Below, one piece after another: positions 1 through 64,000 of a stretch of 64,000 bases of DNA. Location of the stretch: contig JABDIN010000036.1 of assembly GCA_013003715.1 (NCBI GenBank), positions 1-64,000 of the forward strand, given 5' to 3'. Each line of letters opens with the position of its first letter. Within the stretch, counting starts at the first letter, position 1. The notes under the pieces are model-generated. The model saw nothing but the letters and a program-made list of their open reading frames with translations. It was not told where the DNA came from and did not search any database. Origin of the DNA: Desulfobacteraceae bacterium. Lineage in GTDB: Bacteria; Desulfobacterota; Desulfobacteria; Desulfobacterales; Desulfosarcinaceae. A program made the position numbers and the translations under genes.

Positions 1-337
1 AAGCAGTAGCACACTCTTAACGAAAAGTCTAGATTTTAGTTGTTATTTCAAATGGTTACACAACAGAATCGCGATTTTGTGTTATTGCAATACCTTACCT
101 CTCATTTTCCAAATGCGGTTACCCTGCCGATATAGTGAAGCAAGTTGCGGACCAGAGTTTACTCTGCCTATAAGGGAGGGACTCGATTGCAAAACTGGTT
201 TATTTTCCTGCTGGGCAAGTGGTGTTTCCGGCTGTGTGGGCGCCAAACTCTTGCCGGCTCGTTATGATGGACCCATGGTATGGAAATTGCTGTGTAATTA
301 GGACCCTAATCGATATTAATAGTTAAAGGCAGACCCA
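1..337. other. Intergenic start of window, no gene seen
   Basis: I see no convincing coding sequence here. A 74-codon open frame at 77-301 has no ribosome-binding site and no recognisable motif. The only signal is a sigma-54-like site at 276-291, listed separately, which faces the TPR island. Confidence 0.6.
276..291 (+). promoter_or_regulatory. Candidate sigma-54 promoter of the TPR island
   Basis: TGGTATGGAAATTGCT has the GG-N10-GC spacing of a -24/-12 promoter. It differs at two bases from the site in front of flgB (TGGTATGATAATTGCT at 18118). The start codon of the first TPR gene lies 47 bases downstream. It suggests that the island is expressed with the flagellar regulon. Confidence 0.6.
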
Positions 338-1870
338 ATGCACCAAAACAGTCACGGACAATACTATAAAGCATTAAACAAGATCCAACGCGGAAACTAC
401 GGCAAGGCGACCCGGATATTAGAGGATCTATTATTACTGCATCCCAAACATCCTGATGTCCTGCATCTGCTGGGTGTTTGCTATCTGGAATCAGATCATA
501 TCGACTCGGCGATGGATTGTCTTGAAAAAGCGGCGATCACATGTCCGGACAACGCACGGTTTCAATATCATTACGGTCTTTCCCTGATAAAATCAACTCG
601 TTTAAAATCAGCATCGATGGCGTTTCAGTCCGCATTGGAAATTGACAACACTTTATACAATGCCCGCTTTAATCTCGGAAAGGTTTATAAAGACCTGGGG
701 CGTTACCAGGATGCAGTCGAAGCATATGAAGCTTTATTAGGCTGTGTACCAGGACATATCGATGCCCTGTACAACCTGGCCAATCTTTATGCGGACATGA
801 ATGACTATGCCAGAGCATCCTTTTTATATGACAAACTTTTGACGATTGATCCCCAGCACATGAATGCGCGGGCTAATCTTGGTTTGATATTCAGCAAAAC
901 CGGAAGAGGAAGTGAGGCCATAAATGAATTGGAACAAGTTCTACACATGGATCCCGAAAATGAATTCGCCAGTCAAACCTTGCGAAAGCTCAACAGCCGG
1001 TTGATTCCTGCGTGGCACTTTGACATGCTGAACGATGATATCAGGAATATAGCATATGACCGCGCTATTCGAAACACCGTGACGAGTTCGAGTCATGTTT
1101 TGGAAATTGGTACCGGTTCCGGTCTGCTGGCGATGATGGCCGCCCGCGCGGGAGCCCGGCAAGTTACTACATGCGAAATGGTTACTTCTTTGGCCGATTG
1201 TGCCCGTAAAGTTGTCCGATGCAATGGATATGAAGACCGGGTGCGGGTTATTGGTAAAAAATCGACCTCGCTTGAGGTGGGGCTTGGAAAAGATCTCGAT
1301 GAGAAAGCCGATGTGCTGATTGCGGAAGTGTTTGATGTCGGATTGCTTGGCGAACAATTTCTTCCCGCCCTCATTCATGCAAAGGAAAATCTATTAACGC
1401 AAGATGCTGTGTTTATTCCGGCCGCTGCGAAGATAAAGTGTGTTCTGGCGGAGTGCCCGGATCTAAGGAAAATAACACCATTGAAAGCTGTTGCCGGCTT
1501 TGATTTGAGTGAATTCGACATGTTTCGGGCCCCGGGATACAGACAGTTTGATATGTGGAACACTGAGCACAGAGTTTTAAGTGAACCGTTCGATGCGTTG
1601 GATATCAATTTTAAAAATGTGTCGGAGTTTGCTTCTACAGGACATAAGCGTATTCGATGTCTGGAGAAGGGCATGTTGCAAGCAATTATTTTCTGGTTTG
1701 AGTTATTCGGCGACACGGAGATTCTATACACTTCGAATCACAAAGGGGGTCGAAATCATTGGAAGCAGGCTATTTATTTTCTGCAAATGGATTATCCGGT
1801 CATGCAAGACGAGATAATACAGCTTGAAATCCAGCAGCGATGTGCAGACCTGTCTTTCAAGGTCGTATAG
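338..1870 (+). CDS. TPR protein with PRMT-like SAM methyltransferase domain
   Basis: The protein has 510 residues. Residues about 8-215 are TPR repeats, seen as recurrent A-x-x-N-L-G and A-x-x-x-Y motifs. Residues about 228-510 form a class I methyltransferase. The SAM motif I is VLEIGTGSG (254-262), followed by acidic E280. The segment AEVFDVGLLGE (329-339) matches the double-E loop of protein arginine methyltransferases, closest in style to PRMT7. The expected reaction is methylation of a protein side chain, with the TPRs choosing the substrate. It opens the TPR/glycosyltransferase island behind a sigma-54-like site, so flagellin or another flagellar protein is an inferred substrate. The exact substrate and residue cannot be read from the sequence. 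Confidence 0.75.
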   Translation: MHQNSHGQYYKALNKIQRGNYGKATRILEDLLLLHPKHPDVLHLLGVCYLESDHIDSAMDCLEKAAITCPDNARFQYHYGLSLIKSTRLKSASMAFQSALEIDNTLYNARFNLGKVYKDLGRYQDAVEAYEALLGCVPGHIDALYNLANLYADMNDYARASFLYDKLLTIDPQHMNARANLGLIFSKTGRGSEAINELEQVLHMDPENEFASQTLRKLNSRLIPAWHFDMLNDDIRNIAYDRAIRNTVTSSSHVLEIGTGSGLLAMMAARAGARQVTTCEMVTSLADCARKVVRCNGYEDRVRVIGKKSTSLEVGLGKDLDEKADVLIAEVFDVGLLGEQFLPALIHAKENLLTQDAVFIPAAAKIKCVLAECPDLRKITPLKAVAGFDLSEFDMFRAPGYRQFDMWNTEHRVLSEPFDALDINFKNVSEFASTGHKRIRCLEKGMLQAIIFWFELFGDTEILYTSNHKGGRNHWKQAIYFLQMDYPVMQDEIIQLEIQQRCADLSFKVV

Positions 1871-2068
1871 GGCTGGAAGCCACCAGGTCAGTATGAAATA
1901 TATCCATGGTTCGAATAAACCTTAATTGTGTTCAGGTCCAGTGATATCTCCGGGAAGGCAAGACTCCGATATACCCTGCAGCTTATCTTTGCATACGGTA
2001 TTCCCGCCATGGAACTTTTAGAAGCCTAATGTGTCGGACTGATGATTGGAAACTCCACATAATATTCC

Positions 2069-3811
2069 ATGCCAAGTAAAATGGAAAAATATAAAAATTC
2101 CCCATACGGGCCTGATGAGGTACCGAAGGCAGCGCCAACGCTTTGCCGGTTGGGAGAGATCCATTTAAAAAAAGGGAATTTTGAAAAAGCAAACATTCGT
2201 TTTCTTCAGGCCATAGAGCAAAATTCAAATTGTGCGACGGCCTACCACGGAATGGGAATAATTCTGCAACACGAAAAAAAATTCAGTCGGGCAATTGCAT
2301 GTTACCAAAAAGCGAAGGAATTGGAGCCTTTCGCCTTAAAACATCTGGTGAAAATCGGTCTCGCATACAGAGAGATCGGACGACTTAAAGAGGCAGTAAA
2401 CTTTTTGCAGAAGGCAATTTCAATCAACAAAGGTGTTGGGTCGGTGTACTTTTTGCTCGGCCAAGTCTACTATGATTTAAGCCGATTTACCGATGCGGTT
2501 TCCTGTTTTCAAAAAACAATTGAATTGAACCCGGTTCATATGGGCGCATATGTCGGTCTGGCTGACTGCTATATGGTTTTTCGGCAACCAACTCGTGTGA
2601 TGGAAGTGTATTATAAGGCGCTTAAGCTGGATCCTGAATCAGCAATTGTATTAAACAACCTGGGTGCTGCTTTCATGGAAACAGGTGAGGTTGAGACCGC
2701 TATACGCTATTTTAAACAATCCATTCATTTCGATCCGCATCTCGCCGAAGCCTATATTAATATCGGCAGCCTTTACCGGGACAACGGAGAGATGAAAAAG
2801 TCGATCCGTTTTCTGGAAAGAGCTATTCAATTGAACCCCGAAGCGGCCGAAGCCCATTATAATCTATCCCTATCATATTTGTACATCTATGATTTTCCCA
2901 AAGGCTGGGAAGAGTATGAATGGCGATTCCGGACACCACTTTTAGATCTCCAAAACCACCTGTTGGCCGATGAATCATATTGGGACGGTGGTCCGCTGAA
3001 CGGGAGAACCATCCTGATCAGAGATGAACAGGGAGTAGGGGACACCCTACAATTCATCAGGTTTTTACCGTTGGTGAAACGTTTGGGGGGCATTGTTTTA
3101 TTTGAAACTGAGAAGCCATTATCCGGTCTATTAACACATTTCAATGGAATTGACCGTTTTATAGATCGCCGAAAAGAGGAATTATCGGAAATTCACTTTG
3201 ATTGCTACATCCCGTTAATGAGTCTTCCCCGTATTCTGCAAGCCGGCATTGAATACAAACACAATACGGTGCCGTATTTGTATGCTGATCCACAAGGTGT
3301 TCGAAAATGGGCCAAGCGGATTTCCGCTGAACCTGGTATCCGAATCGGGATTAACTGGCAGGGGAATCCGGATTATGTGTCGGACAAATCAAGGTCCATC
3401 CCGTTTCACCATTTCCATAGTCTCTGCCGCATGAAGGGCATCTCCGTATTCAGCCTCCAAAAGTATTATGGACTGGAACAACTGGAAAACCTGCCCCCGC
3501 ATGTCCGGATTATAAACATGGGACCAGACCTTGATGAGGAATGTCGGGCCTTTGTTGATACCGCGGCGGTTATCGAATCTCTTGATCTTATCATCACCTC
3601 GGACAGTGCCATATCCCATCTTGCCGGTTCACTGGGGAAAAAAGTGTGGCTATTACTGCCCTTTGTCCCGGATTGGCGGTGGGGTATTAGCGGAGAAAAT
3701 ACGCACTGGTATCCAAACATGCGATTGTTCCGGCAGATTTCTCCAGGGGATTGGTCCGAACTGTTTTCAAGGGTTGCCAATGCATTAACCGAATTCGTGA
3801 GTTCCCGATAG
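2069..3811 (+). CDS. TPR protein with GT9-like glycosyltransferase domain
   Basis: The protein has 580 residues. About seven TPR units fill residues 25-270. The C-terminal 300 residues follow the pattern of TPR-linked glycosyltransferases related to heptosyltransferase family GT9: IRDEQGVGDTLQFIRFLPL, then IGINWQGNPDY, then ITSDSAISHLAGSLGKKVW near the end. The last is the usual nucleotide-sugar side of the GT-B fold. It probably transfers a sugar to a protein or glycan, but donor and acceptor are unknown. The gene is separated from the methyltransferase gene by 198 bases with no terminator. The start is uncertain: an ATG at 2081 is also possible and neither has a strong ribosome-binding site. 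Confidence 0.75.
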   Translation: MPSKMEKYKNSPYGPDEVPKAAPTLCRLGEIHLKKGNFEKANIRFLQAIEQNSNCATAYHGMGIILQHEKKFSRAIACYQKAKELEPFALKHLVKIGLAYREIGRLKEAVNFLQKAISINKGVGSVYFLLGQVYYDLSRFTDAVSCFQKTIELNPVHMGAYVGLADCYMVFRQPTRVMEVYYKALKLDPESAIVLNNLGAAFMETGEVETAIRYFKQSIHFDPHLAEAYINIGSLYRDNGEMKKSIRFLERAIQLNPEAAEAHYNLSLSYLYIYDFPKGWEEYEWRFRTPLLDLQNHLLADESYWDGGPLNGRTILIRDEQGVGDTLQFIRFLPLVKRLGGIVLFETEKPLSGLLTHFNGIDRFIDRRKEELSEIHFDCYIPLMSLPRILQAGIEYKHNTVPYLYADPQGVRKWAKRISAEPGIRIGINWQGNPDYVSDKSRSIPFHHFHSLCRMKGISVFSLQKYYGLEQLENLPPHVRIINMGPDLDEECRAFVDTAAVIESLDLIITSDSAISHLAGSLGKKVWLLLPFVPDWRWGISGENTHWYPNMRLFRQISPGDWSELFSRVANALTEFVSSR

Positions 3812-3880
3812 CAGTTTTTTATAAACCAGCAACATTGGGGCATATACCACACTGATTTTATTTTATATAGGCTGCATTGT

Positions 3881-6226
3881 ATGTCAAAAATGAACGACAT
3901 TTGTGAAAAAGGGGCTAAGTTGCTCCTCGAGAACAAGTTTGAAGAGGCTGAATCTTGTTTTCTTGAGGTGATAGCCTCTGATCCGGCATATTTGGAAGCG
4001 CGTTTCCTGTTGGGGAATTTGCTGTATCTTAAAAACAGGATCGGTGAGACGATTGAGCAGTACCAATATATTCTCGAGCGCCATCCGGAATCTGTCCAGG
4101 CGCTATACAATCTAGGTCAGGCTTATGGAAAATCCAGTAGATACGATGACGCCGAAGCCTGCTACCGACAAATACTTCACAGAGACCCGGCCCATCGGGA
4201 GGCGCTGTTTTCCCTGGCCGATGTCTTTCTCGAACGGGGGGAGCTTGAGCGTTCGATATTGAAATTCGAACATCTGTTGCGACTATATCCTGAACTCGTA
4301 GAAGTCCACTTTAAACTGGGTATTGCATACAAAACAGCCGGGTTACTGGAAAAAGCCATCGTAGCGTTCCATGGCGCTTTAAGAATAGATCCGCAAGTCG
4401 CACATGTTTACAACCATCTTGGAATTGTACATAAAATGAAGGGCAGCTTTTCCATCGCGGAGAAATTTTACCGCCAAGCCCTGAGTATAGACCCGGATCT
4501 GAATGATGCTCACAACAATCTGGGGACGCTCTATCATGACACAGGCCGTTACACGAAAGCGATTGATTGTTTTAAAAAGGCGTTGTCAATTAATCCGAAC
4601 TATGCGGAAGCGACCCACAATCTGGGAAACGTCCTGCAATCCATGGGACAATACCAACAAGCACTCGAGTACTACCAGCAGACAGTGGATTGTAACCCCC
4701 ATTTCAGTTCAGGTTATTATCATTGCGGCATTGCTCATCAGAATCTCAAAAACTCAAGCGAGGCGATCGCTTGTTTTACAAAGGCCTTGTCCCTCAGGCC
4801 GAAATGGGGGAAAGCCGTCTGTGCGCTTTATCACCAGCTCCAGCAGATTTGTGACTGGCACCGATTGGTGGAATTGGACCCGGTCATCAATAAAATGACG
4901 GCAAACGCCCTTCAAAACGGCGAACAGCCTGCCGAACAGCCATTTCTCAGTGTCATTCGTAAACAACATCCTTCCGAAAATCAAGCGATCGCCCGGGCCT
5001 GGAGCAGAGAATTGACCCGGCGCTTTTCATCGTCTGGCAATCGGTATTTACCACACCGGCTTCCTGAACCGGGGGGGCGGATCACCATCGGTTATGTCAC
5101 CAATCGGTTTCGGAATGCTGCTACTGCACAGCTGATGCGGGGTCTGTTGTATAAGCATGACCGTAGCAGGTTCAGGATACATTGTTACGCCTATGGCCCG
5201 GACGATGGCAGTGACTATCGAAAAGACATTGTGGCGGCCAGCGATGAATTTATAGACATCTCAGCAATGGGATTCAGTCAGGCTGCCGATAAAATACATA
5301 AAGATGGTGTGAATATTCTCGTGGATCTGAAAGGATATACCCGGAATAATCGGTTGGGAATTTTTGCTATGCGGCCGTCTCCAATCCAGGTTTCATATCT
5401 GGGTTTCACCGGAACCACCGGAGCAGATTTCTTAGACTATATCATAGCAGATAAAATCATCATTCCTGATCATGATGCGGTCTATTACAACGAAAAATTA
5501 GTGTATATGCCGGATTGTTATATGGTCAACGACGATACAAAAGTGATTTCGAGCAAGAATTGGACGAGAAGTGCGTTTGGTTTGCCGGAAACCGGTGTTG
5601 TATTCGGTGCCTTTTTTACACCATACAAAATTGACCGATCGACATATCTCGCCTGGATGAACATTCTAAAAGCTATACCTGAAAGTGTTCTTTGGGTTCT
5701 GGAAAAAGAGCCGGCCTTCAAATTGAATTTGAAAAAGCATGCCGAACAGGCCGGTGTTTCTCCGGATAGAATTCATTTTGCCCCCCAAATGCCCATTGCA
5801 GAACACTTGGCACGATTGAAACTAGTCGATATAGCCCTGGATACCTGGTCTTCAAATGGCCATACAACCACCAGTGATGCATTGTGGGCCGGTGTCCCGG
5901 TAGTTACGATGATCGGAAATAATTTTACATCACGGGTAGCCGCCAGCTTGCTGAAGGCCATTGGCATGACAGATCTAATTGCAACTAATCCTCTTCAGTA
6001 TCAGGATATTGTTATCGGTTTAGCCTCTGATTCAGCTAAACTTGAAACGCTAAAGAAGCACTTGCTTGAACAAGTAAAAAACAAACCCTTATTTGACACG
6101 AAGAGATTCGCAAAGAATCTTGAGTACGCATATACAGCCATGTGGTCCAAATATCTCGCGGGACATTCTGTCCGCCCTATCCATGTGCCGGACCAATACC
6201 GCTCTGAGCCTATGGTGATAGCCTGA
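3881..6226 (+). CDS. TPR/GT41 O-GlcNAc transferase-like protein 1
   Basis: The protein has 781 residues. About eight TPR units (residues 8-330) are followed by a SPINDLY/OGT-type GT41 catalytic region. Recognisable blocks are ITIGYVTNRFRN, LVDLKGYT, RPSPIQVSYLGFTGTTGADF, YKID and NGHTTTSDALWAGVPVVT. GT41 enzymes transfer a sugar from a nucleotide donor to Ser/Thr of proteins held by the TPR groove. Here the NHPT motif of the family reads N412-A-A-T, so the usual histidine is alanine, while H661 of the HTT motif is kept. The other two GT41 proteins of the island show the reverse pattern. The Caulobacter flagellin glycosyltransferase FlmG has the same TPR-GT41 architecture. Confidence 0.85.
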   Translation: MSKMNDICEKGAKLLLENKFEEAESCFLEVIASDPAYLEARFLLGNLLYLKNRIGETIEQYQYILERHPESVQALYNLGQAYGKSSRYDDAEACYRQILHRDPAHREALFSLADVFLERGELERSILKFEHLLRLYPELVEVHFKLGIAYKTAGLLEKAIVAFHGALRIDPQVAHVYNHLGIVHKMKGSFSIAEKFYRQALSIDPDLNDAHNNLGTLYHDTGRYTKAIDCFKKALSINPNYAEATHNLGNVLQSMGQYQQALEYYQQTVDCNPHFSSGYYHCGIAHQNLKNSSEAIACFTKALSLRPKWGKAVCALYHQLQQICDWHRLVELDPVINKMTANALQNGEQPAEQPFLSVIRKQHPSENQAIARAWSRELTRRFSSSGNRYLPHRLPEPGGRITIGYVTNRFRNAATAQLMRGLLYKHDRSRFRIHCYAYGPDDGSDYRKDIVAASDEFIDISAMGFSQAADKIHKDGVNILVDLKGYTRNNRLGIFAMRPSPIQVSYLGFTGTTGADFLDYIIADKIIIPDHDAVYYNEKLVYMPDCYMVNDDTKVISSKNWTRSAFGLPETGVVFGAFFTPYKIDRSTYLAWMNILKAIPESVLWVLEKEPAFKLNLKKHAEQAGVSPDRIHFAPQMPIAEHLARLKLVDIALDTWSSNGHTTTSDALWAGVPVVTMIGNNFTSRVAASLLKAIGMTDLIATNPLQYQDIVIGLASDSAKLETLKKHLLEQVKNKPLFDTKRFAKNLEYAYTAMWSKYLAGHSVRPIHVPDQYRSEPMVIA

Positions 6227-6237
6227 AATACTTAAAG

Positions 6238-6253
6238 CGGTACGAGATTTGCA
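6238..6253 (+). promoter_or_regulatory. Candidate sigma-54 promoter before the TPR-only gene
   Basis: CGGTACGAGATTTGCA shows GG-N10-GC spacing and is nearly the same as the site before flgF (CGGTACGATTATTGCA at 42954). It lies 70 bases upstream of the preferred start codon at 6325. A second sigma-54-like site inside the island strengthens the link with flagellar regulation. Confidence 0.55.
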
Positions 6254-6324
6254 GATACTAAAGATCCGAGGTAAAAAAATAAGCGAATATGGAGATTCCG
6301 ACGTCTCCAACAAGGAGTTATGGC

Positions 6325-7263
6325 ATGAAAAATCAGTCAGAAATGTATGGTGATATTCAGGAAATGCTGAACAGCAACCAGGACCGGAAAGCTATCATCA
6401 CCCTTGAGGATTTAGTGAAGCAATACCCGGACTTTGCACGCGCTCATGCGGATTTGGGGATGTTATATCATAAATCAGGTGATACGGGAAAAGCCGTGGA
6501 CCATTATAAAAAAGCGTCTGAACTGGATAAGGGTAATGCTGAATTGCTTAAGATATTGGCTGATTACTACTATGTTGAATTGAAAGACACTGCCTTGGCA
6601 CTTATCACCTATAAAAAATTATTAGACCTGGAACCCAATGATGTCGATGCGCTTACCATCACCGGAAATCTCTGTTTATGTGAACATCAGTGGGATGAAG
6701 CCGAGCATTATTATAAGCGAGTGCAGGAGATCGAACCATGGCGATTTGAAATACAGGAATACCTGGATAAGTTGGCCACGCGCGGGGAGAAGGATGAAAA
6801 CGATGACCATCCGGGTGTTGCTGAGCTTTACCAATCAAGCCAGGACCAGGTAAACGCCGGAAATTTGACTGGAGCCTTAGATTTACTGGAAAAGATAGTG
6901 GAAATCGATCCGGAACGAGCGTTGGCCTACAATGATCTCGGTGTCATCCATTACCAGATGGGAAAGAAAGAGAAAGCCATTGATTATTACCGGACAGCGT
7001 TGAAACTCATGCCCGAAAATCACGTCTTTTTAAAAAATACTGCGGACTTTTACTGCTATGAGCAGGGAAACCTGCAAGAGGCCTTGCCGATATATTCGAA
7101 GATACTCAACGAAGAACCCACCGACATCGAAGTGCTGATGACCATGGGCCGGATCAATGTGCATCTCGAACGCCCCGATGATGCAAAAATCTTTTTCAAT
7201 CGCGTATTGGATATCGAACCGTGGAATATTGAGGCGAGTGAGCAACTGGAACTATTGAACTGA
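6325..7263 (+). CDS. TPR-only protein
   Basis: The protein has 312 residues and consists almost wholly of TPR units, in two blocks joined by an acidic linker (KDENDDHPG). It has no signal peptide, membrane segment or catalytic domain, so it is likely a cytoplasmic adaptor. The ATG at 6325 is preferred because AAGGAG ends eight bases before it. An in-frame ATG at 6289 lacks a well-placed site. It sits between two GT41 genes and could deliver substrates to them. No specific family is recognised beyond TPR. Confidence 0.75.
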   Translation: MKNQSEMYGDIQEMLNSNQDRKAIITLEDLVKQYPDFARAHADLGMLYHKSGDTGKAVDHYKKASELDKGNAELLKILADYYYVELKDTALALITYKKLLDLEPNDVDALTITGNLCLCEHQWDEAEHYYKRVQEIEPWRFEIQEYLDKLATRGEKDENDDHPGVAELYQSSQDQVNAGNLTGALDLLEKIVEIDPERALAYNDLGVIHYQMGKKEKAIDYYRTALKLMPENHVFLKNTADFYCYEQGNLQEALPIYSKILNEEPTDIEVLMTMGRINVHLERPDDAKIFFNRVLDIEPWNIEASEQLELLN

Positions 7264-7279
7264 TGGTTATCTGTTAGCT
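7264..7279 (+). promoter_or_regulatory. Weak sigma-54-like site before GT41 gene 2
   Basis: TGGTTATCTGTTAGCT keeps GG-N10-GC but matches the rest of the consensus poorly. It begins immediately after the upstream stop codon. It could arise by chance. Confidence 0.3.
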
Positions 7280-7397
7280 GAATGTCATTGCGTTGGCAGG
7301 TTCGACAAGACGATGACACATACAAGGCGCCCTTTTCCGGTGCTTTTTTGAGTCTTCCCAATACTACGGAACCATTTCTTAGGCAGTTTGGTATACA

Positions 7398-9335
7398 ATG
7401 CCTCATCAACAAGACAAAACACACTTGAGTGACCTGCATCTTTCCAAAGGGAAATCTTATCGCATCAACGGACAGTATAAAGAAGCAATGGAAGAACTGC
7501 GGAAAGCAATTCAATCGAATCCGCTTTCAGATGAAGCATATAATCAATTAGGCGTGCTCTTTCAAATTAGCCAATCCTATGATGAGGCGATATCATGTTA
7601 TCTGAAAGCACTCTCCTTAAATAAGGAACGTTTCGATATTCTTCACCGAATCGGACTTGCTTACCAGGATGGAGGGCAACCACAGAAGGCTGTGGAGGTC
7701 TATGAAAAAGCACTGGTGTTAGATCCGGGGTCCATCACCATTCACATCAACATGGGAACGGCCTACCAGATGATGAATCAATACCATGAGGCCATCCAAT
7801 GTTATGGTGAAGCCATCCGGCAAGATCCTGGCAATCCCGCAGCCCACTTGAATATGGGAACAGCATACGCAAAACTCGCGCAAATTGAAAAAGCGGTACG
7901 ATGTTATGAGACAGCCCTAACATTGAAACCGGATTACGAGAAAGCCGTCTGTTTTCTTTACAAGCACTATCAGGCAAATTGTAATTGGGAGAAAACCGAA
8001 CACCTGGGGAAGCGGTTGGATGATTTGACGCAGCAGTCGCTCTCATGTGGGAAAAAACCTGAAGAAACGCCCTTTTTAAATATCAGCCGCCATGAAGACC
8101 CTGTGCTTAACCATGCTGTTGCCGCAGCCTGGGTTAACAACCCCGCAAATCAACCAGATTGGAAAGTGAAAGGGGCGCGACTCATACAGGAGATTCAAGA
8201 GGTAAATGACAAGCTGAACATCGGATATCTTACCAACAATTTTCGAAATCATCCCACGGCACAGCTTCTCACAGGGCTTTTTCGGCATCATGATGCTACA
8301 CGGTTCAATATTCATTGTTATTCCTATGGGCCGAATGACGATGACCAATATAGAAAAACGATAGATGCGAACTGCTTTAAGTTCACTGATTTACAGCGTG
8401 TGAGTGATCTGGAGGCAGCAAAGATTATTGCTGATGATAAAATCCATATCCTTGTCGACCTAAACGGCCATACCACCGGCAGCCGGTTAGGCATCTGTGG
8501 TTTAAGACCGGCTCCGTTGCAGGTGCGTTATCTCGGCTTCGCAGGTACAACCGGAGGGGATTTTTTTGACTATCTGATTACGGATAGAATTGTTACCCCT
8601 GAGCATGACCGGAAATTTTATTCGGAATCTTTTATCTATATGCCGGCATGTTACCAGATCAACGATTATGCTGCGGACCATTGTTCGTCAACGGAGATGG
8701 GATCAGATGATAAAAAAGAGAGTAAGGATTTTATCTTCTGCTCATTTTCATCTTCATACAAAATCGACCCCATACTGTTTGACATTTGGATGAGACTCCT
8801 TAAACAGGTCGATTCAAGTGAATTATGGCTTTTGGGTGGTAATCCGGCAGTAGAGCATAATCTGATGAAGGTGATCAGGTTCGCGGGCGTTGATCCTGAT
8901 AGAATCATGTTCTGCAAGAAACTCCCCAAACCTGATCATATCGAGCGTTTAAAGGGTGCTGATGTGGCATTGGATACCCGAATCGTTAACGGCGCGATTA
9001 CAACAAGTGATGCACTCTGGGCCGGTTTGCCGGTGATTTCGATCAGGGGATCTCATTTTGCTTCTCGAATGTCCGCCAGTATGCTTCATGCCGCCGGTGT
9101 TCCGGAGTTGGTTACTGAATCCCTCGAAGAGTATTTTGAGCTTGCCATTCGATTGGCAACCTCTCCGGCGTCGTTAGCCGATGTGAAACAAAAGATAGCC
9201 ACAAATAAGGCAGAATATCCATTATTCAACACAAGGGAATCGACAAAAATTATAGAGGGTGCTTACCTGAAAGTATGGGAGTATTATCAGAACAACGAAA
9301 GAATTGAAATCGTGAAGCCGCAGTCATGTGCCTAA
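7398..9335 (+). CDS. TPR/GT41 O-GlcNAc transferase-like protein 2
   Basis: The protein has 645 residues. Five to six TPR units (residues 5-185) precede a GT41 domain with LNIGYLTNNFRNHPTAQL (H285 of the NHPT motif present), LVDLNGHT, RPAPLQVRYLGFAGTTGGDF, YKID and NGAITTSDALWAGLPVIS. In the last block the histidine found in human OGT (HTT) is alanine (A533). Many bacterial GT41 members vary here, so activity is not excluded and a different donor sugar is possible. Its stop codon overlaps the start of the next GT41 gene by eight bases, so the two are translationally coupled. It shows the same architecture as FlmG. Confidence 0.85.
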   Translation: MPHQQDKTHLSDLHLSKGKSYRINGQYKEAMEELRKAIQSNPLSDEAYNQLGVLFQISQSYDEAISCYLKALSLNKERFDILHRIGLAYQDGGQPQKAVEVYEKALVLDPGSITIHINMGTAYQMMNQYHEAIQCYGEAIRQDPGNPAAHLNMGTAYAKLAQIEKAVRCYETALTLKPDYEKAVCFLYKHYQANCNWEKTEHLGKRLDDLTQQSLSCGKKPEETPFLNISRHEDPVLNHAVAAAWVNNPANQPDWKVKGARLIQEIQEVNDKLNIGYLTNNFRNHPTAQLLTGLFRHHDATRFNIHCYSYGPNDDDQYRKTIDANCFKFTDLQRVSDLEAAKIIADDKIHILVDLNGHTTGSRLGICGLRPAPLQVRYLGFAGTTGGDFFDYLITDRIVTPEHDRKFYSESFIYMPACYQINDYAADHCSSTEMGSDDKKESKDFIFCSFSSSYKIDPILFDIWMRLLKQVDSSELWLLGGNPAVEHNLMKVIRFAGVDPDRIMFCKKLPKPDHIERLKGADVALDTRIVNGAITTSDALWAGLPVISIRGSHFASRMSASMLHAAGVPELVTESLEEYFELAIRLATSPASLADVKQKIATNKAEYPLFNTRESTKIIEGAYLKVWEYYQNNERIEIVKPQSCA

Positions 9336-11775
9336 AACAACAATGACAATTAATTCTCTTTTAAAAAAAGCGGTGGGCCTGCACAAGGCCGGCAATCTGC
9401 AGAAGGCGCTATCTGTATATCAAACTATCCTCAACGCACGGGCGGATCATCCGGATGCGTTGCATCTCAGTGGTTTGATTGCCCACCAATGTGGTGATCA
9501 TGAAAAGGCACAGTCCCTCATTCGGGCCGCAATCCGGATCAATCCGAAAAATTCATCCTATTACAACAATTTGGGTGCAGCATCCAGATCCGCCGGAGAT
9601 TTTAAGTCTGCGGAAGACTGCTATGGTCAAGCCATTGCCCTGGAACCCGATTACACCGAAGCCTGGTATAACCTCGGATCAGTGAAGCATGCCGCCGGTA
9701 ATCTCGATCGGGCTGTAGAATGCTATAGCCGGGCGATTCGACTGAATCCGCGTTATATTGATGCCTTGAATAACCTGGCTGCCGCCTACAATGATTTGGG
9801 GAAACCGGCTGAAGCCATTTCCTGCTGCCGGAAAATCATTGGTCTTGATGCCGGATACGCCCAGGCATTCAATAATTTAGGAAACGCATTGAAGACCATG
9901 ACGCGATATTCCGAAGCACAGGAGGCATACCAAAAGGCAATTGCCCTAATGCCGGATCAATGTGAATTCTATAATAATCTGGCCAATGTTCACATGGACA
10001 ACGGCAACTTGAAGGCCGCTGTGGAATTGTATCAAAAATCCATCTCTTTAAATTCCAAGTCGGCGGAATCTTTTAATGGATTGGGTACGGCACTGAAAGC
10101 CCTGGGCAATCATAATGAAGCATTAGCCTGCTTTAAAAAATCGGTGGGGCTGCGGCCGGATGATTATCAGGGATACCACAACATGGGCAATACCTTCCTT
10201 GAATTACAGAATTATCCTGAGGCAATATCCTGCTACGGCAGGGCCATACACTTAAATCCCCGTCAGCCCGAACCCTATCTGAACATGGGATTTGCCCACC
10301 GGGATTCAGGACATCCGGACGACGAATATCAAGCATATCGGAAAGCCCTGCAAATCGATCCGGATTATGAAAAAACTTACAGCCATATCCTCCACCATTT
10401 AATGCAGGCGTGTGACTGGGAATCGCTTGGCGGACTCAATGATAAACTCGACTGGATAACCCGACGCGCTATTCGCAACGGCAAAAGGCCGGAGGAAATG
10501 CCCTTTCTTAATCTGGCACGGACCGATGATGTTGAATTGAACTACCGCGTCGCACGGTCCTGGAGTCTGGAAATTGAGGCGCAGTGTTCGGCGCTTCGGC
10601 CCATCAGACAAGCGGAGAAACCAACCCCGGCAGCAGCACTGAATGATAAATACCGAATCACCATTGGTTATCTGTCCAACAATTTTAAGAACCATCCCAC
10701 AGCACATCTCACCGCCGGAATTTTCAAGCGCCATGATCGTGGCGGGTTTAAGGTAAATTGCTATTCATATGGGGAAGACGACAAAAGTGATTATAGACGG
10801 ACCATACAGGCCACCTGCGATCATTTCGTTGACCTGCAAGGAATAGATCATTTGACCGCCGCCAGGATCATCGCCGATGATGGGGTGGATCTCCTTATTG
10901 ACCTAGTAGGCTACATGAAAGGACACCGGCTCCATATACCGGCGTTGCGTCCGGCGCCCATCCAGATCCGGTGGTTGGGAATGGCCGGGACCACCGGCGC
11001 CGGTTTTTTCGATTACCTGCTCACCCATCCGATCGTCACACCGGAAAACCATGAGCCGTATTTTTCCGAAGCCTTTGCCTATCTGCCGGACTGTTACCAG
11101 GTCAACGATCAGGGGCAAAAAATCGCCGATGATGCCATTTCGAGGGATAAGATGGGCTTACCCCCGTCGGCTTTTGTTTTTTGTTGTTTCTGCACCCATT
11201 ACAAAATCAATCCGGAGATATTTGATGTCTGGATGAAGATACTCAAAAGCGTTCCGGACAGCGTGCTGTGGTTGTTGGAAGGGAAGGGCAGGGCATCGGA
11301 AAATCTAAGACGCGCCGCCCGGTCGCATGGCGTCGCGGATTCACGATTGGTTTTTGCAAAGAAAACAGCAAAAGCCCAGCATCTTCAACGTCTTCAACTG
11401 GCCGATCTCGCTCTTGATACACCTTTAGTGAATGGCGCGGCCACCACCAGCGACGCCTTGTGGGCCGGTGTTCCGGTGATATCAATCCAAGGGAATCATT
11501 TTGCTTCCAGAATGTCGGCCTGTATTTTATCGGCCATTGGACTGTCCGAGCTGGTAGCCCGGGATTTAGAAGGGTATGAAACACTTGCCCAACGGTTGGC
11601 CACACAACCGCATTTGTTGTCGGGACAAAAGGAGATATTACACCATAATCGGACCAACGAGCCTCTGTTTGATACAGCCATGTTTGTAAAACATCTGGAA
11701 ACCGCTTATCGGATAATGTGGGAAAAACATCAAAAAGGGGATAAGCCGACATTGTTTCATGCGGGAAAACGATGA
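9328..11775 (+). CDS. TPR/GT41 O-GlcNAc transferase-like protein 3
   Basis: At 815 residues this is the largest protein of the island. About ten TPR units (residues 5-345) lead into a GT41 domain: ITIGYLSNNFKNHPTAHL (H456), LIDLVGYM, RPAPIQIRWLGMAGTTGAGF, YKIN and NGAATTSDALWAGVPVIS (A704 in place of the OGT histidine). The gene begins with GTG at 9328 inside the preceding gene; an ATG at 9343 is an alternative. It closes the island and is followed by a strong terminator, facing the flagellin/flbT/flaF operon. A role in flagellin O-glycosylation is inferred from domain order and position. Confidence 0.85.
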   Translation: MPKTTMTINSLLKKAVGLHKAGNLQKALSVYQTILNARADHPDALHLSGLIAHQCGDHEKAQSLIRAAIRINPKNSSYYNNLGAASRSAGDFKSAEDCYGQAIALEPDYTEAWYNLGSVKHAAGNLDRAVECYSRAIRLNPRYIDALNNLAAAYNDLGKPAEAISCCRKIIGLDAGYAQAFNNLGNALKTMTRYSEAQEAYQKAIALMPDQCEFYNNLANVHMDNGNLKAAVELYQKSISLNSKSAESFNGLGTALKALGNHNEALACFKKSVGLRPDDYQGYHNMGNTFLELQNYPEAISCYGRAIHLNPRQPEPYLNMGFAHRDSGHPDDEYQAYRKALQIDPDYEKTYSHILHHLMQACDWESLGGLNDKLDWITRRAIRNGKRPEEMPFLNLARTDDVELNYRVARSWSLEIEAQCSALRPIRQAEKPTPAAALNDKYRITIGYLSNNFKNHPTAHLTAGIFKRHDRGGFKVNCYSYGEDDKSDYRRTIQATCDHFVDLQGIDHLTAARIIADDGVDLLIDLVGYMKGHRLHIPALRPAPIQIRWLGMAGTTGAGFFDYLLTHPIVTPENHEPYFSEAFAYLPDCYQVNDQGQKIADDAISRDKMGLPPSAFVFCCFCTHYKINPEIFDVWMKILKSVPDSVLWLLEGKGRASENLRRAARSHGVADSRLVFAKKTAKAQHLQRLQLADLALDTPLVNGAATTSDALWAGVPVISIQGNHFASRMSACILSAIGLSELVARDLEGYETLAQRLATQPHLLSGQKEILHHNRTNEPLFDTAMFVKHLETAYRIMWEKHQKGDKPTLFHAGKR

Positions 11776-11810
11776 TGGTGATGTTCATGAATTGACAATG
11801 AGTATAAAAA

Positions 11811-11836
11811 AGGCCTCCAACGGAGGCCTTTTTTTT
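11811..11836. terminator. Bidirectional rho-independent terminator
   Basis: AGGCCTCC (11811-11818), loop AAC, GGAGGCCT (11822-11829), then a T run. A run of A precedes the left arm, so the hairpin can also stop transcripts from the other strand. It separates the convergent GT41 gene and flaF. Confidence 0.9.
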
Positions 11837-11874
11837 AACTATTGCCTGTAGCTACGGGAAAGTTCGGGTTCGAA

Positions 11875-12252
11875 TCAGTCGGATGAACTCCTTAGACCCG
11901 CGGCAAGATTCAGATTTATATCTATTATAATAGAGATCTTATCCGATTTTGGAAATGCCATGACATTGAAAATGCGTTTATCAATGAAGGCACTTAAACT
12001 CAGGATGTTTTCCCTTATCTGTTTGGGCAGGGGATTGGCCTCGTCCAACAGATCGCCCTGGATGATACTCCAGATTCGTTGATTGTAACGGAGTGCTTCA
12101 TCCAACTGCTGCCGTCGGTTCGGACTGTCCCAGTTTTCCTGACAGTTTTTCAGCAGCATGGCCGCTTTGGTCAGGACCCTGGCTTCGGTTTCCCGCCCGG
12201 AGATGGTTTTCTGCTCAACTGTCTGGTAAGCTTGTAGCGGAGTCTGATACAC
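11875..12252 (-). CDS. flaF: Flagellar biosynthesis regulator FlaF
   Basis: The protein has 125 residues. It begins VYQTPLQAYQTVEQ and contains the LLKNCQENWDSP and RYNQRIWSIIQGDL segments of the FlaF family. FlaF acts with FlbT on flagellin synthesis and secretion, mostly known from alphaproteobacteria. I chose the GTG at 12252 because AGGAGGT lies nine bases upstream. An ATG at 12273 in the same frame has no such site. The start lies inside flbT, giving a 38-base overlap and probable translational coupling. The gene is last in the flagellin operon. Confidence 0.85.
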   Translation of the reverse strand: MYQTPLQAYQTVEQKTISGRETEARVLTKAAMLLKNCQENWDSPNRRQQLDEALRYNQRIWSIIQGDLLDEANPLPKQIRENILSLSAFIDKRIFNVMAFPKSDKISIIIDINLNLAAGLRSSSD

Positions 12253-12631
12253 GGGAAATAACCTCCTGTTCATATTCGATCAATTTTGCGGCTGTTTTTA
12301 AACCGGTGTAGTGGTTGCCTTTTAAAATGTGATCATTGATCTGATCGATGATCGGCAGCGCACTTGGGACAGCGCCCAGAAACGCTTTCACCAGTTTCCA
12401 GTAGGTCTGGTGATGCACCGCCATATTTTCTCCGTCAATGTACATGAGTTGAATCACGAAATAAATCCGGCTGGCCGGGGTTTCGGCCGCGGATTCGCTC
12501 ATGATGTCTTTTTCTCGTAATAACGGGACTTTATTCTCAAAGAAGAGATCACATTTGCTGTTGCCATTGGTGACAACGGCGCCACCGATGATAATACGTT
12601 CATTGGGTTTTAAAGATATTTTCAGCGCCAT
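12215..12631 (-). CDS. flbT: Flagellin synthesis repressor FlbT
   Basis: The protein has 138 residues. It shows the FlbT hallmarks: KISLKPNERIIIGGAVVTNG at the start, FFENKVPLLREKDIM, and a helical C-terminal half. In Caulobacter FlbT acts after transcription on the flagellin mRNA leader, coupling flagellin translation to hook completion. The flagellin gene of the same operon here has a leader of about 120 bases with two hairpins, so a similar mechanism is plausible. It lies downstream of the 218-residue gene and overlaps flaF. Confidence 0.88.
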   Translation of the reverse strand: MALKISLKPNERIIIGGAVVTNGNSKCDLFFENKVPLLREKDIMSESAAETPASRIYFVIQLMYIDGENMAVHHQTYWKLVKAFLGAVPSALPIIDQINDHILKGNHYTGLKTAAKLIEYEQEVISRVSDSATSLPDS

Positions 12632-12669
12632 GGATTTAAATTTTATGGATTGTTTTCGCTTAAGAAATA

Positions 12670-13326
12670 TTAAAACAGAGTGATTTTTTCCACATCTTCG
12701 GCGAGTTCTGTTCTGCGTTGACCCAGAAGTTCAATAGCGTTGTCGAGACGATCAAGGGTATCGTGGATTTGATCATTATCCGCTGTGTGTGGCAATTCAG
12801 GTATGTTCAGCGCCCCAGGACCGGTGTGTACGGGTTGTCGTCGGATACCGATTTGGATCTCTTTATCCCCGAAGGTGACCACAGGAGCACCCTGTTTACT
12901 ATCGCCCATTATTTCCCGTGCGCCTTCATCCGGTGGCTCAAATGCTAACGCATCGATTTGCCGACGTAAAGTGGAAAAATGCTTCAGATTCTTTACCCTC
13001 TCTTCACTTCCGGGCGGAAAGGGCGGGAATAACTTGATTATTTCAACCAGGTCGGACTTCATTTTTTTAAGGTGTTGATCAATGTTCTCCATGGTGTCGT
13101 CAGTGGACCTGATACTGCCGGCCACTTTACTTAACACCGTATTCACTTCCTCTAATTTTCGAATCGCATAATCGCTGTTGTTGGCATGCAATTCCACCGT
13201 GTCATCCTCGGTTGGTGGGTGGAGTTCCGTGTCGACCTGATTTTTCTTCAGATGAGGATGCGAATCCGATCCTAACGACCGGGCAAGAGGCTGGATTTGG
13301 TGAACATCTACTTCGGCTATCTTCAT
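12670..13326 (-). CDS. Unrecognised flagellin-operon protein
   Basis: I do not recognise this 218-residue protein. It is hydrophilic, has no signal peptide or membrane segment, and looks largely helical. Distinct segments are YAIRKLEEVNTVLSKVAGSI, a proline-rich FPPFPPGSEERVKNL around residues 100-114, and a helical C-terminus with DTLDRLDNAIELLGQRR. The start is supported by TTAGGAG nine bases upstream. It lies between the flagellin gene and flbT, 89 bases after the flagellin stop codon and behind a strong hairpin. A role as flagellin chaperone, cap or secretion helper is possible from position only. Confidence 0.7.
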   Translation of the reverse strand: MKIAEVDVHQIQPLARSLGSDSHPHLKKNQVDTELHPPTEDDTVELHANNSDYAIRKLEEVNTVLSKVAGSIRSTDDTMENIDQHLKKMKSDLVEIIKLFPPFPPGSEERVKNLKHFSTLRRQIDALAFEPPDEGAREIMGDSKQGAPVVTFGDKEIQIGIRRQPVHTGPGALNIPELPHTADNDQIHDTLDRLDNAIELLGQRRTELAEDVEKITLF

Positions 13327-13340
13327 AACCTTTTGCTCCT

Positions 13341-13376
13341 AAGAAAAGAATCGGAGGGGGAATTGCTTCCCCCTCC
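13341..13376 (-). terminator. Attenuator or terminator after flagellin
   Basis: A perfect ten-base stem (GGAGGGGGAA with TTCCCCCTCC, loop of four) is followed on the minus strand by GATTCTTTTCTT. It would stop most flagellin transcripts while allowing some to continue into the 218-residue gene, flbT and flaF. This fits the much higher need for flagellin. Confidence 0.7.
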
Positions 13377-13415
13377 TAATATCTTTCTGAACTACGAACT
13401 CACGGGCTGAGACGA

Positions 13416-14219
13416 TTAGAACAATCTCATTACTGATTGCGCCGCCTGTGAGGACATGGACAATGAAGTCGTACCCAATGATTGACGAGTTTGAAGCATC
13501 AACATGTTGGCACCCTCTTCATTCATATCCGCCAGGGTCAACTGGTCGGCACCGGTATTCAGGGTGTCGATCATGTTGTTGGTGAAGTCTTCACGAATGG
13601 AGATGGTGGAGAGGTTTGACGCCAGTTTCTGTGCTTCTGTTCTCAGACTGGTCACAGCATCATCAATGTCGCTGATGGCTGCTTCAACATTGGTATTTGT
13701 ATCGAATGTGGACACTGCAACTGTTACACCAGCTACTGTACCAGCAGTCGTTGCTGTCGTACCGGAAACACTCAAGGTATTCGAGCCGTCTTCGTTGAAT
13801 TCAACGGACAGGCTGTCGCCATCCAGAAGGTTGATGCCGCCATAACTGGAGTCAGATGCCATGGTGGCGATCTGGCTGCGAATGACATCAAACTGATCCG
13901 ACAAGTCGCCGGTGTTCGTGGATGTTTTGGCTGCCTGGGCCAGAGATTTCATCTGGTCCAAAAGATCATATATACCTTCAATACCGGTATTTGCAGCTTC
14001 GATGGTTTTAATGGCTTCTGCCATACCGTCTTTTTTTGCGGACAGGTCATTGGCCCTATCGGTATGGTCTTTGGCCTTAAAAAAGTTGACTGGATCGTCC
14101 AGAGCGGTGTTTACACGTTTACCTGAGCTAAGACGTTTCTGGGTGAGCTCCATCATTTTGGATGTGCCCTGCAAACTCGAAAGATTTGCCCTCATTCCTG
14201 CGGTTAATGCGATTCCCAT
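13416..14219 (-). CDS. fliC: Flagellin (filament subunit)
   Basis: The protein has 267 residues, short for a flagellin, so the surface-exposed variable region is almost absent. The N-terminal D0/D1 region has KRLSSGKRVNTALDDP. The C-terminal region ends in LGTTSLSMSSQAAQSVMRLF. The middle (about 135-175) is rich in Ser and Thr (SVSGTTATTAGT), which makes it a candidate for O-glycosylation by the neighbouring GT41 enzymes. A good ribosome-binding site (AAAGGAG) precedes the ATG. The gene heads an operon with the 218-residue protein, flbT and flaF, and is driven by a sigma-28 site. Confidence 0.92.
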   Translation of the reverse strand: MGIALTAGMRANLSSLQGTSKMMELTQKRLSSGKRVNTALDDPVNFFKAKDHTDRANDLSAKKDGMAEAIKTIEAANTGIEGIYDLLDQMKSLAQAAKTSTNTGDLSDQFDVIRSQIATMASDSSYGGINLLDGDSLSVEFNEDGSNTLSVSGTTATTAGTVAGVTVAVSTFDTNTNVEAAISDIDDAVTSLRTEAQKLASNLSTISIREDFTNNMIDTLNTGADQLTLADMNEEGANMLMLQTRQSLGTTSLSMSSQAAQSVMRLF

Positions 14220-14342
14220 GGTTTTCTCCTTTTCTAGGGTTTTTGCACCGGCATTCTGTCCGGTGGTTTGATAAAGTGATTAAAAGTTATGCGCAAACGT
14301 GAAATATCCTCCTCGCCTCCTTTCTCGTTTTTCTTGCGCCTT
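14220..14342 (-). promoter_or_regulatory. Structured flagellin mRNA leader
   Basis: The leader between the sigma-28 site and the flagellin start is about 120 bases. It contains a long-range stem, GCGCAA (14334-14339 read on the minus strand) with TTGCGC (14291-14296). The loop of this stem holds two purine-rich Shine-Dalgarno-like runs (AAAGGAGG, GAGGAGG) that have no start codon nearby. A second, perfect hairpin CACCGG/CCGGTG (14246-14265) stands about 20 bases before the true ribosome-binding site. FlbT binding to such a leader is inferred from the Caulobacter model. Confidence 0.55.
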
Positions 14343-14350
14343 CAGACTCA

Positions 14351-14377
14351 TTATCGGAATGGAATTCGGAAACTTTA
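14351..14377 (-). promoter_or_regulatory. Sigma-28 promoter of flagellin
   Basis: On the minus strand TAAAGTTT, 11 bases, TCCGATAA. This is one base from the consensus TAAAGTTT-N11-GCCGATAA. It would be read by the FliA encoded at 41340. Confidence 0.85.
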
Positions 14378-14676
14378 CCCCTATTTTTACTTTCGCATAT
14401 CGCAAACACTGGCAGAATTCGGAAAGGTCATGAAGTAACAATGATAACAAATAGATAAGCTTTGATTGTTTGCATTTTGCAATTAAAGCCAGACGATTTT
14501 TTTTCAGGGCAAGTGTCAGGGGTGGTCGGTCAAAAAACCTTTTGCAACCTGAACCGGCGGGACACCGGGCATCGACCACCACATATTGATGAAAACAGAA
14601 GCGGGTTGATCATATGTTGTGCGTCAACCTTTATGATCCCAGATCAAAAATGACATTGGATTCACCAAGGATTTCA

Positions 14677-14692
14677 TGGCTTGAATTTTGCT
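14677..14692 (+). promoter_or_regulatory. Candidate sigma-54 promoter of regulator gene
   Basis: TGGCTTGAATTTTGCT has GG-N10-GC spacing and a conserved TTGC box. It lies about 95 bases before the TTG start codon of the sigma-54 activator gene, suggesting autoactivation or control by the second activator. Confidence 0.6.
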
Positions 14693-14787
14693 TCATTATA
14701 AAAGGATACGTGAATATATGGATAGTCGGTCATTCACATCCAGACAACTTTCATTATTCGGCACCTTAATCCAGAGGGAGGTAGACA

Positions 14788-15846
14788 TTGCAGGACATCA
14801 CCAAAAAAGAAGAAAAACGCGACTCATTGAACCTGGAAACAGAGATGGCAGCTTGCGAAACAGAAGATCGTGAAGTCTCCGGGTTAAAGGGTGTAATTGG
14901 TGAGTGTAAAAAAATGAAGGAGATCTTCAAGCTGGTAAACTGTGTTTCCGGCAGCGACAGCACGGTGCTGATAAACGGTGAAACAGGTACCGGGAAGGGG
15001 CTCATCGCCAAGGCAATACATCAAATGTCCAAACGTAATGAAAAGCCTTTTATTGCAATAAATTGCGGAGCAATACCTGAAAATTTACTTGAAAGTGAGT
15101 TGTTCGGTCATACAAAAGGCGCTTTCACCGGAGCGGTTTCCAGCAAGACTGGTAAATTTGAGGCCGCGGACGGGGGAACCATCTTTTTAGATGAGATCGG
15201 TGACATGAGCCCGGATTTGCAGGTCAAAATTTTAAAAGTCCTGGAAGAAAAAATTATTGAGCCCGTGGGTTCAAATAAAAATGTCAAGGTTAATGTCCGC
15301 ATTCTGGCAGCGACCCACAGGGATCTTGAGGAAGAGGTCCAGAAGGGTAATTTCCGGGAGGACCTGTTTTACCGGCTCTATGTGATTCCCATAAAACTGC
15401 CGCCGTTGCGTGAGAGAAGCCATGACATTCTGTTGCTTGCAGAACAATTTCTCGATGATTTTAACGAAAAGAACAACATGAATATCACAGGATTATCAGA
15501 AAGTGCCAAGGGAATCTTAATGAAACATGCCTGGCATGGAAATGTGCGGGAACTCTCCAACCTGATGGAACGGCTGGTAGTGTTAAAAGGAGAAGGCGAA
15601 ATCAGGATCGATGACCTTCCCCGTAAGCTCAGAAAGAATAAAATCCCCCAATTTATACCCAACGCCGAATTTTCAGAGGAAGGCATCAATCTGAATACCG
15701 CGGTCAGTGAATTCGAGAAAAAATTGATCTACCAATCCCTGGAAAAAACAAACTGGGTGAAAAATCAGGCCGCCAAACTACTCAATGTCAAACGCACCAC
15801 CCTCGTGGAAAAAATCAAACGGTACGAATTGCAGAAGTGCGCCTGA
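14788..15846 (+). CDS. Sigma-54 activator without receiver domain (FleQ-like)
   Basis: The protein has 352 residues. After about 35 unstructured residues comes an AAA+ domain. Walker A is GETGTGKG (64-71). GAFTGA (111-116) is the loop that contacts sigma-54. Walker B is FLDE (133-136). A Fis-type helix-turn-helix forms the C-terminus (WVKNQAAKLLNVKRTTLVEK). There is no receiver domain, so activity is not set by direct phosphorylation; FleQ/FlrA-like control by FlhG is possible. The start is a TTG at 14788, chosen because GGGAGGT lies five bases before it and no ATG fits. It is divergent from flagellin and is a likely master regulator of the flagellar sigma-54 promoters. Confidence 0.85.
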   Translation: MQDITKKEEKRDSLNLETEMAACETEDREVSGLKGVIGECKKMKEIFKLVNCVSGSDSTVLINGETGTGKGLIAKAIHQMSKRNEKPFIAINCGAIPENLLESELFGHTKGAFTGAVSSKTGKFEAADGGTIFLDEIGDMSPDLQVKILKVLEEKIIEPVGSNKNVKVNVRILAATHRDLEEEVQKGNFREDLFYRLYVIPIKLPPLRERSHDILLLAEQFLDDFNEKNNMNITGLSESAKGILMKHAWHGNVRELSNLMERLVVLKGEGEIRIDDLPRKLRKNKIPQFIPNAEFSEEGINLNTAVSEFEKKLIYQSLEKTNWVKNQAAKLLNVKRTTLVEKIKRYELQKCA

Positions 15847-15990
15847 CGCCGGCGCCAACACCATACATGTTCATTATTGCCCCTGATCATGTGACCATCA
15901 ATCCATTTTATCTTTTCGCGCGTCAAGGAAGTGACAACGATTCCATAAATTGACAGCGCCTATTGCCCCCTATAAAACGCAAACACTATT

Positions 15991-16185
15991 TAGTGTCCAT
16001 CCATAAATAGCATCGTGTGGCTCATATCTGCGTTCTCGCGTTTTAGAAATACTCGACGTAAGCCCATTACGACTGCGTTTTCTAAAGCGCTGCGGCCTTG
16101 CTGAATACAGATAGTTACATGCTCGCTCATGAAGTCCGCCTTTGGCGGGATCTGAACCACAACTACTATCTGTGAATGGACACAA
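15991..16185. repeat. MITE-like palindromic repeat
   Basis: The terminal inverted repeats are TAGTGTCCATCCATAAATAG (left) and, read as reverse complement, TTGTGTCCATTCACAGATAG (right). They match at 15 of 20 bases. Further nested inverted repeats lie inside: GCGTTTTAGAAA with TTTCTAAAGCGC, and CGTAA/TTACG at the centre. CCGCC/GGCGG forms a small hairpin near the right end. The whole 195-base unit is an imperfect palindrome with no coding frame. This form fits a non-autonomous mobile element or an RNA-forming intergenic repeat. No other copy is seen in the window. Confidence 0.6.
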
Positions 16186-16352
16186 TTTCACAACTTGCCG
16201 GGACCATCATCGAGGATGGCGCTGCCCCATCAAACAACAGAACCTATTAAATAATGTAACACCTTGTAATCCCACAAAAATGTTCAGTTTAATTCCTCCC
16301 AGTCCGATTGGTGATAGCCGGTAGATATCGTCCTTTCCTGTCAAAAGGTCCG

Positions 16353-16368
16353 TGGCATGGATATTGCC
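16353..16368 (+). promoter_or_regulatory. Candidate sigma-54 promoter of ntrC-type gene
   Basis: TGGCATGGATATTGCC has correct GG-N10-GC spacing and close consensus match. The next start codon (16589) is 221 bases away, so the transcript would carry a long leader. Confidence 0.5.
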
Positions 16369-16588
16369 ATAATTATCTTGATTGGATTTTTCAGTACCAA
16401 TTTCGATAGGATCTTTTCATGGCCGTAAACTGCAGGCCGATATTGAACTATCGGAAACCACATAACCGCAACCCATAAGCATTGCACGGAAAATAATAAA
16501 AAACAGAAAAATGGTTTGGCGAATTGGATGAAAGGTAAAAGTAGGAAGAATTTTTATGTCAATATCATCTGTTAAAAGGAAAGCATAA

Positions 16589-17968
16589 ATGTCGGTTCCA
16601 CGGCTCCTCATTGTGGATGACGAACCTGAAACCCGGGAGGTGTTATCGGGATTATTAAAGAAGTCAGGTTATGATACCGCCCAGTCGACCTCCGCGCCGG
16701 CGGCGCTGGAGATACTTGAAAAAGAAAAGTATGATCTGGTGATTACCGACATGCGGATGCCGGGGATGACAGGGTTGGAACTCGTGCGGCACATCAACCG
16801 GATGGCCATCCGCCCACCGGTGGTCGTGATTACCGGATACGGTAGCGTTGAAGACGCTGTTGAAGCCATGCAAGACGGTGCGGCTGATTATTTATTGAAA
16901 CCCGTTTCAAAAGAGGCTTTATCGCTAACCTGCCAAAAAGTCTTGAAGGATCACATGACCGGCCGCCGCCACCGGTTGCCTCTGCAAACAGCACCGGATG
17001 ATCGCGGTGGTAAAAATATCATTACCGACGACCCCACCATGAACCGCCTGTTGGATCTGGCGAGAAAAGTCGCACCAAGTGATGCTACCATATTAATAAA
17101 AGGTGAAACCGGTACCGGAAAAGAGTTGCTGGCGGCATATGTACATCGACACAGCGGCCGTGAAAAGAATCCGTTTCTGGCCATGAACTGTGCTGCCTTG
17201 CCCGAGCATCTGGCGGAAAGTGAATTGTTCGGTCACGAGAAGGGCGCTTTCACAGGCGCCATCAATCGCAAGATTGGCAAGTTTGAGCTTGCCAGTACCG
17301 GAACTCTTCTTTTAGATGAGATCAGTGAATTGTCCATGCCGCTTCAGGCAAAATTGCTTCGTGTTCTCCAGGAAAACGAAATCGATCGTATTGGCGGCCG
17401 GAAACCGATTTCCATCGATACCCGGATCATCGCCTTAAGTAACCTTGATTTGAGGGCGGCCGTAAGCGACGGTAAATTCAGGGAAGATCTGTTCTATCGG
17501 ATAAACGTCGTACCCTTGACCTTGCCGCCACTCCGGGAGCGTAAGGCGGATATAGCAGTGCTGGCCGGCTACTTCCTGAAAAAGTATTCCCGGAAAAACA
17601 GGAGGCATTATCAGGAAATCGCCCCGGAAACGCTTACCATGCTCATGAACAAACACTTCCCCGGCAATATCCGTGAATTGGAAAATCAGATTGAACGGGC
17701 CGTGTTGATCGGTAGTGGAACGGTTTTAAAACCCGACCATTTTATGCTGGATTCCGCTGATCATCAAGACGCGGCCAAAACCGGTTTTCCGGTGGGCACC
17801 ACGGTTCGGGAGATGGAAAAAGACCTCATCACCAAAACCCTGCGCAACGTTAATGAAAACCGCACCCATGCCGCAAAAATATTGGGAATCAGTATCCGAA
17901 CCCTCCGGAATAAACTCAAGGAATATAAAACCGAAAACCCGGACATCGTCGAAAATCCGGCATCATGA
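16589..17968 (+). CDS. NtrC-family response regulator, flagellar type
   Basis: The protein has 459 residues. The receiver domain (1-120) has D54 in VITDMRMPGM as phosphoacceptor. The AAA+ domain carries GETGTGKE (Walker A), GAFTGA and LLDEIS (Walker B). The C-terminal Fis-like helix-turn-helix contains ENRTHAAKILGISIRTLRNK. The layout is that of FlgR/FlrC/FleR, which activate rod, ring and hook operons through sigma-54. No partner histidine kinase is encoded nearby. It lies 202 bases upstream of flgB and its candidate sigma-54 promoter. Confidence 0.87.
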   Translation: MSVPRLLIVDDEPETREVLSGLLKKSGYDTAQSTSAPAALEILEKEKYDLVITDMRMPGMTGLELVRHINRMAIRPPVVVITGYGSVEDAVEAMQDGAADYLLKPVSKEALSLTCQKVLKDHMTGRRHRLPLQTAPDDRGGKNIITDDPTMNRLLDLARKVAPSDATILIKGETGTGKELLAAYVHRHSGREKNPFLAMNCAALPEHLAESELFGHEKGAFTGAINRKIGKFELASTGTLLLDEISELSMPLQAKLLRVLQENEIDRIGGRKPISIDTRIIALSNLDLRAAVSDGKFREDLFYRINVVPLTLPPLRERKADIAVLAGYFLKKYSRKNRRHYQEIAPETLTMLMNKHFPGNIRELENQIERAVLIGSGTVLKPDHFMLDSADHQDAAKTGFPVGTTVREMEKDLITKTLRNVNENRTHAAKILGISIRTLRNKLKEYKTENPDIVENPAS

Positions 17969-18117
17969 CACCGAGGAAAAATTGGCGCTTGGTCGGCAAC
18001 AATTGCCTTCGCCGGAGTGTCGGATTGCCGAAAAAGAGTGGTCAATTGTTACGTAAGATATTGTAAACAAAAATTATATTTGACGACAGGCGATCCGGTT
18101 TACCGGTTAAAAGGTGA

Positions 18118-18133
18118 TGGTATGATAATTGCT
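18118..18133 (+). promoter_or_regulatory. Sigma-54 promoter of the flgB operon
   Basis: TGGTATGATAATTGCT, GG-N10-GC, 38 bases before the flgB start codon. The predicted transcription start near 18144 leaves a normal leader. Confidence 0.7.
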
Positions 18134-18170
18134 GATACTTTATAAAACATCTTTACGGAGACGACGCACC

Positions 18171-18593
18171 ATGAAATTGACAGGCTTGTTCAACAACACC
18201 TTCGCCAAACTCGAAAAGACTCTTGATATTCGTGCTCGTAAGCATGAGGTTATTCTTTCGAATATCGCCAATGCGGATACGCCGAATTTCAAAGCCTTTG
18301 ACATCGTTTTCAAGGAAGAGATCGTCAAGGGTGGCCCCCGATCAAACACCATCGGGATGACCCGAACCCATGATTCCCATTTGACACCGCCCGGCAGCAA
18401 CCCCCACGCCATAATACCGAAACGGATTGATTCACCGGACATGCCGACCTTTCGAGGTGACGGCAATACTGTGGATATTGATGTCGAGATGGGGAAATTA
18501 TCAAAGAATGACCTGATGTACAGTGCCTCAACCCAAATACTCGCATCAAAATTCCAGTCACTTAAAAATGTGATAAAAGGAGGTCAAAAATAA
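18171..18593 (+). CDS. flgB: Flagellar proximal rod protein FlgB
   Basis: The protein has 140 residues, normal for FlgB. The N-terminal rod signature is HEVILSNIANADTPNFKA. The C-terminal end SASTQILASKFQSLKNVI forms the paired helix of axial proteins. FlgB builds the proximal rod on FliE and the MS ring and is secreted by the flagellar type III export apparatus. The ATG at 18171 is chosen over upstream codons because it lies after the sigma-54 promoter and gives the normal FlgB length. First gene of flgBC-fliEFGHIJK-flgDE. Confidence 0.92.
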   Translation: MKLTGLFNNTFAKLEKTLDIRARKHEVILSNIANADTPNFKAFDIVFKEEIVKGGPRSNTIGMTRTHDSHLTPPGSNPHAIIPKRIDSPDMPTFRGDGNTVDIDVEMGKLSKNDLMYSASTQILASKFQSLKNVIKGGQK

Positions 18594-18596
18594 ATC

Positions 18597-19034
18597 ATGA
18601 ATTTTTTGGATTCACTTAGGATTTCCGCCTCCGGCCTTAGTGCCCAGCGATTGCGCATGAATTTGATATCAGGCAACCTTGCCAACGTAAATACCACGCG
18701 AACGGAAACCGGTGGCCCGTATCAAAGAAAAGATGCCGTCTTCGCCGCCGACGCCGGCCAAAAAAGCTTTAAAGATACATTGAAATCCACCCTCGATCCC
18801 ACGATGACCGAGGTTTCGGTAAAAGAGATCGTCAACGACCAGCGTCCGCCCATTCAAAAGTTTATGCCGGGGCACCCGGATGCGGACCAGGATGGTTATG
18901 TGGCAATGCCGAATATCAATGTCGTGGAAGAAATGGTGAATATGCTCTCCGCCAGCCGTAGTTATGAGGCGAATGTTACGGCGATAAAGACCACCAAAAA
19001 CATGGTTCGAAATGCATTGGAGATTGGACGCTGA
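18597..19034 (+). CDS. flgC: Flagellar proximal rod protein FlgC
   Basis: The protein has 145 residues. It shows the rod/hook N-terminal motif SASGLSAQRLRMNLISGNLA and the C-terminal axial helix EEMVNMLSASRSYEANV. It forms the proximal rod together with FlgB and FlgF. The start follows flgB by three bases and the stop shares a base with the start of fliE, which is tight operon packing. Confidence 0.94.
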   Translation: MNFLDSLRISASGLSAQRLRMNLISGNLANVNTTRTETGGPYQRKDAVFAADAGQKSFKDTLKSTLDPTMTEVSVKEIVNDQRPPIQKFMPGHPDADQDGYVAMPNINVVEEMVNMLSASRSYEANVTAIKTTKNMVRNALEIGR

Positions 19035-19336
19035 TGATGGAAATACCAAAAATAACAGGCCTGTCAAGCCCGCAGATCGATTCATCGATCAAGAAAAATG
19101 CAACAACGGAAACCGTAAATGCCTTTGGCAATTTTCTGAAGGAATCAATCCGGAACGTCAACAAACAACAAGTGGTCGCCGACAAGGCCGCAGCGGATCT
19201 TGCCACGGGCCAGGAAACAGATATCCATGGCACCATGATCACACTCCAGAAGGCGGGAATATCTTTCGAATTGTTGATGCAGGTCAGAAATAAGGTGATC
19301 TCCGCCTACGAGGAAATTAAACGCATGCAGATTTAA
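19034..19336 (+). CDS. fliE: Rod-MS ring adaptor FliE
   Basis: The protein has 100 residues. The C-terminal half ADLATGQETDIHGTMITLQK followed by LLMQVRNKVISAYEEIKRMQI is characteristic. FliE links the MS ring to the rod and is needed to open the export gate. The start overlaps the flgC stop codon. Confidence 0.92.
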   Translation: MMEIPKITGLSSPQIDSSIKKNATTETVNAFGNFLKESIRNVNKQQVVADKAAADLATGQETDIHGTMITLQKAGISFELLMQVRNKVISAYEEIKRMQI

Positions 19337-19413
19337 ACACATGCTTTTTCATGAGGCCATAAACGAACCGATTCATTATTGATCGTCTCAATGCAATAAA
19401 AATACAGGATGCC

Positions 19414-21030
19414 ATGCCGATACTTTTTAAAGAATTATCTTCGCAGATCAGCAATATGATCAAACACTTGTCCGCCGGGCGGCTGATAGCACTTCTTGCA
19501 CTGGTGGGCGGCAGTATCGCCGGATTCCTTTACCTGATCATGTGGTCCGGAACACCCGATTTCATACCTTTATATTCAAACCTGTCCGCCGACGATACCG
19601 GACAGGTGATTTCAACGCTTAAAGAACAGAAGATACCCTATAGGTTGTCAGCGGGTGGAACCGTGGTTCAGGTCCCGCAGCAGCATCTGTATGAAGTTCG
19701 GTTGAATCTGGCTTCACGGGGACTTCCCCGGGGCAGCGGCATTGGATTCGAGGTATTTGACAATACCAAACTGGGTGTCACCGAATTTGTTCAAAATGTC
19801 AATTACCAGCGAGCCCTTCAAGGGGAATTGTCGCGAACGATAAATGGATTGGCGGAAGTGGAAAGTACCCGGGTGCATATCGTCATGTCGAAAAAATCCC
19901 TGTTTATTGAAGACGAAGAACCGGCCTCCGCCTCCATCATCCTGAAACTGCGAAACGGCAGATATCTAAGCAAAGACCAGGTGCAGGGCATCGTTCACCT
20001 CGTATCATCCAGCGTTCCCCGCTTGAAACCCGATAAGGTAACGGTCATCGACAGCGATGGCGATATGCTGGCGGGTTTTCAGGACAAAGATTCGTTTAGC
20101 CGAACCACCTCCGATCAAATCGAATTCCAGGACAAGAAAGAAAGAGCTTTTGAATCGCGCGTTAAAACCATGCTCGAATCGGTATTGGGCGAAAACAAGG
20201 CCATAGTCCGGGTTTCCTGCGAATTGGATTTTGTGCAACAGGAAAAAACCGAAGAGATGTATTTCCCTGACAATCAGGTGGTGCGAAGCGAACAAAATTT
20301 CAGCGAGATGACCAACAACAAGGACGCAACCCCCCAAGGCATCCCCGGATTGGCAACCAACCTCGGTGGTGATGGTGCCGCCGATATCGACCCGGATCAA
20401 TCGGCATTGTATCGGAAACAAGACAATACACGGAATTATGAAATCGGGAAAATGGTGAACCACCAGGTCATCCCCATGGGAAAAATGAGACGCCTTTCCG
20501 TGGCGGTTGTTGTCGATGGTACATATAAAACCACAATAGTGGGAGAAGGTGCAGAGGCCAAGGAAGAGATCAGCTATGTACCGCGATCCACCGAAGAAAT
20601 GGCTAAACTTGAAAACCTGGTCAAACGTGCGGTTAATGTGGACGAAGCCAGGGGGGACAAAGTCGAAGTCGTCAACATTCCGTTTGAGACGGAACTTGAT
20701 ACAGATCAGGTGGCGTCCACGGATAATATATTAAGCAAGGTCCTTGATTACGCGGTCTATCTGAAATATGCCGCTGCCGGCTTTTTCATTTTCTTTACCT
20801 TCATCTTCATCATACGTCCGTTGATCCGCTGGCTGACATCGGTTTCCCTTGAAGAGATAGAATTGATTGAACATTTGCCGAAAACCATCGCCGAATTGGA
20901 AAGCGAATATGCCAACAAGCCGAAACAGGGCGAACTGCAATATGCCGAGGAAGCTGCGAAGTTGTTGACGTCGAACGATGAAAATTCGGAGAGACTGATG
21001 CAACAATGGCTCCAGGAACAACAGGCCTGA
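19414..21030 (+). CDS. fliF: MS-ring protein FliF
   Basis: The protein has 538 residues. The first membrane segment is at about 25-46 (LIALLALVGGSIAGFLYLIM). A periplasmic region with the secretin-like ring-building motifs follows. The second membrane segment (YAAAGFFIFFTFIFII) lies near 450-465. The cytoplasmic tail binds FliG. FliF multimerises in the inner membrane as base of the motor and housing of the export gate. Confidence 0.95.
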   Translation: MPILFKELSSQISNMIKHLSAGRLIALLALVGGSIAGFLYLIMWSGTPDFIPLYSNLSADDTGQVISTLKEQKIPYRLSAGGTVVQVPQQHLYEVRLNLASRGLPRGSGIGFEVFDNTKLGVTEFVQNVNYQRALQGELSRTINGLAEVESTRVHIVMSKKSLFIEDEEPASASIILKLRNGRYLSKDQVQGIVHLVSSSVPRLKPDKVTVIDSDGDMLAGFQDKDSFSRTTSDQIEFQDKKERAFESRVKTMLESVLGENKAIVRVSCELDFVQQEKTEEMYFPDNQVVRSEQNFSEMTNNKDATPQGIPGLATNLGGDGAADIDPDQSALYRKQDNTRNYEIGKMVNHQVIPMGKMRRLSVAVVVDGTYKTTIVGEGAEAKEEISYVPRSTEEMAKLENLVKRAVNVDEARGDKVEVVNIPFETELDTDQVASTDNILSKVLDYAVYLKYAAAGFFIFFTFIFIIRPLIRWLTSVSLEEIELIEHLPKTIAELESEYANKPKQGELQYAEEAAKLLTSNDENSERLMQQWLQEQQA

Positions 21031-21137
21031 ATAGGGTTTGCCGGCTGATATGATTGAACAAAGTCTGATTGAATCCGCCGGTGGCAACAAAACCGGCCCT
21101 ATGGTGGGAAGATGAAATGCGATAAGAGGCAAGATCG

Positions 21138-22085
21138 ATGATCCATCGGAAATTAACCGGTTCTCTGAAAGCCGCCATTTTAATACACGCTGTAGGCCCA
21201 GCTGCTGCCGGGGTGGTTCTGAACAATCTCAGTGATGATCAGAAACGGTTGGTGTCACAGTTGCAGAGTCAGATGGGTAAGATTCCCGCCGAGCTGATGG
21301 AACAAGTGGCCAGGGAGTTCCTGGATAACACCAGACGTCTCAATGCGCCGGCGGAAGTGGAAGCGCCCGAAACGGAAGAGGTCAATGAAAACTCGCATTT
21401 GGCCACCGTACAGGCACTGGAAGCCGGACAATTGCTCCAATTGATCAAGGACGAACACCCACAAACCATAGCGCTTATACTTGTTCACCTGAATTCGCGG
21501 GTAGCCAGTGATGTGCTGGCCCAGATGCCGGAAGAGACAAAATCGGATGTGGCCCTGCGGATCGCCAACCTGGATAAGGTGGTGAGCGGCATGGTCGAAG
21601 AAATCGATAAAATATTTGAGGAACTGCTTAAAAATCAGGATGCGCTGGCCACTCAGGAAGCCGGTGGCGTGGAGCGGTTAGCCGAAATCTTGAATCAGAT
21701 CGACGGTACATCCGCCGAACAAATAATCGATGAAATAGAAGAAAATGATCCTGATCTGGCCGACGAGATCAAATCCATGATGTTTGTGTTTGACGATATT
21801 GTCATGGTGGACGATCCGGGCTTACAGAAAGTGCTACGAAATGTGGAAACATCAGAATTGGCCCTGGCCCTCAAGGCATCTTCGGAGGATGTGAAGCAGA
21901 AGATTTTCCGGAACATGTCCGAGCGTGCCGGCGAAATTCTAAAAGAAGAAATGGACGTATCCGGGGCAGTCCGGATGAAGGATGTCACAGATGCACAGCA
22001 AAAAATTACACGGCTTATCCAGGAAATGGAACGCAAGGGCGAACTCGTCATCAGCGGGCGGGGGGGGGAAGAGTTCATTGGTTGA
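21138..22085 (+). CDS. fliG: Motor switch protein FliG
   Basis: The protein has 315 residues, slightly short. The N-terminal FliF-binding domain starts LTGSLKAAILIHAVG. EHPQ is at 106-109 and the torque-helix region DDPGLQKVLRNVETSELALAL is present, with charged residues that interact with the stator. FliG forms the upper C ring. A gap of 107 bases separates it from fliF without a visible promoter. Its end overlaps the TTG start of fliH. Confidence 0.95.
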   Translation: MIHRKLTGSLKAAILIHAVGPAAAGVVLNNLSDDQKRLVSQLQSQMGKIPAELMEQVAREFLDNTRRLNAPAEVEAPETEEVNENSHLATVQALEAGQLLQLIKDEHPQTIALILVHLNSRVASDVLAQMPEETKSDVALRIANLDKVVSGMVEEIDKIFEELLKNQDALATQEAGGVERLAEILNQIDGTSAEQIIDEIEENDPDLADEIKSMMFVFDDIVMVDDPGLQKVLRNVETSELALALKASSEDVKQKIFRNMSERAGEILKEEMDVSGAVRMKDVTDAQQKITRLIQEMERKGELVISGRGGEEFIG

Positions 22086-22812
22086 TAACGGCAAAGAGGC
22101 GGTCCGGGATAAGGAAAACTCGTTCAAGCTTCATTATTTCCCTGAAATTCCGGCAAGTTTTACCAACCGATCCCAACCCGAACCGGAAAAAGAGCCCTGT
22201 TTCAAAAAAAGCGATTGTGTTTTGGGGGTATCTTCAGGTGATGGGGAGGCCCATCAACACCGGGAACAGACCACGGAAGAAATAATCAGGAAACAAATCG
22301 ATGAGGCTTACGAAGCCGGATATCAAAAGGGACTTCTGGAAGGAAAGGCCTCGGAAAACGGACGCATCGACCCTTGTGTTCAAAGTGTCCAAAAACTTAT
22401 CCATGAGTTCGACGCTGTTAAGGCGGAAATCGAAGAGCAGGCTGAAACCATGGCGGTTCATCTTGCACTGGATGTCGTCAGAAAGATATTGCAAACCGAA
22501 CCGAAAACAGATCCGCAAATCATCCGTAGCATTGTCGGATCTGCCCTGCGAAGGGTCATGGATCACACGAACATTGTGATCCGGATCAATCCCACTGATT
22601 TGGAAACGCTCGAGCGATATCAGGAGGAATTAAGGCAAAGTATCAATGCCAAACAGGATTTGAGGTTTGAAACTGACCGTTCCATAGCCGCGGGCGGTTG
22701 TTATATAGAAACTGATTTTGGCGATATCGATGCTAAAATAGATAGTCAATTCAAGGTGATATCAGATGCCTTGACCCAGGAAACGGCCCAGGGCCGGCCG
22801 GGATCGGAGTAG
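22078..22812 (+). CDS. fliH: Export ATPase regulator FliH
   Basis: The protein has 244 residues from TTG at 22078. That codon overlaps the fliG stop and is preferred because the reading frame upstream lies wholly inside fliG. The central part has EEIIRKQIDEAYEAGYQKGLLEG, a GxxxG-like FliH segment. The C-terminal HrpE/FliH domain includes VRKILQTEPKTDP and AAGGCYIETDFGDIDAKID. FliH holds the FliI ATPase at the C ring. Confidence 0.85.
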   Translation: MVDNGKEAVRDKENSFKLHYFPEIPASFTNRSQPEPEKEPCFKKSDCVLGVSSGDGEAHQHREQTTEEIIRKQIDEAYEAGYQKGLLEGKASENGRIDPCVQSVQKLIHEFDAVKAEIEEQAETMAVHLALDVVRKILQTEPKTDPQIIRSIVGSALRRVMDHTNIVIRINPTDLETLERYQEELRQSINAKQDLRFETDRSIAAGGCYIETDFGDIDAKIDSQFKVISDALTQETAQGRPGSE

Positions 22813-22822
22813 ATGATTACCC

Positions 22823-24133
22823 ATGATAAATCTTGAAAAATATACATCCGTCATCGATGACATATCACCGGTCCGGGCCCATGGAAAAGTTACCCGTGTG
22901 GTGGGTTTTATTGTGGAAGCCACCGGTCCGGCATCGACCCTGGGAAGCACTTGCGACATTTATTCCAAAGACAATCGGCACCATGTTGCCGCTGAAGTAC
23001 TTGGATTCAGAGAGAATACCGTATTGATGATGCCTTTGGAAGAGATCCGGGGCATCGGACCGGGAAGCCGCGTCATCGCCCGTAAAGAAACGGCACATAT
23101 TCCTGTGGGGGCGGGTTTGCTCGGCCGGGTCATTGATGGTTTAGGCGTACCCATTGATGGGAAGGGGAGCTTTACGGTGGATACGGATTATCCACTTTAT
23201 TCCAATCCCATTAATCCGTTGATGCGCAGCCGCATCTCCAAACAACTGGATTTGGGGGTTCGGGCAATAAATGGACTCTTGGCCGTTGGTTGCGGCCAGC
23301 GAATGGGGATTTTTGCCGGCTCCGGTGTCGGGAAAAGTATTCTGATGGGAATGATTGCACGACATACCGATGCGGATGTCAATGTAATTGCCCTCATCGG
23401 CGAACGCGGCCGGGAATTGAATGAATTCATTGAAAAACAATTGGGAGAGGAAGGCCTTGCAAAATCGGTTGTCGTGGTGGCCACCTCGGATCATCTGCCA
23501 TTGATACGTATGCGGGGTGCATTCATTGCCACCGCCATCGCGGAATACTTCCGTGATCAAGGCAAACACGTCAATCTGATGATGGATTCCATTACAAGGT
23601 TTGCCATGGCTCAGCGGGAAATCGGTTTGGCCTTGGGGGAACCACCCACCACAAAGGGCTATACACCCAGTGTATTTACCCTGTTACCGCGATTGCTGGA
23701 AAGGGCCGGGACATCGACCAACAGCGGCACAATCACCGGCTTGTACACCGTTTTGGTGGAAGGGGACGATATGAATGAGCCCATTGCCGATGCTTGTCGC
23801 TCGATTTTGGATGGCCATATTGTCCTTACACGCGATTTGGCTATGCAGAATCACTATCCGGCGATTGACATACTTCGAAGCGTCAGCCGGGTAATGGAAG
23901 ATATTGCCGATTTAAAACATCGCCACAATGCGGGCAGGTTGAAAGAAACACTGGCCACGTATAAAAAAGCCGAAGATCTCATTAACCTGGGTGCATATGT
24001 CCCTGGAAGTAATAAGAAAATAGATTATGCAATGAAAAAAATAGAAGAGATCACTGCTTATCTTCAACAGGAAATGACCGAAGCGGTGAACCTTGAAGAT
24101 AGCATTCTTTCTCTTGAAACAATCATGAATTGA
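22823..24133 (+). CDS. fliI: Flagellar export ATPase FliI
   Basis: The protein has 436 residues. Walker A is GSGVGKS (166-172) in MGIFAGSGVGKS. LIGERGRELNEFIE and MDSITRFAMAQREIGLALGEPP are standard F1-beta-like FliI motifs. The enzyme hydrolyses ATP to support export of rod, hook and filament subunits, with FliH and FliJ. The start is ten bases after fliH. Confidence 0.96.
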   Translation: MINLEKYTSVIDDISPVRAHGKVTRVVGFIVEATGPASTLGSTCDIYSKDNRHHVAAEVLGFRENTVLMMPLEEIRGIGPGSRVIARKETAHIPVGAGLLGRVIDGLGVPIDGKGSFTVDTDYPLYSNPINPLMRSRISKQLDLGVRAINGLLAVGCGQRMGIFAGSGVGKSILMGMIARHTDADVNVIALIGERGRELNEFIEKQLGEEGLAKSVVVVATSDHLPLIRMRGAFIATAIAEYFRDQGKHVNLMMDSITRFAMAQREIGLALGEPPTTKGYTPSVFTLLPRLLERAGTSTNSGTITGLYTVLVEGDDMNEPIADACRSILDGHIVLTRDLAMQNHYPAIDILRSVSRVMEDIADLKHRHNAGRLKETLATYKKAEDLINLGAYVPGSNKKIDYAMKKIEEITAYLQQEMTEAVNLEDSILSLETIMN

Positions 24134-24174
24134 ACATGTTTCGTCACTGTATAAAAATTGATTGTAATTGAGAT

Positions 24175-24612
24175 ATGTACAAATTCAGACTTCAAGCATT
24201 ACTTGAATACAAGAAGCACATCGAGGATACCCTGCAGGGGGAATTAGGGGAAATAAGACTTCAATTGGCGGCCGAGGAACGAAAAATGGAACTGCTCTCG
24301 AAAAAGGAAGACGACATTAAAACAAAACTTAAAAGATTGCAAGAAGCGCCAAGCACGGCCAATGAAATTATCATGTACCACCAATATCTGGCACGTTTAG
24401 GCCATGACCTCGGACGGCAACAAAAGCAGGTGATCGCGATCGAAAGCCGCTGCGAGGAAAAACGGCTGGAAGTCGTTGAAGCCATGAAAAAACGCCAAAT
24501 ACTTGAAAAATTGAAGGAAAAGGGACTGCAAGCATACTCTAAAAAGCTGCTCAAGAAGGAGCAGGATTTTTTAAATGAGGTTGCGGTGACCCGGTTTAAT
24601 CGTAGACGTTAA
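24175..24612 (+). CDS. fliJ: Export chaperone FliJ
   Basis: The protein has 145 residues and is almost entirely coiled coil, rich in Lys, Glu and Leu. It begins MYKFRLQALLEYKKHIEDTL, the typical FliJ opening. FliJ sits in the FliI ring like the gamma stalk of F1 and connects to FlhA. Position after fliI supports the call. Confidence 0.88.
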   Translation: MYKFRLQALLEYKKHIEDTLQGELGEIRLQLAAEERKMELLSKKEDDIKTKLKRLQEAPSTANEIIMYHQYLARLGHDLGRQQKQVIAIESRCEEKRLEVVEAMKKRQILEKLKEKGLQAYSKKLLKKEQDFLNEVAVTRFNRRR

Positions 24613-24635
24613 AAAAGATTAACAAGGACTCATAT

Positions 24636-26372
24636 ATGAATACAGCTTTTTTAGATGCATCAAATCTATTGGAAATACTTGGTACTGCCGGAGCTGTGAA
24701 AGATGCTAAGGGAACTATCGGATCGGTTCCCAAAAGCGGATGTTGTGGGGCGGAAGAAAAACAAGGGGAGGCCAATACCGGTTTCTGGGGTGGACTTCGC
24801 CGTATTTTATCCTCCGATTTATCGGAGGCGTCAAAGCAGAAGCTGATGGTATTGGTGCTCTCGGATGCCGATTCCGGCAATCCGGTCCAATCCGTGTTGA
24901 GCGAAGATATCGAACAATTGTTGATGTCGGAGGATACCCTGATCGAAGACTATGTGAACCAGTGGCTGGCGCAACAGGGTGAACCGGCACCCATCAACTC
25001 GCTGTCGCCGGAGCTTCGTGCCATTCTTCTGAACCGGAATGCAAGCATGCATTCAGATGTGCAGACACCGGAAAAAATCGGTGGAAAAAATGAGGTTGAT
25101 TTGCCGGTTGCCACGCCAACCGGTCCGGATGTTCACGGTGCCGTGAATCCGGAATCGCGGCGATTCAATTTCTCCTCTGAAGCGAAAAATTCCGCAAATT
25201 TTTCCGGTAAGGTATCACCGGATGAAAAATTTACAGGTGATTTGTCCGCTGCTGAATCACCTGACGGAAAAATAACAGGTGATTTGTCCGCTGCTCAATC
25301 GCCTGACGGAAAAACAGCTGGTGATTTGTCGGGTAAGAATTCGCCGGATGGAAAAGTGTCTTTGGCGGGCAAACCGGTCGCAGATCCTGCGACTCCGGTT
25401 GTCCCGGACCATGTCCCGGCAAACCGGGCATCCCGACCGGACCCGGTTCTGGGAACACCCGATCGGCATGGCTCAGAATCAAGGTCTAAATCGGAAATAA
25501 ATAATCATAAACAAGATGAGGTAAATATTCGTAACTTGCCTGAAAAACAGGAGAATTTTGAATTAAAAAATGACCGGAATAGCGATGCGAAATCAATTAA
25601 AGACCTCGCATCAGCGGTCGGTGACACCAAACCGCCCATAGACATCAAATCCGCTGCAAAAACAGTTTTGGACGTGAATACAAAAATGGCCGGGGAAGCA
25701 GCCGTTTCACCAAAAGAAACCTTGGATCAACAAAAAGATTCGCCGGTGCGATCCAATGATATTGCCGGTTCGGCCAAACCTTCGATAATCCCCGGCCAAA
25801 CGGTGGCGGAACAATTCAGCGGAAGTGCAGGCGAGAGCGGCGAAGAAAGCCGGCCCAGCCTGCCGACCCAGGAAGGCGCCCGTCTCAATAGTGTGTCCTC
25901 AAGCGCCAAGGCCAATGACGCCTCTTCCCTGCCGGAGAAATTTCAATCGGATGTAATCAACCAAATCGTTGAAAAAGCAGCATTGTTGCGAAATCGGAAT
26001 CAACCGGAAATGCAGATAAAGCTGAAACCTGATTTTCTGGGCAATATCAGACTGACGATTTCCACCGATCAGCAGCAGGTAATGGTCAGGGTATTTACGG
26101 ATGTACCGATGGTCAAGGATATGCTGGTTCAGAATCTGGCTCAACTTCAAATGGAGCTGCAACAGCATGGATTGGAAGTGGACAAATTTGATGTGCGGGT
26201 CGGACAGGATCCACCACAAGGATCGCCTGACCGTCATGCCGGACAGCATCGTTCGCCGGGTAATCCGCAGGCGAACTCCAAGGATGCCGAAACCGCTTCG
26301 CATGATTCCAACAAGAAGAAAAATAGAGATAAATCCGGTGGGAAAAAAGGGAACATCGACTATTTTGCATAA
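24636..26372 (+). CDS. fliK: Hook-length control protein FliK
   Basis: The protein has 578 residues. A long, Ser/Pro/Asp/Lys-rich N-terminal region acts as the molecular ruler. The C-terminal Flg_hook domain (about 450-522) carries MQIKLKPDFLGNIRLTIS and LQMELQQHGLEVDKFDVRV. FliK measures the hook and switches the export gate through FlhB. Residues 186-241 are four tandem copies of a 14-residue unit around D-L-S-x-x-x-S-P-D-G-K. The gene lies between fliJ and flgD as usual. Confidence 0.88.
   Translation: MNTAFLDASNLLEILGTAGAVKDAKGTIGSVPKSGCCGAEEKQGEANTGFWGGLRRILSSDLSEASKQKLMVLVLSDADSGNPVQSVLSEDIEQLLMSEDTLIEDYVNQWLAQQGEPAPINSLSPELRAILLNRNASMHSDVQTPEKIGGKNEVDLPVATPTGPDVHGAVNPESRRFNFSSEAKNSANFSGKVSPDEKFTGDLSAAESPDGKITGDLSAAQSPDGKTAGDLSGKNSPDGKVSLAGKPVADPATPVVPDHVPANRASRPDPVLGTPDRHGSESRSKSEINNHKQDEVNIRNLPEKQENFELKNDRNSDAKSIKDLASAVGDTKPPIDIKSAAKTVLDVNTKMAGEAAVSPKETLDQQKDSPVRSNDIAGSAKPSIIPGQTVAEQFSGSAGESGEESRPSLPTQEGARLNSVSSSAKANDASSLPEKFQSDVINQIVEKAALLRNRNQPEMQIKLKPDFLGNIRLTISTDQQQVMVRVFTDVPMVKDMLVQNLAQLQMELQQHGLEVDKFDVRVGQDPPQGSPDRHAGQHRSPGNPQANSKDAETASHDSNKKKNRDKSGGKKGNIDYFA
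25191..25358 (+). repeat. Four 42-base tandem repeats within fliK
   Basis: Each unit encodes 14 residues of the form TGDLSAAESPDGKI. The middle two copies differ at only a few bases, while the outer ones have diverged. A recent duplication in the ruler region would change ruler length by steps of 14 residues. Confidence 0.8.
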
Positions 26373-26454
26373 TGATAACAAGTTATATTGAAAAAAGGAT
26401 TTCCCGCTTATGGGGGAATTAAACAGCATCAATCAGGAATAGGGGGATCGGAAC

Positions 26455-27144
26455 ATGCCCGTAAATGGAATTAACAGTATCATGTCGGCCGGCGACCAGC
26501 CTAAGGAGGTTGCCAAGAATGTCATGGGAAAGGACGAGTTCCTGAATTTGCTGGTTGCCCAATTAAAGCATCAGGACCCGCTAAACCCCATGGACAGCAC
26601 GGGATTCACCGCACAGCTGGCACAATTCAGTTCCCTTGAGCAGCTTCAGAATGTGAACGATAATCTGAACACCATGGGGAGTTCACAATCACTGATGGCC
26701 AATTCCCAGGCGGTGAACTACATCGGAAAGACAATCACCGCCAGAGGTGACGGCCTCAATGTGGACGGCGGCTATGCGGACGATATCCGGTTCGACCTGC
26801 AGAGCGATGCCGCCGCCGTTTTTGTCAACGTCTATGATGCCACCGGTAATTTTGTCCGGAATATCGAAGCGGGGGCCATGGTAATGGGCGAACAATCCAT
26901 CCCGTGGGACGGCCTGGACCAGGCTGGAAATCAGGCAATGGACGGCAGCTATTTTTATGAGGTCAATGCCATCGACATCGCTGAAAATGAAGTGGGTGTG
27001 GATACATTTACCACCGGTACCATAACCGGTGTCAACTTCAGGAATGGTTCGGCCTACCTGCTGGCCGGATCCATGGAGATACCGCTCGATCAGGTGATCA
27101 GTGTTATCGAGCCTGAAAACACTAAAGAAACCAATACACTATAA
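26455..27144 (+). CDS. flgD: Hook scaffolding protein FlgD
   Basis: The protein has 229 residues. The signature GKDEFLNLLVAQLKHQDPLN, then TAQLAQFSSLEQLQ, identifies FlgD. A FlnI/Ig-like part follows (WDGLDQAGNQAMDGSYFYEV). FlgD caps the growing hook and is later replaced. It lies directly before the hook gene, as in most flagellar clusters. Confidence 0.94.
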   Translation: MPVNGINSIMSAGDQPKEVAKNVMGKDEFLNLLVAQLKHQDPLNPMDSTGFTAQLAQFSSLEQLQNVNDNLNTMGSSQSLMANSQAVNYIGKTITARGDGLNVDGGYADDIRFDLQSDAAAVFVNVYDATGNFVRNIEAGAMVMGEQSIPWDGLDQAGNQAMDGSYFYEVNAIDIAENEVGVDTFTTGTITGVNFRNGSAYLLAGSMEIPLDQVISVIEPENTKETNTL

Positions 27145-27161
27145 TCTTAAGGAGATAAATT

Positions 27162-28406
27162 ATGATTGGATCATTATACGCCGGAATCACCGGACTCAAA
27201 GCCAACACCAGCGCCATGTCGGTTATCGGCGATAATATTGCCAATGTGGACACTACCGGTTTTAAGACATCACGGGTAACCTTTGCCAATGTGTTCAACG
27301 CAACCCTCGGTGGCCAGGGTGCCCTGCAGATCGGGCGTGGGGTGACCATGTCCGGTGTTGCAGAGGAGTGGCAGGCCGGTGCGTTGGAAAATACCAACAG
27401 CCCGACGGATCTGTCCATCAATGGGCGGGGTATGTTCATCATCCGGGATGAGATTAATTCTACCCAATATTATTCACGGGCCGGAAAATTCGATTTTGAC
27501 AAAGATGGATTTCTGATGAACCAGGACGGTTTTCGCGTCCAGGGTTTTCCGCTTGATGCCACCGGCGGTATGAGCGGTCCCCTGAGCGATATCACCTTGC
27601 CGCTCGGCACAAACGCGCCTGTGGAAACGAGCGAAATCACCTTTGGTTTGAATCTGGATGCCGGAGAAGATTTTACGGCATTACCCGCCCCGACATGGGA
27701 TACGACCTTGACGGCATATGATTCACTGGGTACCCCTGTGGAGCTCACCTTCAACTTTACCAAATCATCGGCGACCACCTGGGATTATTATGTATCTTCT
27801 TCTGTGGGCACCGTGACCGCTCCGGTTTCCGGCGGTGAATTCACACTTGCATTCGACGCCACCGGTTCACTTGATCCGGCGAATTGCGTTCCGGCAAGCG
27901 CCGATCCCACCATCGCCATCGGATCCTTGCCGGGCAATGATTTAAGTATCGACTGGACCTACCTGACCGGCACTGCAACCGACGGCAGCGTGACCGGATA
28001 TGACGCGAATTCCGTCAAAACCTCGCAAACCCAGGATGGACATCCATCCGGAACCCTACAGGGGATTTCGGTGGATGAAGACGGGATGTTCACTGCCTTG
28101 TACTCCAATGGCACCATGACACCTTTTTACCAGGTGGCACTGGCTGATTTTGCCAGCTATTCAAATCTGGCTAAAATGGGCAGCAATATGTATTCGGAAT
28201 CCCTGGCCTCCGGGCAACCGGTTATATCCGCACCGGGTATTGCAGGGGTGGGCAGTATAGCGCCGAATGCCCTGGAAATGTCGAACGTGGACCTGGCCAC
28301 GGAATTTGTCGAACTCATCACGACGCAACGGGCCTTCCAGGCCAATTCCAAGGTGATCACCACAAGTGACGAGGTGCTATCGGATCTGATCAATATCAAA
28401 CGGTAA
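27162..28406 (+). CDS. flgE: Flagellar hook protein FlgE
   Basis: The protein has 414 residues. The N-terminal axial motif GLKANTSAMSVIGDNIANVD and the C-terminal NVDLATEFVELITTQRAFQANSK are classical. The central D1/D2 region includes AYDSLGTPVELTFNF. It polymerises into the hook. The ribosome-binding site AAGGAGA is strong. Last gene of the operon starting at flgB. Confidence 0.95.
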   Translation: MIGSLYAGITGLKANTSAMSVIGDNIANVDTTGFKTSRVTFANVFNATLGGQGALQIGRGVTMSGVAEEWQAGALENTNSPTDLSINGRGMFIIRDEINSTQYYSRAGKFDFDKDGFLMNQDGFRVQGFPLDATGGMSGPLSDITLPLGTNAPVETSEITFGLNLDAGEDFTALPAPTWDTTLTAYDSLGTPVELTFNFTKSSATTWDYYVSSSVGTVTAPVSGGEFTLAFDATGSLDPANCVPASADPTIAIGSLPGNDLSIDWTYLTGTATDGSVTGYDANSVKTSQTQDGHPSGTLQGISVDEDGMFTALYSNGTMTPFYQVALADFASYSNLAKMGSNMYSESLASGQPVISAPGIAGVGSIAPNALEMSNVDLATEFVELITTQRAFQANSKVITTSDEVLSDLINIKR

Positions 28407-28429
28407 TCGGCAGTCACGCCTTTGATCGC

Positions 28430-28480
28430 ATCCGCGATATCCGGCCGGGTTAAAAACGGCTCCGGTCAGGTATCGCGGAT
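28430..28480 (+). terminator. Hairpin after flgE, possible terminator
   Basis: ATCCGCGATA (28430-28439) pairs perfectly with TATCGCGGAT (28471-28480), and smaller CCGG pairings lie inside. No T run follows, so it may protect the 3' end rather than terminate on its own. Confidence 0.4.
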
Positions 28481-28710
28481 CGTCTATTTATAGATATGGA
28501 CACGATCTGCCGTGCAGTGCATACCGGCATCGATGTCAAAGAGTTGACAAAAAAGGATAAATTGACACAATCCGATCTCGTTACAATGGTGTTTTGCCGG
28601 AGACCACAAGGCCTGCCGGCCTATAATTCTATATATTTTTAAAAGCACCATCCCTTCTTCCGCCAAATCACCTCATGCAACAGCTTCCACCAAATTGTGT
28701 TGCCGCCATC

Positions 28711-28726
28711 TGGCACACTCCATGCT
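28711..28726 (+). promoter_or_regulatory. Sigma-54 promoter of the motA-fliL-flhB block
   Basis: TGGCACACTCCATGCT matches TGGCAC and TGC with exact GG-N10-GC spacing. The GTG start of motA lies about 105 bases downstream. Confidence 0.7.
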
Positions 28727-28831
28727 AACACCTATAGTGAAGATAAAGAATCGATCAAGGGGCAGTTCGTCGACCAACGGTGATTCCGCCCTTATCGTCA
28801 CGCATACCGTTATTGAATAATAGGAGATTTA

Positions 28832-29626
28832 GTGGACATTGCTACTTTAATGGGGATCCTGGTGGCCGGCATACTGGTATTCGGATCCATTTTATTAGGT
28901 GGCTCGGCATCCTGGTTCATCAGCTATCCATCCCTGATGATCGTCATTGGCGGAACCATGGGAGCTACCCTGATTAACTATCCCCTGTCGGACGTGGTCA
29001 GCGTTTTCCGGGTGACCCGGAACGCATTTTTACATCCTTCCCATACACCAGCCCGGCTCATTCCCATGCTGGTGGAAATGGCCAAAACAGCCCGTAAAGA
29101 GGGAATCCTATCCTATGAAAAAAAATTGAAAACCATCGATGACCCTTTCCTGGCCCAGGGACTTCAACTGGCCATAGACGGTATGGATGCCAAGGATATT
29201 GAAGATGTCCTGTCGACTGAGCTTATTTACCTTGAAGAGCGTCATCGTCTGGGGGCGGAGATTTTTTCAACCATGGGCAGTTTTGCACCTGCCGTGGGAA
29301 TGCTGGGAACCATTATCGGTCTGGTTCAGATGCTGATGCAGATGAAAGACCCGAGCGCCATCGGCGCGCCGATGGCCGTTGCATTGTTGACGACGTTTTA
29401 TGGTACCTTGCTGGCCAACCTGCTGCTGTTACCCATCTCCGGAAAGCTTAAGGTAAGAAGCAAGCAGGAAGTGCTCACAAAGCAGATGGTGATCGAAGGC
29501 GTGCTATCCATTCAGGCCGGGGACAACTATCGAATCGTCGAGCAGAAATTGAAGGCATTCTTATCACCGAGCGCACGAGATCTAAGGAGCCTGCCCAGTG
29601 GCGGTCAACAACAAAAAACAGCGTAG
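28832..29626 (+). CDS. motA: Stator protein MotA/PomA (first copy)
   Basis: The protein has 264 residues with four membrane segments. The third-fourth segment block reads FAPAVGMLGTIIGLVQML, followed by AVALLTTFYGTLLANLLLLP. This resembles the sodium-type PomA subgroup. The start is GTG, preceded by AGGAG. It forms an ion channel with a MotB-type partner and pushes FliG. Two motB-like genes follow, overlapping it by 29 bases and then in tandem. Confidence 0.9.
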   Translation: MDIATLMGILVAGILVFGSILLGGSASWFISYPSLMIVIGGTMGATLINYPLSDVVSVFRVTRNAFLHPSHTPARLIPMLVEMAKTARKEGILSYEKKLKTIDDPFLAQGLQLAIDGMDAKDIEDVLSTELIYLEERHRLGAEIFSTMGSFAPAVGMLGTIIGLVQMLMQMKDPSAIGAPMAVALLTTFYGTLLANLLLLPISGKLKVRSKQEVLTKQMVIEGVLSIQAGDNYRIVEQKLKAFLSPSARDLRSLPSGGQQQKTA

Positions 29627-30308
29627 ACCGGAAAACACCGAGAACAAATCGTCGGGTAACTGGCAAATTGTATATACCGGATTCGTACTGATTTTATTAT
29701 GTTTTTTTATAATGCTCAGCTCATTTTCCACCCTTGAAAACGCCAAGATCATGCGATTTGTGAGATCATTTTCAGATGCGGTCAATGTCTATTCAGGTGG
29801 ATTGAATGTAAAAGCCGGTGACCAGTCTCAATCTGCGCTACCCGAAACGATTCCCAACAAGAGCAATATGGCGATATTATTGGAGAACATAGCGACAATT
29901 TCCCATAATATCGGGCTTACGGAAGCGGAATTGACCATCACCGAAAAGGGCGTGGTGATGACGCTGCCCGACACGGCCTTATTTGGCTCAGGTGTTGCCA
30001 ATATAAATTCGGATGCGGCCCGAACCCTGAAAAAAGTGGCCTATATCATCAACAGGACTACGGAAGCTGTCCGAATCGAGGGTCATACGGATAACCGTCC
30101 CATCAGAAACTGGAAATATTCTTCCAACTGGGAGTTGTCCGTGACTAGAGCCGTAAATGTGTTGCGGTATTTCATTGAAACGGAAGGCATAGATTCACAA
30201 CGGTTGTCTGCGGTGGGATTTGGTGAATTTCAATCCGTGGCGCCAAATACAACGAAAGATAACCGGGCCAAAAACAGACGGGTGGAAATCGTCTTTTTAC
30301 AGGCATAA
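29598..30308 (+). CDS. MotB-like OmpA-family protein lacking the channel aspartate
   Basis: The protein has 236 residues. A single membrane segment (24-45) and a C-terminal OmpA-type peptidoglycan-binding domain (RIEGHTDNRPI, WELSVTRAVNVLRYF, NRRVEIVF) give the MotB layout. In MotB/PomB the ion-binding Asp stands six residues after a conserved Trp. Here W22 is followed at that place by G28, and the following LLCFF aligns without gaps. It is therefore unlikely to conduct ions in the usual way. It overlaps motA by 29 bases and is followed by a second motB-like gene that keeps the Asp. It could be a structural or regulatory stator subunit. Confidence 0.82.
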   Translation: MAVNNKKQRRPENTENKSSGNWQIVYTGFVLILLCFFIMLSSFSTLENAKIMRFVRSFSDAVNVYSGGLNVKAGDQSQSALPETIPNKSNMAILLENIATISHNIGLTEAELTITEKGVVMTLPDTALFGSGVANINSDAARTLKKVAYIINRTTEAVRIEGHTDNRPIRNWKYSSNWELSVTRAVNVLRYFIETEGIDSQRLSAVGFGEFQSVAPNTTKDNRAKNRRVEIVFLQA

Positions 30309-30321
30309 TGCGCTTTTATTT

Positions 30322-31053
30322 ATGGAAAAAATACGATCGAGAAGGATTCCGAAAAGCGAAGATCCGGGGCATCAGCACCTGTGGTTGACGACTTTTAACG
30401 ACCTGATCACCCTGTTGATGGTTTTTTTCGTCCTGATTTTCAGCATGAGCAGTCTCGACAATCACAAAGTCGGTGAATTTTTCAATGCCATGCAAAGTGC
30501 CCTGGGATTGTTGGAGCAAGGCAGTCAGGTCCAATGGGGTGTGGATACCGTGGACAATCTCAAGCCATTGCCCACAGATCCGGCCTTAGAACCCTGGGAA
30601 CCGGATGAAATTGATATCGTCATTGAAAGTTCATTGAAAGAACTCAACGAAGAGCTTGGCATCAATGCCACCCTGACCAAGAAGGGGGCCACCATTTCGC
30701 TGGATGACAGCCTGCTCTTTTTATCCGGTAAAGGGGACATAACCGGTCCCGGTAAGCAGGCACTGCTCAAGATTGGTAAATTGCTGGCCGGTACGGACAT
30801 GCCGATTCGTGTGGAAGGACATACGGACAATGTACCGATTCAAACGAGCCAATATCCATCGAATTGGGAATTGTCGACGGCCAGGGCCGTGAATGTGCTG
30901 AAATTCTTAGTTCAACATGGAAACATCGCACCGGAGAGATTGTCCGCCGTTGGATATGGTGCTGCGAAACCCATGTCGGCCAACGATACGGTTGTGAACC
31001 GGACGAAAAACCGGCGTGTGGAAATTGTTCTGGTCATGAAAAAACACAATTAA
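30322..31053 (+). CDS. motB: Stator protein MotB/PomB (with channel aspartate)
   Basis: The protein has 243 residues. The membrane segment WLTTFNDLITLLMVFFVLIF carries the ion-binding aspartate D27. The OmpA-like domain shows RVEGHTDNVPI, NWELSTARAVNVLKF and NRRVEIVL. It anchors the stator to peptidoglycan and carries the ion site. The ATG at 30322 is chosen because a longer frame begins inside the preceding gene. The two adjacent MotB-like proteins are clearly paralogues. Confidence 0.9.
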   Translation: MEKIRSRRIPKSEDPGHQHLWLTTFNDLITLLMVFFVLIFSMSSLDNHKVGEFFNAMQSALGLLEQGSQVQWGVDTVDNLKPLPTDPALEPWEPDEIDIVIESSLKELNEELGINATLTKKGATISLDDSLLFLSGKGDITGPGKQALLKIGKLLAGTDMPIRVEGHTDNVPIQTSQYPSNWELSTARAVNVLKFLVQHGNIAPERLSAVGYGAAKPMSANDTVVNRTKNRRVEIVLVMKKHN

Positions 31054-31090
31054 CATTTGATCACCGTTCATAAACCCAAGGAGAACGAAA

Positions 31091-31549
31091 ATGTCGAAAA
31101 CCGTAGTCATAATTATTGCAGCCGTTGCCGTGTTGTTTATCGGAATGATGGGGGCTGGTTTTTTTATATTGTGGAGCAAGGTTTCCAACGTCAGCGCGGT
31201 TCAACAGCCCGTCGCCCAGGAAGCACCGGAAGACGAAACCAATACACTGGGCCCATTATACCCCATGGAGACGCTCATCGTGAACCTGGCGGATAAAGGC
31301 GGTAAACGGTATTTACGGACGACGATGCAATTCGAACTCAGTGACATGGTAGTCAGAGAGGAAATCGAAAACCGGCTACCGCAGATCAAGGACAGTTTTT
31401 TGATGGTATTGCCCACAAAAACCTACGATCAGGTTTACACCACCGAAGGCAAAACCGCCCTAAGGGATGAATTGATGGCCAAACTCAATGAATTCCTGAC
31501 CAAAGGAGAGGTTAAAAATATATACTTTACTGAATTTGTTGTCCAGTAA
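31091..31549 (+). CDS. fliL: Basal body-associated protein FliL
   Basis: The protein has 152 residues. One membrane segment (5-29) is followed by a periplasmic domain with PMETLIVNLADKGGKRYLRT and an end TKGEVKNIYFTEFVVQ, typical of FliL. FliL surrounds the stator and supports its function. The AAGGAG site is strong. Located between motB and fliM. Confidence 0.93.
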   Translation: MSKTVVIIIAAVAVLFIGMMGAGFFILWSKVSNVSAVQQPVAQEAPEDETNTLGPLYPMETLIVNLADKGGKRYLRTTMQFELSDMVVREEIENRLPQIKDSFLMVLPTKTYDQVYTTEGKTALRDELMAKLNEFLTKGEVKNIYFTEFVVQ

Positions 31550-31561
31550 CGGTGAGCGGGA

Positions 31562-32542
31562 ATGACTGAACAGATATTATCCCAAGAGGAAATTGATGCG
31601 CTGTTGAACGCGATGGAGACCGGCGAGGTTGAGGTCGCGGAAGAAAAACCCCCTGAAAAAAAGGAAGTCAAGGCTTACGATTTGACTGCCCAGAGCGTCA
31701 TGCTCCGCGACCAGTTTGATGCGCTGGACGAAGTTTATGATAAATTCATCAACCTGATGAGTGGTGAATTGTCCACCACGCTCCAGCGAAGTCTTGAAGT
31801 GAAAGTCGCATCAAAGGAAGTGGTAAAATTCGGTGAGTTTCTAAAGGCGTTTTCCAATCCCACCGGATTCGCAATGTTCAACATGGAACCACTGATCGGG
31901 TCGGCATTGATTGTCATTGAACCGAATCTGGTGTTTTCCATGATTGACTGCATGTTCGGGGGGGATGGCAAACCCTTGCCAAAAGTTCGTGAATTCACAG
32001 TGATCGAACAACGGATGTTGCGCCGTTTTTTTCTGGATATTCTTAAAAATCTCCAGATGGCCTGGAAGGTGGCGCACACACTGAACATCAATCTCAGGAA
32101 GACGGAGACCAAACCCGAATTCGTCCACCTCGTCAACCCGGGCGACTTGATGATTGTCGTGGTATTTACCATCAGCGGCGATGAGTTTTCGGGAAACCTG
32201 CACCTGGCCACACCTTATCTGATGCTGGAACCGATTAAAGAACAACTTACATCCTCATATCTTCGGGAAAAGGACAGAGCCAGTTCGTTCGGTAATCAAA
32301 TCAAACAATTATTGAAAAAAACCGATGTGAATATCATTGCGGAGTTGGGTAAAAATAAATACTCGGTGCGCGATATCTTAAGCTTCGATGTTGATGACGT
32401 TATCAAATTAAATACCGGTCCTGAAGACCTGGTGACGCTGAAGGTTGAACATGTGCCGAAATTTTTGGGGATGCCCGGTGTCGTCAAGGGAAGCCGGGCG
32501 GTGCAGATATCAGCGCTTATCGATGAAAATGGGAGTAATTAA
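31562..32542 (+). CDS. fliM: Motor switch protein FliM
   Basis: The protein has 326 residues. The N-terminal ILSQEEIDALLNAM is the CheY-phosphate binding peptide, so chemotactic switching is expected although no che gene is in the window. The middle domain and C-terminal SpoA-like domain (GSRAVQISALI) follow. It forms the C ring with FliG and FliN. Confidence 0.95.
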   Translation: MTEQILSQEEIDALLNAMETGEVEVAEEKPPEKKEVKAYDLTAQSVMLRDQFDALDEVYDKFINLMSGELSTTLQRSLEVKVASKEVVKFGEFLKAFSNPTGFAMFNMEPLIGSALIVIEPNLVFSMIDCMFGGDGKPLPKVREFTVIEQRMLRRFFLDILKNLQMAWKVAHTLNINLRKTETKPEFVHLVNPGDLMIVVVFTISGDEFSGNLHLATPYLMLEPIKEQLTSSYLREKDRASSFGNQIKQLLKKTDVNIIAELGKNKYSVRDILSFDVDDVIKLNTGPEDLVTLKVEHVPKFLGMPGVVKGSRAVQISALIDENGSN

Positions 32543-32544
32543 CA

Positions 32545-32961
32545 ATGGCACCAACCAACGACAAGGATCAAATTCAGGGGCAGGGCACAGACGGGAATTC
32601 AAACCGGCCGAATAAAGGTGACACAAATCCCGATTCTGCCACCGGCGGGGATCAGGTTCACGAATTTTCAAGTATAAACAAGTCACCAAAAAAGGAATCC
32701 GAGCCGGATATGAACCTTATTCTGGATATCCCGCTCGAAATTACCATTGAATTGGGTAGAACTAGAATGTTGATCAACGATTTGCTGAAATTGGGCCAGG
32801 GGTCGATCATCGAAATTCCGAAAAATGCCGGCGACACCTTGGAAATTTTAGCGAATAACCGGCTTATCGCCAAAGGTGATGTTGTGGTTATCAACGATAA
32901 ATACGGCATACGGCTTACCGAGGTGATCAGCCCGGTGGAGCGTGTTGAAGGATTGAAATAA
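32545..32961 (+). CDS. fliN: Motor switch protein FliN
   Basis: The protein has 138 residues. A hydrophilic N-terminal extension of about 50 residues is followed by the SpoA domain: LDIPLEITIELGRTRM, LKLGQGSIIEI, VVINDKYGIRLTEV. It forms the bottom of the C ring and docks FliH. It starts three bases after fliM and its stop overlaps fliO by one base. Confidence 0.94.
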   Translation: MAPTNDKDQIQGQGTDGNSNRPNKGDTNPDSATGGDQVHEFSSINKSPKKESEPDMNLILDIPLEITIELGRTRMLINDLLKLGQGSIIEIPKNAGDTLEILANNRLIAKGDVVVINDKYGIRLTEVISPVERVEGLK

Positions 32962-33332
32962 TGGATCAGCCTGATCTCACGATAACAGCCCTCCGACTGC
33001 TTTTCTCCCTGCTTTTTGTACTGGGCGTTTTCGCCCTGCTTTTTTTTGGAATGAAAAAACTGATAAACCGGAGAACCATCGGTTCGGATTCCCAAATGAT
33101 ACGCGTGCTCTCCAACAGCTATGTCGGCGTCAAAAAAAGAATTTCACTCGTCAAAATTCCGGGTGCTGTCCTGGTGGTGGGTATCACCAATGAGCATATC
33201 AATCTGTTGACTAAAATTGAGGACCCCGCGCTCATTGAGACGATTACCACTGACGAAAACTCAAAAAATATACCATCCTTTGCACGACATTTGCAGAAGT
33301 TATCGTATGGACTTAAAAAGAAAGCACCTTAG
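32961..33332 (+). CDS. fliO: Export apparatus protein FliO
   Basis: The protein has 123 residues. A single membrane helix (about 12-32) is followed by a small cytoplasmic domain with IRVLSNSYVGVKKRISLVKI, the pattern of FliO. FliO assists assembly of FliP into the export gate. The family is poorly conserved, and position between fliN and fliP supports the call. Confidence 0.85.
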   Translation: MDQPDLTITALRLLFSLLFVLGVFALLFFGMKKLINRRTIGSDSQMIRVLSNSYVGVKKRISLVKIPGAVLVVGITNEHINLLTKIEDPALIETITTDENSKNIPSFARHLQKLSYGLKKKAP

Positions 33333-33342
33333 ATGTGATACG

Positions 33343-34119
33343 ATGAACTCAATTTATAAAAAAATGATCGTGTTCATGGTTTGCAGCATGTTGTCCATGC
33401 TTTTCCTTGCCGGATTGTGTAAGGCGGAAACTCTACCGGACACACGGCCGGCATTCAGTATCGAGCTGACGAACCAGGAGAATCCGGAACAAATGAGTGT
33501 GGTCATGCAGATATTTCTGCTGCTCACTGTTTTATCGCTGGCACCTTCCCTTCTGATTATGCTGACTTCATTTACACGGATAGCCATCGTTTTTTCCCTG
33601 TTACGGCAGGCCATGGGAACAAGCCAGCTTCCGCCGAATCAAATTATGATAGGCCTGGCGCTATTCCTTACTTTTTTTATTATGACGCCGGTATGGCAGG
33701 TTGTGAATACCGATGCCATTCAACCCTATTTAAATAAAGAAATCAGCCAGGAACAGGCATTAACCAGTGCACTCAAGCCAATCCGGGAATTTATGATAAA
33801 ACAGACCCGGGAAAAGGACTTGTCGCTTTTGGTGAGCGTGTCAAAACTGGAGCGGCCAAAGAATATCAACGATGTACCGACGCATGTACTGATTCCCTCG
33901 TTCATTATCAGTGAACTCAAAACAGCCTTTCAAATCGGTTTCATGCTCTATGTGCCTTTTTTGATCATTGATATGGTGGTGGCCAGTGTATTGTTGTCCA
34001 TGGGGATGATGATGCTGCCGCCGATCATGATTTCGCTGCCGTTTAAACTGATGATCTTTGTTTTGGCAGACGGATGGTATTTGATCATCGGATCTCTCGT
34101 TAAAAGTTTTACGGGTTAG
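33343..34119 (+). CDS. fliP: Export gate protein FliP
   Basis: The protein has 258 residues. A cleavable signal peptide is predicted at 1-26. Then come membrane segments with LSLAPSLLIMLTSFTRIAIV and LGMGM-like LSMGMMMLPPIMISLPFKLM, the standard FliP signatures. Start at 33343, because the longer frame begins inside fliO. FliP5-FliQ4-FliR1 form the export pore. Confidence 0.95.
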   Translation: MNSIYKKMIVFMVCSMLSMLFLAGLCKAETLPDTRPAFSIELTNQENPEQMSVVMQIFLLLTVLSLAPSLLIMLTSFTRIAIVFSLLRQAMGTSQLPPNQIMIGLALFLTFFIMTPVWQVVNTDAIQPYLNKEISQEQALTSALKPIREFMIKQTREKDLSLLVSVSKLERPKNINDVPTHVLIPSFIISELKTAFQIGFMLYVPFLIIDMVVASVLLSMGMMMLPPIMISLPFKLMIFVLADGWYLIIGSLVKSFTG

Positions 34120-34123
34120 ACAA

Positions 34124-34393
34124 ATGACTCCTGAATTCATTACCGGTTTTTTTATGGAATCCATTCGGACGGCTATTTTGCTCGCTGCTCCGATGCTGGT
34201 TGTCGGACTGGTGACAGGTATTTTGGTAAGCATGTTTCAAGCGGCAACACAGATCAACGAAATGACGCTGGTCTTTGTGCCTAAAATGCTCGGTGTGGCC
34301 CTGGCGCTGCTGGTGTTTTTTCCGTGGATGCTCAAATTGATCATCGGTTTCACTGAGAACCTGTTCATGAACCTGCCCACCTATATACACTGA
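34124..34393 (+). CDS. fliQ: Export gate protein FliQ
   Basis: The protein has 89 residues with two membrane helices. It shows AAPMLVVGLVTGILVSMFQA and TQINEMTLVFVPKMLGV, diagnostic of FliQ. It starts four bases after fliP. Confidence 0.95.
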   Translation: MTPEFITGFFMESIRTAILLAAPMLVVGLVTGILVSMFQAATQINEMTLVFVPKMLGVALALLVFFPWMLKLIIGFTENLFMNLPTYIH

Positions 34394-34434
34394 TCTCTGC
34401 AGGGATAAGGAAATGGTGTGAAAAGTTCATTAAA

Positions 34435-34450
34435 TGGTTTGATGTTAGCA
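34435..34450 (+). promoter_or_regulatory. Weak sigma-54-like site before fliR
   Basis: TGGTTTGATGTTAGCA keeps GG-N10-GC. It lies in a 131-base AT-rich gap between fliQ and fliR, about 75 bases before the fliR start. Match outside the core is moderate. Confidence 0.4.
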
Positions 34451-34524
34451 TTTAAATTATAGTATTTACTATATAAAAATATTTGATAAAGTAACATCAT
34501 GATGCCAGGTATTCACCAACGACC

Positions 34525-35313
34525 ATGCTGACATTAAACCTATCATTACTGCAGATTCAGGCTTTTATGGCGATCTTTTTACGTGTGACAGCCATTTTAT
34601 TTGCCGCCCCATTATTCGATTCCAAAACCATCCCCCTTATCCTCAAAGCAGGTCTGGCCATTTCCATTAGTCTGCTGCTTTATCCTGTTATCGCTGGAGA
34701 CCTGCCGCCTGTACCAACCGATGTTATACCGTTTGCACTCGGTGCCATGGCGGAGATCAGCGTTGGCGTCATCATCGGGCTCTCCGTCAAAATTATGTTT
34801 GCCGGGATTCAATTGGCCGGACAGATGGCGGGTTATCAGATGGGGTTTGCGGTGGTGAATGTGATGGATCCGGCAACCTCCAGCCAGATTCCCATACTGG
34901 CGCAAGTTAAAAATTTATTTGCCATGCTGATATTTCTTTCGATCAATGCCCATCATCTGTTTCTGAAAGCCATGGTGGAAAGCTTTTCACTGGTTCCGCC
35001 GTTCGGGTTTTCACTGAGTCAGTCTATCGCCGGCCTGATGGGGCCGATAATGGTGTTGACGGCCGGGTTGTTTGTCGTTGCCATAAAGGTTGCGGCACCC
35101 ATTATGGGGGTTATGCTGCTGAGCAGTGTCGGATTGGGGATTGTGGCCCGCACGGTTCCGCAAATGCATATTTTTATTGTGGCCATGCCGTTAAAGATTA
35201 TGGTGGGTTTCATCTTTTTGGGATTGACACTGCCATACCTGTCCCAATTTCTGAATACGATGTTCGTCAAGATGGCCACCGATTTATTTACCCTTCTCCA
35301 TCTATTCAAATAA
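34525..35313 (+). CDS. fliR: Export gate protein FliR
   Basis: The protein has 262 residues with about six hydrophobic segments. FFLR-like FLRVTAILFAAPLFDSK opens the protein. GYQMGFAVVNVMDPATSSQ and PQMHIFIVAMPLKIMVGF are strong FliR matches. Completes the FliPQR core. flhB begins seven bases after the stop codon. Confidence 0.95.
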   Translation: MLTLNLSLLQIQAFMAIFLRVTAILFAAPLFDSKTIPLILKAGLAISISLLLYPVIAGDLPPVPTDVIPFALGAMAEISVGVIIGLSVKIMFAGIQLAGQMAGYQMGFAVVNVMDPATSSQIPILAQVKNLFAMLIFLSINAHHLFLKAMVESFSLVPPFGFSLSQSIAGLMGPIMVLTAGLFVVAIKVAAPIMGVMLLSSVGLGIVARTVPQMHIFIVAMPLKIMVGFIFLGLTLPYLSQFLNTMFVKMATDLFTLLHLFK

Positions 35314-35320
35314 GTGATAA

Positions 35321-36388
35321 ATGGCTGACAACGACCAGGAAAAAACCGAGCCGGCGACACCGAAAAAGCGCCAGAAATCCCGGGAGGATGGTCAAACTGC
35401 GGTTAGTCGTGAAATCTCCTCGGTTGCTATACTTCTGAGTTCATTAGGTTTTTTTTATTTTGGCAGTTCCTGGTTAATCTCACAGTTATCCGGTTTTATG
35501 ACAGTCACATATGAAAATCTATTATCTCCGAATTTCAATATCCCATTTGTCGTCAATTTGTTCTGGAAGACTTTTTTTCAGTTCATCACCGTTTTAAGTC
35601 CGTTGTTGCTGATCATTATCACCGCCGGAATCACCGCCGTGGTCGCACAGATTGGTTTCATGTTCACCGGCAAACCCTTGGTACCTAAATTTAATAAATT
35701 TAATCCCATAAACGGTTTCAAAAATCTGTTCTCACTCAAATCCGTTGCAGAGGTTGTGAAATCGGTCATCAAACTGACCATCATTGGATGGGTATCCATC
35801 AGTACCGTCAAAGGCCAATTGGATGCCATACCCGCCCTGATAGATCTTCAAGTATTAGAAATATTTGGTTTTATTGGTAGATCAGCATTCAAGATCAGTC
35901 TCAATGTAGGGCTTGTGCTCATCCTTTTGGCCGGCCTGGATTTTCTGTTTCAGCGATGGCAATACGAAAAGAAGATCAAAATGACAAAGCAGGAAATTAA
36001 GGACGAACACAAGAATTCGGAAGGTGATCCGCAAGTAAAGTCCAGAATTCGATCGGTCCAACGACAAATGGCCATGCAGCGGATGATGGAGGCGGTACCG
36101 GATGCAACCGTTGTCATCACCAACCCCACCCATCTTGCAATTGCCATCAAGTTCGAGGACAATCTTCATGCACCGGTGGTTGTGGCCAAAGGTGCCGGTG
36201 TGGTCGCAAAAAATATCCGGGAGATCGCTCAAGAGCACGGTATTCCCATCATCGAGCAAAAACCGTTGGCCCGCACCCTGTTTAAGTCCACCGAAATAGG
36301 TGATTACATTCCGGTGGACTTGTACCGGGCGGTTGCCGAGATCCTGGCTTACGTATACCGTCTGAAGGGATTGGTGAAATCTGCCTGA
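35321..36388 (+). CDS. flhB: Export switch protein FlhB
   Basis: The protein has 355 residues. Four membrane segments are followed by a cytoplasmic domain with the autocleavage motif NPTH (268-271) in VVITNPTHLAIAIKF. Cleavage between N and P lets the gate change from rod/hook to filament export under control of FliK. The N-terminus EKTEPATPKKRQKSREDGQ is typical. Confidence 0.96.
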   Translation: MADNDQEKTEPATPKKRQKSREDGQTAVSREISSVAILLSSLGFFYFGSSWLISQLSGFMTVTYENLLSPNFNIPFVVNLFWKTFFQFITVLSPLLLIIITAGITAVVAQIGFMFTGKPLVPKFNKFNPINGFKNLFSLKSVAEVVKSVIKLTIIGWVSISTVKGQLDAIPALIDLQVLEIFGFIGRSAFKISLNVGLVLILLAGLDFLFQRWQYEKKIKMTKQEIKDEHKNSEGDPQVKSRIRSVQRQMAMQRMMEAVPDATVVITNPTHLAIAIKFEDNLHAPVVVAKGAGVVAKNIREIAQEHGIPIIEQKPLARTLFKSTEIGDYIPVDLYRAVAEILAYVYRLKGLVKSA

Positions 36389-36783
36389 TCCCTGGACCGG
36401 TATGGATTGCATGAACTTATCCTCCCACAACAAAAAATTGACACACCCATCATTCCCGGATCCGGTGAATCATCCCCGCCAGCACAGACCGGATAGCATT
36501 GAAAATAAACAAATTGCGCAGCAATATTACCGATTTCGGGTCTGCCGGCAAATCATTATCCTGCCACCGGAAACCTCAAATTTTAGTTAGATGTATTTGC
36601 TGAATTTTGCGGTTTTTAAAACACTGGTATCGTTGTAAGATTATAAATAACAATTAGTTATGTGTTTGTATAAAAACTTTCACCACCTATTTTTATGCAT
36701 CACCGGAACTGGGCATGAAATGTGCAAAATACAGACATAATTAATTCGCATGTCTTGAATAACCCTATTTCCCCAAAGGCGCT
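36389..36783. other. Intergenic region before flhA
   Basis: This AT-rich stretch of 395 bases holds no convincing gene. The only assigned signal is the sigma-54-like site at 36711-36726. Confidence 0.6.
36711..36726 (+). promoter_or_regulatory. Candidate sigma-54 promoter of flhA operon
   Basis: GGGCATGAAATGTGCA has GG-N10-GC spacing and lies 57 bases before the flhA start. It would drive flhA-flhF-flhG-fliA. Confidence 0.5.
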
Positions 36784-38901
36784 ATGGATATAGCAACCAC
36801 AAAATCGGCTGACCTGAGATTCTCCTTTCTCGGTCGAAACAGCGATATTCTTATGGGCGCCGCCGCCATGATGATCCTGATGGTCATGGTGGTTCCAATC
36901 CCCGCCATACTCCTGGACCTGATGCTGTCGTTGAATATCACGCTGGCCCTGGTCATTCTTCTGGTGGGGATGTATGTGCTGTCACCACTTGATTTCAGCG
37001 CATTTCCATCCGTCCTGCTCATTGTCACCTTGTTTAGATTGGCCCTTAATGTCGCAACGACAAGAATGATACTGCTTCACGGTAACGAGGGAACCCAAGC
37101 GGCGGGAAAGGTGATCAATTCCTTTGGCAACTTTGTGGTCGGCGGTAATTATCTGGTCGGGGTGATCGTATTTATCATACTGGTGGTGATCAACTTTGCC
37201 GTTATCACCAAGGGCGCCGGACGCATCGCCGAGGTTGCCGCCCGATTTACCCTGGATGCCATGCCCGGTAAACAGATGAGTATCGATGCGGATTTGAATG
37301 CCGGTCTGATCGACGAGCAGGAAGCCCGCGAACGGCGTGAGCGGATAGCAAAGGAGTCTGAATACTATGGTGCCATGGACGGTGCCAATAAGTTTGTGCG
37401 CGGGGATGCCATCGCCGGTATTATCATCACCTTGATCAACATCATCGCCGGGTTTGCCATTGGTGTGTTTCAAAATAAAATGAGTTTTGCGGACGCCGCC
37501 CAGACCTACACATTACTGACTGTAGGAGACGGACTGGTGAGCCAGATTCCAGCACTCATCGTTTCCACCGCTGCTGGTATTGTTGTTACCCGTGCCAGCT
37601 CGAAGATCAGCATGGGCATGGAGATCGGTTCACAGCTTCTGCTGCACCCCAGAGCCATGGGGCTTGCCTCCGTAATACTTATGGGATTGGCTATAATCCC
37701 CGGACTTCCGACCATTCCCTTTTTTATTATCGGTTTGATTGCCGGCACCATCGCATTTCTGGTGTTTCAAAATAACCAGGCCAGAAAAGATGAAGAACTG
37801 CGCGCGGCCGAAGAGCCTGATCTACTGCCCGAAGAACAGCCTGAATCTTTCAAGCCGTTGCCGCCATTGGATGTTTTGGCGCTTGAAGTGGGATACGGTT
37901 TGATTCCGTTGGTGGATGTGGATCAGAACGGTGAGTTATTGGATCGCATTAAATCCATCCGCACCCAGATCGCCCAGGATATCGGCATCATCGTCCCATC
38001 CATTCATATCCAGGATAACATGCAGCTCAAACCGGGCGAATATAAAATCGTGCTCAAGGGGATGGAACTGGCCGGTGGTGACATGATGCTTAACCATTGT
38101 CTCGCCATGAATCCGGGTACCGCTCACGGAAAAGTCGAAGGCATTGCCACAAAAGAACCGACCTATGGACTAGATGCTGTATGGATCAGGGACGAGAACC
38201 GCGAGAAAGCGATATCCATGGGTTACACAGTGGTAGATATCCCGACTGTAATCACCACCCACTTATCCGACTTGATTCGCCGGCATGCCTATGAATTGCT
38301 GGGTCGCCAGGAAGCTCAGAAGGTTCTGGATTACTTGAAAGAAACCCATCCAAAAGTAGTGGAAGAACTAATACCTGGACAACTTACGCTTGGTTCAGTG
38401 GTGAAGGTGCTGCAAAATCTGCTGAAGGAACAGGTGCCGGTGAGGGATCTGTTAACGATTCTGGAAACGCTTGCTGATTGGGCACCTGTGCTGAAACAAA
38501 CCGATATTCTAACCGAATATGTACGGCAGGCCCTGGCACGAACCATTACCTCTCTTCATCAGACAGCCAATGGCGAGCTATATGTCCTGACACTGGATCA
38601 AAATGTCGAGAAAAGAATCGTGGAAGCCGTTCAGCATACGGATCAAGGCAACTTCCTTGCCCTGGATCCGGGAATAGCAGAATTTATTATGAATAATCTG
38701 GCACAAAAATTGGAAGGGTTTACCTCGTTGAATCTTCAGCCGGTAGTCCTTTGCAGCGCGCAGGTACGGATGCACTTCAAAGGCCTGGCGGACAGGTATA
38801 TCCCGAATTTGGTGGTATTGTCCTATGACGAAATTCTTAACACGGTAAAACTCCAGTCCCTGGGAGTAGTGGAGCTTTCGAATGCAGATCAAACAATTTG
38901 A
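36784..38901 (+). CDS. flhA: Export gate protein FlhA
   Basis: The protein has 705 residues. About eight membrane segments fill the first 330 residues, with the FHIPEP signature RFTLDAMPGKQMSIDADLNA and AGLIDEQEARERR. The large cytoplasmic domain follows, with the linker ending in LPPLDVLALEVGYGLIPLVD. FlhA is the docking platform for chaperone-substrate complexes. Its end overlaps flhF by 20 bases. Confidence 0.97.
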   Translation: MDIATTKSADLRFSFLGRNSDILMGAAAMMILMVMVVPIPAILLDLMLSLNITLALVILLVGMYVLSPLDFSAFPSVLLIVTLFRLALNVATTRMILLHGNEGTQAAGKVINSFGNFVVGGNYLVGVIVFIILVVINFAVITKGAGRIAEVAARFTLDAMPGKQMSIDADLNAGLIDEQEARERRERIAKESEYYGAMDGANKFVRGDAIAGIIITLINIIAGFAIGVFQNKMSFADAAQTYTLLTVGDGLVSQIPALIVSTAAGIVVTRASSKISMGMEIGSQLLLHPRAMGLASVILMGLAIIPGLPTIPFFIIGLIAGTIAFLVFQNNQARKDEELRAAEEPDLLPEEQPESFKPLPPLDVLALEVGYGLIPLVDVDQNGELLDRIKSIRTQIAQDIGIIVPSIHIQDNMQLKPGEYKIVLKGMELAGGDMMLNHCLAMNPGTAHGKVEGIATKEPTYGLDAVWIRDENREKAISMGYTVVDIPTVITTHLSDLIRRHAYELLGRQEAQKVLDYLKETHPKVVEELIPGQLTLGSVVKVLQNLLKEQVPVRDLLTILETLADWAPVLKQTDILTEYVRQALARTITSLHQTANGELYVLTLDQNVEKRIVEAVQHTDQGNFLALDPGIAEFIMNNLAQKLEGFTSLNLQPVVLCSAQVRMHFKGLADRYIPNLVVLSYDEILNTVKLQSLGVVELSNADQTI

Positions 38902-40333
38902 AGCCAAAGATATGACGGAAGGATTGCGGATGGTGAAAAAAGAATTTGGAAATGACGCCGTCATTCTATCCGCAAAAACACTTCAAAAAACCGGCCGATT
39001 TCTGGGCACGGTCAAACAGGCAGGGGTCATCATCACCGCGGCCACCGATCCGATACAGACCGGACTTAATAAAAAATTGAAGTCATACGCAAATACCGGT
39101 CATGTCACATCCGCATTATCTGACAAAACAGATGCCCAAGGATTATCCTCCAAAACTGATGCGTTTTTGGATGCACTGGGTAGCGACCGGCATCAGGAAC
39201 CATGCCGGCCGCCGCATTCATCTGGTGTTCATGCCATACCCGGTGTGGAGATCAGAAAGACATTGAACCTGATCAAAGGACGCCTGCTGAGCCAAGGGGT
39301 GGAAAATCCGATCGCCAAAGAGGTAATCGGTGAGATTGAACAGCGATTGCCCACGGCCGGTTCACCATCATCCCTGGCGCTAAAGCGCACATTTTCTGAA
39401 TTCATTAGGCAGCGTCACCTGATTGCCGACCCCATCCATCGAGCGGGCAAAACCCCGTTAACCATCGCTTTGGTGGGGCCAACCGGTGTGGGAAAAACCA
39501 CCACCACCGTTAAGCTGGCAGTACAGTATAAACTGGAGATGAATTATCGGGTGGGTATTATTACCCTGGATCACTATCGTATCGCAGCCACCGCCGCTTT
39601 GATGACCTACTCGAATATAACGGATATTCCTTGTGAAATCGTTTCAAATGCCGGTGAGCTTCGGCAGGCCCTCAAATCCATGAAAAAAATGGATCTTATA
39701 ATGATCGATACACCAGGTGTCGGATTGAACGATAAACCGGAATTGAACCGTGTCGCCGGCTTGCTGGATAAAGTGTCACCGGATCAGGTTTATCTGGTAC
39801 TTGCCTCAATGACAAAAAACGCCGACATGTTGGCCTATCACCACTATTTCGAATCCACCGGATTCGATAGGCTCATATTTTCAAAGCTCGATGAAACCAG
39901 TGTATACGGCAATATTTTTAATTTATTGATCAAAATGAATACTCCGGTTGCGTATCTCACCGGCGGTCAAACGATTCCGGAGAACATTCGACCCGTAACG
40001 ATCGACACCCTGCTTGACCTTATTCTTCCGGAATCAGTGCTGGTGGATAACACGGTGCAGGGACGCGTATTGTCCCGTACCCGACATATTAAAACGCCTG
40101 CCGAAAAGACCGTTCCGGAATACGAGTTTGTCGCCAATAGAAATTCCGACATCTTTCATCATAACGAATGCAAATCCGTATCGAGAATTCATCGTGACAA
40201 TATCATCCATTTTTCAAATATCACGGAAGCCATGGAACAGAACTTCAAACCATGCCGGATGTGCTGCATGGAAAATATTGATCCGAAACTTGTTATGAAA
40301 CCACTGAAACGTGCGGCTCAGGGCAGGTACTAA
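38882..40333 (+). CDS. flhF: SRP-like GTPase FlhF with C-terminal Ada-like zinc module
   Basis: The protein has 483 residues. The B domain (1-125) begins MQIKQFEAKDMTEGLRMVKK. The N and G domains follow with P-loop GPTGVGKTTT (199-208), TLDHYRIAA (228-236) and DTPG (276-279). FlhF places the flagellum at the pole together with FlhG. The G domain ends near residue 382. An extra tail follows, and residues 415-461 match the zinc-binding module of Ada and its relatives: N-S-x-x-F425-H426-H-x-x-C430, R435-I, F444, then P457-C458-x-x-C461. This module is not part of the FlhF proteins I know. The frame is intact and shared with the GTPase. Confidence 0.93.
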   Translation: MQIKQFEAKDMTEGLRMVKKEFGNDAVILSAKTLQKTGRFLGTVKQAGVIITAATDPIQTGLNKKLKSYANTGHVTSALSDKTDAQGLSSKTDAFLDALGSDRHQEPCRPPHSSGVHAIPGVEIRKTLNLIKGRLLSQGVENPIAKEVIGEIEQRLPTAGSPSSLALKRTFSEFIRQRHLIADPIHRAGKTPLTIALVGPTGVGKTTTTVKLAVQYKLEMNYRVGIITLDHYRIAATAALMTYSNITDIPCEIVSNAGELRQALKSMKKMDLIMIDTPGVGLNDKPELNRVAGLLDKVSPDQVYLVLASMTKNADMLAYHHYFESTGFDRLIFSKLDETSVYGNIFNLLIKMNTPVAYLTGGQTIPENIRPVTIDTLLDLILPESVLVDNTVQGRVLSRTRHIKTPAEKTVPEYEFVANRNSDIFHHNECKSVSRIHRDNIIHFSNITEAMEQNFKPCRMCCMENIDPKLVMKPLKRAAQGRY

Positions 40334-40370
40334 TCTTTAAACCATAGCTGGACCGGGAGATCTTCACCGA

Positions 40371-41279
40371 ATGGAATCCAAGCGTCAAGAAAACAAAATC
40401 ATCCGATTTGAAAATATACGAAACAATAGAAACAGAAAAGCGAAAGTTATGGACAAAAAGCGGCGGAAGACACCCACTCGTATCATTGCGATCACCAGTG
40501 GTAAAGGTGGTGTCGGTAAAACCAATATCGTTGCCAATCTTGGGTATGCTTTATCCAAAACCGGCAATAAGGTATTGATATTCGATGCAGATCTGGGATT
40601 GGGCAATATCGATATTCTTCTTGGGATCACACCTCAATACAATTTGTCACATGTTATTAACGGTGAAAAAAGTATTTCGGACATCATTGTCAAAGGTCCG
40701 GCCAATTTAAATATTTTACCCGCATCTTCCGGCATTCAGGAGATGACCGGTCTGTCATTGGACCAGCGTTTGGAAATGCTGAAAGATCTGGATTCCGTCA
40801 TCGATAAATACGACATCCTGCTCATCGACACGGCTGCCGGCATATCTTCCAACGTATTGCATTTCAATACCAGCGCCAATGAAATCATGGTGGTGGTCAC
40901 ACCTGAACCCACATCCATTACCGACGCCTATGCGCTGATGAAGATACTATCCTTGAAATACGATGAGAAGGATTTCAAACTGATCGTCAATTCCGCCGTC
41001 ACTATGGACGAGGCCGGGGATGTGTTTCGACAACTTAACATGGTAACAAACCGCTTTCTGGACATTTCCATTGAATATTTCGGAGCGATTTTGCTCGATG
41101 ACAACGTTAAAAAAAGCGTTAAACAGCAAAAGCTTGTCAGCGAACTTGCCCCCGTGTGCACTGCCAGTAGAAGTTTCGCTGTGTTAGCTAAAAAAATCAG
41201 TACTTTACCCCCCCAGGTAAAGACAAATTGGGATCGACAGATGGATTGGGCGCAAATGCATATGCATCGCGCGGATTAA
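40371..41279 (+). CDS. flhG: MinD-like ATPase FlhG (FleN/YlxH)
   Basis: The protein has 302 residues. The deviant Walker A motif SGKGGVGKT (43-51) and FDADLGLGNIDILLG identify the FlhG/FleN branch of MinD ATPases. FlhG limits flagellar number, acting on FlhF and, in several bacteria, on the FleQ-type activator. A basic N-terminal tail (ENIRNNRNRKAKVMDKKRRK) resembles the segment of FlhG that stimulates FlhF GTPase. It lies 37 bases after flhF. Confidence 0.93.
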   Translation: MESKRQENKIIRFENIRNNRNRKAKVMDKKRRKTPTRIIAITSGKGGVGKTNIVANLGYALSKTGNKVLIFDADLGLGNIDILLGITPQYNLSHVINGEKSISDIIVKGPANLNILPASSGIQEMTGLSLDQRLEMLKDLDSVIDKYDILLIDTAAGISSNVLHFNTSANEIMVVVTPEPTSITDAYALMKILSLKYDEKDFKLIVNSAVTMDEAGDVFRQLNMVTNRFLDISIEYFGAILLDDNVKKSVKQQKLVSELAPVCTASRSFAVLAKKISTLPPQVKTNWDRQMDWAQMHMHRAD

Positions 41280-41339
41280 GTCGATGAACAAACCGGAAGT
41301 TTGAGAATAATGAATGAATAGGGTATCGGAGAATAAACC

Positions 41340-42101
41340 ATGGAAGCAGTAGAGGCACAATTAAAAAAAATAGAAAAAGATGATTATCTGCTTAGAAATC
41401 AGATTATTGCCGAGTATCTTCCCTACGTCAATCGAATCGTGAACCGTATCGCCATACACCTGCCGCCAAGCGTGGAAGTCGATGATTTAGTTAACGTGGG
41501 GATAATCGGCTTGATTCAGGCCATTGAAAGATACGATCCCACGCGGGATAACAAATTTATAACCTACGCAGTTTTCAGGATAAAAGGCGCAGTGTTGAGC
41601 GAACTGCGGTCCAGGGATTTTTTAGGGCGTACCACCCGGCGTAAAATACGGGATTTGGAAAAAGCGTATGTAAAATTGGAACAAAAACTCGGGCGGGAAG
41701 TGGACGACGAGGAAGTTGCTGAAGAAATGAATATGAATCTGGAACAATTTTATCAAGTCAAGCGAATGTCCAGCATCTCTTTCGTCAGTTTTGAGGAGAT
41801 CGGTTATTCCACCAAGGAAGAAAAAGAGAGTCTGCTCAGCTTTCTGGCAAGCGGGAACAGTGACGATGCCTTGGCTAAAACAGCCTTGAAAGAGTTGAAA
41901 GTCACCCTGGCAAAGTCCATAGAATCCTTACCCGAAAAGGAAAAACTCGTTATTTCGATGTATTATAGTGATGAGCTCACCATGAAAGAAATCGGTAAGG
42001 TGCTGAGTATCACGGAATCCCGTGTATCCCAGATTCATACCCAGGCGGTGATACATCTTAGATCCAAACTGCGCCGGGAAGGATTGTTGGAGGACGATTG
42101 A
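41340..42101 (+). CDS. fliA: Flagellar sigma factor FliA (sigma-28)
   Basis: The protein has 253 residues. Region 2 is VDDLVNVGIIGLIQAIERYD. Region 3 is RSRDFLGRTTRRKIRDLEKA. Region 4 is LTMKEIGKVLSITESRVSQI. It transcribes late flagellar genes, here probably flagellin, flgM and the response regulator-motA-motB operon, whose promoters match the sigma-28 consensus. The anti-sigma factor FlgM is encoded at 48148. Confidence 0.95.
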   Translation: MEAVEAQLKKIEKDDYLLRNQIIAEYLPYVNRIVNRIAIHLPPSVEVDDLVNVGIIGLIQAIERYDPTRDNKFITYAVFRIKGAVLSELRSRDFLGRTTRRKIRDLEKAYVKLEQKLGREVDDEEVAEEMNMNLEQFYQVKRMSSISFVSFEEIGYSTKEEKESLLSFLASGNSDDALAKTALKELKVTLAKSIESLPEKEKLVISMYYSDELTMKEIGKVLSITESRVSQIHTQAVIHLRSKLRREGLLEDD

Positions 42102-42229
42102 GAATTATAGAACGGCACCCCGACAGTGTTGGTGATGTTACATCGTCGGAAAAGTGGCTCAGTCAAAAAAATGACTTTTCAAAAATTCGAACAGCGTAAA
42201 TGATAAAAATCCTATAGGAGATTTGATCA

Positions 42230-42811
42230 ATGTCAGTCAATTTGGAGTTGTGGGTTATTTTGCTGGGCATAGCGATGCCATCATTGGGACTTGTTTGCTT
42301 AGGCTTGGGATATGCTGTAAAACGATTTCGAAGCAGCCAGCATAAATGTACCGACAATCTCAACCAACCTGTTTTCAACGGCGTTTTCGCCAGTACGATG
42401 AATACCCAACTCCTCTCGCAACGCATTGATATTGTATTCGATAATATTATAACCGGATTGCAGCGGCAAAGGGCTGAATTGCAACACATGGTGCAGATGA
42501 ACACTACCGCTCACCCAACAGCTGCCTACGCAGGTCCATCCGATGATTTGGATATCGGATATCCCGATGCCGCCCTGCAAACTCGATCACCTGAGTCGGT
42601 CGACAGTAGCCAGGATATTGAAAATAAAGACAGTTTTGAATATGACCGCATCGGTCGGCTGGCTGATATGGGATATGATGCGGATGATATCACCTCGAAA
42701 ATCAACCGGCCGAGGGCCGAGGTGGACCTGTTTTTACGCATGCGTCAATTGGAGCAGAATAATAAAAAAGATACCGCACCTCATGTCACCCGCTTTCGTG
42801 CTGCAGTTTGA
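42230..42811 (+). CDS. Membrane-anchored DUF2802-like protein
   Basis: The protein has 193 residues. One membrane helix (about 8-28) is followed by a helical stretch and a variable linker. A C-terminal helix-turn-helix-like block IGRLADMGYDADDITSKI ends in RPRAEVDLFLRMRQLE. This arrangement resembles DUF2802/DUF6115 proteins often found beside fliA or chemotaxis genes. Function is unknown. GGAG is well placed before the start. It lies 128 bases after fliA and before a strong hairpin. Confidence 0.65.
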   Translation: MSVNLELWVILLGIAMPSLGLVCLGLGYAVKRFRSSQHKCTDNLNQPVFNGVFASTMNTQLLSQRIDIVFDNIITGLQRQRAELQHMVQMNTTAHPTAAYAGPSDDLDIGYPDAALQTRSPESVDSSQDIENKDSFEYDRIGRLADMGYDADDITSKINRPRAEVDLFLRMRQLEQNNKKDTAPHVTRFRAAV

Positions 42812-42864
42812 TCCCACCGTTAATTTTCCGTGTCGTTCCTTATCTGCACATCGGCAATATTTTC

Positions 42865-42888
42865 CTATCCGTTGACAGTAACGGATAG
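42865..42888 (+). terminator. Hairpin ending the flhA-fliA block
   Basis: A perfect nine-base stem CTATCCGTT/AACGGATAG with a six-base loop. Only a weak T-rich tail (TTCTAATTGT) follows, so termination is likely but not certain. Confidence 0.55.
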
Positions 42889-42953
42889 TTCTAATTGTAC
42901 TCAATAAACTGAAATAATAATATATATAATCTAATCTCCCGATGTGAAAACGA

Positions 42954-42969
42954 CGGTACGATTATTGCA
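42954..42969 (+). promoter_or_regulatory. Sigma-54 promoter of flgF operon
   Basis: CGGTACGATTATTGCA shows GG-N10-GC and TTGCA. It is 36 bases upstream of the flgF start codon. Confidence 0.65.
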
Positions 42970-43004
42970 AAATTTAATGTAAACCTTGTTCAAGGAGGTA
43001 GTTT

Positions 43005-43763
43005 ATGAGTGGTGCAATGTATGTGGCGGCAAGTGGGGCATTGGTTCAACAAATGCGATTGGAAGTTCTTTCCAATAACCTCGCCAATGTGAATACCATC
43101 GGATTCAAGGAAGATCAGCTGATTTTCCAGGCCGACGCTCAGAAAAGCAGTGGTGGCGGCACTTCTCCCGCGGATAATCCCACCGGATCGACTCAGACAG
43201 CACCCCTGTCGTCCACCTTTGGTTATATGACCAAATTTTCGGAGGGCATTTTGAAGGAAACCGGGAATCAATTGGATTTTGCCCTTTCCGGTGACGGCTT
43301 TTTTACCGTGGAAACCGAAAACGGTCCTCAATACACGCGAAAAGGAAATTTTACCATCAGCGAAGAAGGACTGCTCATCACCCAGGATGGAATGCCCGTT
43401 CTCGGTGAAGGGGGAAGTATCACCATTGAAGGGGATAGAGTTGAAGTGGATACCCAGGGAAACATCAGCGTCGATGGGACTCAGGTGGATACCCTCAGAG
43501 TGGTGAATTTCACAGATAACAGCCGACTGATAAAGACCGGTGATACATTGTTCAAACCGGTTGATCCGGATCCGGAGCAAATAGAACCGGACAATATTTC
43601 CGTTAACCAGGGATTTCTTGAAAGCTCCAACGTAGAGGCCATACGTGCCATGACGGAGATGATCGAAACGATGCGGCTTTTCGAATCCTATCAAAAAGCC
43701 ATCCAAACTCAGGATCAGACGACATCCCAGGCCATAAACGATGTGGGGGCGCCTACACAGTAG
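43005..43763 (+). CDS. flgF: Proximal rod protein FlgF
   Basis: The protein has 252 residues. MSGAMYVAASGALVQQMRLE and [20 protein letters not shown] mark an axial rod protein. The C-terminal end SSNVEAIRAMTEMIETMRLF is typical for FlgF. It is paired with flgG downstream. AAGGAGG precedes the start. Confidence 0.92.
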   Translation: MSGAMYVAASGALVQQMRLEVLSNNLANVNTIGFKEDQLIFQADAQKSSGGGTSPADNPTGSTQTAPLSSTFGYMTKFSEGILKETGNQLDFALSGDGFFTVETENGPQYTRKGNFTISEEGLLITQDGMPVLGEGGSITIEGDRVEVDTQGNISVDGTQVDTLRVVNFTDNSRLIKTGDTLFKPVDPDPEQIEPDNISVNQGFLESSNVEAIRAMTEMIETMRLFESYQKAIQTQDQTTSQAINDVGAPTQ

Positions 43764-43854
43764 AACCGGATGCCTGAAGTTTGATGGCTGATAAGGGTTG
43801 ACGAGTGCCGAACATCGCAAATCCGGATATAAATATCCTTAAAGAGAGGTAACA

Positions 43855-44643
43855 ATGATTCGAAGCCTATGGACAGCCGCCAGCGGCATGCAAGCTCAAA
43901 ATATCACCATTGATGTCATTTCCAATAACCTGGCCAATGTGAATTCAACCGGTTTCAAGAGAAGCCGGGCGGATTTTCAGGATCTGCTATATGAAACGCT
44001 CAAGCCACCGGGTGTAGCTTCCTCTGCCGCCACACAGGTGCCCACCGGCATCCAGATCGGGCACGGCACGCGTCCCGTGGCCACCCAAAAGCTGTTTATG
44101 CAGGGTGATTTCAAACATACTCAGAACGATTTGGATATGGCCATTGAAGGCAGGGGGTTTTTCCAGGTGCTTCAACCCAATGGCGACATCGGATTTTCCC
44201 GCGCTGGTTCCTTTAAAGTGGATGCGGAGGGCAGGGTGGTCACCTCGGATGGTTATCCCATGGAACCTGAATTGAGTCTGCCCATCGATACCATGTCCAT
44301 TTCAGTGGGAGCGGACGGCACCATTTCCGTTATCCAAGCTGGTGAAACCACACCGACCATTGTGGGAAACATCGAACTGGCAAGCTTTGTCAACCCCAGC
44401 GGACTGCAAAGCATCGGCCGCAATACCTATCTGGCAACATCGGCTTCAGGAGATGCCGCCACAGGGAATCCCGGTGAAGATGGTTTCGGTACCATTGCCC
44501 AGGGGTATCTTGAGCTTTCCAACGTCAGTATCGTTGACGAAATGGTGAATATGATCACCGCCCAGCGTGCTTATGAGATTAACAGCAAAGCCATCCAGGC
44601 TTCCGACGATATGCTTCAAATTGCCAATAATCTGAAGCGCTAA
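43855..44643 (+). CDS. flgG: Distal rod protein FlgG
   Basis: The protein has 262 residues, the usual FlgG length. It starts [20 protein letters not shown] and has [20 protein letters not shown]. The C-terminal [20 protein letters not shown] completes the signature. It forms the distal rod that crosses the peptidoglycan inside the P ring. Confidence 0.96.
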
Positions 44644-44654
44644 GAGGGACAGGC

Positions 44655-45635
44655 ATGAAGATTTTTAACCGGTTCATCACTTCATTTATTCTGATATTGT
44701 GTTTAGCGGGTTTTGGGAGCCCTGCCGGGGCGGTATCCCCGGCCGAAGTAAATCTGGTGAAAAAAGCCGTGGTGGACGGTGATGACATCAGCCTCGGGGA
44801 TATTTCATCCATTCATTCGTCTGATCCGAAACTGGTTGAAATTCTGCGGCGTATCGTCATTGCCCGATCGCCTTTGCCCAATAGTACAAAAACCCTCAGT
44901 AAAGAATACATCCTGACGCGTTTAAAACAACACAAGGTGGATTTGGCTCAGGTGCGCGTTCGGGCTGTCCGGCAGATCGATGTCGCCCGGTCTTCCATGA
45001 CGGTGCCCAAAAAACGAATGGTTGAGGCGATCGAATCCGTCATTGGTGAAAAGATTGCCGGGATATACGAGGCCGCCCGGATACAAAAAATCAAGGTGCC
45101 ACAGCCGGTGCTGCTGCCGAAAGGAACGCTTTCGATTCAAATCGACATGGGTAGGAATACAAGGCTGTTGGGCGCAGTTCCGGTGGCCGTCTCACTATAC
45201 GTAGATAAAAAATATGAAAAGAAAATATGGGCCACCGCATACATAGAAGCCCTGACCGATGTGGTGGTGGTAAAAAAGGCCTTGGGGCGATACCAGACCA
45301 TTGACAGGGAGCACCTGGCCATGGAAAAGCGGGATCTTGCAAAACTACCGGAGTCCGCCCTTCTGCGCATGGCCGATGCGGTGGGAAAACGCACCACCCG
45401 GAGCCTGTTCCCCAAAGCGGTTGTCAAATCCGAATATGTGGAATTGCCGCCCATGGTCAGGAGGGGTGATCTCGTCACCATTATCGCGGAATCCAGCGAA
45501 ATGAAATTGCGGACGCGAGGGGTTATCAAAGAAACCGGTCGAAAAGGTGACCGCATCCGTGTCGCCAACATGGATTCCAATAAAATCATCTATGCCCGTG
45601 TTTTCGATTCGGGTACGGTCATCGTGGATTTTTAA
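44655..45635 (+). CDS. flgA: P-ring assembly chaperone FlgA
   Basis: The protein has 326 residues. A signal peptide is present (1-26, ending SPAGA). The C-terminal SAF-like domain of about 120 residues includes LFPKAVVKSEYVELPPMVRR and GDLVTIIAESSEMKLRTRGV. FlgA is a periplasmic chaperone for FlgI, encoded two genes downstream. Confidence 0.92.
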   Translation: MKIFNRFITSFILILCLAGFGSPAGAVSPAEVNLVKKAVVDGDDISLGDISSIHSSDPKLVEILRRIVIARSPLPNSTKTLSKEYILTRLKQHKVDLAQVRVRAVRQIDVARSSMTVPKKRMVEAIESVIGEKIAGIYEAARIQKIKVPQPVLLPKGTLSIQIDMGRNTRLLGAVPVAVSLYVDKKYEKKIWATAYIEALTDVVVVKKALGRYQTIDREHLAMEKRDLAKLPESALLRMADAVGKRTTRSLFPKAVVKSEYVELPPMVRRGDLVTIIAESSEMKLRTRGVIKETGRKGDRIRVANMDSNKIIYARVFDSGTVIVDF

Positions 45636-45651
45636 CAACGGAGGACGTTCC

Positions 45652-46404
45652 ATGAAAAAATATTATGCATCGGACCCCCAAGCGGCACTCCTGACCCTGG
45701 GATTATCCTTACTGCTGTTCAGCGGATGCGCCACCGGTTATGCGAACAAACCGGCGTCATCTGCGATCGAGGGACGGGCATCCATTCCTGAAATCAAGAC
45801 ACAGATCGCCACCAGCATGGCCGCATCGGATTCCGGCCGTCAGGAAGGATCATTATGGTCGGAAAACGGCGGCTTAGCGGATATGTATACCAATCCGAAA
45901 GCCAAGAGAATAGGGGACGTCGTTACCGTCAACATCGTTGAACAATCAAAGGCGTCGAATCAGGCTTCCACCAATACCGGCCGCGAATCCGGTATTTCTG
46001 CGGGTGTAACGAGCTTTTTCGGCGCTGAAAGCGAATACCCGGCGACCCAGGGATTTTTCAATCCCTTTGGTACCGTGGGCGCCAAATATCAAAATGACTT
46101 TAAAGGTACCGGTACCACCAAACGAAGCGGCGAATTAAAGGCGGTGATCACCGCCCGTGTGGTCGATATTCTGCCCAACGGCAATCTGGTGATCAATGGT
46201 TCCAGAGAAGTGATGGTGAACAGTGAAAAGCAGTTGATTACCTTGTCGGGAATCGTACGTCCCATGGATATTACCGCCTCCAATGAAGTGAAATCCACCT
46301 ATTTATCCGACGCCCGGATCTCATACAGTGGTGCCGGTATCATTAATGACAAGCAACATCCCGGCTGGCTTTCCCGTGCATTGGATAAAATCTGGCCATT
46401 TTGA
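45652..46404 (+). CDS. flgH: L-ring lipoprotein FlgH
   Basis: The protein has 250 residues. The signal peptide ends in a lipobox FSG-C26. GDVVTVNIVEQSKASNQAST and VDILPNGNLVINGSREV are FlgH signatures. It forms the outer-membrane L ring, confirming a double-membrane cell. The ATG at 45652 follows GGAGG; the longer frame begins inside flgA. Confidence 0.95.
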   Translation: MKKYYASDPQAALLTLGLSLLLFSGCATGYANKPASSAIEGRASIPEIKTQIATSMAASDSGRQEGSLWSENGGLADMYTNPKAKRIGDVVTVNIVEQSKASNQASTNTGRESGISAGVTSFFGAESEYPATQGFFNPFGTVGAKYQNDFKGTGTTKRSGELKAVITARVVDILPNGNLVINGSREVMVNSEKQLITLSGIVRPMDITASNEVKSTYLSDARISYSGAGIINDKQHPGWLSRALDKIWPF

Positions 46405-46481
46405 CGGACCTGCCGGGAGTCGGCGACAACATGCGTGGCAAACGGATTCATGAAACAATTTAAACTAGTGAAGGCAAGGAT

Positions 46482-47618
46482 ATGATTACCAAGTGTGGAT
46501 ATGATGCCATGGACCGACGGAAACTGGTTTTGGGCATCTGCCTGTTCACGGCAATTTTCCTGTTTACCAGCTCGATGGCCGGTGCCGTTCGGATTAAAGA
46601 CATTGCGGATATCAAAGGCGTGCGAAGCAATCAACTGGTGGGCTATGGTCTCGTTGTCGGCCTGGATGGTACCGGAGACGGCAAGAAATCAAAGTTTACA
46701 TTGCAATCCATGGTCTCCATGCTCGAAAAAATGGGGGTGACCGTGGACCCTAATGATATCGCGGTTAAAAATGTGGCCGCCGTCATGGTCACGGCTGAGC
46801 TTTTGCCTTTCGCCCGATCCGGCAGCCGGATGGACGTGTTGGTGAACAGCATCGGTGATGCCAAGAATCTTCAAGGTGGTACCTTGTTGTTCACACCCCT
46901 GCGGGCGGCGAACGGTAAAATCTATGCAATCTCCCAAGGACCGGTAAACACGGGCGGATTTTCAGCCGGTGGCGCCGGTGGCAGTGTGCAAAAGAACTTT
47001 CCCACCGTGGGCCGGGTGGTGGGTGGTGCAGTCATAGAGCGTGAGGTGAATGTCGATTTCAGCGGCAAAAAGATGATCGCCCTTAGCCTGCATAAACCCG
47101 ATTTTACCACTGTCACACGGGTGGCCGATGCGATTAACTCCGCCTTTTACGGGCATATCGCCAAAGCATCGGATGCGGGGACCATAGAGGTCAGTGTACC
47201 GGACCGGTTTATCGGCGATACCGTTGGCCTGGTGGCCATGGTGGAAAATCTATCCGTAACACCGGATACCATCGCAAAGGTGATCATCAACGAGCGGACC
47301 GGCACCGTGGTAATGGGTGAAAAGGTCAGGATCTCCACAATCGCCATAGCCCATGGGAACCTGAGTATCGTCATCAAAGAGTCAGCAGATGTGTCTCAAC
47401 CCGCCCCTTTTTCCCAGGGTGAAACCGTTGTATCCCCGGATACGGAACTTTCTGTAAAGGAAGGTGGAGACCAACTGGTATTGCTGGAAAGCGGTGTCAA
47501 TATCGGGGAGGTGGTTAAAGCCTTGAATGCATTGGGGGTTTCACCGCGGGACCTGATAGCCATCTTTCAGGCGATAAAAGCCGCCGGCGCCTTGCAGGCG
47601 GAACTGGAGGTAATCTAA
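46482..47618 (+). CDS. flgI: P-ring protein FlgI
   Basis: The protein has 378 residues. It begins with a signal peptide and continues VRIKDIADIKGVRSNQLVGY, then GLDGTGDGKKSKFT, and ends VKALNALGVSPRDLIAIFQA. It forms the periplasmic P ring around the rod. An ATG at 46509 would also leave a signal peptide. The stop codon overlaps flgJ. Confidence 0.96.
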   Translation: MITKCGYDAMDRRKLVLGICLFTAIFLFTSSMAGAVRIKDIADIKGVRSNQLVGYGLVVGLDGTGDGKKSKFTLQSMVSMLEKMGVTVDPNDIAVKNVAAVMVTAELLPFARSGSRMDVLVNSIGDAKNLQGGTLLFTPLRAANGKIYAISQGPVNTGGFSAGGAGGSVQKNFPTVGRVVGGAVIEREVNVDFSGKKMIALSLHKPDFTTVTRVADAINSAFYGHIAKASDAGTIEVSVPDRFIGDTVGLVAMVENLSVTPDTIAKVIINERTGTVVMGEKVRISTIAIAHGNLSIVIKESADVSQPAPFSQGETVVSPDTELSVKEGGDQLVLLESGVNIGEVVKALNALGVSPRDLIAIFQAIKAAGALQAELEVI

Positions 47619-48037
47619 TGTCCATGCCGGGAGATATGGTCAATTCACTGACGGCTAAAATTATCGATAATGCCAAGGCCGTACCACGGAAAAATGTGGT
47701 TAAACCGGACACTTCGCCGAACAACACGGAAGATGACCGCATCAAGGCCGCCTGCTCTGAATTCGAGTCTCTGTTTTTGTATCAATTGTTTAAAAATATG
47801 CGGGCGACGGTTCCGGAATCCGGGTTATTGGGTGACGGCAAATCCCAGGAAATTTATACAGATATGATGGATACGGAGGTGTCCAAGAAACTGGCCGCGA
47901 GCGGTGGCATCGGGCTTTCCGCTCTGCTTTTTCAACAAATGCAAAAACAACAAACTGACGGCGTTGAAAAGTCCCGTGCGACGGACGATCTTTCGCCTTC
48001 CGGGGTGATGCCTTACGATCCTGAAAAAAAAGATTAA
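47618..48037 (+). CDS. flgJ: Rod-assembly protein FlgJ, rod-binding domain only
   Basis: The protein has 139 residues. It contains the N-terminal rod-capping domain (AACSEFESLFLYQLFKNMRA, MDTEVSKKLAASGGIGLS). The muramidase domain of enterobacterial FlgJ is absent, as in many non-gamma bacteria. Another enzyme must open the peptidoglycan. Last gene of flgFGAHIJ. Confidence 0.9.
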   Translation: MSMPGDMVNSLTAKIIDNAKAVPRKNVVKPDTSPNNTEDDRIKAACSEFESLFLYQLFKNMRATVPESGLLGDGKSQEIYTDMMDTEVSKKLAASGGIGLSALLFQQMQKQQTDGVEKSRATDDLSPSGVMPYDPEKKD

Positions 48038-48060
48038 GTATTCCCCATCTTTGCCGATAT
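48034..48060 (+). promoter_or_regulatory. Sigma-28 promoter of flgM
   Basis: TTAAGTAT, 11 bases, GCCGATAT. Six of eight bases match in the -35 and seven of eight in the -10. It begins inside the end of flgJ and lies about 90 bases before flgM, giving the usual late-gene control of the anti-sigma factor. Confidence 0.65.
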
Positions 48061-48147
48061 TGTGAACAAGAGGAGTAGTAAAAAACAGGTTAATCCGTCT
48101 CCAACCTGTGGACAAAATGGTCGGCAAATCAGGGAGGATATTCATTT

Positions 48148-48483
48148 ATGGAAATACCAGGTAAAGGTGTTACACCAATAAATTTAAATGCCTACACCAG
48201 TCCTGTCCGGGAAACGCCAAAGGTCGGCGCAGGAAAAGATCAGCAATCCCGGACCGGTATTGAACGAGATAAAGTGAATTTATCTTCGGAGGCAAAGGAA
48301 GCACAGAAGGCCATGGAGATGCTGAAATCCATGCCTGATGACAATGTGGAAAAGGTCAATGAAATAAAAACACAGGTTGATACCGGCACATACCGGGTGC
48401 AAGGTCACAAAGTGGCATTTCGTATGATGAACGACACATTTGAGAATAATGCCGTATTACATCAATTCGCCACTGACGTTTAA
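48148..48483 (+). CDS. flgM: Anti-sigma-28 factor FlgM
   Basis: The protein has 111 residues. The C-terminal half includes RDKVNLSSEAKEAQKAMEML and VNEIKTQVDTGTYRV, the FliA-binding part of FlgM. It holds FliA inactive until the hook is finished, then is exported. A strong GGGAGGA precedes the start. First gene of flgMNKL. Confidence 0.9.
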   Translation: MEIPGKGVTPINLNAYTSPVRETPKVGAGKDQQSRTGIERDKVNLSSEAKEAQKAMEMLKSMPDDNVEKVNEIKTQVDTGTYRVQGHKVAFRMMNDTFENNAVLHQFATDV

Positions 48484-48542
48484 TCCGGAAAACTCAGCGC
48501 GCCGGCTCTGAACCGCAGACGTTTGAATGGTGAATTAAGGTC

Positions 48543-49043
48543 ATGAATGAAACCATACGGGTCATAATTCGCAATTTTGAAGATCAGGTGGCGATCTATG
48601 AGAAATTGCTGGCGTGCCTAAACAATGAAAAAGAAGCGGTCATCGCCGCGGATGTTACCGCGGTGGATGCCGCCGTTGCTGTAAAAGAAAAACTCGTTGA
48701 AGATCTCCATGCGCTTGATGCGGCTCAGCATGATAACTTCCGCGCCGTATCGGAACAATCCGGTATTTTGCCGGATGCATTAACCTTGAAAAAGCTGGCC
48801 GCTCTTACCGCAAATCCGCAGAAGAAAACCTTAACCGATATCCGCGACAAGCTGGCGATGCTGGCAAAAAAAGTCCAGGAAAAAAGCCGTGCCAACCGCA
48901 CCCTGTTGACACATTGTCTCGGTCTGGTCAACAGCACTTTTGGATTGATGGATCAATCCTTTCAACAATCACCAGTATATTACCGGTCCGGTGAAATGAA
49001 GGATGACAACCGGGGTGGTATGCTGGTTTCCGGTACAATTTAA
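48543..49043 (+). CDS. flgN: Hook-filament junction chaperone FlgN
   Basis: The protein has 166 residues and is mainly helical (ILRNFEDQ-like start, YEKLLACLNNEKEAVIAADV, VQEKSRANRTLLTHCLGLVN). This matches the FlgN family. It escorts FlgK and FlgL, whose genes follow directly. Confidence 0.85.
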   Translation: MNETIRVIIRNFEDQVAIYEKLLACLNNEKEAVIAADVTAVDAAVAVKEKLVEDLHALDAAQHDNFRAVSEQSGILPDALTLKKLAALTANPQKKTLTDIRDKLAMLAKKVQEKSRANRTLLTHCLGLVNSTFGLMDQSFQQSPVYYRSGEMKDDNRGGMLVSGTI

Positions 49044-49055
49044 CGGTGACATAAA

Positions 49056-50450
49056 ATGCCGATCAACACAGTATTAAACGTCGGTAGGAATGCGTTGATG
49101 GCCCAACAAAAGGCCATCGATATTACCGGAAATAACATTTCGAATGTCAATACACCCGGATACTCCCGGCAACGGCTGAACCTTTCCCAAGCCGCTCCTG
49201 TCCGGTCCGATGGTGGTACCCTGAGTACGGGTGTCACCGCCGGTAGAAAGGTCCAGCGAATCCAGGACCAGTTCATCTGGGCGCAGATCAATGCGGAAAC
49301 AGAGAGCCTTGGCCGATGGCAGGCCCAAAAAGACGCATTGAGCAAAGCGGAGCTCATGTTTGATGAGGTCACCGGTTATGGCTTGAACAACGCCATGTCC
49401 AACTTCTGGAATTCCTGGCAGGATTTGGTGAATAATCCCAGTGGCCAGGTTGAGCGTCGAAGCCTTCTCAATACCAGTGAAATGCTATCCATGTCGTTCA
49501 ACAAGCTTTCCACCGATTTGCAGCAGGTAAGAACCGAGAGCGATCACAACATTAAGGAATCATTGACGGACGTTAATCGTCTGGCGGCACAGATCGCGGA
49601 AGTCAACGGCAAAATAGCTAATATTGAAGTGAATGGATTCAGTGCCAATGAATATCGGGATGAACGGGATTTGCTGCTAAGGGATTTGGGGGAACTCATC
49701 GACATCCAATCTTTTGAAGACAGCGACGGTTTTATGACGGTATCAACCGGTGGCGGAAAACCGCTGGTGGAAAGATCGATCTCATGGGAGTTGACCGCGG
49801 TTCCCAATGCCGGCGGTATGAATGATGTGATGTGGATGGACAGTGCCGGTGGTACAGCGGACATAACGTCACGAATTGAAGGCGGAAAGCTCAAAGGATG
49901 GATCGAGGCAAGGGATACGGCTATCCCCGATTACCTTAACCAGCTTGATGCATTGGCCCAGGGCATAATGTCCGATGTGAATACCTTGCACAGCGCCGGT
50001 TTCTCCCTGGATGGCAGTACCACGGGCCAGGCCTTTTTTTCCGGGACAGACGCTTCGAATATGGCTGTGGATGCGGCTATTGTGGCGGATGTAAATCTGA
50101 TTGCGGCGGCGAGTACGGCGGCCGGTGCCCCCGGTGACGATACCAATGCCATCGATATCGCCAATCTGAGGCATGGATTGAACATGGCCGCTAATACCAC
50201 AACCTATGATGATTATTACAATTCATTGGTCAGTCTGGTGGGTGCGGACACACGGGATGCGGAACTCACGAAAAATCATGAGGAATCGATGATGGCTCAC
50301 CTGGAAAACTACCGTGAAGAAATATCCGGCGTTTCCCTGGACGAGGAGATGGTGAACCTCATTAAATTTCAGCATGCATATGCGGCGGCAGCAAAAATGA
50401 TATCGACCGCCGACGAGTTGCTTTCAACCACCATCAATATGGTAAGATAA
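49056..50450 (+). CDS. flgK: Hook-filament junction protein FlgK
   Basis: The protein has 464 residues. MAQQKAIDITGNNISNVNTP is the conserved start. The C-terminal GVSLDEEMVNLIKFQHAYAA completes the axial signature. It is the first junction protein between hook and filament. Confidence 0.95.
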   Translation: MPINTVLNVGRNALMAQQKAIDITGNNISNVNTPGYSRQRLNLSQAAPVRSDGGTLSTGVTAGRKVQRIQDQFIWAQINAETESLGRWQAQKDALSKAELMFDEVTGYGLNNAMSNFWNSWQDLVNNPSGQVERRSLLNTSEMLSMSFNKLSTDLQQVRTESDHNIKESLTDVNRLAAQIAEVNGKIANIEVNGFSANEYRDERDLLLRDLGELIDIQSFEDSDGFMTVSTGGGKPLVERSISWELTAVPNAGGMNDVMWMDSAGGTADITSRIEGGKLKGWIEARDTAIPDYLNQLDALAQGIMSDVNTLHSAGFSLDGSTTGQAFFSGTDASNMAVDAAIVADVNLIAAASTAAGAPGDDTNAIDIANLRHGLNMAANTTTYDDYYNSLVSLVGADTRDAELTKNHEESMMAHLENYREEISGVSLDEEMVNLIKFQHAYAAAAKMISTADELLSTTINMVR

Positions 50451-50490
50451 TCAATAAACGATCCGGATCCGGTAAAACAGGAGGGACCCC

Positions 50491-51363
50491 ATGCGGGTAA
50501 GTTCTCAATTATTGGCAGACAATGTTAAACGTAATCTGAATAAACAGACAGAACTGCTGTTGAAAACCCAGCGAAAGCTTGTCACCGGTAAAAAAATCAA
50601 CAAATTATCTGATGACCCGATCGCCATGGGCCGGGTTCTTGATTATCGGCAATCGCTAGCCAAGATCGGCCAATACGAATTGAATACAAACACGGGTAGA
50701 AACAGGGCAAAACTCACTGAAACCATTTTGGATAATATCAGTGAACTGGTAAATACCGCCAAAAAAATAGCCGGTGATCCCAATATGGAATCCCCGGCAG
50801 TGATGGCGGATGAAATCAGCAATATAAAGGCTCAGATCCTTCAACTGGCCAATTCCAAAATCAATGGCAACTATATGTTTTCCGGCAATCAGACCGGAAC
50901 ACCGCCCTTTACCGAGGATATCACCGGAACCGTGACCTATAACGGCGATAGCGCGAACAAAAGATACATGGTGGGAGACAATGTGGATGTGTCCATGAGA
51001 GCCGACGGTGAATACATCTTCCAGAATGTAAATGATGTTTTTTCCGTTCTGGACGACCTGCATACGGCAATACTTGCCAGTGATGGGGTCGCCATTCAGA
51101 ACCAGGTGGTGCCATTGCATGATATATCCAATCATTTGAAGGATGTGCGGGCGGAGAATGCCTCAATCCATAAACGAATGGAATTGACCGAGACCCACTG
51201 GAGCAGTTTCAAGCTGGAAGTCCAGTTGCAATTGTCCCAGGAAGAAGATGCCAATCTGGAAGCGGCGGCCCTCGATATGCTGGCCCTTCAGAATTCATAT
51301 CAAATCGCCATTGCAACCTCAGCCAAAATTATTCAGCCCAACTTGATGCAGTTCCTGTCTTAG
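50491..51363 (+). CDS. flgL: Hook-filament junction protein FlgL
   Basis: The protein has 290 residues. LVTGKKINKLSDDPIAMGRV and NYMFSGNQTGTPPF are FlgL motifs. The C-terminus is LDMLALQNSYQIAIATSAKI. It is the second junction protein. The plus-strand flagellar series ends here; no fliD or fliS follows. Confidence 0.93.
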   Translation: MRVSSQLLADNVKRNLNKQTELLLKTQRKLVTGKKINKLSDDPIAMGRVLDYRQSLAKIGQYELNTNTGRNRAKLTETILDNISELVNTAKKIAGDPNMESPAVMADEISNIKAQILQLANSKINGNYMFSGNQTGTPPFTEDITGTVTYNGDSANKRYMVGDNVDVSMRADGEYIFQNVNDVFSVLDDLHTAILASDGVAIQNQVVPLHDISNHLKDVRAENASIHKRMELTETHWSSFKLEVQLQLSQEEDANLEAAALDMLALQNSYQIAIATSAKIIQPNLMQFLS

Positions 51364-51445
51364 TTCGAATTCTTTGAATCCGCCGATTCTTTTGACATGT
51401 TGGTATCTTATGCACACCTGCATGTAAACACGATAATGCCGGGGA

Positions 51446-52192
51446 TCAATCTACTGTCTGGGGAGAGCGGATGCGCGGCACGCTACCGACGATGATCTCA
51501 ACCCGCCGGTTTTTCTGTCTGCCAATGACCGTCTTATTTGACTCGATGGGCCGGTATTCGCCGAATCCCATGGTTGACAATTGGGCGGGATTGATTTTTG
51601 AATTTGCCAGCAGAAACTCGGCGACTTCGGCGGCCCGGGCTATGGAAAGCTTCAGATTTGATGTATAGGGTCCACGGCGAATGGGCACATCGTCTGTATG
51701 GCCGGCGATAACAATATCACCGTCATTATCCGAAAGCAGCTTTCCGATTTTCATCAGCAAGGGTTTAAGATTCTGCCGAATCTCCGCCTTGCCTGAATCA
51801 AAAGTGCTTTCACCCATCAGCCGGATCACCACTTCCTCGGTATTTGCATCCACCTCGATCTGGTCACGGACGTCCTGGAGTCTGTTTTCAAGCTCCTCCT
51901 GGATTTCACGGCCGATCTCTTCCTTGAGTCGAGTGGCGATCATCTCCTGATCGAAATCCTTGGCAATCATTTTAATGCCCTTTGGCATGTCCATTACCTT
52001 GTTTTGGCGTTGCACACCAAAGGCTTGTGCCAGAGAACCGGCCACCTGCTTGTATTTTTGGCGGTCGATCTCCGAAAATGAAAGCAGCAAAACAAAAAAA
52101 CAGAGCAGGAGGCTCATCAGGTCGCCAAATGTCACCACCCATTTGGGAGCGCCTGGATCTTGTTTTTTCTGTGTTTCGGCTATGCCACTCAT
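51446..52192 (-). CDS. motB: Stator protein MotB/PomB (second locus)
   Basis: The protein has 248 residues. The membrane segment WVVTFGDLMSLLLCFFVLLL includes the ion-binding D24, matching PomB. The OmpA-like domain has IVIAGHTDDVPI and NRRVEIIVG. The start codon follows the motA stop codon without any gap. It is part of a sigma-28 operon with a response regulator. Confidence 0.93.
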   Translation of the reverse strand: MSGIAETQKKQDPGAPKWVVTFGDLMSLLLCFFVLLLSFSEIDRQKYKQVAGSLAQAFGVQRQNKVMDMPKGIKMIAKDFDQEMIATRLKEEIGREIQEELENRLQDVRDQIEVDANTEEVVIRLMGESTFDSGKAEIRQNLKPLLMKIGKLLSDNDGDIVIAGHTDDVPIRRGPYTSNLKLSIARAAEVAEFLLANSKINPAQLSTMGFGEYRPIESNKTVIGRQKNRRVEIIVGSVPRIRSPQTVD

Positions 52193-52972
52193 TTAATTCG
52201 CCTCGGCGGTTCCGGGTTCATCGAATTTGCCGCGTTCTTTCGGACTCAGGAATATTTTCAGTGACTCTTCCAATACGATGGGAGAAACCCCACGGTTAAT
52301 GCTCACAGCCGCCTCCAGAATAATGTTTTTATTCAGTTTTTCCTGGTCACTGCGCAATTCGAGTTTGTCGGCCAGCGGGATGCATATGAGATTCGCTACC
52401 ACCGCGCCGTACAACGTGGTCAGCAACGCAACCGCCATTGAGGGGCCGATGGATGACGGGTCGTCCATGCTGGCCAGCATCTGAACCAGCCCAATCAGGG
52501 TGCCGATCATACCGAATGCCGGCGCCGTATCGCCCATACCTTTGAAAACCTTTTGCCCCGTGGTATGACGCTGGATGGTAAGATTGATATCTTTATTCAA
52601 CATATCCGAAATCAGTCCCTCGTCATACCCATCGGAAAGGTAACGCACCGCTTTTGCGGAGAATGCATTAGACGGTTCTTCTTTTTCCAGTGCGATAAGC
52701 CCTTCCTTTTTGGCGATCCGGGTGAACGACACCATCTCTTCGATGATGGTTTCGGGTGCATCCATTTTCACCAGAAATGCCTTCATGGCCACGCTGATGG
52801 AATTGATAACATCGGCGACAGTGAACTTTATGAAGGTTGCTGCAAGTGTACCGCCAAGTACGATCAGCAAACCCGGAACGTTCACAAATACACCCGCACT
52901 ACCGCCTAATAAGATTGAAATAAGGATCAATATGGCGCCGCTTATTAATCCGAGTATGGTTGCTATATCCAT
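52193..52972 (-). CDS. motA: Stator protein MotA/PomA (second locus)
   Basis: The protein has 259 residues. TAPAFGMIGTLIGLVQMLAS and MAVALLTTLYGAVVANLICI closely follow PomA, which suggests a sodium-driven stator. This is a second stator set, distinct from that at 28832, so the cell may change motor type with conditions. Eight bases separate it from the response regulator gene. Confidence 0.93.
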   Translation of the reverse strand: MDIATILGLISGAILILISILLGGSAGVFVNVPGLLIVLGGTLAATFIKFTVADVINSISVAMKAFLVKMDAPETIIEEMVSFTRIAKKEGLIALEKEEPSNAFSAKAVRYLSDGYDEGLISDMLNKDINLTIQRHTTGQKVFKGMGDTAPAFGMIGTLIGLVQMLASMDDPSSIGPSMAVALLTTLYGAVVANLICIPLADKLELRSDQEKLNKNIILEAAVSINRGVSPIVLEESLKIFLSPKERGKFDEPGTAEAN

Positions 52973-52980
52973 TTGGTTCT

Positions 52981-54156
52981 CTATCCTTTTATGGAGTCTT
53001 TATGTATAAAAACAATTGGTTCAATTGCGGATAAATGTTCATATTCCTTTAACTTTCCGATTTCATGAGATGTCAATACAGTGTCTCTCAAAAGGACCGT
53101 GGCACCTGATTTTTTTTTGATCGTTTCGGCCAGGACCATTCCCTCATGTAGTTGATCCAATGGAATCGTCCGGACGGATCGTTTGGTTTGCGCCTTTATA
53201 TTATCGATATTCAATTTCAATACCATATCGACCAATTCCGGTGATAAATGGTATCCTCGAATGCGATGCAGTTCATCGGGGATATGCGTCATTTCGATTT
53301 TACCGCGATATACGAGGTTATCGTAGATGGACGCTGCGGAAATAATTTGTGCCGCCAGGGGGATGTCGGTTCCTGAAAGTCCGTCCGGAAATCCTTTTCC
53401 GTTATATTGTTCATGATGCATTCGGATTAATTGTGATATGGGCTGCAGGAAATCGATATCACCGAGTATGGCCTCCCCCCGGACACAATGAGACTTGTAT
53501 TGTTCATGTTGCTTGCCGGTTCTTTCCGTCCGGTCTTTGACGAGGATGTCGTTGGGTAAGCCTATCATACCGATATCGTGAAGCATACCGGCCATTTCAA
53601 TGCTAGCGTAATCATCCTCATTTACATCGGGATGAGATTTCGCCAGCGACAATGCATGGGCGCCCACCCGGCGGCAGTGGCCGCCGAGATTCCCGTCATA
53701 AGCTTGAATCAGGTGGATAAACACACGAATGGTGTCATAGAAATTATGGCGGATGTTTTTTTTGTATTCGCGGATCAATTCGGTCTCGAGACTGACAATG
53801 CGCTCACCTATGCGAACGCGCGCCTTGAGTTCCTCGAGATTGATCGGTTTCGTGATGTAATCGTCCGCACCGGCCTCAAGGCCGATGACAATATCTTTAC
53901 GGGTGTCCAGACTGCTGATTAAAATCAGGTAGATATATCGGTGCTGTTTGTGATGACGGATTCGGGTGCATAATTCCACGCCATCGAGCTCGGGCATCAG
54001 CCAATCGGAAACAACGATTTCAATGGATAAATTATTAATTTTATCCAACGCCTCTTTCCCGTTGACGGCGGTGTGAACCACATGTCCCCACTTTGTCAAT
54101 AGATTCTCGAGCAACTGACAGGTTGTGGAATCATCTTCGACTAATAGAATATTCAT
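52981..54156 (-). CDS. Response regulator with degenerate HD-GYP domain
   Basis: The protein has 391 residues. The receiver domain (1-125) has D51 in VVSDWLMPELDG. The HD-GYP-type domain (about 150-300) keeps H160, H193-D194, H223 and H247-H248. The signature reads HDIGM where HDIGK is usual, GFP (255-257) for GYP, and S276 where a metal-binding Asp is expected in VAD. Full c-di-GMP phosphodiesterase activity is therefore uncertain. The C-terminal 85 residues are a further domain not recognised. It heads the operon with motA and motB and follows a sigma-28 site, so it may adjust motility. Confidence 0.82.
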   Translation of the reverse strand: MNILLVEDDSTTCQLLENLLTKWGHVVHTAVNGKEALDKINNLSIEIVVSDWLMPELDGVELCTRIRHHKQHRYIYLILISSLDTRKDIVIGLEAGADDYITKPINLEELKARVRIGERIVSLETELIREYKKNIRHNFYDTIRVFIHLIQAYDGNLGGHCRRVGAHALSLAKSHPDVNEDDYASIEMAGMLHDIGMIGLPNDILVKDRTERTGKQHEQYKSHCVRGEAILGDIDFLQPISQLIRMHHEQYNGKGFPDGLSGTDIPLAAQIISAASIYDNLVYRGKIEMTHIPDELHRIRGYHLSPELVDMVLKLNIDNIKAQTKRSVRTIPLDQLHEGMVLAETIKKKSGATVLLRDTVLTSHEIGKLKEYEHLSAIEPIVFIHKDSIKG

Positions 54157-54304
54157 ACTTGTATTTCCTCAATCCGCTTGAACGGTTGCTTTGTATCTGC
54201 TAATCCTATGGTTGTGAATAACGGTTCGGGGACCATTCTCGCGGAAATCTTTCTCTGTGTCGGCGGGTATAGACACCATGCAAACGCTTGCGCTACCATT
54301 GAGT

Positions 54305-54331
54305 TTATCGGCAGTGTGGCAAGATAACTTA
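54305..54331 (-). promoter_or_regulatory. Sigma-28 promoter of response regulator-motA-motB
   Basis: On the minus strand TAAG, 15 bases, GCCGATAA: a perfect -10 box. The leader to the start codon at 54156 would be about 140 bases. Confidence 0.72.
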
Positions 54332-54467
54332 AGCTTTTGTATTAAATTGGCATCCTGCATTCAACAGCTGTCCTGAAGATCGTAGATTCCCCTGATTTTT
54401 GATCGAACCGACGACCACGTCGGACACTAAATCACTCCTGATCCCAACGGGGAGAAAAGGATTCCAC

Positions 54468-55238
54468 ATGGATATCTTAATCGTCGAAGACGAAATGATT
54501 TCACGAAACCTGTTGACCAAGATGCTTGAACGACTTGGCCACACGGTTTTTTCGGCTGAAAACGGACAGCTGGCCTGGGAGTTTATCCGCAAACAATCAG
54601 TTCAGATTCTCATAGCGGACTGGATGATGCCAGAAATGGACGGTTTAGAATTATGCAGAAAAGTCAGGGAGTTAAATCCGGAACAGTATATCTATATTAT
54701 TATCCTGACCGCCAAGGATGATCGGAGTGATTTGCTGGCGGTGTTCCATGCGGGTGCTGATGATTACATCACCAAACCATTTGATCCGGAAGAATTGCGG
54801 GCTCGCATTGTGACCAGTAAACGTATCATCGGTATGGAGGAAAGGTATATCGGCGAGCGTCGATCGCTGATGAATAGCCGAAATGACCTTAACTCGTTGT
54901 TCAATACCCTAGATGAACAATTGATCGCCGTGGATGATTGCCTGAGAATCACCTTTGCGAACAAGGCCTTCCTTGATGCCGCTAAAACCACGGAGGATAC
55001 CCTGAAACAGTGTCCATTCTTTGACGGGTATCATGTTGCAACCGGCGTGACGGACCCATATGAATTTAAAGTCCAGGTGGAGGATGTACTGCGAACCGGC
55101 ATTTATAAACGGTTTCCGGATAAAAAAACGGATGATCCGGCGAACGGCGCCCGGGAGGTATCGATTTTACCGGTCCATCAAGCCACCGGTACCGGCAGCC
55201 GCGTCCTGATCCGTATCCGGGTGATCCCGAAAATATAG
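54468..55238 (+). CDS. Response regulator with PAS-like output region
   Basis: The protein has 256 residues. The receiver domain (1-120) has D51 in LIADWMMPEMDG and K101-class lysine in DDYITKPF. The C-terminal part has a PAS-like start LFNTLDEQLIAVDDCLRITF. It lacks a DNA-binding or enzymatic domain, so it may work by protein contact. It is divergent from the HD-GYP regulator and its receiver is clearly similar, which suggests an old duplication. ATG 54468 follows GGGGAG. Confidence 0.75.
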   Translation: MDILIVEDEMISRNLLTKMLERLGHTVFSAENGQLAWEFIRKQSVQILIADWMMPEMDGLELCRKVRELNPEQYIYIIILTAKDDRSDLLAVFHAGADDYITKPFDPEELRARIVTSKRIIGMEERYIGERRSLMNSRNDLNSLFNTLDEQLIAVDDCLRITFANKAFLDAAKTTEDTLKQCPFFDGYHVATGVTDPYEFKVQVEDVLRTGIYKRFPDKKTDDPANGAREVSILPVHQATGTGSRVLIRIRVIPKI

Positions 55239-55291
55239 GCGATACCAAGATCTGATATCTGATTGACACCTGCCAAAGAGGAGCGATGCGT

Positions 55292-55621
55292 ATGCATTCC
55301 AATTGTATTTTTTGTCAGATTTGTGCGGAAAAAACGGAGACGGAATTTCTATTTGAAAATGAGACACTGGTCGTATTCCGTGACATCAATCCCCATGCGC
55401 CGGTTCATCTGCTTGTCGTGCCGCGAAAACATATACGGAGCATCAACGACCTCGTTGATGATGACCGGGGCATCATCAGTGAATTGATATCCGTGGCACA
55501 ATCCATGGCCGTATCCCAAGGTATCCATAAATCCGGGTATAAATTGCTATTCAATGTGGAAAAAGGCGGCGGGCAGGTGATTTTCCATCTTCATCTTCAC
55601 TTGATCGGCGGGTGGGCATAA
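55292..55621 (+). CDS. HIT family protein
   Basis: The protein has 109 residues. It begins NCIFCQI with a CxxC-type metal pair, then FRDINPHAPVHLLVVPRKHI. The histidine triad HLHLHLIGG stands near the end. HINT-type HIT proteins hydrolyse adenosine phosphoramidates. The ATG at 55292 gives better spacing to GAGGAG than the one at 55286. Confidence 0.92.
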   Translation: MHSNCIFCQICAEKTETEFLFENETLVVFRDINPHAPVHLLVVPRKHIRSINDLVDDDRGIISELISVAQSMAVSQGIHKSGYKLLFNVEKGGGQVIFHLHLHLIGGWA

Positions 55622-55702
55622 TATACGGCATCAAAACATAGTAAAATACGATTGAAGCCGGTTATGAGAAAGGCTTGTTGTACGGAAAAAATTGGCGTCC
55701 CT

Positions 55703-56455
55703 TCACACTTCCCGATTTATAATCGCAGCCATATAGCCGGCACCGAAACCATTGTCGATATTGACAACGGCCACATTTGAACTGCACGCATTCAGCATGG
55801 CGAAAAGGGCGGCCAATCCCCCAAAACTGGCGCCGTATCCAACGCTGGTGGGAACAGCGATCACCGGTCGACTGACCAGGCCGGCAACCACACTGGGTAA
55901 GGCACCCTCCATCCCAGCTACCACCACCAGTACATTGGCCTTTCGTATCTGCTCTTTGTGTGCAAACAGGCGGTGGATTCCGGCAACACCGACATCGAAA
56001 ACAGTTTCCACCGGGTTACCCATGGCTTCAGCCGTGAGGGACGCTTCCCTGGCCACCGGTATGTCGGATGTGCCTGCCGATATAATCAGAATCAAGCCCT
56101 TGCCCCGCTGCGGGATTTCCCGTTGTCTCAGAATTATCATCCGGGCATCTTCATGGTAAACCGCATGGGGAAAAGCGGTGGTGACGGTTACCGATTTTTC
56201 CGGTGATATCCGGGTGACCAATACAACATTTTCATCGGGTGACATCTTTTGCAGGATACCGATTATTTGATCGGAGGTCTTGCCCTCGCCGAAGATCACC
56301 TCCGGAAATCCCTTGCGCAGACTGCGATGGTGATCGATATGGGCATAGTCGATGTCCTCCATATCGAAATGCATCAGTTTTCCGGCGGCGTCTTCAATGG
56401 AGAGGGTACCATCGGCAACCTGCATTAACATATGCTGTAATTCTTTTTTCTCCAT
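55703..56455 (-). CDS. larB: Nickel-pincer cofactor biosynthesis protein LarB
   Basis: The protein has 250 residues. The first half is LarB-specific (DYAHIDHHRSLRKGFPEVIF). The second half is PurE-like with SAGTSDIPVAREA, VVVAGMEGALPSVVAGL and PTSVGYGASFGGLAALFAML. LarB carboxylates and hydrolyses nicotinic acid adenine dinucleotide in the first step of pincer cofactor synthesis. larC and larE are not in the window. ATG 56455 is preferred to the longer frame because the family starts here. Confidence 0.92.
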   Translation of the reverse strand: MEKKELQHMLMQVADGTLSIEDAAGKLMHFDMEDIDYAHIDHHRSLRKGFPEVIFGEGKTSDQIIGILQKMSPDENVVLVTRISPEKSVTVTTAFPHAVYHEDARMIILRQREIPQRGKGLILIISAGTSDIPVAREASLTAEAMGNPVETVFDVGVAGIHRLFAHKEQIRKANVLVVVAGMEGALPSVVAGLVSRPVIAVPTSVGYGASFGGLAALFAMLNACSSNVAVVNIDNGFGAGYMAAIINREV

Positions 56456-56656
56456 GTGACCTGATTTTCTCCCATTGGATGTCGACCGAAATGAATCCGT
56501 TATTTTGCCATAACGGGCAATTCCGGACGCCATCGATATCGTAGAATTACTTCATACCAGAATTAATTATGCTTTTGAATCCCAATTGCAGGTACCAGCG
56601 TGGTTATCATTGATAATTAGGATAAAATTGCTTGTATTGTGAGAGCGATTGTAGTA

Positions 56657-56671
56657 AATCACATTGTGATT
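56657..56671. promoter_or_regulatory. Palindromic operator before MerR gene
   Basis: AATCACATTGTGATT is a perfect 7-1-7 inverted repeat, ending 23 bases before the start codon at 56695. A near copy lies after the gene at 57242. It is a likely binding site of the encoded regulator. Confidence 0.5.
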
Positions 56672-56694
56672 ACCACGCAATATGCGGAGGAATA

Positions 56695-57219
56695 ATGGGA
56701 GGATACACCAAAAAAGAGGTCGCCGAGCTCACCGCCCTAACCCCACGGCTGGTTCAGTTCTATACCGAACGCGGTGTTGTGAAACCCCATGTAGATGATG
56801 GCAGCGGGCGGGGCAAGGTCCGTCGCTATTCGACCAATAATCTGATTGAGTTCGGTGTCATACGGCAATTGGTGGAATTCGGGATAACCGTCTCCAAAAT
56901 CAGTGACATTTTGAACCTGCTTCGGGAGATAAAACCCAACCGGCCGGTGAAACGGACATGGGATGGAAGCGGACAGCATACCGGTGAGATTGCCGGTGTG
57001 GACGGAGATTTCAAGAAAGATTGGTCGGGCACACGCAATGCCTATATTGCCATATTTCCGGATGAGGAAAAAGGATATCGCCATCGGATGTCATGGGGGG
57101 AATCACCAAAACATGCCTTGCTGGGACTCAGTGAAATGTTTCTATCGACCCAGGGCGCGGCGGAAAGCTTACTGATTATCGATTTCGGCCGGATTCTTAA
57201 AAAATTCACAACAATTTGA
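56695..57219 (+). CDS. MerR-family transcriptional regulator
   Basis: The protein has 174 residues. The winged helix is GYTKKEVAELTALTPRLVQF followed by YTERGVVKPHVDDG. A hinge helix follows (VEFGITVSKISDILNLLREI). The C-terminal 90 residues are not recognised and have no Cys-rich metal site, so the effector is unknown. The GGAGGA site supports ATG 56695. A palindrome of the same sequence flanks the gene on both sides. Confidence 0.8.
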   Translation: MGGYTKKEVAELTALTPRLVQFYTERGVVKPHVDDGSGRGKVRRYSTNNLIEFGVIRQLVEFGITVSKISDILNLLREIKPNRPVKRTWDGSGQHTGEIAGVDGDFKKDWSGTRNAYIAIFPDEEKGYRHRMSWGESPKHALLGLSEMFLSTQGAAESLLIIDFGRILKKFTTI

Positions 57220-57241
57220 TATATATAATTATAATATTATA

Positions 57242-57256
57242 AGTCACAATGTGATT
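57242..57256. promoter_or_regulatory. Second copy of the palindromic operator
   Basis: AGTCACAATGTGATT differs at two bases from the upstream copy, keeping TCACA/TGTGA. It lies between the ends of two convergent genes, where no promoter is expected. Confidence 0.4.
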
Positions 57257-57268
57257 TGTTGAAGTTTT

Positions 57269-58168
57269 CTAATTTATATCCTGTTCAACGAGGTCGCCGG
57301 GCGAAGAGGCGGCATCCTGGGATGGCGGGGTGTCGGTGGCCGTGGGACTTGCGGCCGGCGGTAAACCGGATGGGGCTGAGGACACCGGGGACTTTTGCAT
57401 CTTAAGTTTCAACGCATCCAATTCTTTCTGCATCGCGGATATGCTTTGTTCCAATGACGTGGTTTTCTGCACCATTTTTTCCTGTGAGCGCAGCTCGGAT
57501 AATCTGACGCCCAGATCCAATTGCTGTTTATCTATCTTCTCGGCGGCTATCCTGGAAATGTTATCGTTTTGATCGGATAAGGTCGTTACTTTCTGTTTCA
57601 TCTCGTTTAATTCTTCGGTCAACATGGCCATGGCCTGGTCCAATTTTTCAAATTGCGGTTTCATACCGGCATTGATCTCGGATGTTTGCCGGCGGACATC
57701 CGTAATGGTGGTTTCGAGTCTGTTGATGGATTGATCGAGTGTCTTTTTATCGGCCGATTCCTTTTTTATGGCGGTGAGTGCGGCTTCCAGCTTCTGAAGC
57801 TGAATTGATGCTGAAGCACTGTTTTTTTCAAAAGTCTGCAATACCGTTTCTACTTGATCCTCCAGCATGGCCTGTTTGACGGACAGGGATGAAAAACGCG
57901 ACTCCAGATCTTTGGACAAGCTTTGAACCCCCGCTGAACCGGATGTCTGGGTGGTGATAACCCGCCTTTTTATATCGATGTAAGAGACGACCAGCACGAC
58001 AATAACGAGACAAGGGATCAGAATCGACATTAAGGTCATGCGATGATTCAGTTTTTCAATTCGCATGTCATCGATTTCGGACCGTATCAGATTGTCGCCG
58101 GGCTCGTCGTCCAGACTGATTTTAAACCTTTCGGATCCATTTTCCATATTCATGTCCGCTATTCCCAT
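57269..58168 (-). CDS. Membrane-anchored coiled-coil protein
   Basis: The protein has 299 residues and no recognised family. A short acidic cytoplasmic head leads to one membrane helix (about 46-66, SILIPCLVIVVLVVSYI). A long coiled coil follows (about 80-255), with many Leu/Ile heptads, and then a Pro/Ser/Ala-rich tail. The coding start overlaps the end of guaA by ten bases, so it is translated with it; ATG codons at 58153 or 58147 are alternatives. A structural or scaffolding role is possible. Confidence 0.7.
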   Translation of the reverse strand: MGIADMNMENGSERFKISLDDEPGDNLIRSEIDDMRIEKLNHRMTLMSILIPCLVIVVLVVSYIDIKRRVITTQTSGSAGVQSLSKDLESRFSSLSVKQAMLEDQVETVLQTFEKNSASASIQLQKLEAALTAIKKESADKKTLDQSINRLETTITDVRRQTSEINAGMKPQFEKLDQAMAMLTEELNEMKQKVTTLSDQNDNISRIAAEKIDKQQLDLGVRLSELRSQEKMVQKTTSLEQSISAMQKELDALKLKMQKSPVSSAPSGLPPAASPTATDTPPSQDAASSPGDLVEQDIN

Positions 58169-59688
58169 TCAATGGTACTGGGGGGTTTTGAACTGATGTC
58201 ATAGACCACGCGATTAACACCCCGGACCTCATTGATGATTCTATTGGATATTTTACCCAACAGCTTATGGGGCAATCTGGCCCAATCGGCCGTCATGGCA
58301 TCCTTGCTGGTTACGGCGCGGATGGCCACAATATTTTCATAGGTTCGATGGTCCCCCATAATCCCGACACTTTTCAGCGGCAGAAGAACCGCAAAAGATT
58401 GCCATAGTTTTTTATAATACCCGCCGGCGCGAATTTCTTCAAGAAGTACTGAATCCACCTCCCTCAGGATGGATAGCCGGCGGCTGGTAATTTCACCGAT
58501 GATGCGGATGGCAAGCCCTGGACCGGGAAAAGGCTGGCGCCAGACAAGGTCGCCATCGAGCCCCAATGCTTTTCCCAGCAAGCGTACTTCATCCTTGAAT
58601 AAATATTTCAACGGTTCGATGAGTTTCAATTTCATTTTTTTGGGTAATCCCCCGACGTTATGGTGGGATTTGATTACCGATGAGGGGCCGCCGAAGACGC
58701 TCTGGGATTCGATAACATCCGGATACAGGGTGCCTTGGGCCAGAAATTCGGCGTCCTTGATTTTTTTGGCTTCGGCTTCGAACACGTCCATGAAAATTTT
58801 CCCGATAATTTTCCGTTTTTTTTCAGGATCCGTCACCTTGGCGAGCGCTGATAGAAAACGTTTTTTTGCATTCACAAACCGGATGTTGATATTCAGGTGT
58901 TTTTTTAAACGCAGCTTCAATTGTGCGGACTCATCTTTTCGCAGCAGACCATTGTCCACGAAAATGCAGGTCAGGTTTTTCCCGATGGCTTTGTTTATCA
59001 GCATGGCGGCTACAGAGGAATCCACCCCGCCGCTCAACCCCAGTATGACACGCTTGCCGGCAACGGTTGATTCAATTTCGGCTATTGCATTTTTAGCAAA
59101 AGATCGCATGGTCCAGGATTTTTCACATCCGCAGACCTCGAATAGAAAGTTGCGAATCATGGCAATACCTTTGGGCGTATGCTCGACTTCCGGATGAAAT
59201 TGAAATCCGTAAAAGGCCTTCCGCTTATTGGCCGTGGCCGCGATTCTGGTATTTTCCGTGGAGGCGCTGATGACAAAGCCTTTCGGCAGGGTAGCCAGTG
59301 AATCCCCATGGCTCATCCAGCACGGAGTTGTTTTAGGCAAACCCTTGAACAGGCCCTGCCTGGGTTTCACGGATAACTCCGCGAATCCATATTCCCGTCG
59401 TTTGGCTTTCTGCACCTTCCCACCCAGTGCATCCATCATGAATTGCATACCGTAGCAGATACCGAGTATCGGGATGCCCAGTTTGAATATCCCGGTATCG
59501 ATTTTCGGGCTGTTTTTTTCATAAATACTGGATGGCCCTCCGGACAGAATGATGCCTTGAGGTGACAATGACCGTATCTCGTCCAGGGACATGGACGGCG
59601 GCTCTATCCGGCAATAGACACTGCACTCTCTCACCCGGCGGGCAATTAACTGATTGAACTGCGAACCAAAATCGATAATAAGAATCAT
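58159..59688 (-). CDS. guaA: GMP synthase (glutamine-hydrolysing)
   Basis: The protein has 509 residues. The class I amidotransferase domain has C78 in GICYG and HPE in FHPEVEHT. The ATP-pyrophosphatase domain has the P loop LGLSGGVDSSV, and the dimerisation domain ends with KPPSTIEWE. It makes GMP from XMP. guaB is not beside it. Confidence 0.97.
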   Translation of the reverse strand: MILIIDFGSQFNQLIARRVRECSVYCRIEPPSMSLDEIRSLSPQGIILSGGPSSIYEKNSPKIDTGIFKLGIPILGICYGMQFMMDALGGKVQKAKRREYGFAELSVKPRQGLFKGLPKTTPCWMSHGDSLATLPKGFVISASTENTRIAATANKRKAFYGFQFHPEVEHTPKGIAMIRNFLFEVCGCEKSWTMRSFAKNAIAEIESTVAGKRVILGLSGGVDSSVAAMLINKAIGKNLTCIFVDNGLLRKDESAQLKLRLKKHLNINIRFVNAKKRFLSALAKVTDPEKKRKIIGKIFMDVFEAEAKKIKDAEFLAQGTLYPDVIESQSVFGGPSSVIKSHHNVGGLPKKMKLKLIEPLKYLFKDEVRLLGKALGLDGDLVWRQPFPGPGLAIRIIGEITSRRLSILREVDSVLLEEIRAGGYYKKLWQSFAVLLPLKSVGIMGDHRTYENIVAIRAVTSKDAMTADWARLPHKLLGKISNRIINEVRGVNRVVYDISSKPPSTIEWE

Positions 59689-59983
59689 ATATACTCCATG
59701 GCATGGGAATAGATGTTAATCCATTTTGACAATAGTTTTATGGAAGGGAACCATACTTTCACCGGTTGTCCGCCGGATAACGGGGAATCTCAACCAGTCA
59801 AACAGATTGCGAAAACAGGCTGAATATGTTAGAGACGGCTCGAAATGTCAACCGAATTCAAAAGGACTTGGACAGGGTTCGGCTATAGCTGTGGCGTGTT
59901 TGATCGATTGACCAAAAGTATATACTGGAAAGCGTCCGCGGATAATCGCCAACACATAAAATAACCCAGGAGACAGATATACC
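59689..59983. other. Intergenic region between guaA and efp
   Basis: This region of 295 bases separates two divergent genes and must hold both promoters. I cannot assign them with confidence. There is no gene or clear hairpin. Confidence 0.5.
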
Positions 59984-60547
59984 ATGCTTGAAAGCGGAGA
60001 TTTAAGAAAAGGATTGAAAATGGAAATTGACGGCGATCCCTATGTGGTCGTCCAGTTTGAATTTGTAAAGCCGGGAAAAGGACAGGCGCTTTACAAATGC
60101 AAGCTCAAGAATATGATCACCGGTGCGCAATTTGACCGAACCTATCGCAGTGGTGAAAAATTCAATGAGGCCAGCCTCGAAGAACATGAAATGGAATACC
60201 TCTACTACGATGGGGAAAGCTATTGTTTCATGAATACGTCGAACTACGAGCAGGAGTTTCTGAGCAGTGATCAGGTTGCAGAAGCCACTGCATTCCTTAA
60301 GGAAAACACCAAGTGCAATGTGCTTTTTTTTGAAATGAAACCCATCGGCTTGTCTCTCCCTAATTTTGTCGAATTGAAAATCACCGAAGCTGAACCCTGG
60401 GCAAAAGGGGATACCGCCGCAGGAAGCACGAAACCAGCCACTTTGGAGACCGGGCATATCGTACAGGTCCCCCCGTTTGTGAATGAAGGTGAAATGATCC
60501 GCATTGACACCCGAACCGGTGCCTATGTCGAGCGTGTGAAGAAGTAG
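59984..60547 (+). CDS. efp: Translation elongation factor P
   Basis: The protein has 187 residues. Domain I has the loop VKPGKGQALYKCKL with K32 at the tip, the residue modified in other bacteria. The C-terminal OB domain includes KPATLETGHIVQVPPFVNEG and IRIDTRTGAYVERV. It relieves ribosome stalling at polyproline. No epmA or epmB is adjacent. Confidence 0.96.
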   Translation: MLESGDLRKGLKMEIDGDPYVVVQFEFVKPGKGQALYKCKLKNMITGAQFDRTYRSGEKFNEASLEEHEMEYLYYDGESYCFMNTSNYEQEFLSSDQVAEATAFLKENTKCNVLFFEMKPIGLSLPNFVELKITEAEPWAKGDTAAGSTKPATLETGHIVQVPPFVNEGEMIRIDTRTGAYVERVKK

Positions 60548-60555
60548 GGTGGTGT

Positions 60556-60581
60556 CCCTTCCCTGAAAAAAGGGAAGAGGG
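60556..60581. terminator. Hairpin between efp and corC-like gene
   Basis: CCCTTCCC pairs with GGGAAGAGGG through a bulge, loop TGAAAAAA. It lies nine bases after the efp stop and between convergent genes. T tails are short on both sides. Confidence 0.4.
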
Positions 60582-60719
60582 CAATTTCCGGATATAAAGA
60601 TATCCCCACATTTTATTCCTCCGCTCCGTCATCCAGTGATCGGCCAGTTTATCCCCGGACTGCAGAACAAAATGATCAGCGCGCTGAAACCGACGATTGC
60701 CGAAACGAAAATACGATGT

Positions 60720-61982
60720 TCAGGATGCCTGTTCTTGTTTTTCTGATGAGGATGGCGCTTTGTCGTGCGTTTTGCGCACAATATATTTTTTGATGCGGTT
60801 GCCATCCATTTCTTTGACGGTGATCCTGAAGGAACCGATATCGATTTCTTCATTTTCGCTGGGTATCCGGCCGATCCTGTCGAGAATGAATCCTGAAAAT
60901 GTATCATATTCCGGGGATTCCGGGATCTCCATGTTGATTATTTCGTTCACTTCTTCGATATCTGATTTCCCGAGAACCAGCCATTCCATGGTCTTTCGCT
61001 TGATGATATGCGGTTCTTCCTTATCGGTCTCATCCCGTATCTCACCGACCAGCTCTTCGAGTGAATCTTCGAGAGTGATCAATCCGGAAATCCCGCCATG
61101 CTCATCCACGACGATGGCGATATGGTTTTTCCGTTTTTTGAATTGTTTCAATAAGCTGTCCAGCTTTTTGTTTTCGGGTACAAAATACGGTTTCCGCATG
61201 ATTTTTCGGACATCAATGGCGCCATTGGCGGCGGCTTGAATCGGAATCAGATCCTTGACATTCAATATGCCGACGACATGATCGATATCTCCATCAATAA
61301 CGGGGATCCGTGTATAACCGGATTCGGCCACATGTTTCAGATCCAGTTCCTCATTGGAGTCGATGACAAACATATCCGCCCGGGGCGTCATGATTTCAGA
61401 GGCCTTGGTGTCATCAAATTCAAAAACATTATGAATCAGCTCTTTTTCCTCTTCCTTTATCTCCCCCTGTTCCTCCACAACTTCAACAAAGGTCATCAAT
61501 TCGGCTTCGGTTACGGAATGTGTTTTTTTAATCTTTCCGGCGATTTTGGGGATAAAATTCAGGAACCATATCAACGGCATGAGAATACGCGATAGCCAGA
61601 AGATCGGTATGATCGTCAGTTTGGCTATCATCACATTGTTTCTCGTGGCGATGGATTTGGGAAACACCTCGCCGAACACCAGAATTAACAGCGTCATAAT
61701 CGCGGTGGCCGCACCGACGGCATAGTTGGGGAAAGCCGAAATGGCAAGGGCTGTTGCCAGGGACGCCGCCGCGACATTGACAACATTATTGCCGATTAAA
61801 ATGGTGGACAATAACCGGTGGGGGTCCTCTTTCATGCGGCTTATCAACGCAAAAGATCTGCCCTTTTCCTTGGCCAGATGACGGGCCTTTGTGCGGCTGA
61901 TTGAAAAAAGCGCTGTTTCGGCGGATGAAAAGAAGCCGGATAAGATGAGCAGTACCAGTAAAAGGATTAACTGATTCAACAT
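60720..61982 (-). CDS. CNNM/CorC family transporter with CBS domains
   Basis: The protein has 420 residues. The N-terminal DUF21 part has about three membrane helices (LLVLLILSGFFSSAETALFS, AIMTLLILVFGEVFPKSIAT). Two CBS domains follow (VFEFDDTKASEIMTPRADMF, IAIVVDEHGGISGLITLED). The C-terminal CorC/HlyC domain contains FSGFILDRIGRIP. The family is linked with magnesium and cobalt export; old names call it hemolysin. The exact ion cannot be told. Confidence 0.9.
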   Translation of the reverse strand: MLNQLILLLVLLILSGFFSSAETALFSISRTKARHLAKEKGRSFALISRMKEDPHRLLSTILIGNNVVNVAAASLATALAISAFPNYAVGAATAIMTLLILVFGEVFPKSIATRNNVMIAKLTIIPIFWLSRILMPLIWFLNFIPKIAGKIKKTHSVTEAELMTFVEVVEEQGEIKEEEKELIHNVFEFDDTKASEIMTPRADMFVIDSNEELDLKHVAESGYTRIPVIDGDIDHVVGILNVKDLIPIQAAANGAIDVRKIMRKPYFVPENKKLDSLLKQFKKRKNHIAIVVDEHGGISGLITLEDSLEELVGEIRDETDKEEPHIIKRKTMEWLVLGKSDIEEVNEIINMEIPESPEYDTFSGFILDRIGRIPSENEEIDIGSFRITVKEMDGNRIKKYIVRKTHDKAPSSSEKQEQAS

Positions 61983-62405
61983 GTTAGTTGTTTCCCGTGT
62001 TCATCAGTTGCTATTCCGATGTTTCTTGATATTATTCATGAAGGTTTAATGAGAGCAACGTTGTTAAGCCAAACCCGCGCACGGCATTTGGAATAGTTCC
62101 ATTGCCGTTGTTGTCTTTGGGAGATAATAGGGCAAGGTAATCATGGTCGGCTTTTGGACTTGAATTAAGGTGATGGTCAACGGCACTTGTATCTTCCAAT
62201 CGATTCAACAAATTGAAATATAAGTAATTAACAATTGACGAGGGCAAGATGCACAACTGCCGCTTTCGGGTTGGTCGGGATAAAAAAGGGTCTTCCAAGC
62301 GTTGATTCATCCTTAAATGAGGCGTTGCAAACAAGATATTGAAATGCATATACAAAATCAAATATAGCTCAATTTGAATTTATTTCAAGTGAATAACGCA
62401 TAAAA
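61983..62405. other. Intergenic region before helicase gene
   Basis: This region of 423 bases shows no credible gene. A 109-codon frame on the minus strand has no family features. The start region of the divergent corC-like gene and of the helicase gene lie here. Confidence 0.5.
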
Positions 62406-64000
62406 ATGTCTAAAGGTGTAAAAGAATACATTCAAGCACTGATGCAATCTCCGGATTTTCGCTCCCGGGTTCGATATCATCAGGTGATTGACGAGCGGCA
62501 AGCTGCCTACGCCGCGCCGGAAAAGGCATGGCCGGAAGATATAAATGGTATATTGAAAAAGAGCCATATTGCCGGATTGTTCCGGCATCAGGCCGCCGCC
62601 GTTGATCTGATTCGAGCGGGCATCCACACGGTTGTCGCCACACCCACCGCCAGTGGGAAATCCATCATCTACAACCTGCCCGCACTCGAGCGCATCATTT
62701 CAACGCCATCGGCAAAGGCGCTATATATCTTTCCACTAAAGGCACTGGCCCAGGATCAGCTTCGCACTTTTACAAAGATATCCGACATGTGTACCACCGT
62801 TCATCCCACCGCCGCTATTTATGATGGTGATACCACGCCATGGTTCCGAAAGAAGATACGTGAAAATCCGCCAAATGTGATCATGACAAATCCGGAGATG
62901 ATCCACCTTTCATTCTTGCCGTATCACCGGAAATGGGCGCCATTCTGGTCGGATCTTCAGGTCGTTGCCGTGGATGAGGTCCACACCTACCGTGGCATCA
63001 TGGGCTCTCACATGGCCAATGTCTTTCGCCGGCTGTTGCGGATATGCCGGCATTATGACGCCGCGCCGGTGTTTTCATTTACATCAGCCACGGTGGCGAA
63101 TCCGGCACAGCTCGCCCGGGAGTTGACCGGGCTTGAGGTGACCACCATTGATCAGAATGCCGCCCCCAGCGGGCGTCGTCATGTGGTCTTCATCAATGAC
63201 ACCGACAACTCGCCGGCACATTGCGCCATCCAGCTTCTAAAAGCCGCCTTGCCGCGCCAACTTCGCACCATCGTCTACACCCAGTCACGAAAAATGGCGG
63301 AACTGATCTCCATCTGGGCGCAAAACGGGGCCGGTAAATATGCCGGGAGGATCAGTGCCTACCGCGCCGGATTTTTACCTGAAGAACGGCGCCGGATTGA
63401 AGCCCGGCTGGCCAGCGGGGAACTTTTGGCGGTTATCTCCACCAGTGCGCTTGAATTGGGGATCGATATCGGTGATCTTGATCTTTGCATCCTCGTGGGG
63501 TACCCCGGCACAATTGTATCGACATGGCAGCGTGGCGGCAGGGTGGGGCGCAGCGGCCAGGAGTCGGCCCTTATCCTGGTTGCCGGAGAGGATGCCCTGG
63601 ATCAGTATTTCATGAACAATCCCGAAGATTTTTTCAGCAGGCGTCCGGAATCGGCAATCTTGAATCCGCATCAACCCGGTGTATTGGAAAAACATATGGT
63701 GTGTGCGGCCGCTGAACTGCCCTGGAAAGCCGAAGAAATAGGCGGATCACCGGCTCCTTTCCGGGTTGCGGCGGAGCGGCTGGTGTCGTCAGGGGCGTTG
63801 ATAAAGGACAGGAGCGGTGAAGTCTATTATTCATCGCAAAAGTACCCCCATCGACACGTCGATTTGCGGGGCGCCGGCCGCCGATTGCAAATCAAGTCCC
63901 TGCCCACCGGGGAGATCATCGGGGAAATCGACCATAACCGGGCTCAGCGCGAAGTCCACCCCGGTGCCGTATACATACATATGGGGCAAACCTATCGCAT
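62406..64000 (+). CDS. DEAD/DEAH helicase, MrfA/YprA-like, cut by window end
   Basis: The reading frame is open from ATG 62406 to the window end (531 codons). Walker A is TPTASGKS. DEVH is in VVAVDEVHTYRG, motif III is TSATVANP and motif VI is QRGGRVGRSG. The second RecA domain has TSALELGIDIGDLDLCILVG. These features fit the YprA/MrfA/Hrq1 family of DNA repair helicases, which usually carry a C-terminal DUF1998 domain; that part is outside the window. Confidence 0.85.
   Translation, partial: MSKGVKEYIQALMQSPDFRSRVRYHQVIDERQAAYAAPEKAWPEDINGILKKSHIAGLFRHQAAAVDLIRAGIHTVVATPTASGKSIIYNLPALERIISTPSAKALYIFPLKALAQDQLRTFTKISDMCTTVHPTAAIYDGDTTPWFRKKIRENPPNVIMTNPEMIHLSFLPYHRKWAPFWSDLQVVAVDEVHTYRGIMGSHMANVFRRLLRICRHYDAAPVFSFTSATVANPAQLARELTGLEVTTIDQNAAPSGRRHVVFINDTDNSPAHCAIQLLKAALPRQLRTIVYTQSRKMAELISIWAQNGAGKYAGRISAYRAGFLPEERRRIEARLASGELLAVISTSALELGIDIGDLDLCILVGYPGTIVSTWQRGGRVGRSGQESALILVAGEDALDQYFMNNPEDFFSRRPESAILNPHQPGVLEKHMVCAAAELPWKAEEIGGSPAPFRVAAERLVSSGALIKDRSGEVYYSSQKYPHRHVDLRGAGRRLQIKSLPTGEIIGEIDHNRAQREVHPGAVYIHMGQTYR

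Follow-up and report, generated by a model that had tools for sequence, protein, structure and literature searches.

Described flagellin-modifying enzymes and the layout of the island

One of the closest described counterparts of the locus reported here is FlmG of Caulobacter crescentus, a cytoplasmic protein that joins a TPR array to a GT-B flagellin transferase and for which the available text of the published study reports TPR-mediated flagellin binding and glycosylation (PMC7591256). FlmG is a single enzyme with pseudaminic acid as its donor; the island described below instead holds four TPR-glycosyltransferases, one of them related to presumed FlmG orthologues and three of them GT41 enzymes, and NeuB is not evident (compare PMC7591256, available text). 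GT41s in flagellin islands have already been predicted from the genomes of Enterobacteriaceae (PMC4875605). As described in the accessible parts of that report, there too GT41/SPINDLY-type enzymes are found next to flagellin and mostly carry a methyltransferase domain, although the islands sit between fliC and fliA, unlike the one considered here; the words "TPR" and "tetratricopeptide" are absent from the main text and the accessible parts mention no PRMT (PMC4875605). A flagellar glycosyltransferase with TPRs is also known from Listeria monocytogenes: GmaR resembles in its make-up the TPR-GT2 genes found beside flaF in relatives of the genome studied here, and differs, according to the part of the source available, in being an anti-repressor as well and in having an N-terminal GT domain (PMC3150276).

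In the window, by which we mean the whole 64,000-nucleotide stretch of DNA analysed, the ORF list and Pfam identify six TPR genes that lie end to end on the plus strand as one island, bearing out what an earlier note on this DNA had claimed. ORF 1 (338..1870) encodes a TPR-PRMT with Pfam TPR matches, a PRMT_C match above its cut-off and PDB sequence matches to PRMT7 and PRMT9. It is followed by ORF 2 (2069..3811), a TPR protein with a GT9-like glycosyltransferase domain; by three TPR-GT41 genes, namely ORF 3 (3881..6226), ORF 5 (7398..9335) and ORF 6 (9328..11775), the last with an OGT-like catalytic domain; and, between the first two of these, by ORF 4 (6289..7263), which encodes a TPR-only protein. 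The intergenic gaps from ORF 1 to ORF 6 are 198, 69, 62, 134 and -8 bp. Because the window begins at contig base 1, the island may extend past its left edge. ORF calling was mechanical, with the longest ORFs kept and overlaps dropped; it missed some FlaF and FlbT genes, and those loci were re-read by position. Minus-strand window genes were used as search references without their first codon.

The island converges on a minus-strand group, flaF-flbT-orf9-flagellin (11875-14219), made up of flaF (11875..12273; PF07309, 111 bits), flbT (12215..12631; PF07378, 143 bits), a conserved ORF of the flagellin operon, orf9 (12670..13326), which matches no Pfam or NCBIfam family and has similarly placed relatives at 30-44%, and the gene for a 267-residue flagellin (13416..14219; PF00669 and PF00700), the presumed substrate. 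A bidirectional terminator-like hairpin (11806..11834) lies between the two gene groups, with a run of A and a run of T bordering its stem of 13 bp. Its computed fold (-18.8 kcal/mol, z -4.2) agrees with the terminator proposed earlier at this place, though the hairpin is absent from the output of a terminator scan. We know of no FlaF or FlbT in the Enterobacteriaceae that bear GT41 flagellin islands. The relative G011 carries nearly the same island, with three GT41s and the TPR-only protein, and its flagellin, FlbT and FlaF match those of the window at 91%, 81% and 80%.

Two sigma-54-like sites on the plus strand precede island genes, one of the -24/-12 type at 276..290, which starts 62 bp 5' of the TPR-PRMT start, and another at 6238..6252, which starts 51 bp 5' of ORF 4. 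They had been described as almost exact matches to the sigma-54 sites of the flagellar operons, and this is fair: the site at 276 (TGGTATGGAAATTGC) is identical at 13 of 15 positions to that at 18118 (TGGTATGATAATTGC) 5' of flgB, and the site at 6238 (CGGTACGAGATTTGC) at 12 of 15 to that at 42954 (CGGTACGATTATTGC) 5' of flgF. Within the window, a loose sigma-54 consensus with two mismatches was not enriched (69 observed versus 63.3 by chance), another consensus variant gave zero matches, and sigma-70-like sites showed no excess over shuffles. A tighter form, YGGYRY-N5-TTGC, which was derived from the window's own sites and afterwards tested elsewhere, occurred 10 times in the window against 2.56 expected (0/100 shuffles), five times upstream of genes and five times within them. 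In 43 regions upstream of hand-listed island-type genes from 14 genomes, nine sigma-54-like sites were found in the sense and none in the antisense orientation (0/500 shuffles, window included in the shuffles), and seven sense sites were left in 37 regions once the window was excluded. These patterns support sigma-54-type control of the island.

Glycosyltransferases and the slot beside flaF

All three GT41 proteins match PF13844 far above its curated cut-off of 25 bits (341.7, 302.2 and 327.9 for ORFs 3, 5 and 6), and the top PDB sequence match of ORF 6 is an O-glycosyltransferase (E 1.5e-85). Each retains the lysine aligned with K842, the catalytic lysine of human OGT, as do all 46 of the 46 GT41 domains aligned. 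We read the three as OGT-like transferases that, because their donor-site residues differ, might use distinct nucleotide-sugar donors.

The TPR-GT41 arrangement had been equated with the architecture of FlmG, which is probably wrong in detail. FlmG was compared through presumed orthologues from the Maricaulis group rather than through the Caulobacter sequence. At 20 Maricaulis-group loci, a profile built from ORF 2 and its relatives matched the FlmG-sized TPR gene beside flbT/flagellin in 13 cases (E 2e-22 to 5e-39), whereas a GT41 profile matched in none of the 20 and PF13844 was absent from the three presumed FlmG orthologues checked by Pfam; the Caulobacter vibrioides control genome does match PF13844, in a protein not specified. 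Since the GT9-like and not the GT41 profile matches the presumed orthologues, the FlmG-like member of the island is probably ORF 2, which would be a transferase of that type. The label GT9-like itself rests mostly on the home-made profile, because ORF 2 scores 19.3 bits against Glyco_transf_9 (PF01075), under the cut-off of 22, and Pfam does not list this family for three FlmG-like Maricaulis-group proteins. Searched against PDB sequences, the ORF 2 GT9 domain gave zero matches at E 0.1. As to the sugar, a NeuB profile (PF03102) found two weak matches in the genome of the window, which is 97% complete; both were rejected as NeuB and, on the basis of the ORFs themselves and of a neighbouring pheA-like gene, read as DAHP synthases. 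On this reading pseudaminic and legionaminic acid were set aside as donors, and pseudaminic acid appears unlikely because NeuB is not evident.

We then surveyed the gene beside flaF in relatives. FlaF was detected in 37 of 146 genomes, our own included, and thus in 36 relatives; three with less than 0.7 kb of contig past flaF were left out, leaving 33. Because it was anchored on FlaF, this census was blind to GT41. The slot was occupied by a TPR-glycosyltransferase in 22 of the 33 (GT41 in nine, GT9-like in five, GT2/GT4 in eight), by Maf in two (G019 and G025), by sugar-nucleotide enzymes in one (G005) and by a TPR-only protein in one, and in the remaining seven it held nothing glycosylation-like. 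Conserved synteny with flagellin, proposed as a check for the TPR-GT41 genes, is seen in relatives for TPR-glycosyltransferases more broadly, which are linked there to FlaF, FlbT and flagellin. Maf is a known flagellin glycosyltransferase that shares this slot, yet it belongs to a different family from the island enzymes and carries no TPR in G019 and G025; PF01973, the Maf domain, was not among the Pfam matches listed for the six island proteins, of which ORFs 3, 4 and 6 had lists that end at 25 rows.

The TPR-only protein belongs to a specific FlaF-linked family. In a search that scored at most 15 candidates per genome, it was present in 21 of 36 FlaF-positive versus 3 of 109 FlaF-negative relatives (Fisher 7e-13, for relatives that are not independent and with no correction for kinship), and outside the window's taxonomic family in 8/19 versus 1/97. 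The match spans only about half the length in 6 of the 24 positive genomes, one with an internal stop. Homologues in the clusters of relatives are 36-65% identical over nearly the full length, and the family is also embedded in TPR-GT2/GT4 giants (L203, L208). The protein is a candidate adaptor, dedicated to flagellin, for the island enzymes.

The TPR-PRMT and its relatives

ORF 1 comprises a TPR array (residues ~1-214) and one PRMT7/PRMT9-like arginine methyltransferase module. SAM motif I and the double-E loop are both present; E330 and E339 of the latter are invariant in 36 aligned homologues, and the two glutamates occur in 73 and 72 of 75 PRMT sequences. The THW loop reads NHW in the window protein, its W being found in 71 of the 75 and its H in only 43. 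The AlphaFold model (pLDDT 94.3) has the predicted fold of PRMT7/9 (Z 30-31.5), including the C-terminal beta domain; its match to 4c4a (Z 30.6, rmsd 2.4 over 292 residues), like the other fold matches, covers the catalytic domain and not the TPR array. Catalytic motifs and predicted fold are shared with PRMT7 and PRMT9 (PDB 4c4a, 6pdm, 8rbk), from which ORF 1 differs in its bacterial origin and its single PRMT module; the PDB sequences of PRMT7/PRMT9 match it with two stretches.

The proposed methylation of flagellin is not supported so far. An association of the PRMT with flagellin was sought in the flanks of 80 related loci (the best 80 of at least 295 confirmed stretches), less than 10 kb long on small contigs, with a home-made profile that detects Maricaulis-group flagellins, and was found in none; a PRMT ORF was called in 74 of these loci and in the other six none. 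Nor does the PRMT domain, which is clear in six relatives, lie near flagellin or GT41 in the stretches examined there. Flagellin was found elsewhere in 21 of 25 PRMT genomes (from 25 of the 80 loci, hand-chosen to include GT41-adjacent ones). The PRMT alignment matched 8 of 297 genomes of a phylum sample at E 1e-15, our own included. As the sequences stand, position and the sigma-54-like site are what favour methylation, and this part of the reading is weak. Among the matches listed from the openly licensed literature, none described arginine methylation of a flagellin, a TPR-PRMT from a bacterium or TPR-GT41 islands in Desulfobacterota.

Readings of the island and their meaning

We read the island as a set of cytoplasmic flagellin-modifying enzymes, sigma-54-driven and TPR-guided, with the PRMT as an acquired extra module, and put the probability of this reading at roughly 0.8. 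The multi-enzyme glycosylation island claimed earlier is upheld by the sigma-54-like sites and the linkage of TPR-glycosyltransferases in relatives. From the observed gene content, conserved placement, co-occurrence, sites and catalytic motifs, we infer the substrate, the linkage and the order of events as follows. Driven by neighbouring flagellar activators, sigma-54 RNA polymerase would transcribe the island together with the flagellar genes. The TPR array of each enzyme would bind flagellin before export, a selection of substrate suggested by FlmG (PMC7591256, available text) and by the co-occurrence of the TPR-only family with FlaF, and the C-terminal domain of each glycosyltransferase would then place a sugar on flagellin Ser/Thr. 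The TPR-PRMT, of the same design, may methylate arginine residues, either in flagellin or in a different flagellar client.

The glycosyltransferases might act on flagellin while the TPR-PRMT hitchhikes with them and has a non-flagellar protein as its methylation substrate, and to this we give an even chance. The TPR-PRMT is widespread, Bacteroidota and Prochlorococcus included, and no flagellin was seen in the flanks described above; its nearest relative is a Rhodospirillales protein, it looks horizontally acquired, and the window flagellin, as read from its sequence, has no RG, GR or RxR motif. Yet the gene stands directly behind a sigma-54-like site, the TPR-glycosyltransferases start 198 bp downstream on the same strand, and a GT41 lies within 10 kb of the TPR-PRMT in 5/80 loci whose tree positions are scattered. 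That only one enzyme is active, the GT41s being in part decayed or regulatory paralogues, seems unlikely. In the alignment, ORF 6 keeps both NHPTxH histidines, ORF 5 one and ORF 3 neither (A and Q instead), and the H of the OGT NGHTT motif is replaced by A in ORFs 5 and 6; every reading frame is nevertheless open, the lysine is retained in all three, and the G011 orthologues of ORFs 3 and 6 are firmly supported.

We think it improbable that the target of the island is a different surface or secreted protein and that it adjoins flagellin only because it occupies an insertion-tolerant end of the flagellar cluster. Of the 47 genomes with a GT41, ten lack a flagellin match, eight of these being GT41-rich, and flagellin-linked GT41s mix with others in the tree: a single clade was ruled out by a label-shuffle test (13 label changes, shuffled mean 13.9, 185/500 shuffles as low), on labels that are noisy, as some "unlinked" rows come from fragmented assemblies or from clusters 50-80 kb away. 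The GT41 family is thus not flagellin-specific. Distances to flagellin are 53-78 kb for the GT41s listed in G012, G019, G037 and G014 and ~1 Mb in G082, and in others the two lie on different contigs. Flagellin is nonetheless the favoured substrate, as TPR-glycosyltransferases or Maf fill the flaF slot in 24/33 relatives, the TPR-only family tracks FlaF, and sigma-54-like sites precede island-type genes.

The sugar part of our reading fits a pattern that is common in relatives, and the methylating enzyme is a new, unproven addition. We tentatively entertain a broader possibility, a modular platform in which interchangeable GT41, GT9-like, GT2, sulfotransferase and PRMT domains are mounted on flagellin-reading TPR arrays together with a dedicated TPR adaptor, so that one flagellin could bear several sugars and methylarginine; if true, a PRMT9-like enzyme would here methylate arginines in the flagellin of a bacterium. 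For the question of how cytoplasmic glycosyltransferases choose flagellin, the flaF slot, with its unrelated, interchanging and mostly TPR-bearing enzymes (GT41, GT9-like, GT2, Maf), offers a natural domain-swap series for TPR-guided selection. Should the PRMT act on flagellin, a eukaryote-type protein modification would enter bacterial motility.

Gene content and sigma-54-like sites of the island

The window forms the left end of contig C42. The island occupies positions 338-11775 of the plus strand and comprises six genes, which encode, in order, a TPR-PRMT (ORF 1), a TPR-GT9-like enzyme (ORF 2), TPR-GT41 a, a TPR-only protein (ORF 4), TPR-GT41 b and TPR-GT41 c; all six GT41 matches in the genome fall inside the three GT41 genes. 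Facing the island on the opposite strand, beyond a strong hairpin (folding z -4.2), lie flaF, flbT, orf9 and the gene for a 267-aa flagellin. Pfam and NCBIfam searches returned no match for orf9 (12670-13326, minus strand, between flbT and flagellin); counterparts with 30-44% identity hold the same position in several relatives, and orf9 probably encodes a conserved flagellin-operon protein. Past flagellin, Pfam matches among the ORFs scanned identified two sigma-54 activators together with genes that we read as flgB, flgC, fliE, fliF, fliG, fliH, fliI, motA, flgF, flgG, flgA, flgH, flgI, rod-binding protein, flgN, flgK, a second PF00669 protein, motB and another motA.

For the sigma-54-like motif YGGYRY-N5-TTGC, ten occurrences were counted across the window, where 2.56 would be expected. 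In line with the earlier note, which had placed such sites both in the island and at the flagellar operons, five precede genes (ORF 1, ORF 4, flgF, the second activator and flgB, where the site touches the mechanically called ORF start), and the other five lie inside genes. The 300-bp regions before 43 island genes from 14 genomes contain nine sites in the sense and none in the antisense orientation, representing 8 of the 14 genomes, compared with a mean of 0.26 and a maximum of 3 in 500 shuffles.

The glycosyltransferases and the comparison with FlmG

Judged by its best matches among PDB sequences, an O-glycosyltransferase (E 1.5e-85) and the OGT 110-kDa subunit (4e-81), TPR-GT41 c is OGT-like. 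A lysine at what we take to be the position of OGT K842 is present in GT41 a, b and c and in all 46 aligned GT41 domains. The donor-site residues are unlike among the three enzymes, which leaves room for different donors; NeuB was not evident in a profile search of this genome. The tree firmly pairs GT41 a and c with orthologues in relative G011 (support 100/100) and leaves b without a clear placement. Since the flagellin-linked GT41s form no common clade, and 10 of 47 GT41-bearing genomes lack a flagellin match, GT41 membership alone is uninformative on substrate. Eight GT41-rich relatives are without a flagellin match (G035, G040, G047, G060, G102, G104, G105 and G142), and some of their GT41 matches lie in open frames of 2,000-8,000 codons.

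The earlier note had equated TPR-GT41 with the architecture of FlmG, for which PMC7591256 gives 596 residues with TPR and GT-B parts and a demonstrated TPR-GT flagellin glycosylation. Among 20 of the 49 FlaF places of the Maricaulis group, a TPR-GT9-like gene (563-632 aa) lies close to the FlaF anchor in 13 and GT41 in none, and a PF13844 search of the Maricaulis genome gave no match. Given these counts and the size of FlmG, it is ORF 2 that is probably the FlmG-like member of the island. Against this stands a PF13844 match in Caulobacter vibrioides, in a protein not named.

The TPR-PRMT

Comparison of the PRMT module with PDB sequences gave matches to PRMT7 (E 9e-46) and PRMT9 (E 9e-42). In alignment it retains motif I, the two glutamates of the double-E loop and the tryptophan of the THW loop. 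Its predicted structure (pLDDT 94.3) superposes on PRMT7/PRMT9 with Z 30-31.5, other PRMTs giving 27-29. A scan in which each species was represented by one genome confirmed 295 stretches, of which the best 80 were taken further. A PRMT ORF was obtained at 74 of these 80 loci and has TPRs in front in 56, from Pseudomonadota, Bacteroidota, Cyanobacteriota and others, so TPR-PRMT is widespread among bacteria as an architecture. The window PRMT pairs with a Rhodospirillales protein (support 96/93), apart from the Thermodesulfobacteriota copies, which suggests acquisition by transfer.

Flagellin was found in the flanks (up to 10 kb) of none of the best 80 loci, and GT41 in those of five, scattered on the tree (L134, L150, L152, L155, L163). 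A clear PRMT domain is present in six relatives of the 146-genome set (G005, G025, G110, G061, G048, G094), other hits being short and weak, and the stretches read around these six, two of them contigs below 9 kb, contain neither flagellin nor GT41. Flagellin methylation, which the earlier note had raised as a possibility, is therefore possible, its support being confined to the place and promoter of the gene. At L150 (9188-18700, Desulfobulbaceae), a TPR-PRMT adjoins two TPR-GT41s and a TPR-B12-radical-SAM protein in a genome without a flagellin match, apparently a TPR-enzyme island directed at a non-flagellin target. In L143 and L173, one from a Desulfobacteraceae and one from a Myxococcota record, the match to the PRMT profile covers almost the full length of an ORF of 683-692 aa, as a pair of PRMT modules would, with no TPR array detected, which is a PRMT7-like layout.

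The TPR-only family and the slot beside flaF

ORF 4 encodes no random TPR protein. Near full-length relatives with 36-65% identity occur in clusters of eight genomes (G011, G017, G023, G028, G082, G074, G019, G029), and its sequence is also embedded in giant TPR-GT2/GT4 proteins (L203, L208). At E 1e-30, with up to 15 candidates scored per genome, the family is found in 24 of 145 relatives, about half-length in six (G025, G027, G045, G057, G077, G103), that of G027 with an internal stop codon. It is present in 21 of 36 relatives with FlaF versus 3 of 109 without (G016, G023, G074; Fisher 7e-13, uncorrected for kinship), in 8 of 19 versus 1 of 97 outside the window's family, and was not found in the eight GT41-rich, flagellin-less genomes among the candidates scored. 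GT41 is less tightly associated with FlaF (20 of 37 versus 27 of 109 genomes, own included; p 0.002).

We took FlaF, present in 37 of 146 genomes including this one, as the anchor of a census, so that GT41 had no influence on locus selection. Among 36 FlaF-bearing relatives, the contigs of G026, G027 and G045 stop within 0.7 kb of flaF, leaving 33 slots, in which GT41 and GT9-like assignments rest mostly on our own profiles. The slot holds a TPR-GT41 in nine (G017, after a transposase-like and one more ORF, G028, G020, G116, G011, G014, G043, G010, G077), a TPR-GT9-like enzyme in five (G081, G012, G001, G006 and G037, there about 3 kb away beyond flagellin), and TPR-GT2 or GT2/GT4 in eight (G058, G137, G002, G057, G097, G082, G029, G103). 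Maf (PF01973) occupies two (G019, G025), an epimerase with GDP-mannose dehydratase one (G005) and a 393-aa TPR protein one (G115); the seven others as read hold nothing glycosylation-like (G064, G127, G053, G041, G046, G108, G009). Sixteen of the 22 TPR-glycosyltransferases are convergent with flaF and six codirectional (G012, G020, G001, G014, G006, G010). In G011, an otherwise very similar island carries a TPR-sulfotransferase in place of the TPR-GT9-like enzyme and TPR-PRMT.

Giant TPR proteins adjoin flaF or stand one gene off in L196 (2310-13154, plus; 3,614 aa), L203 (3463-10488, minus; 2,341 aa) and L198 (4576-11019, plus; 2,147 aa); domain scans of the latter two found several GT2 domains in each and, in one, a sulfotransferase domain. 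Behind the TPR-GT41 of G077, five tandem ORFs of exactly 593 aa at a constant 1,881-bp spacing (L225 8914-18219, minus) represent either an array of repeats or an artefact of assembly.

GT41s are also predicted in flagellin islands of Enterobacteriaceae (PMC4875605), a feature shared with the window, and GmaR is a GT-TPR flagellar enzyme (PMC3150276). As far as our literature search found, print holds no FlaF-anchored slot of exchangeable TPR-transferases for this lineage, no flagellin-linked TPR adaptor family, no group of several adjacent TPR-GT41s with such an adaptor and no TPR-PRMT within a flagellin island. A TPR-glycosyltransferase stands beside flaF in 22 of 33 relatives and Maf in two more, and the occupation of the same slot by unrelated transferases is the best functional argument for a link to flagellin.
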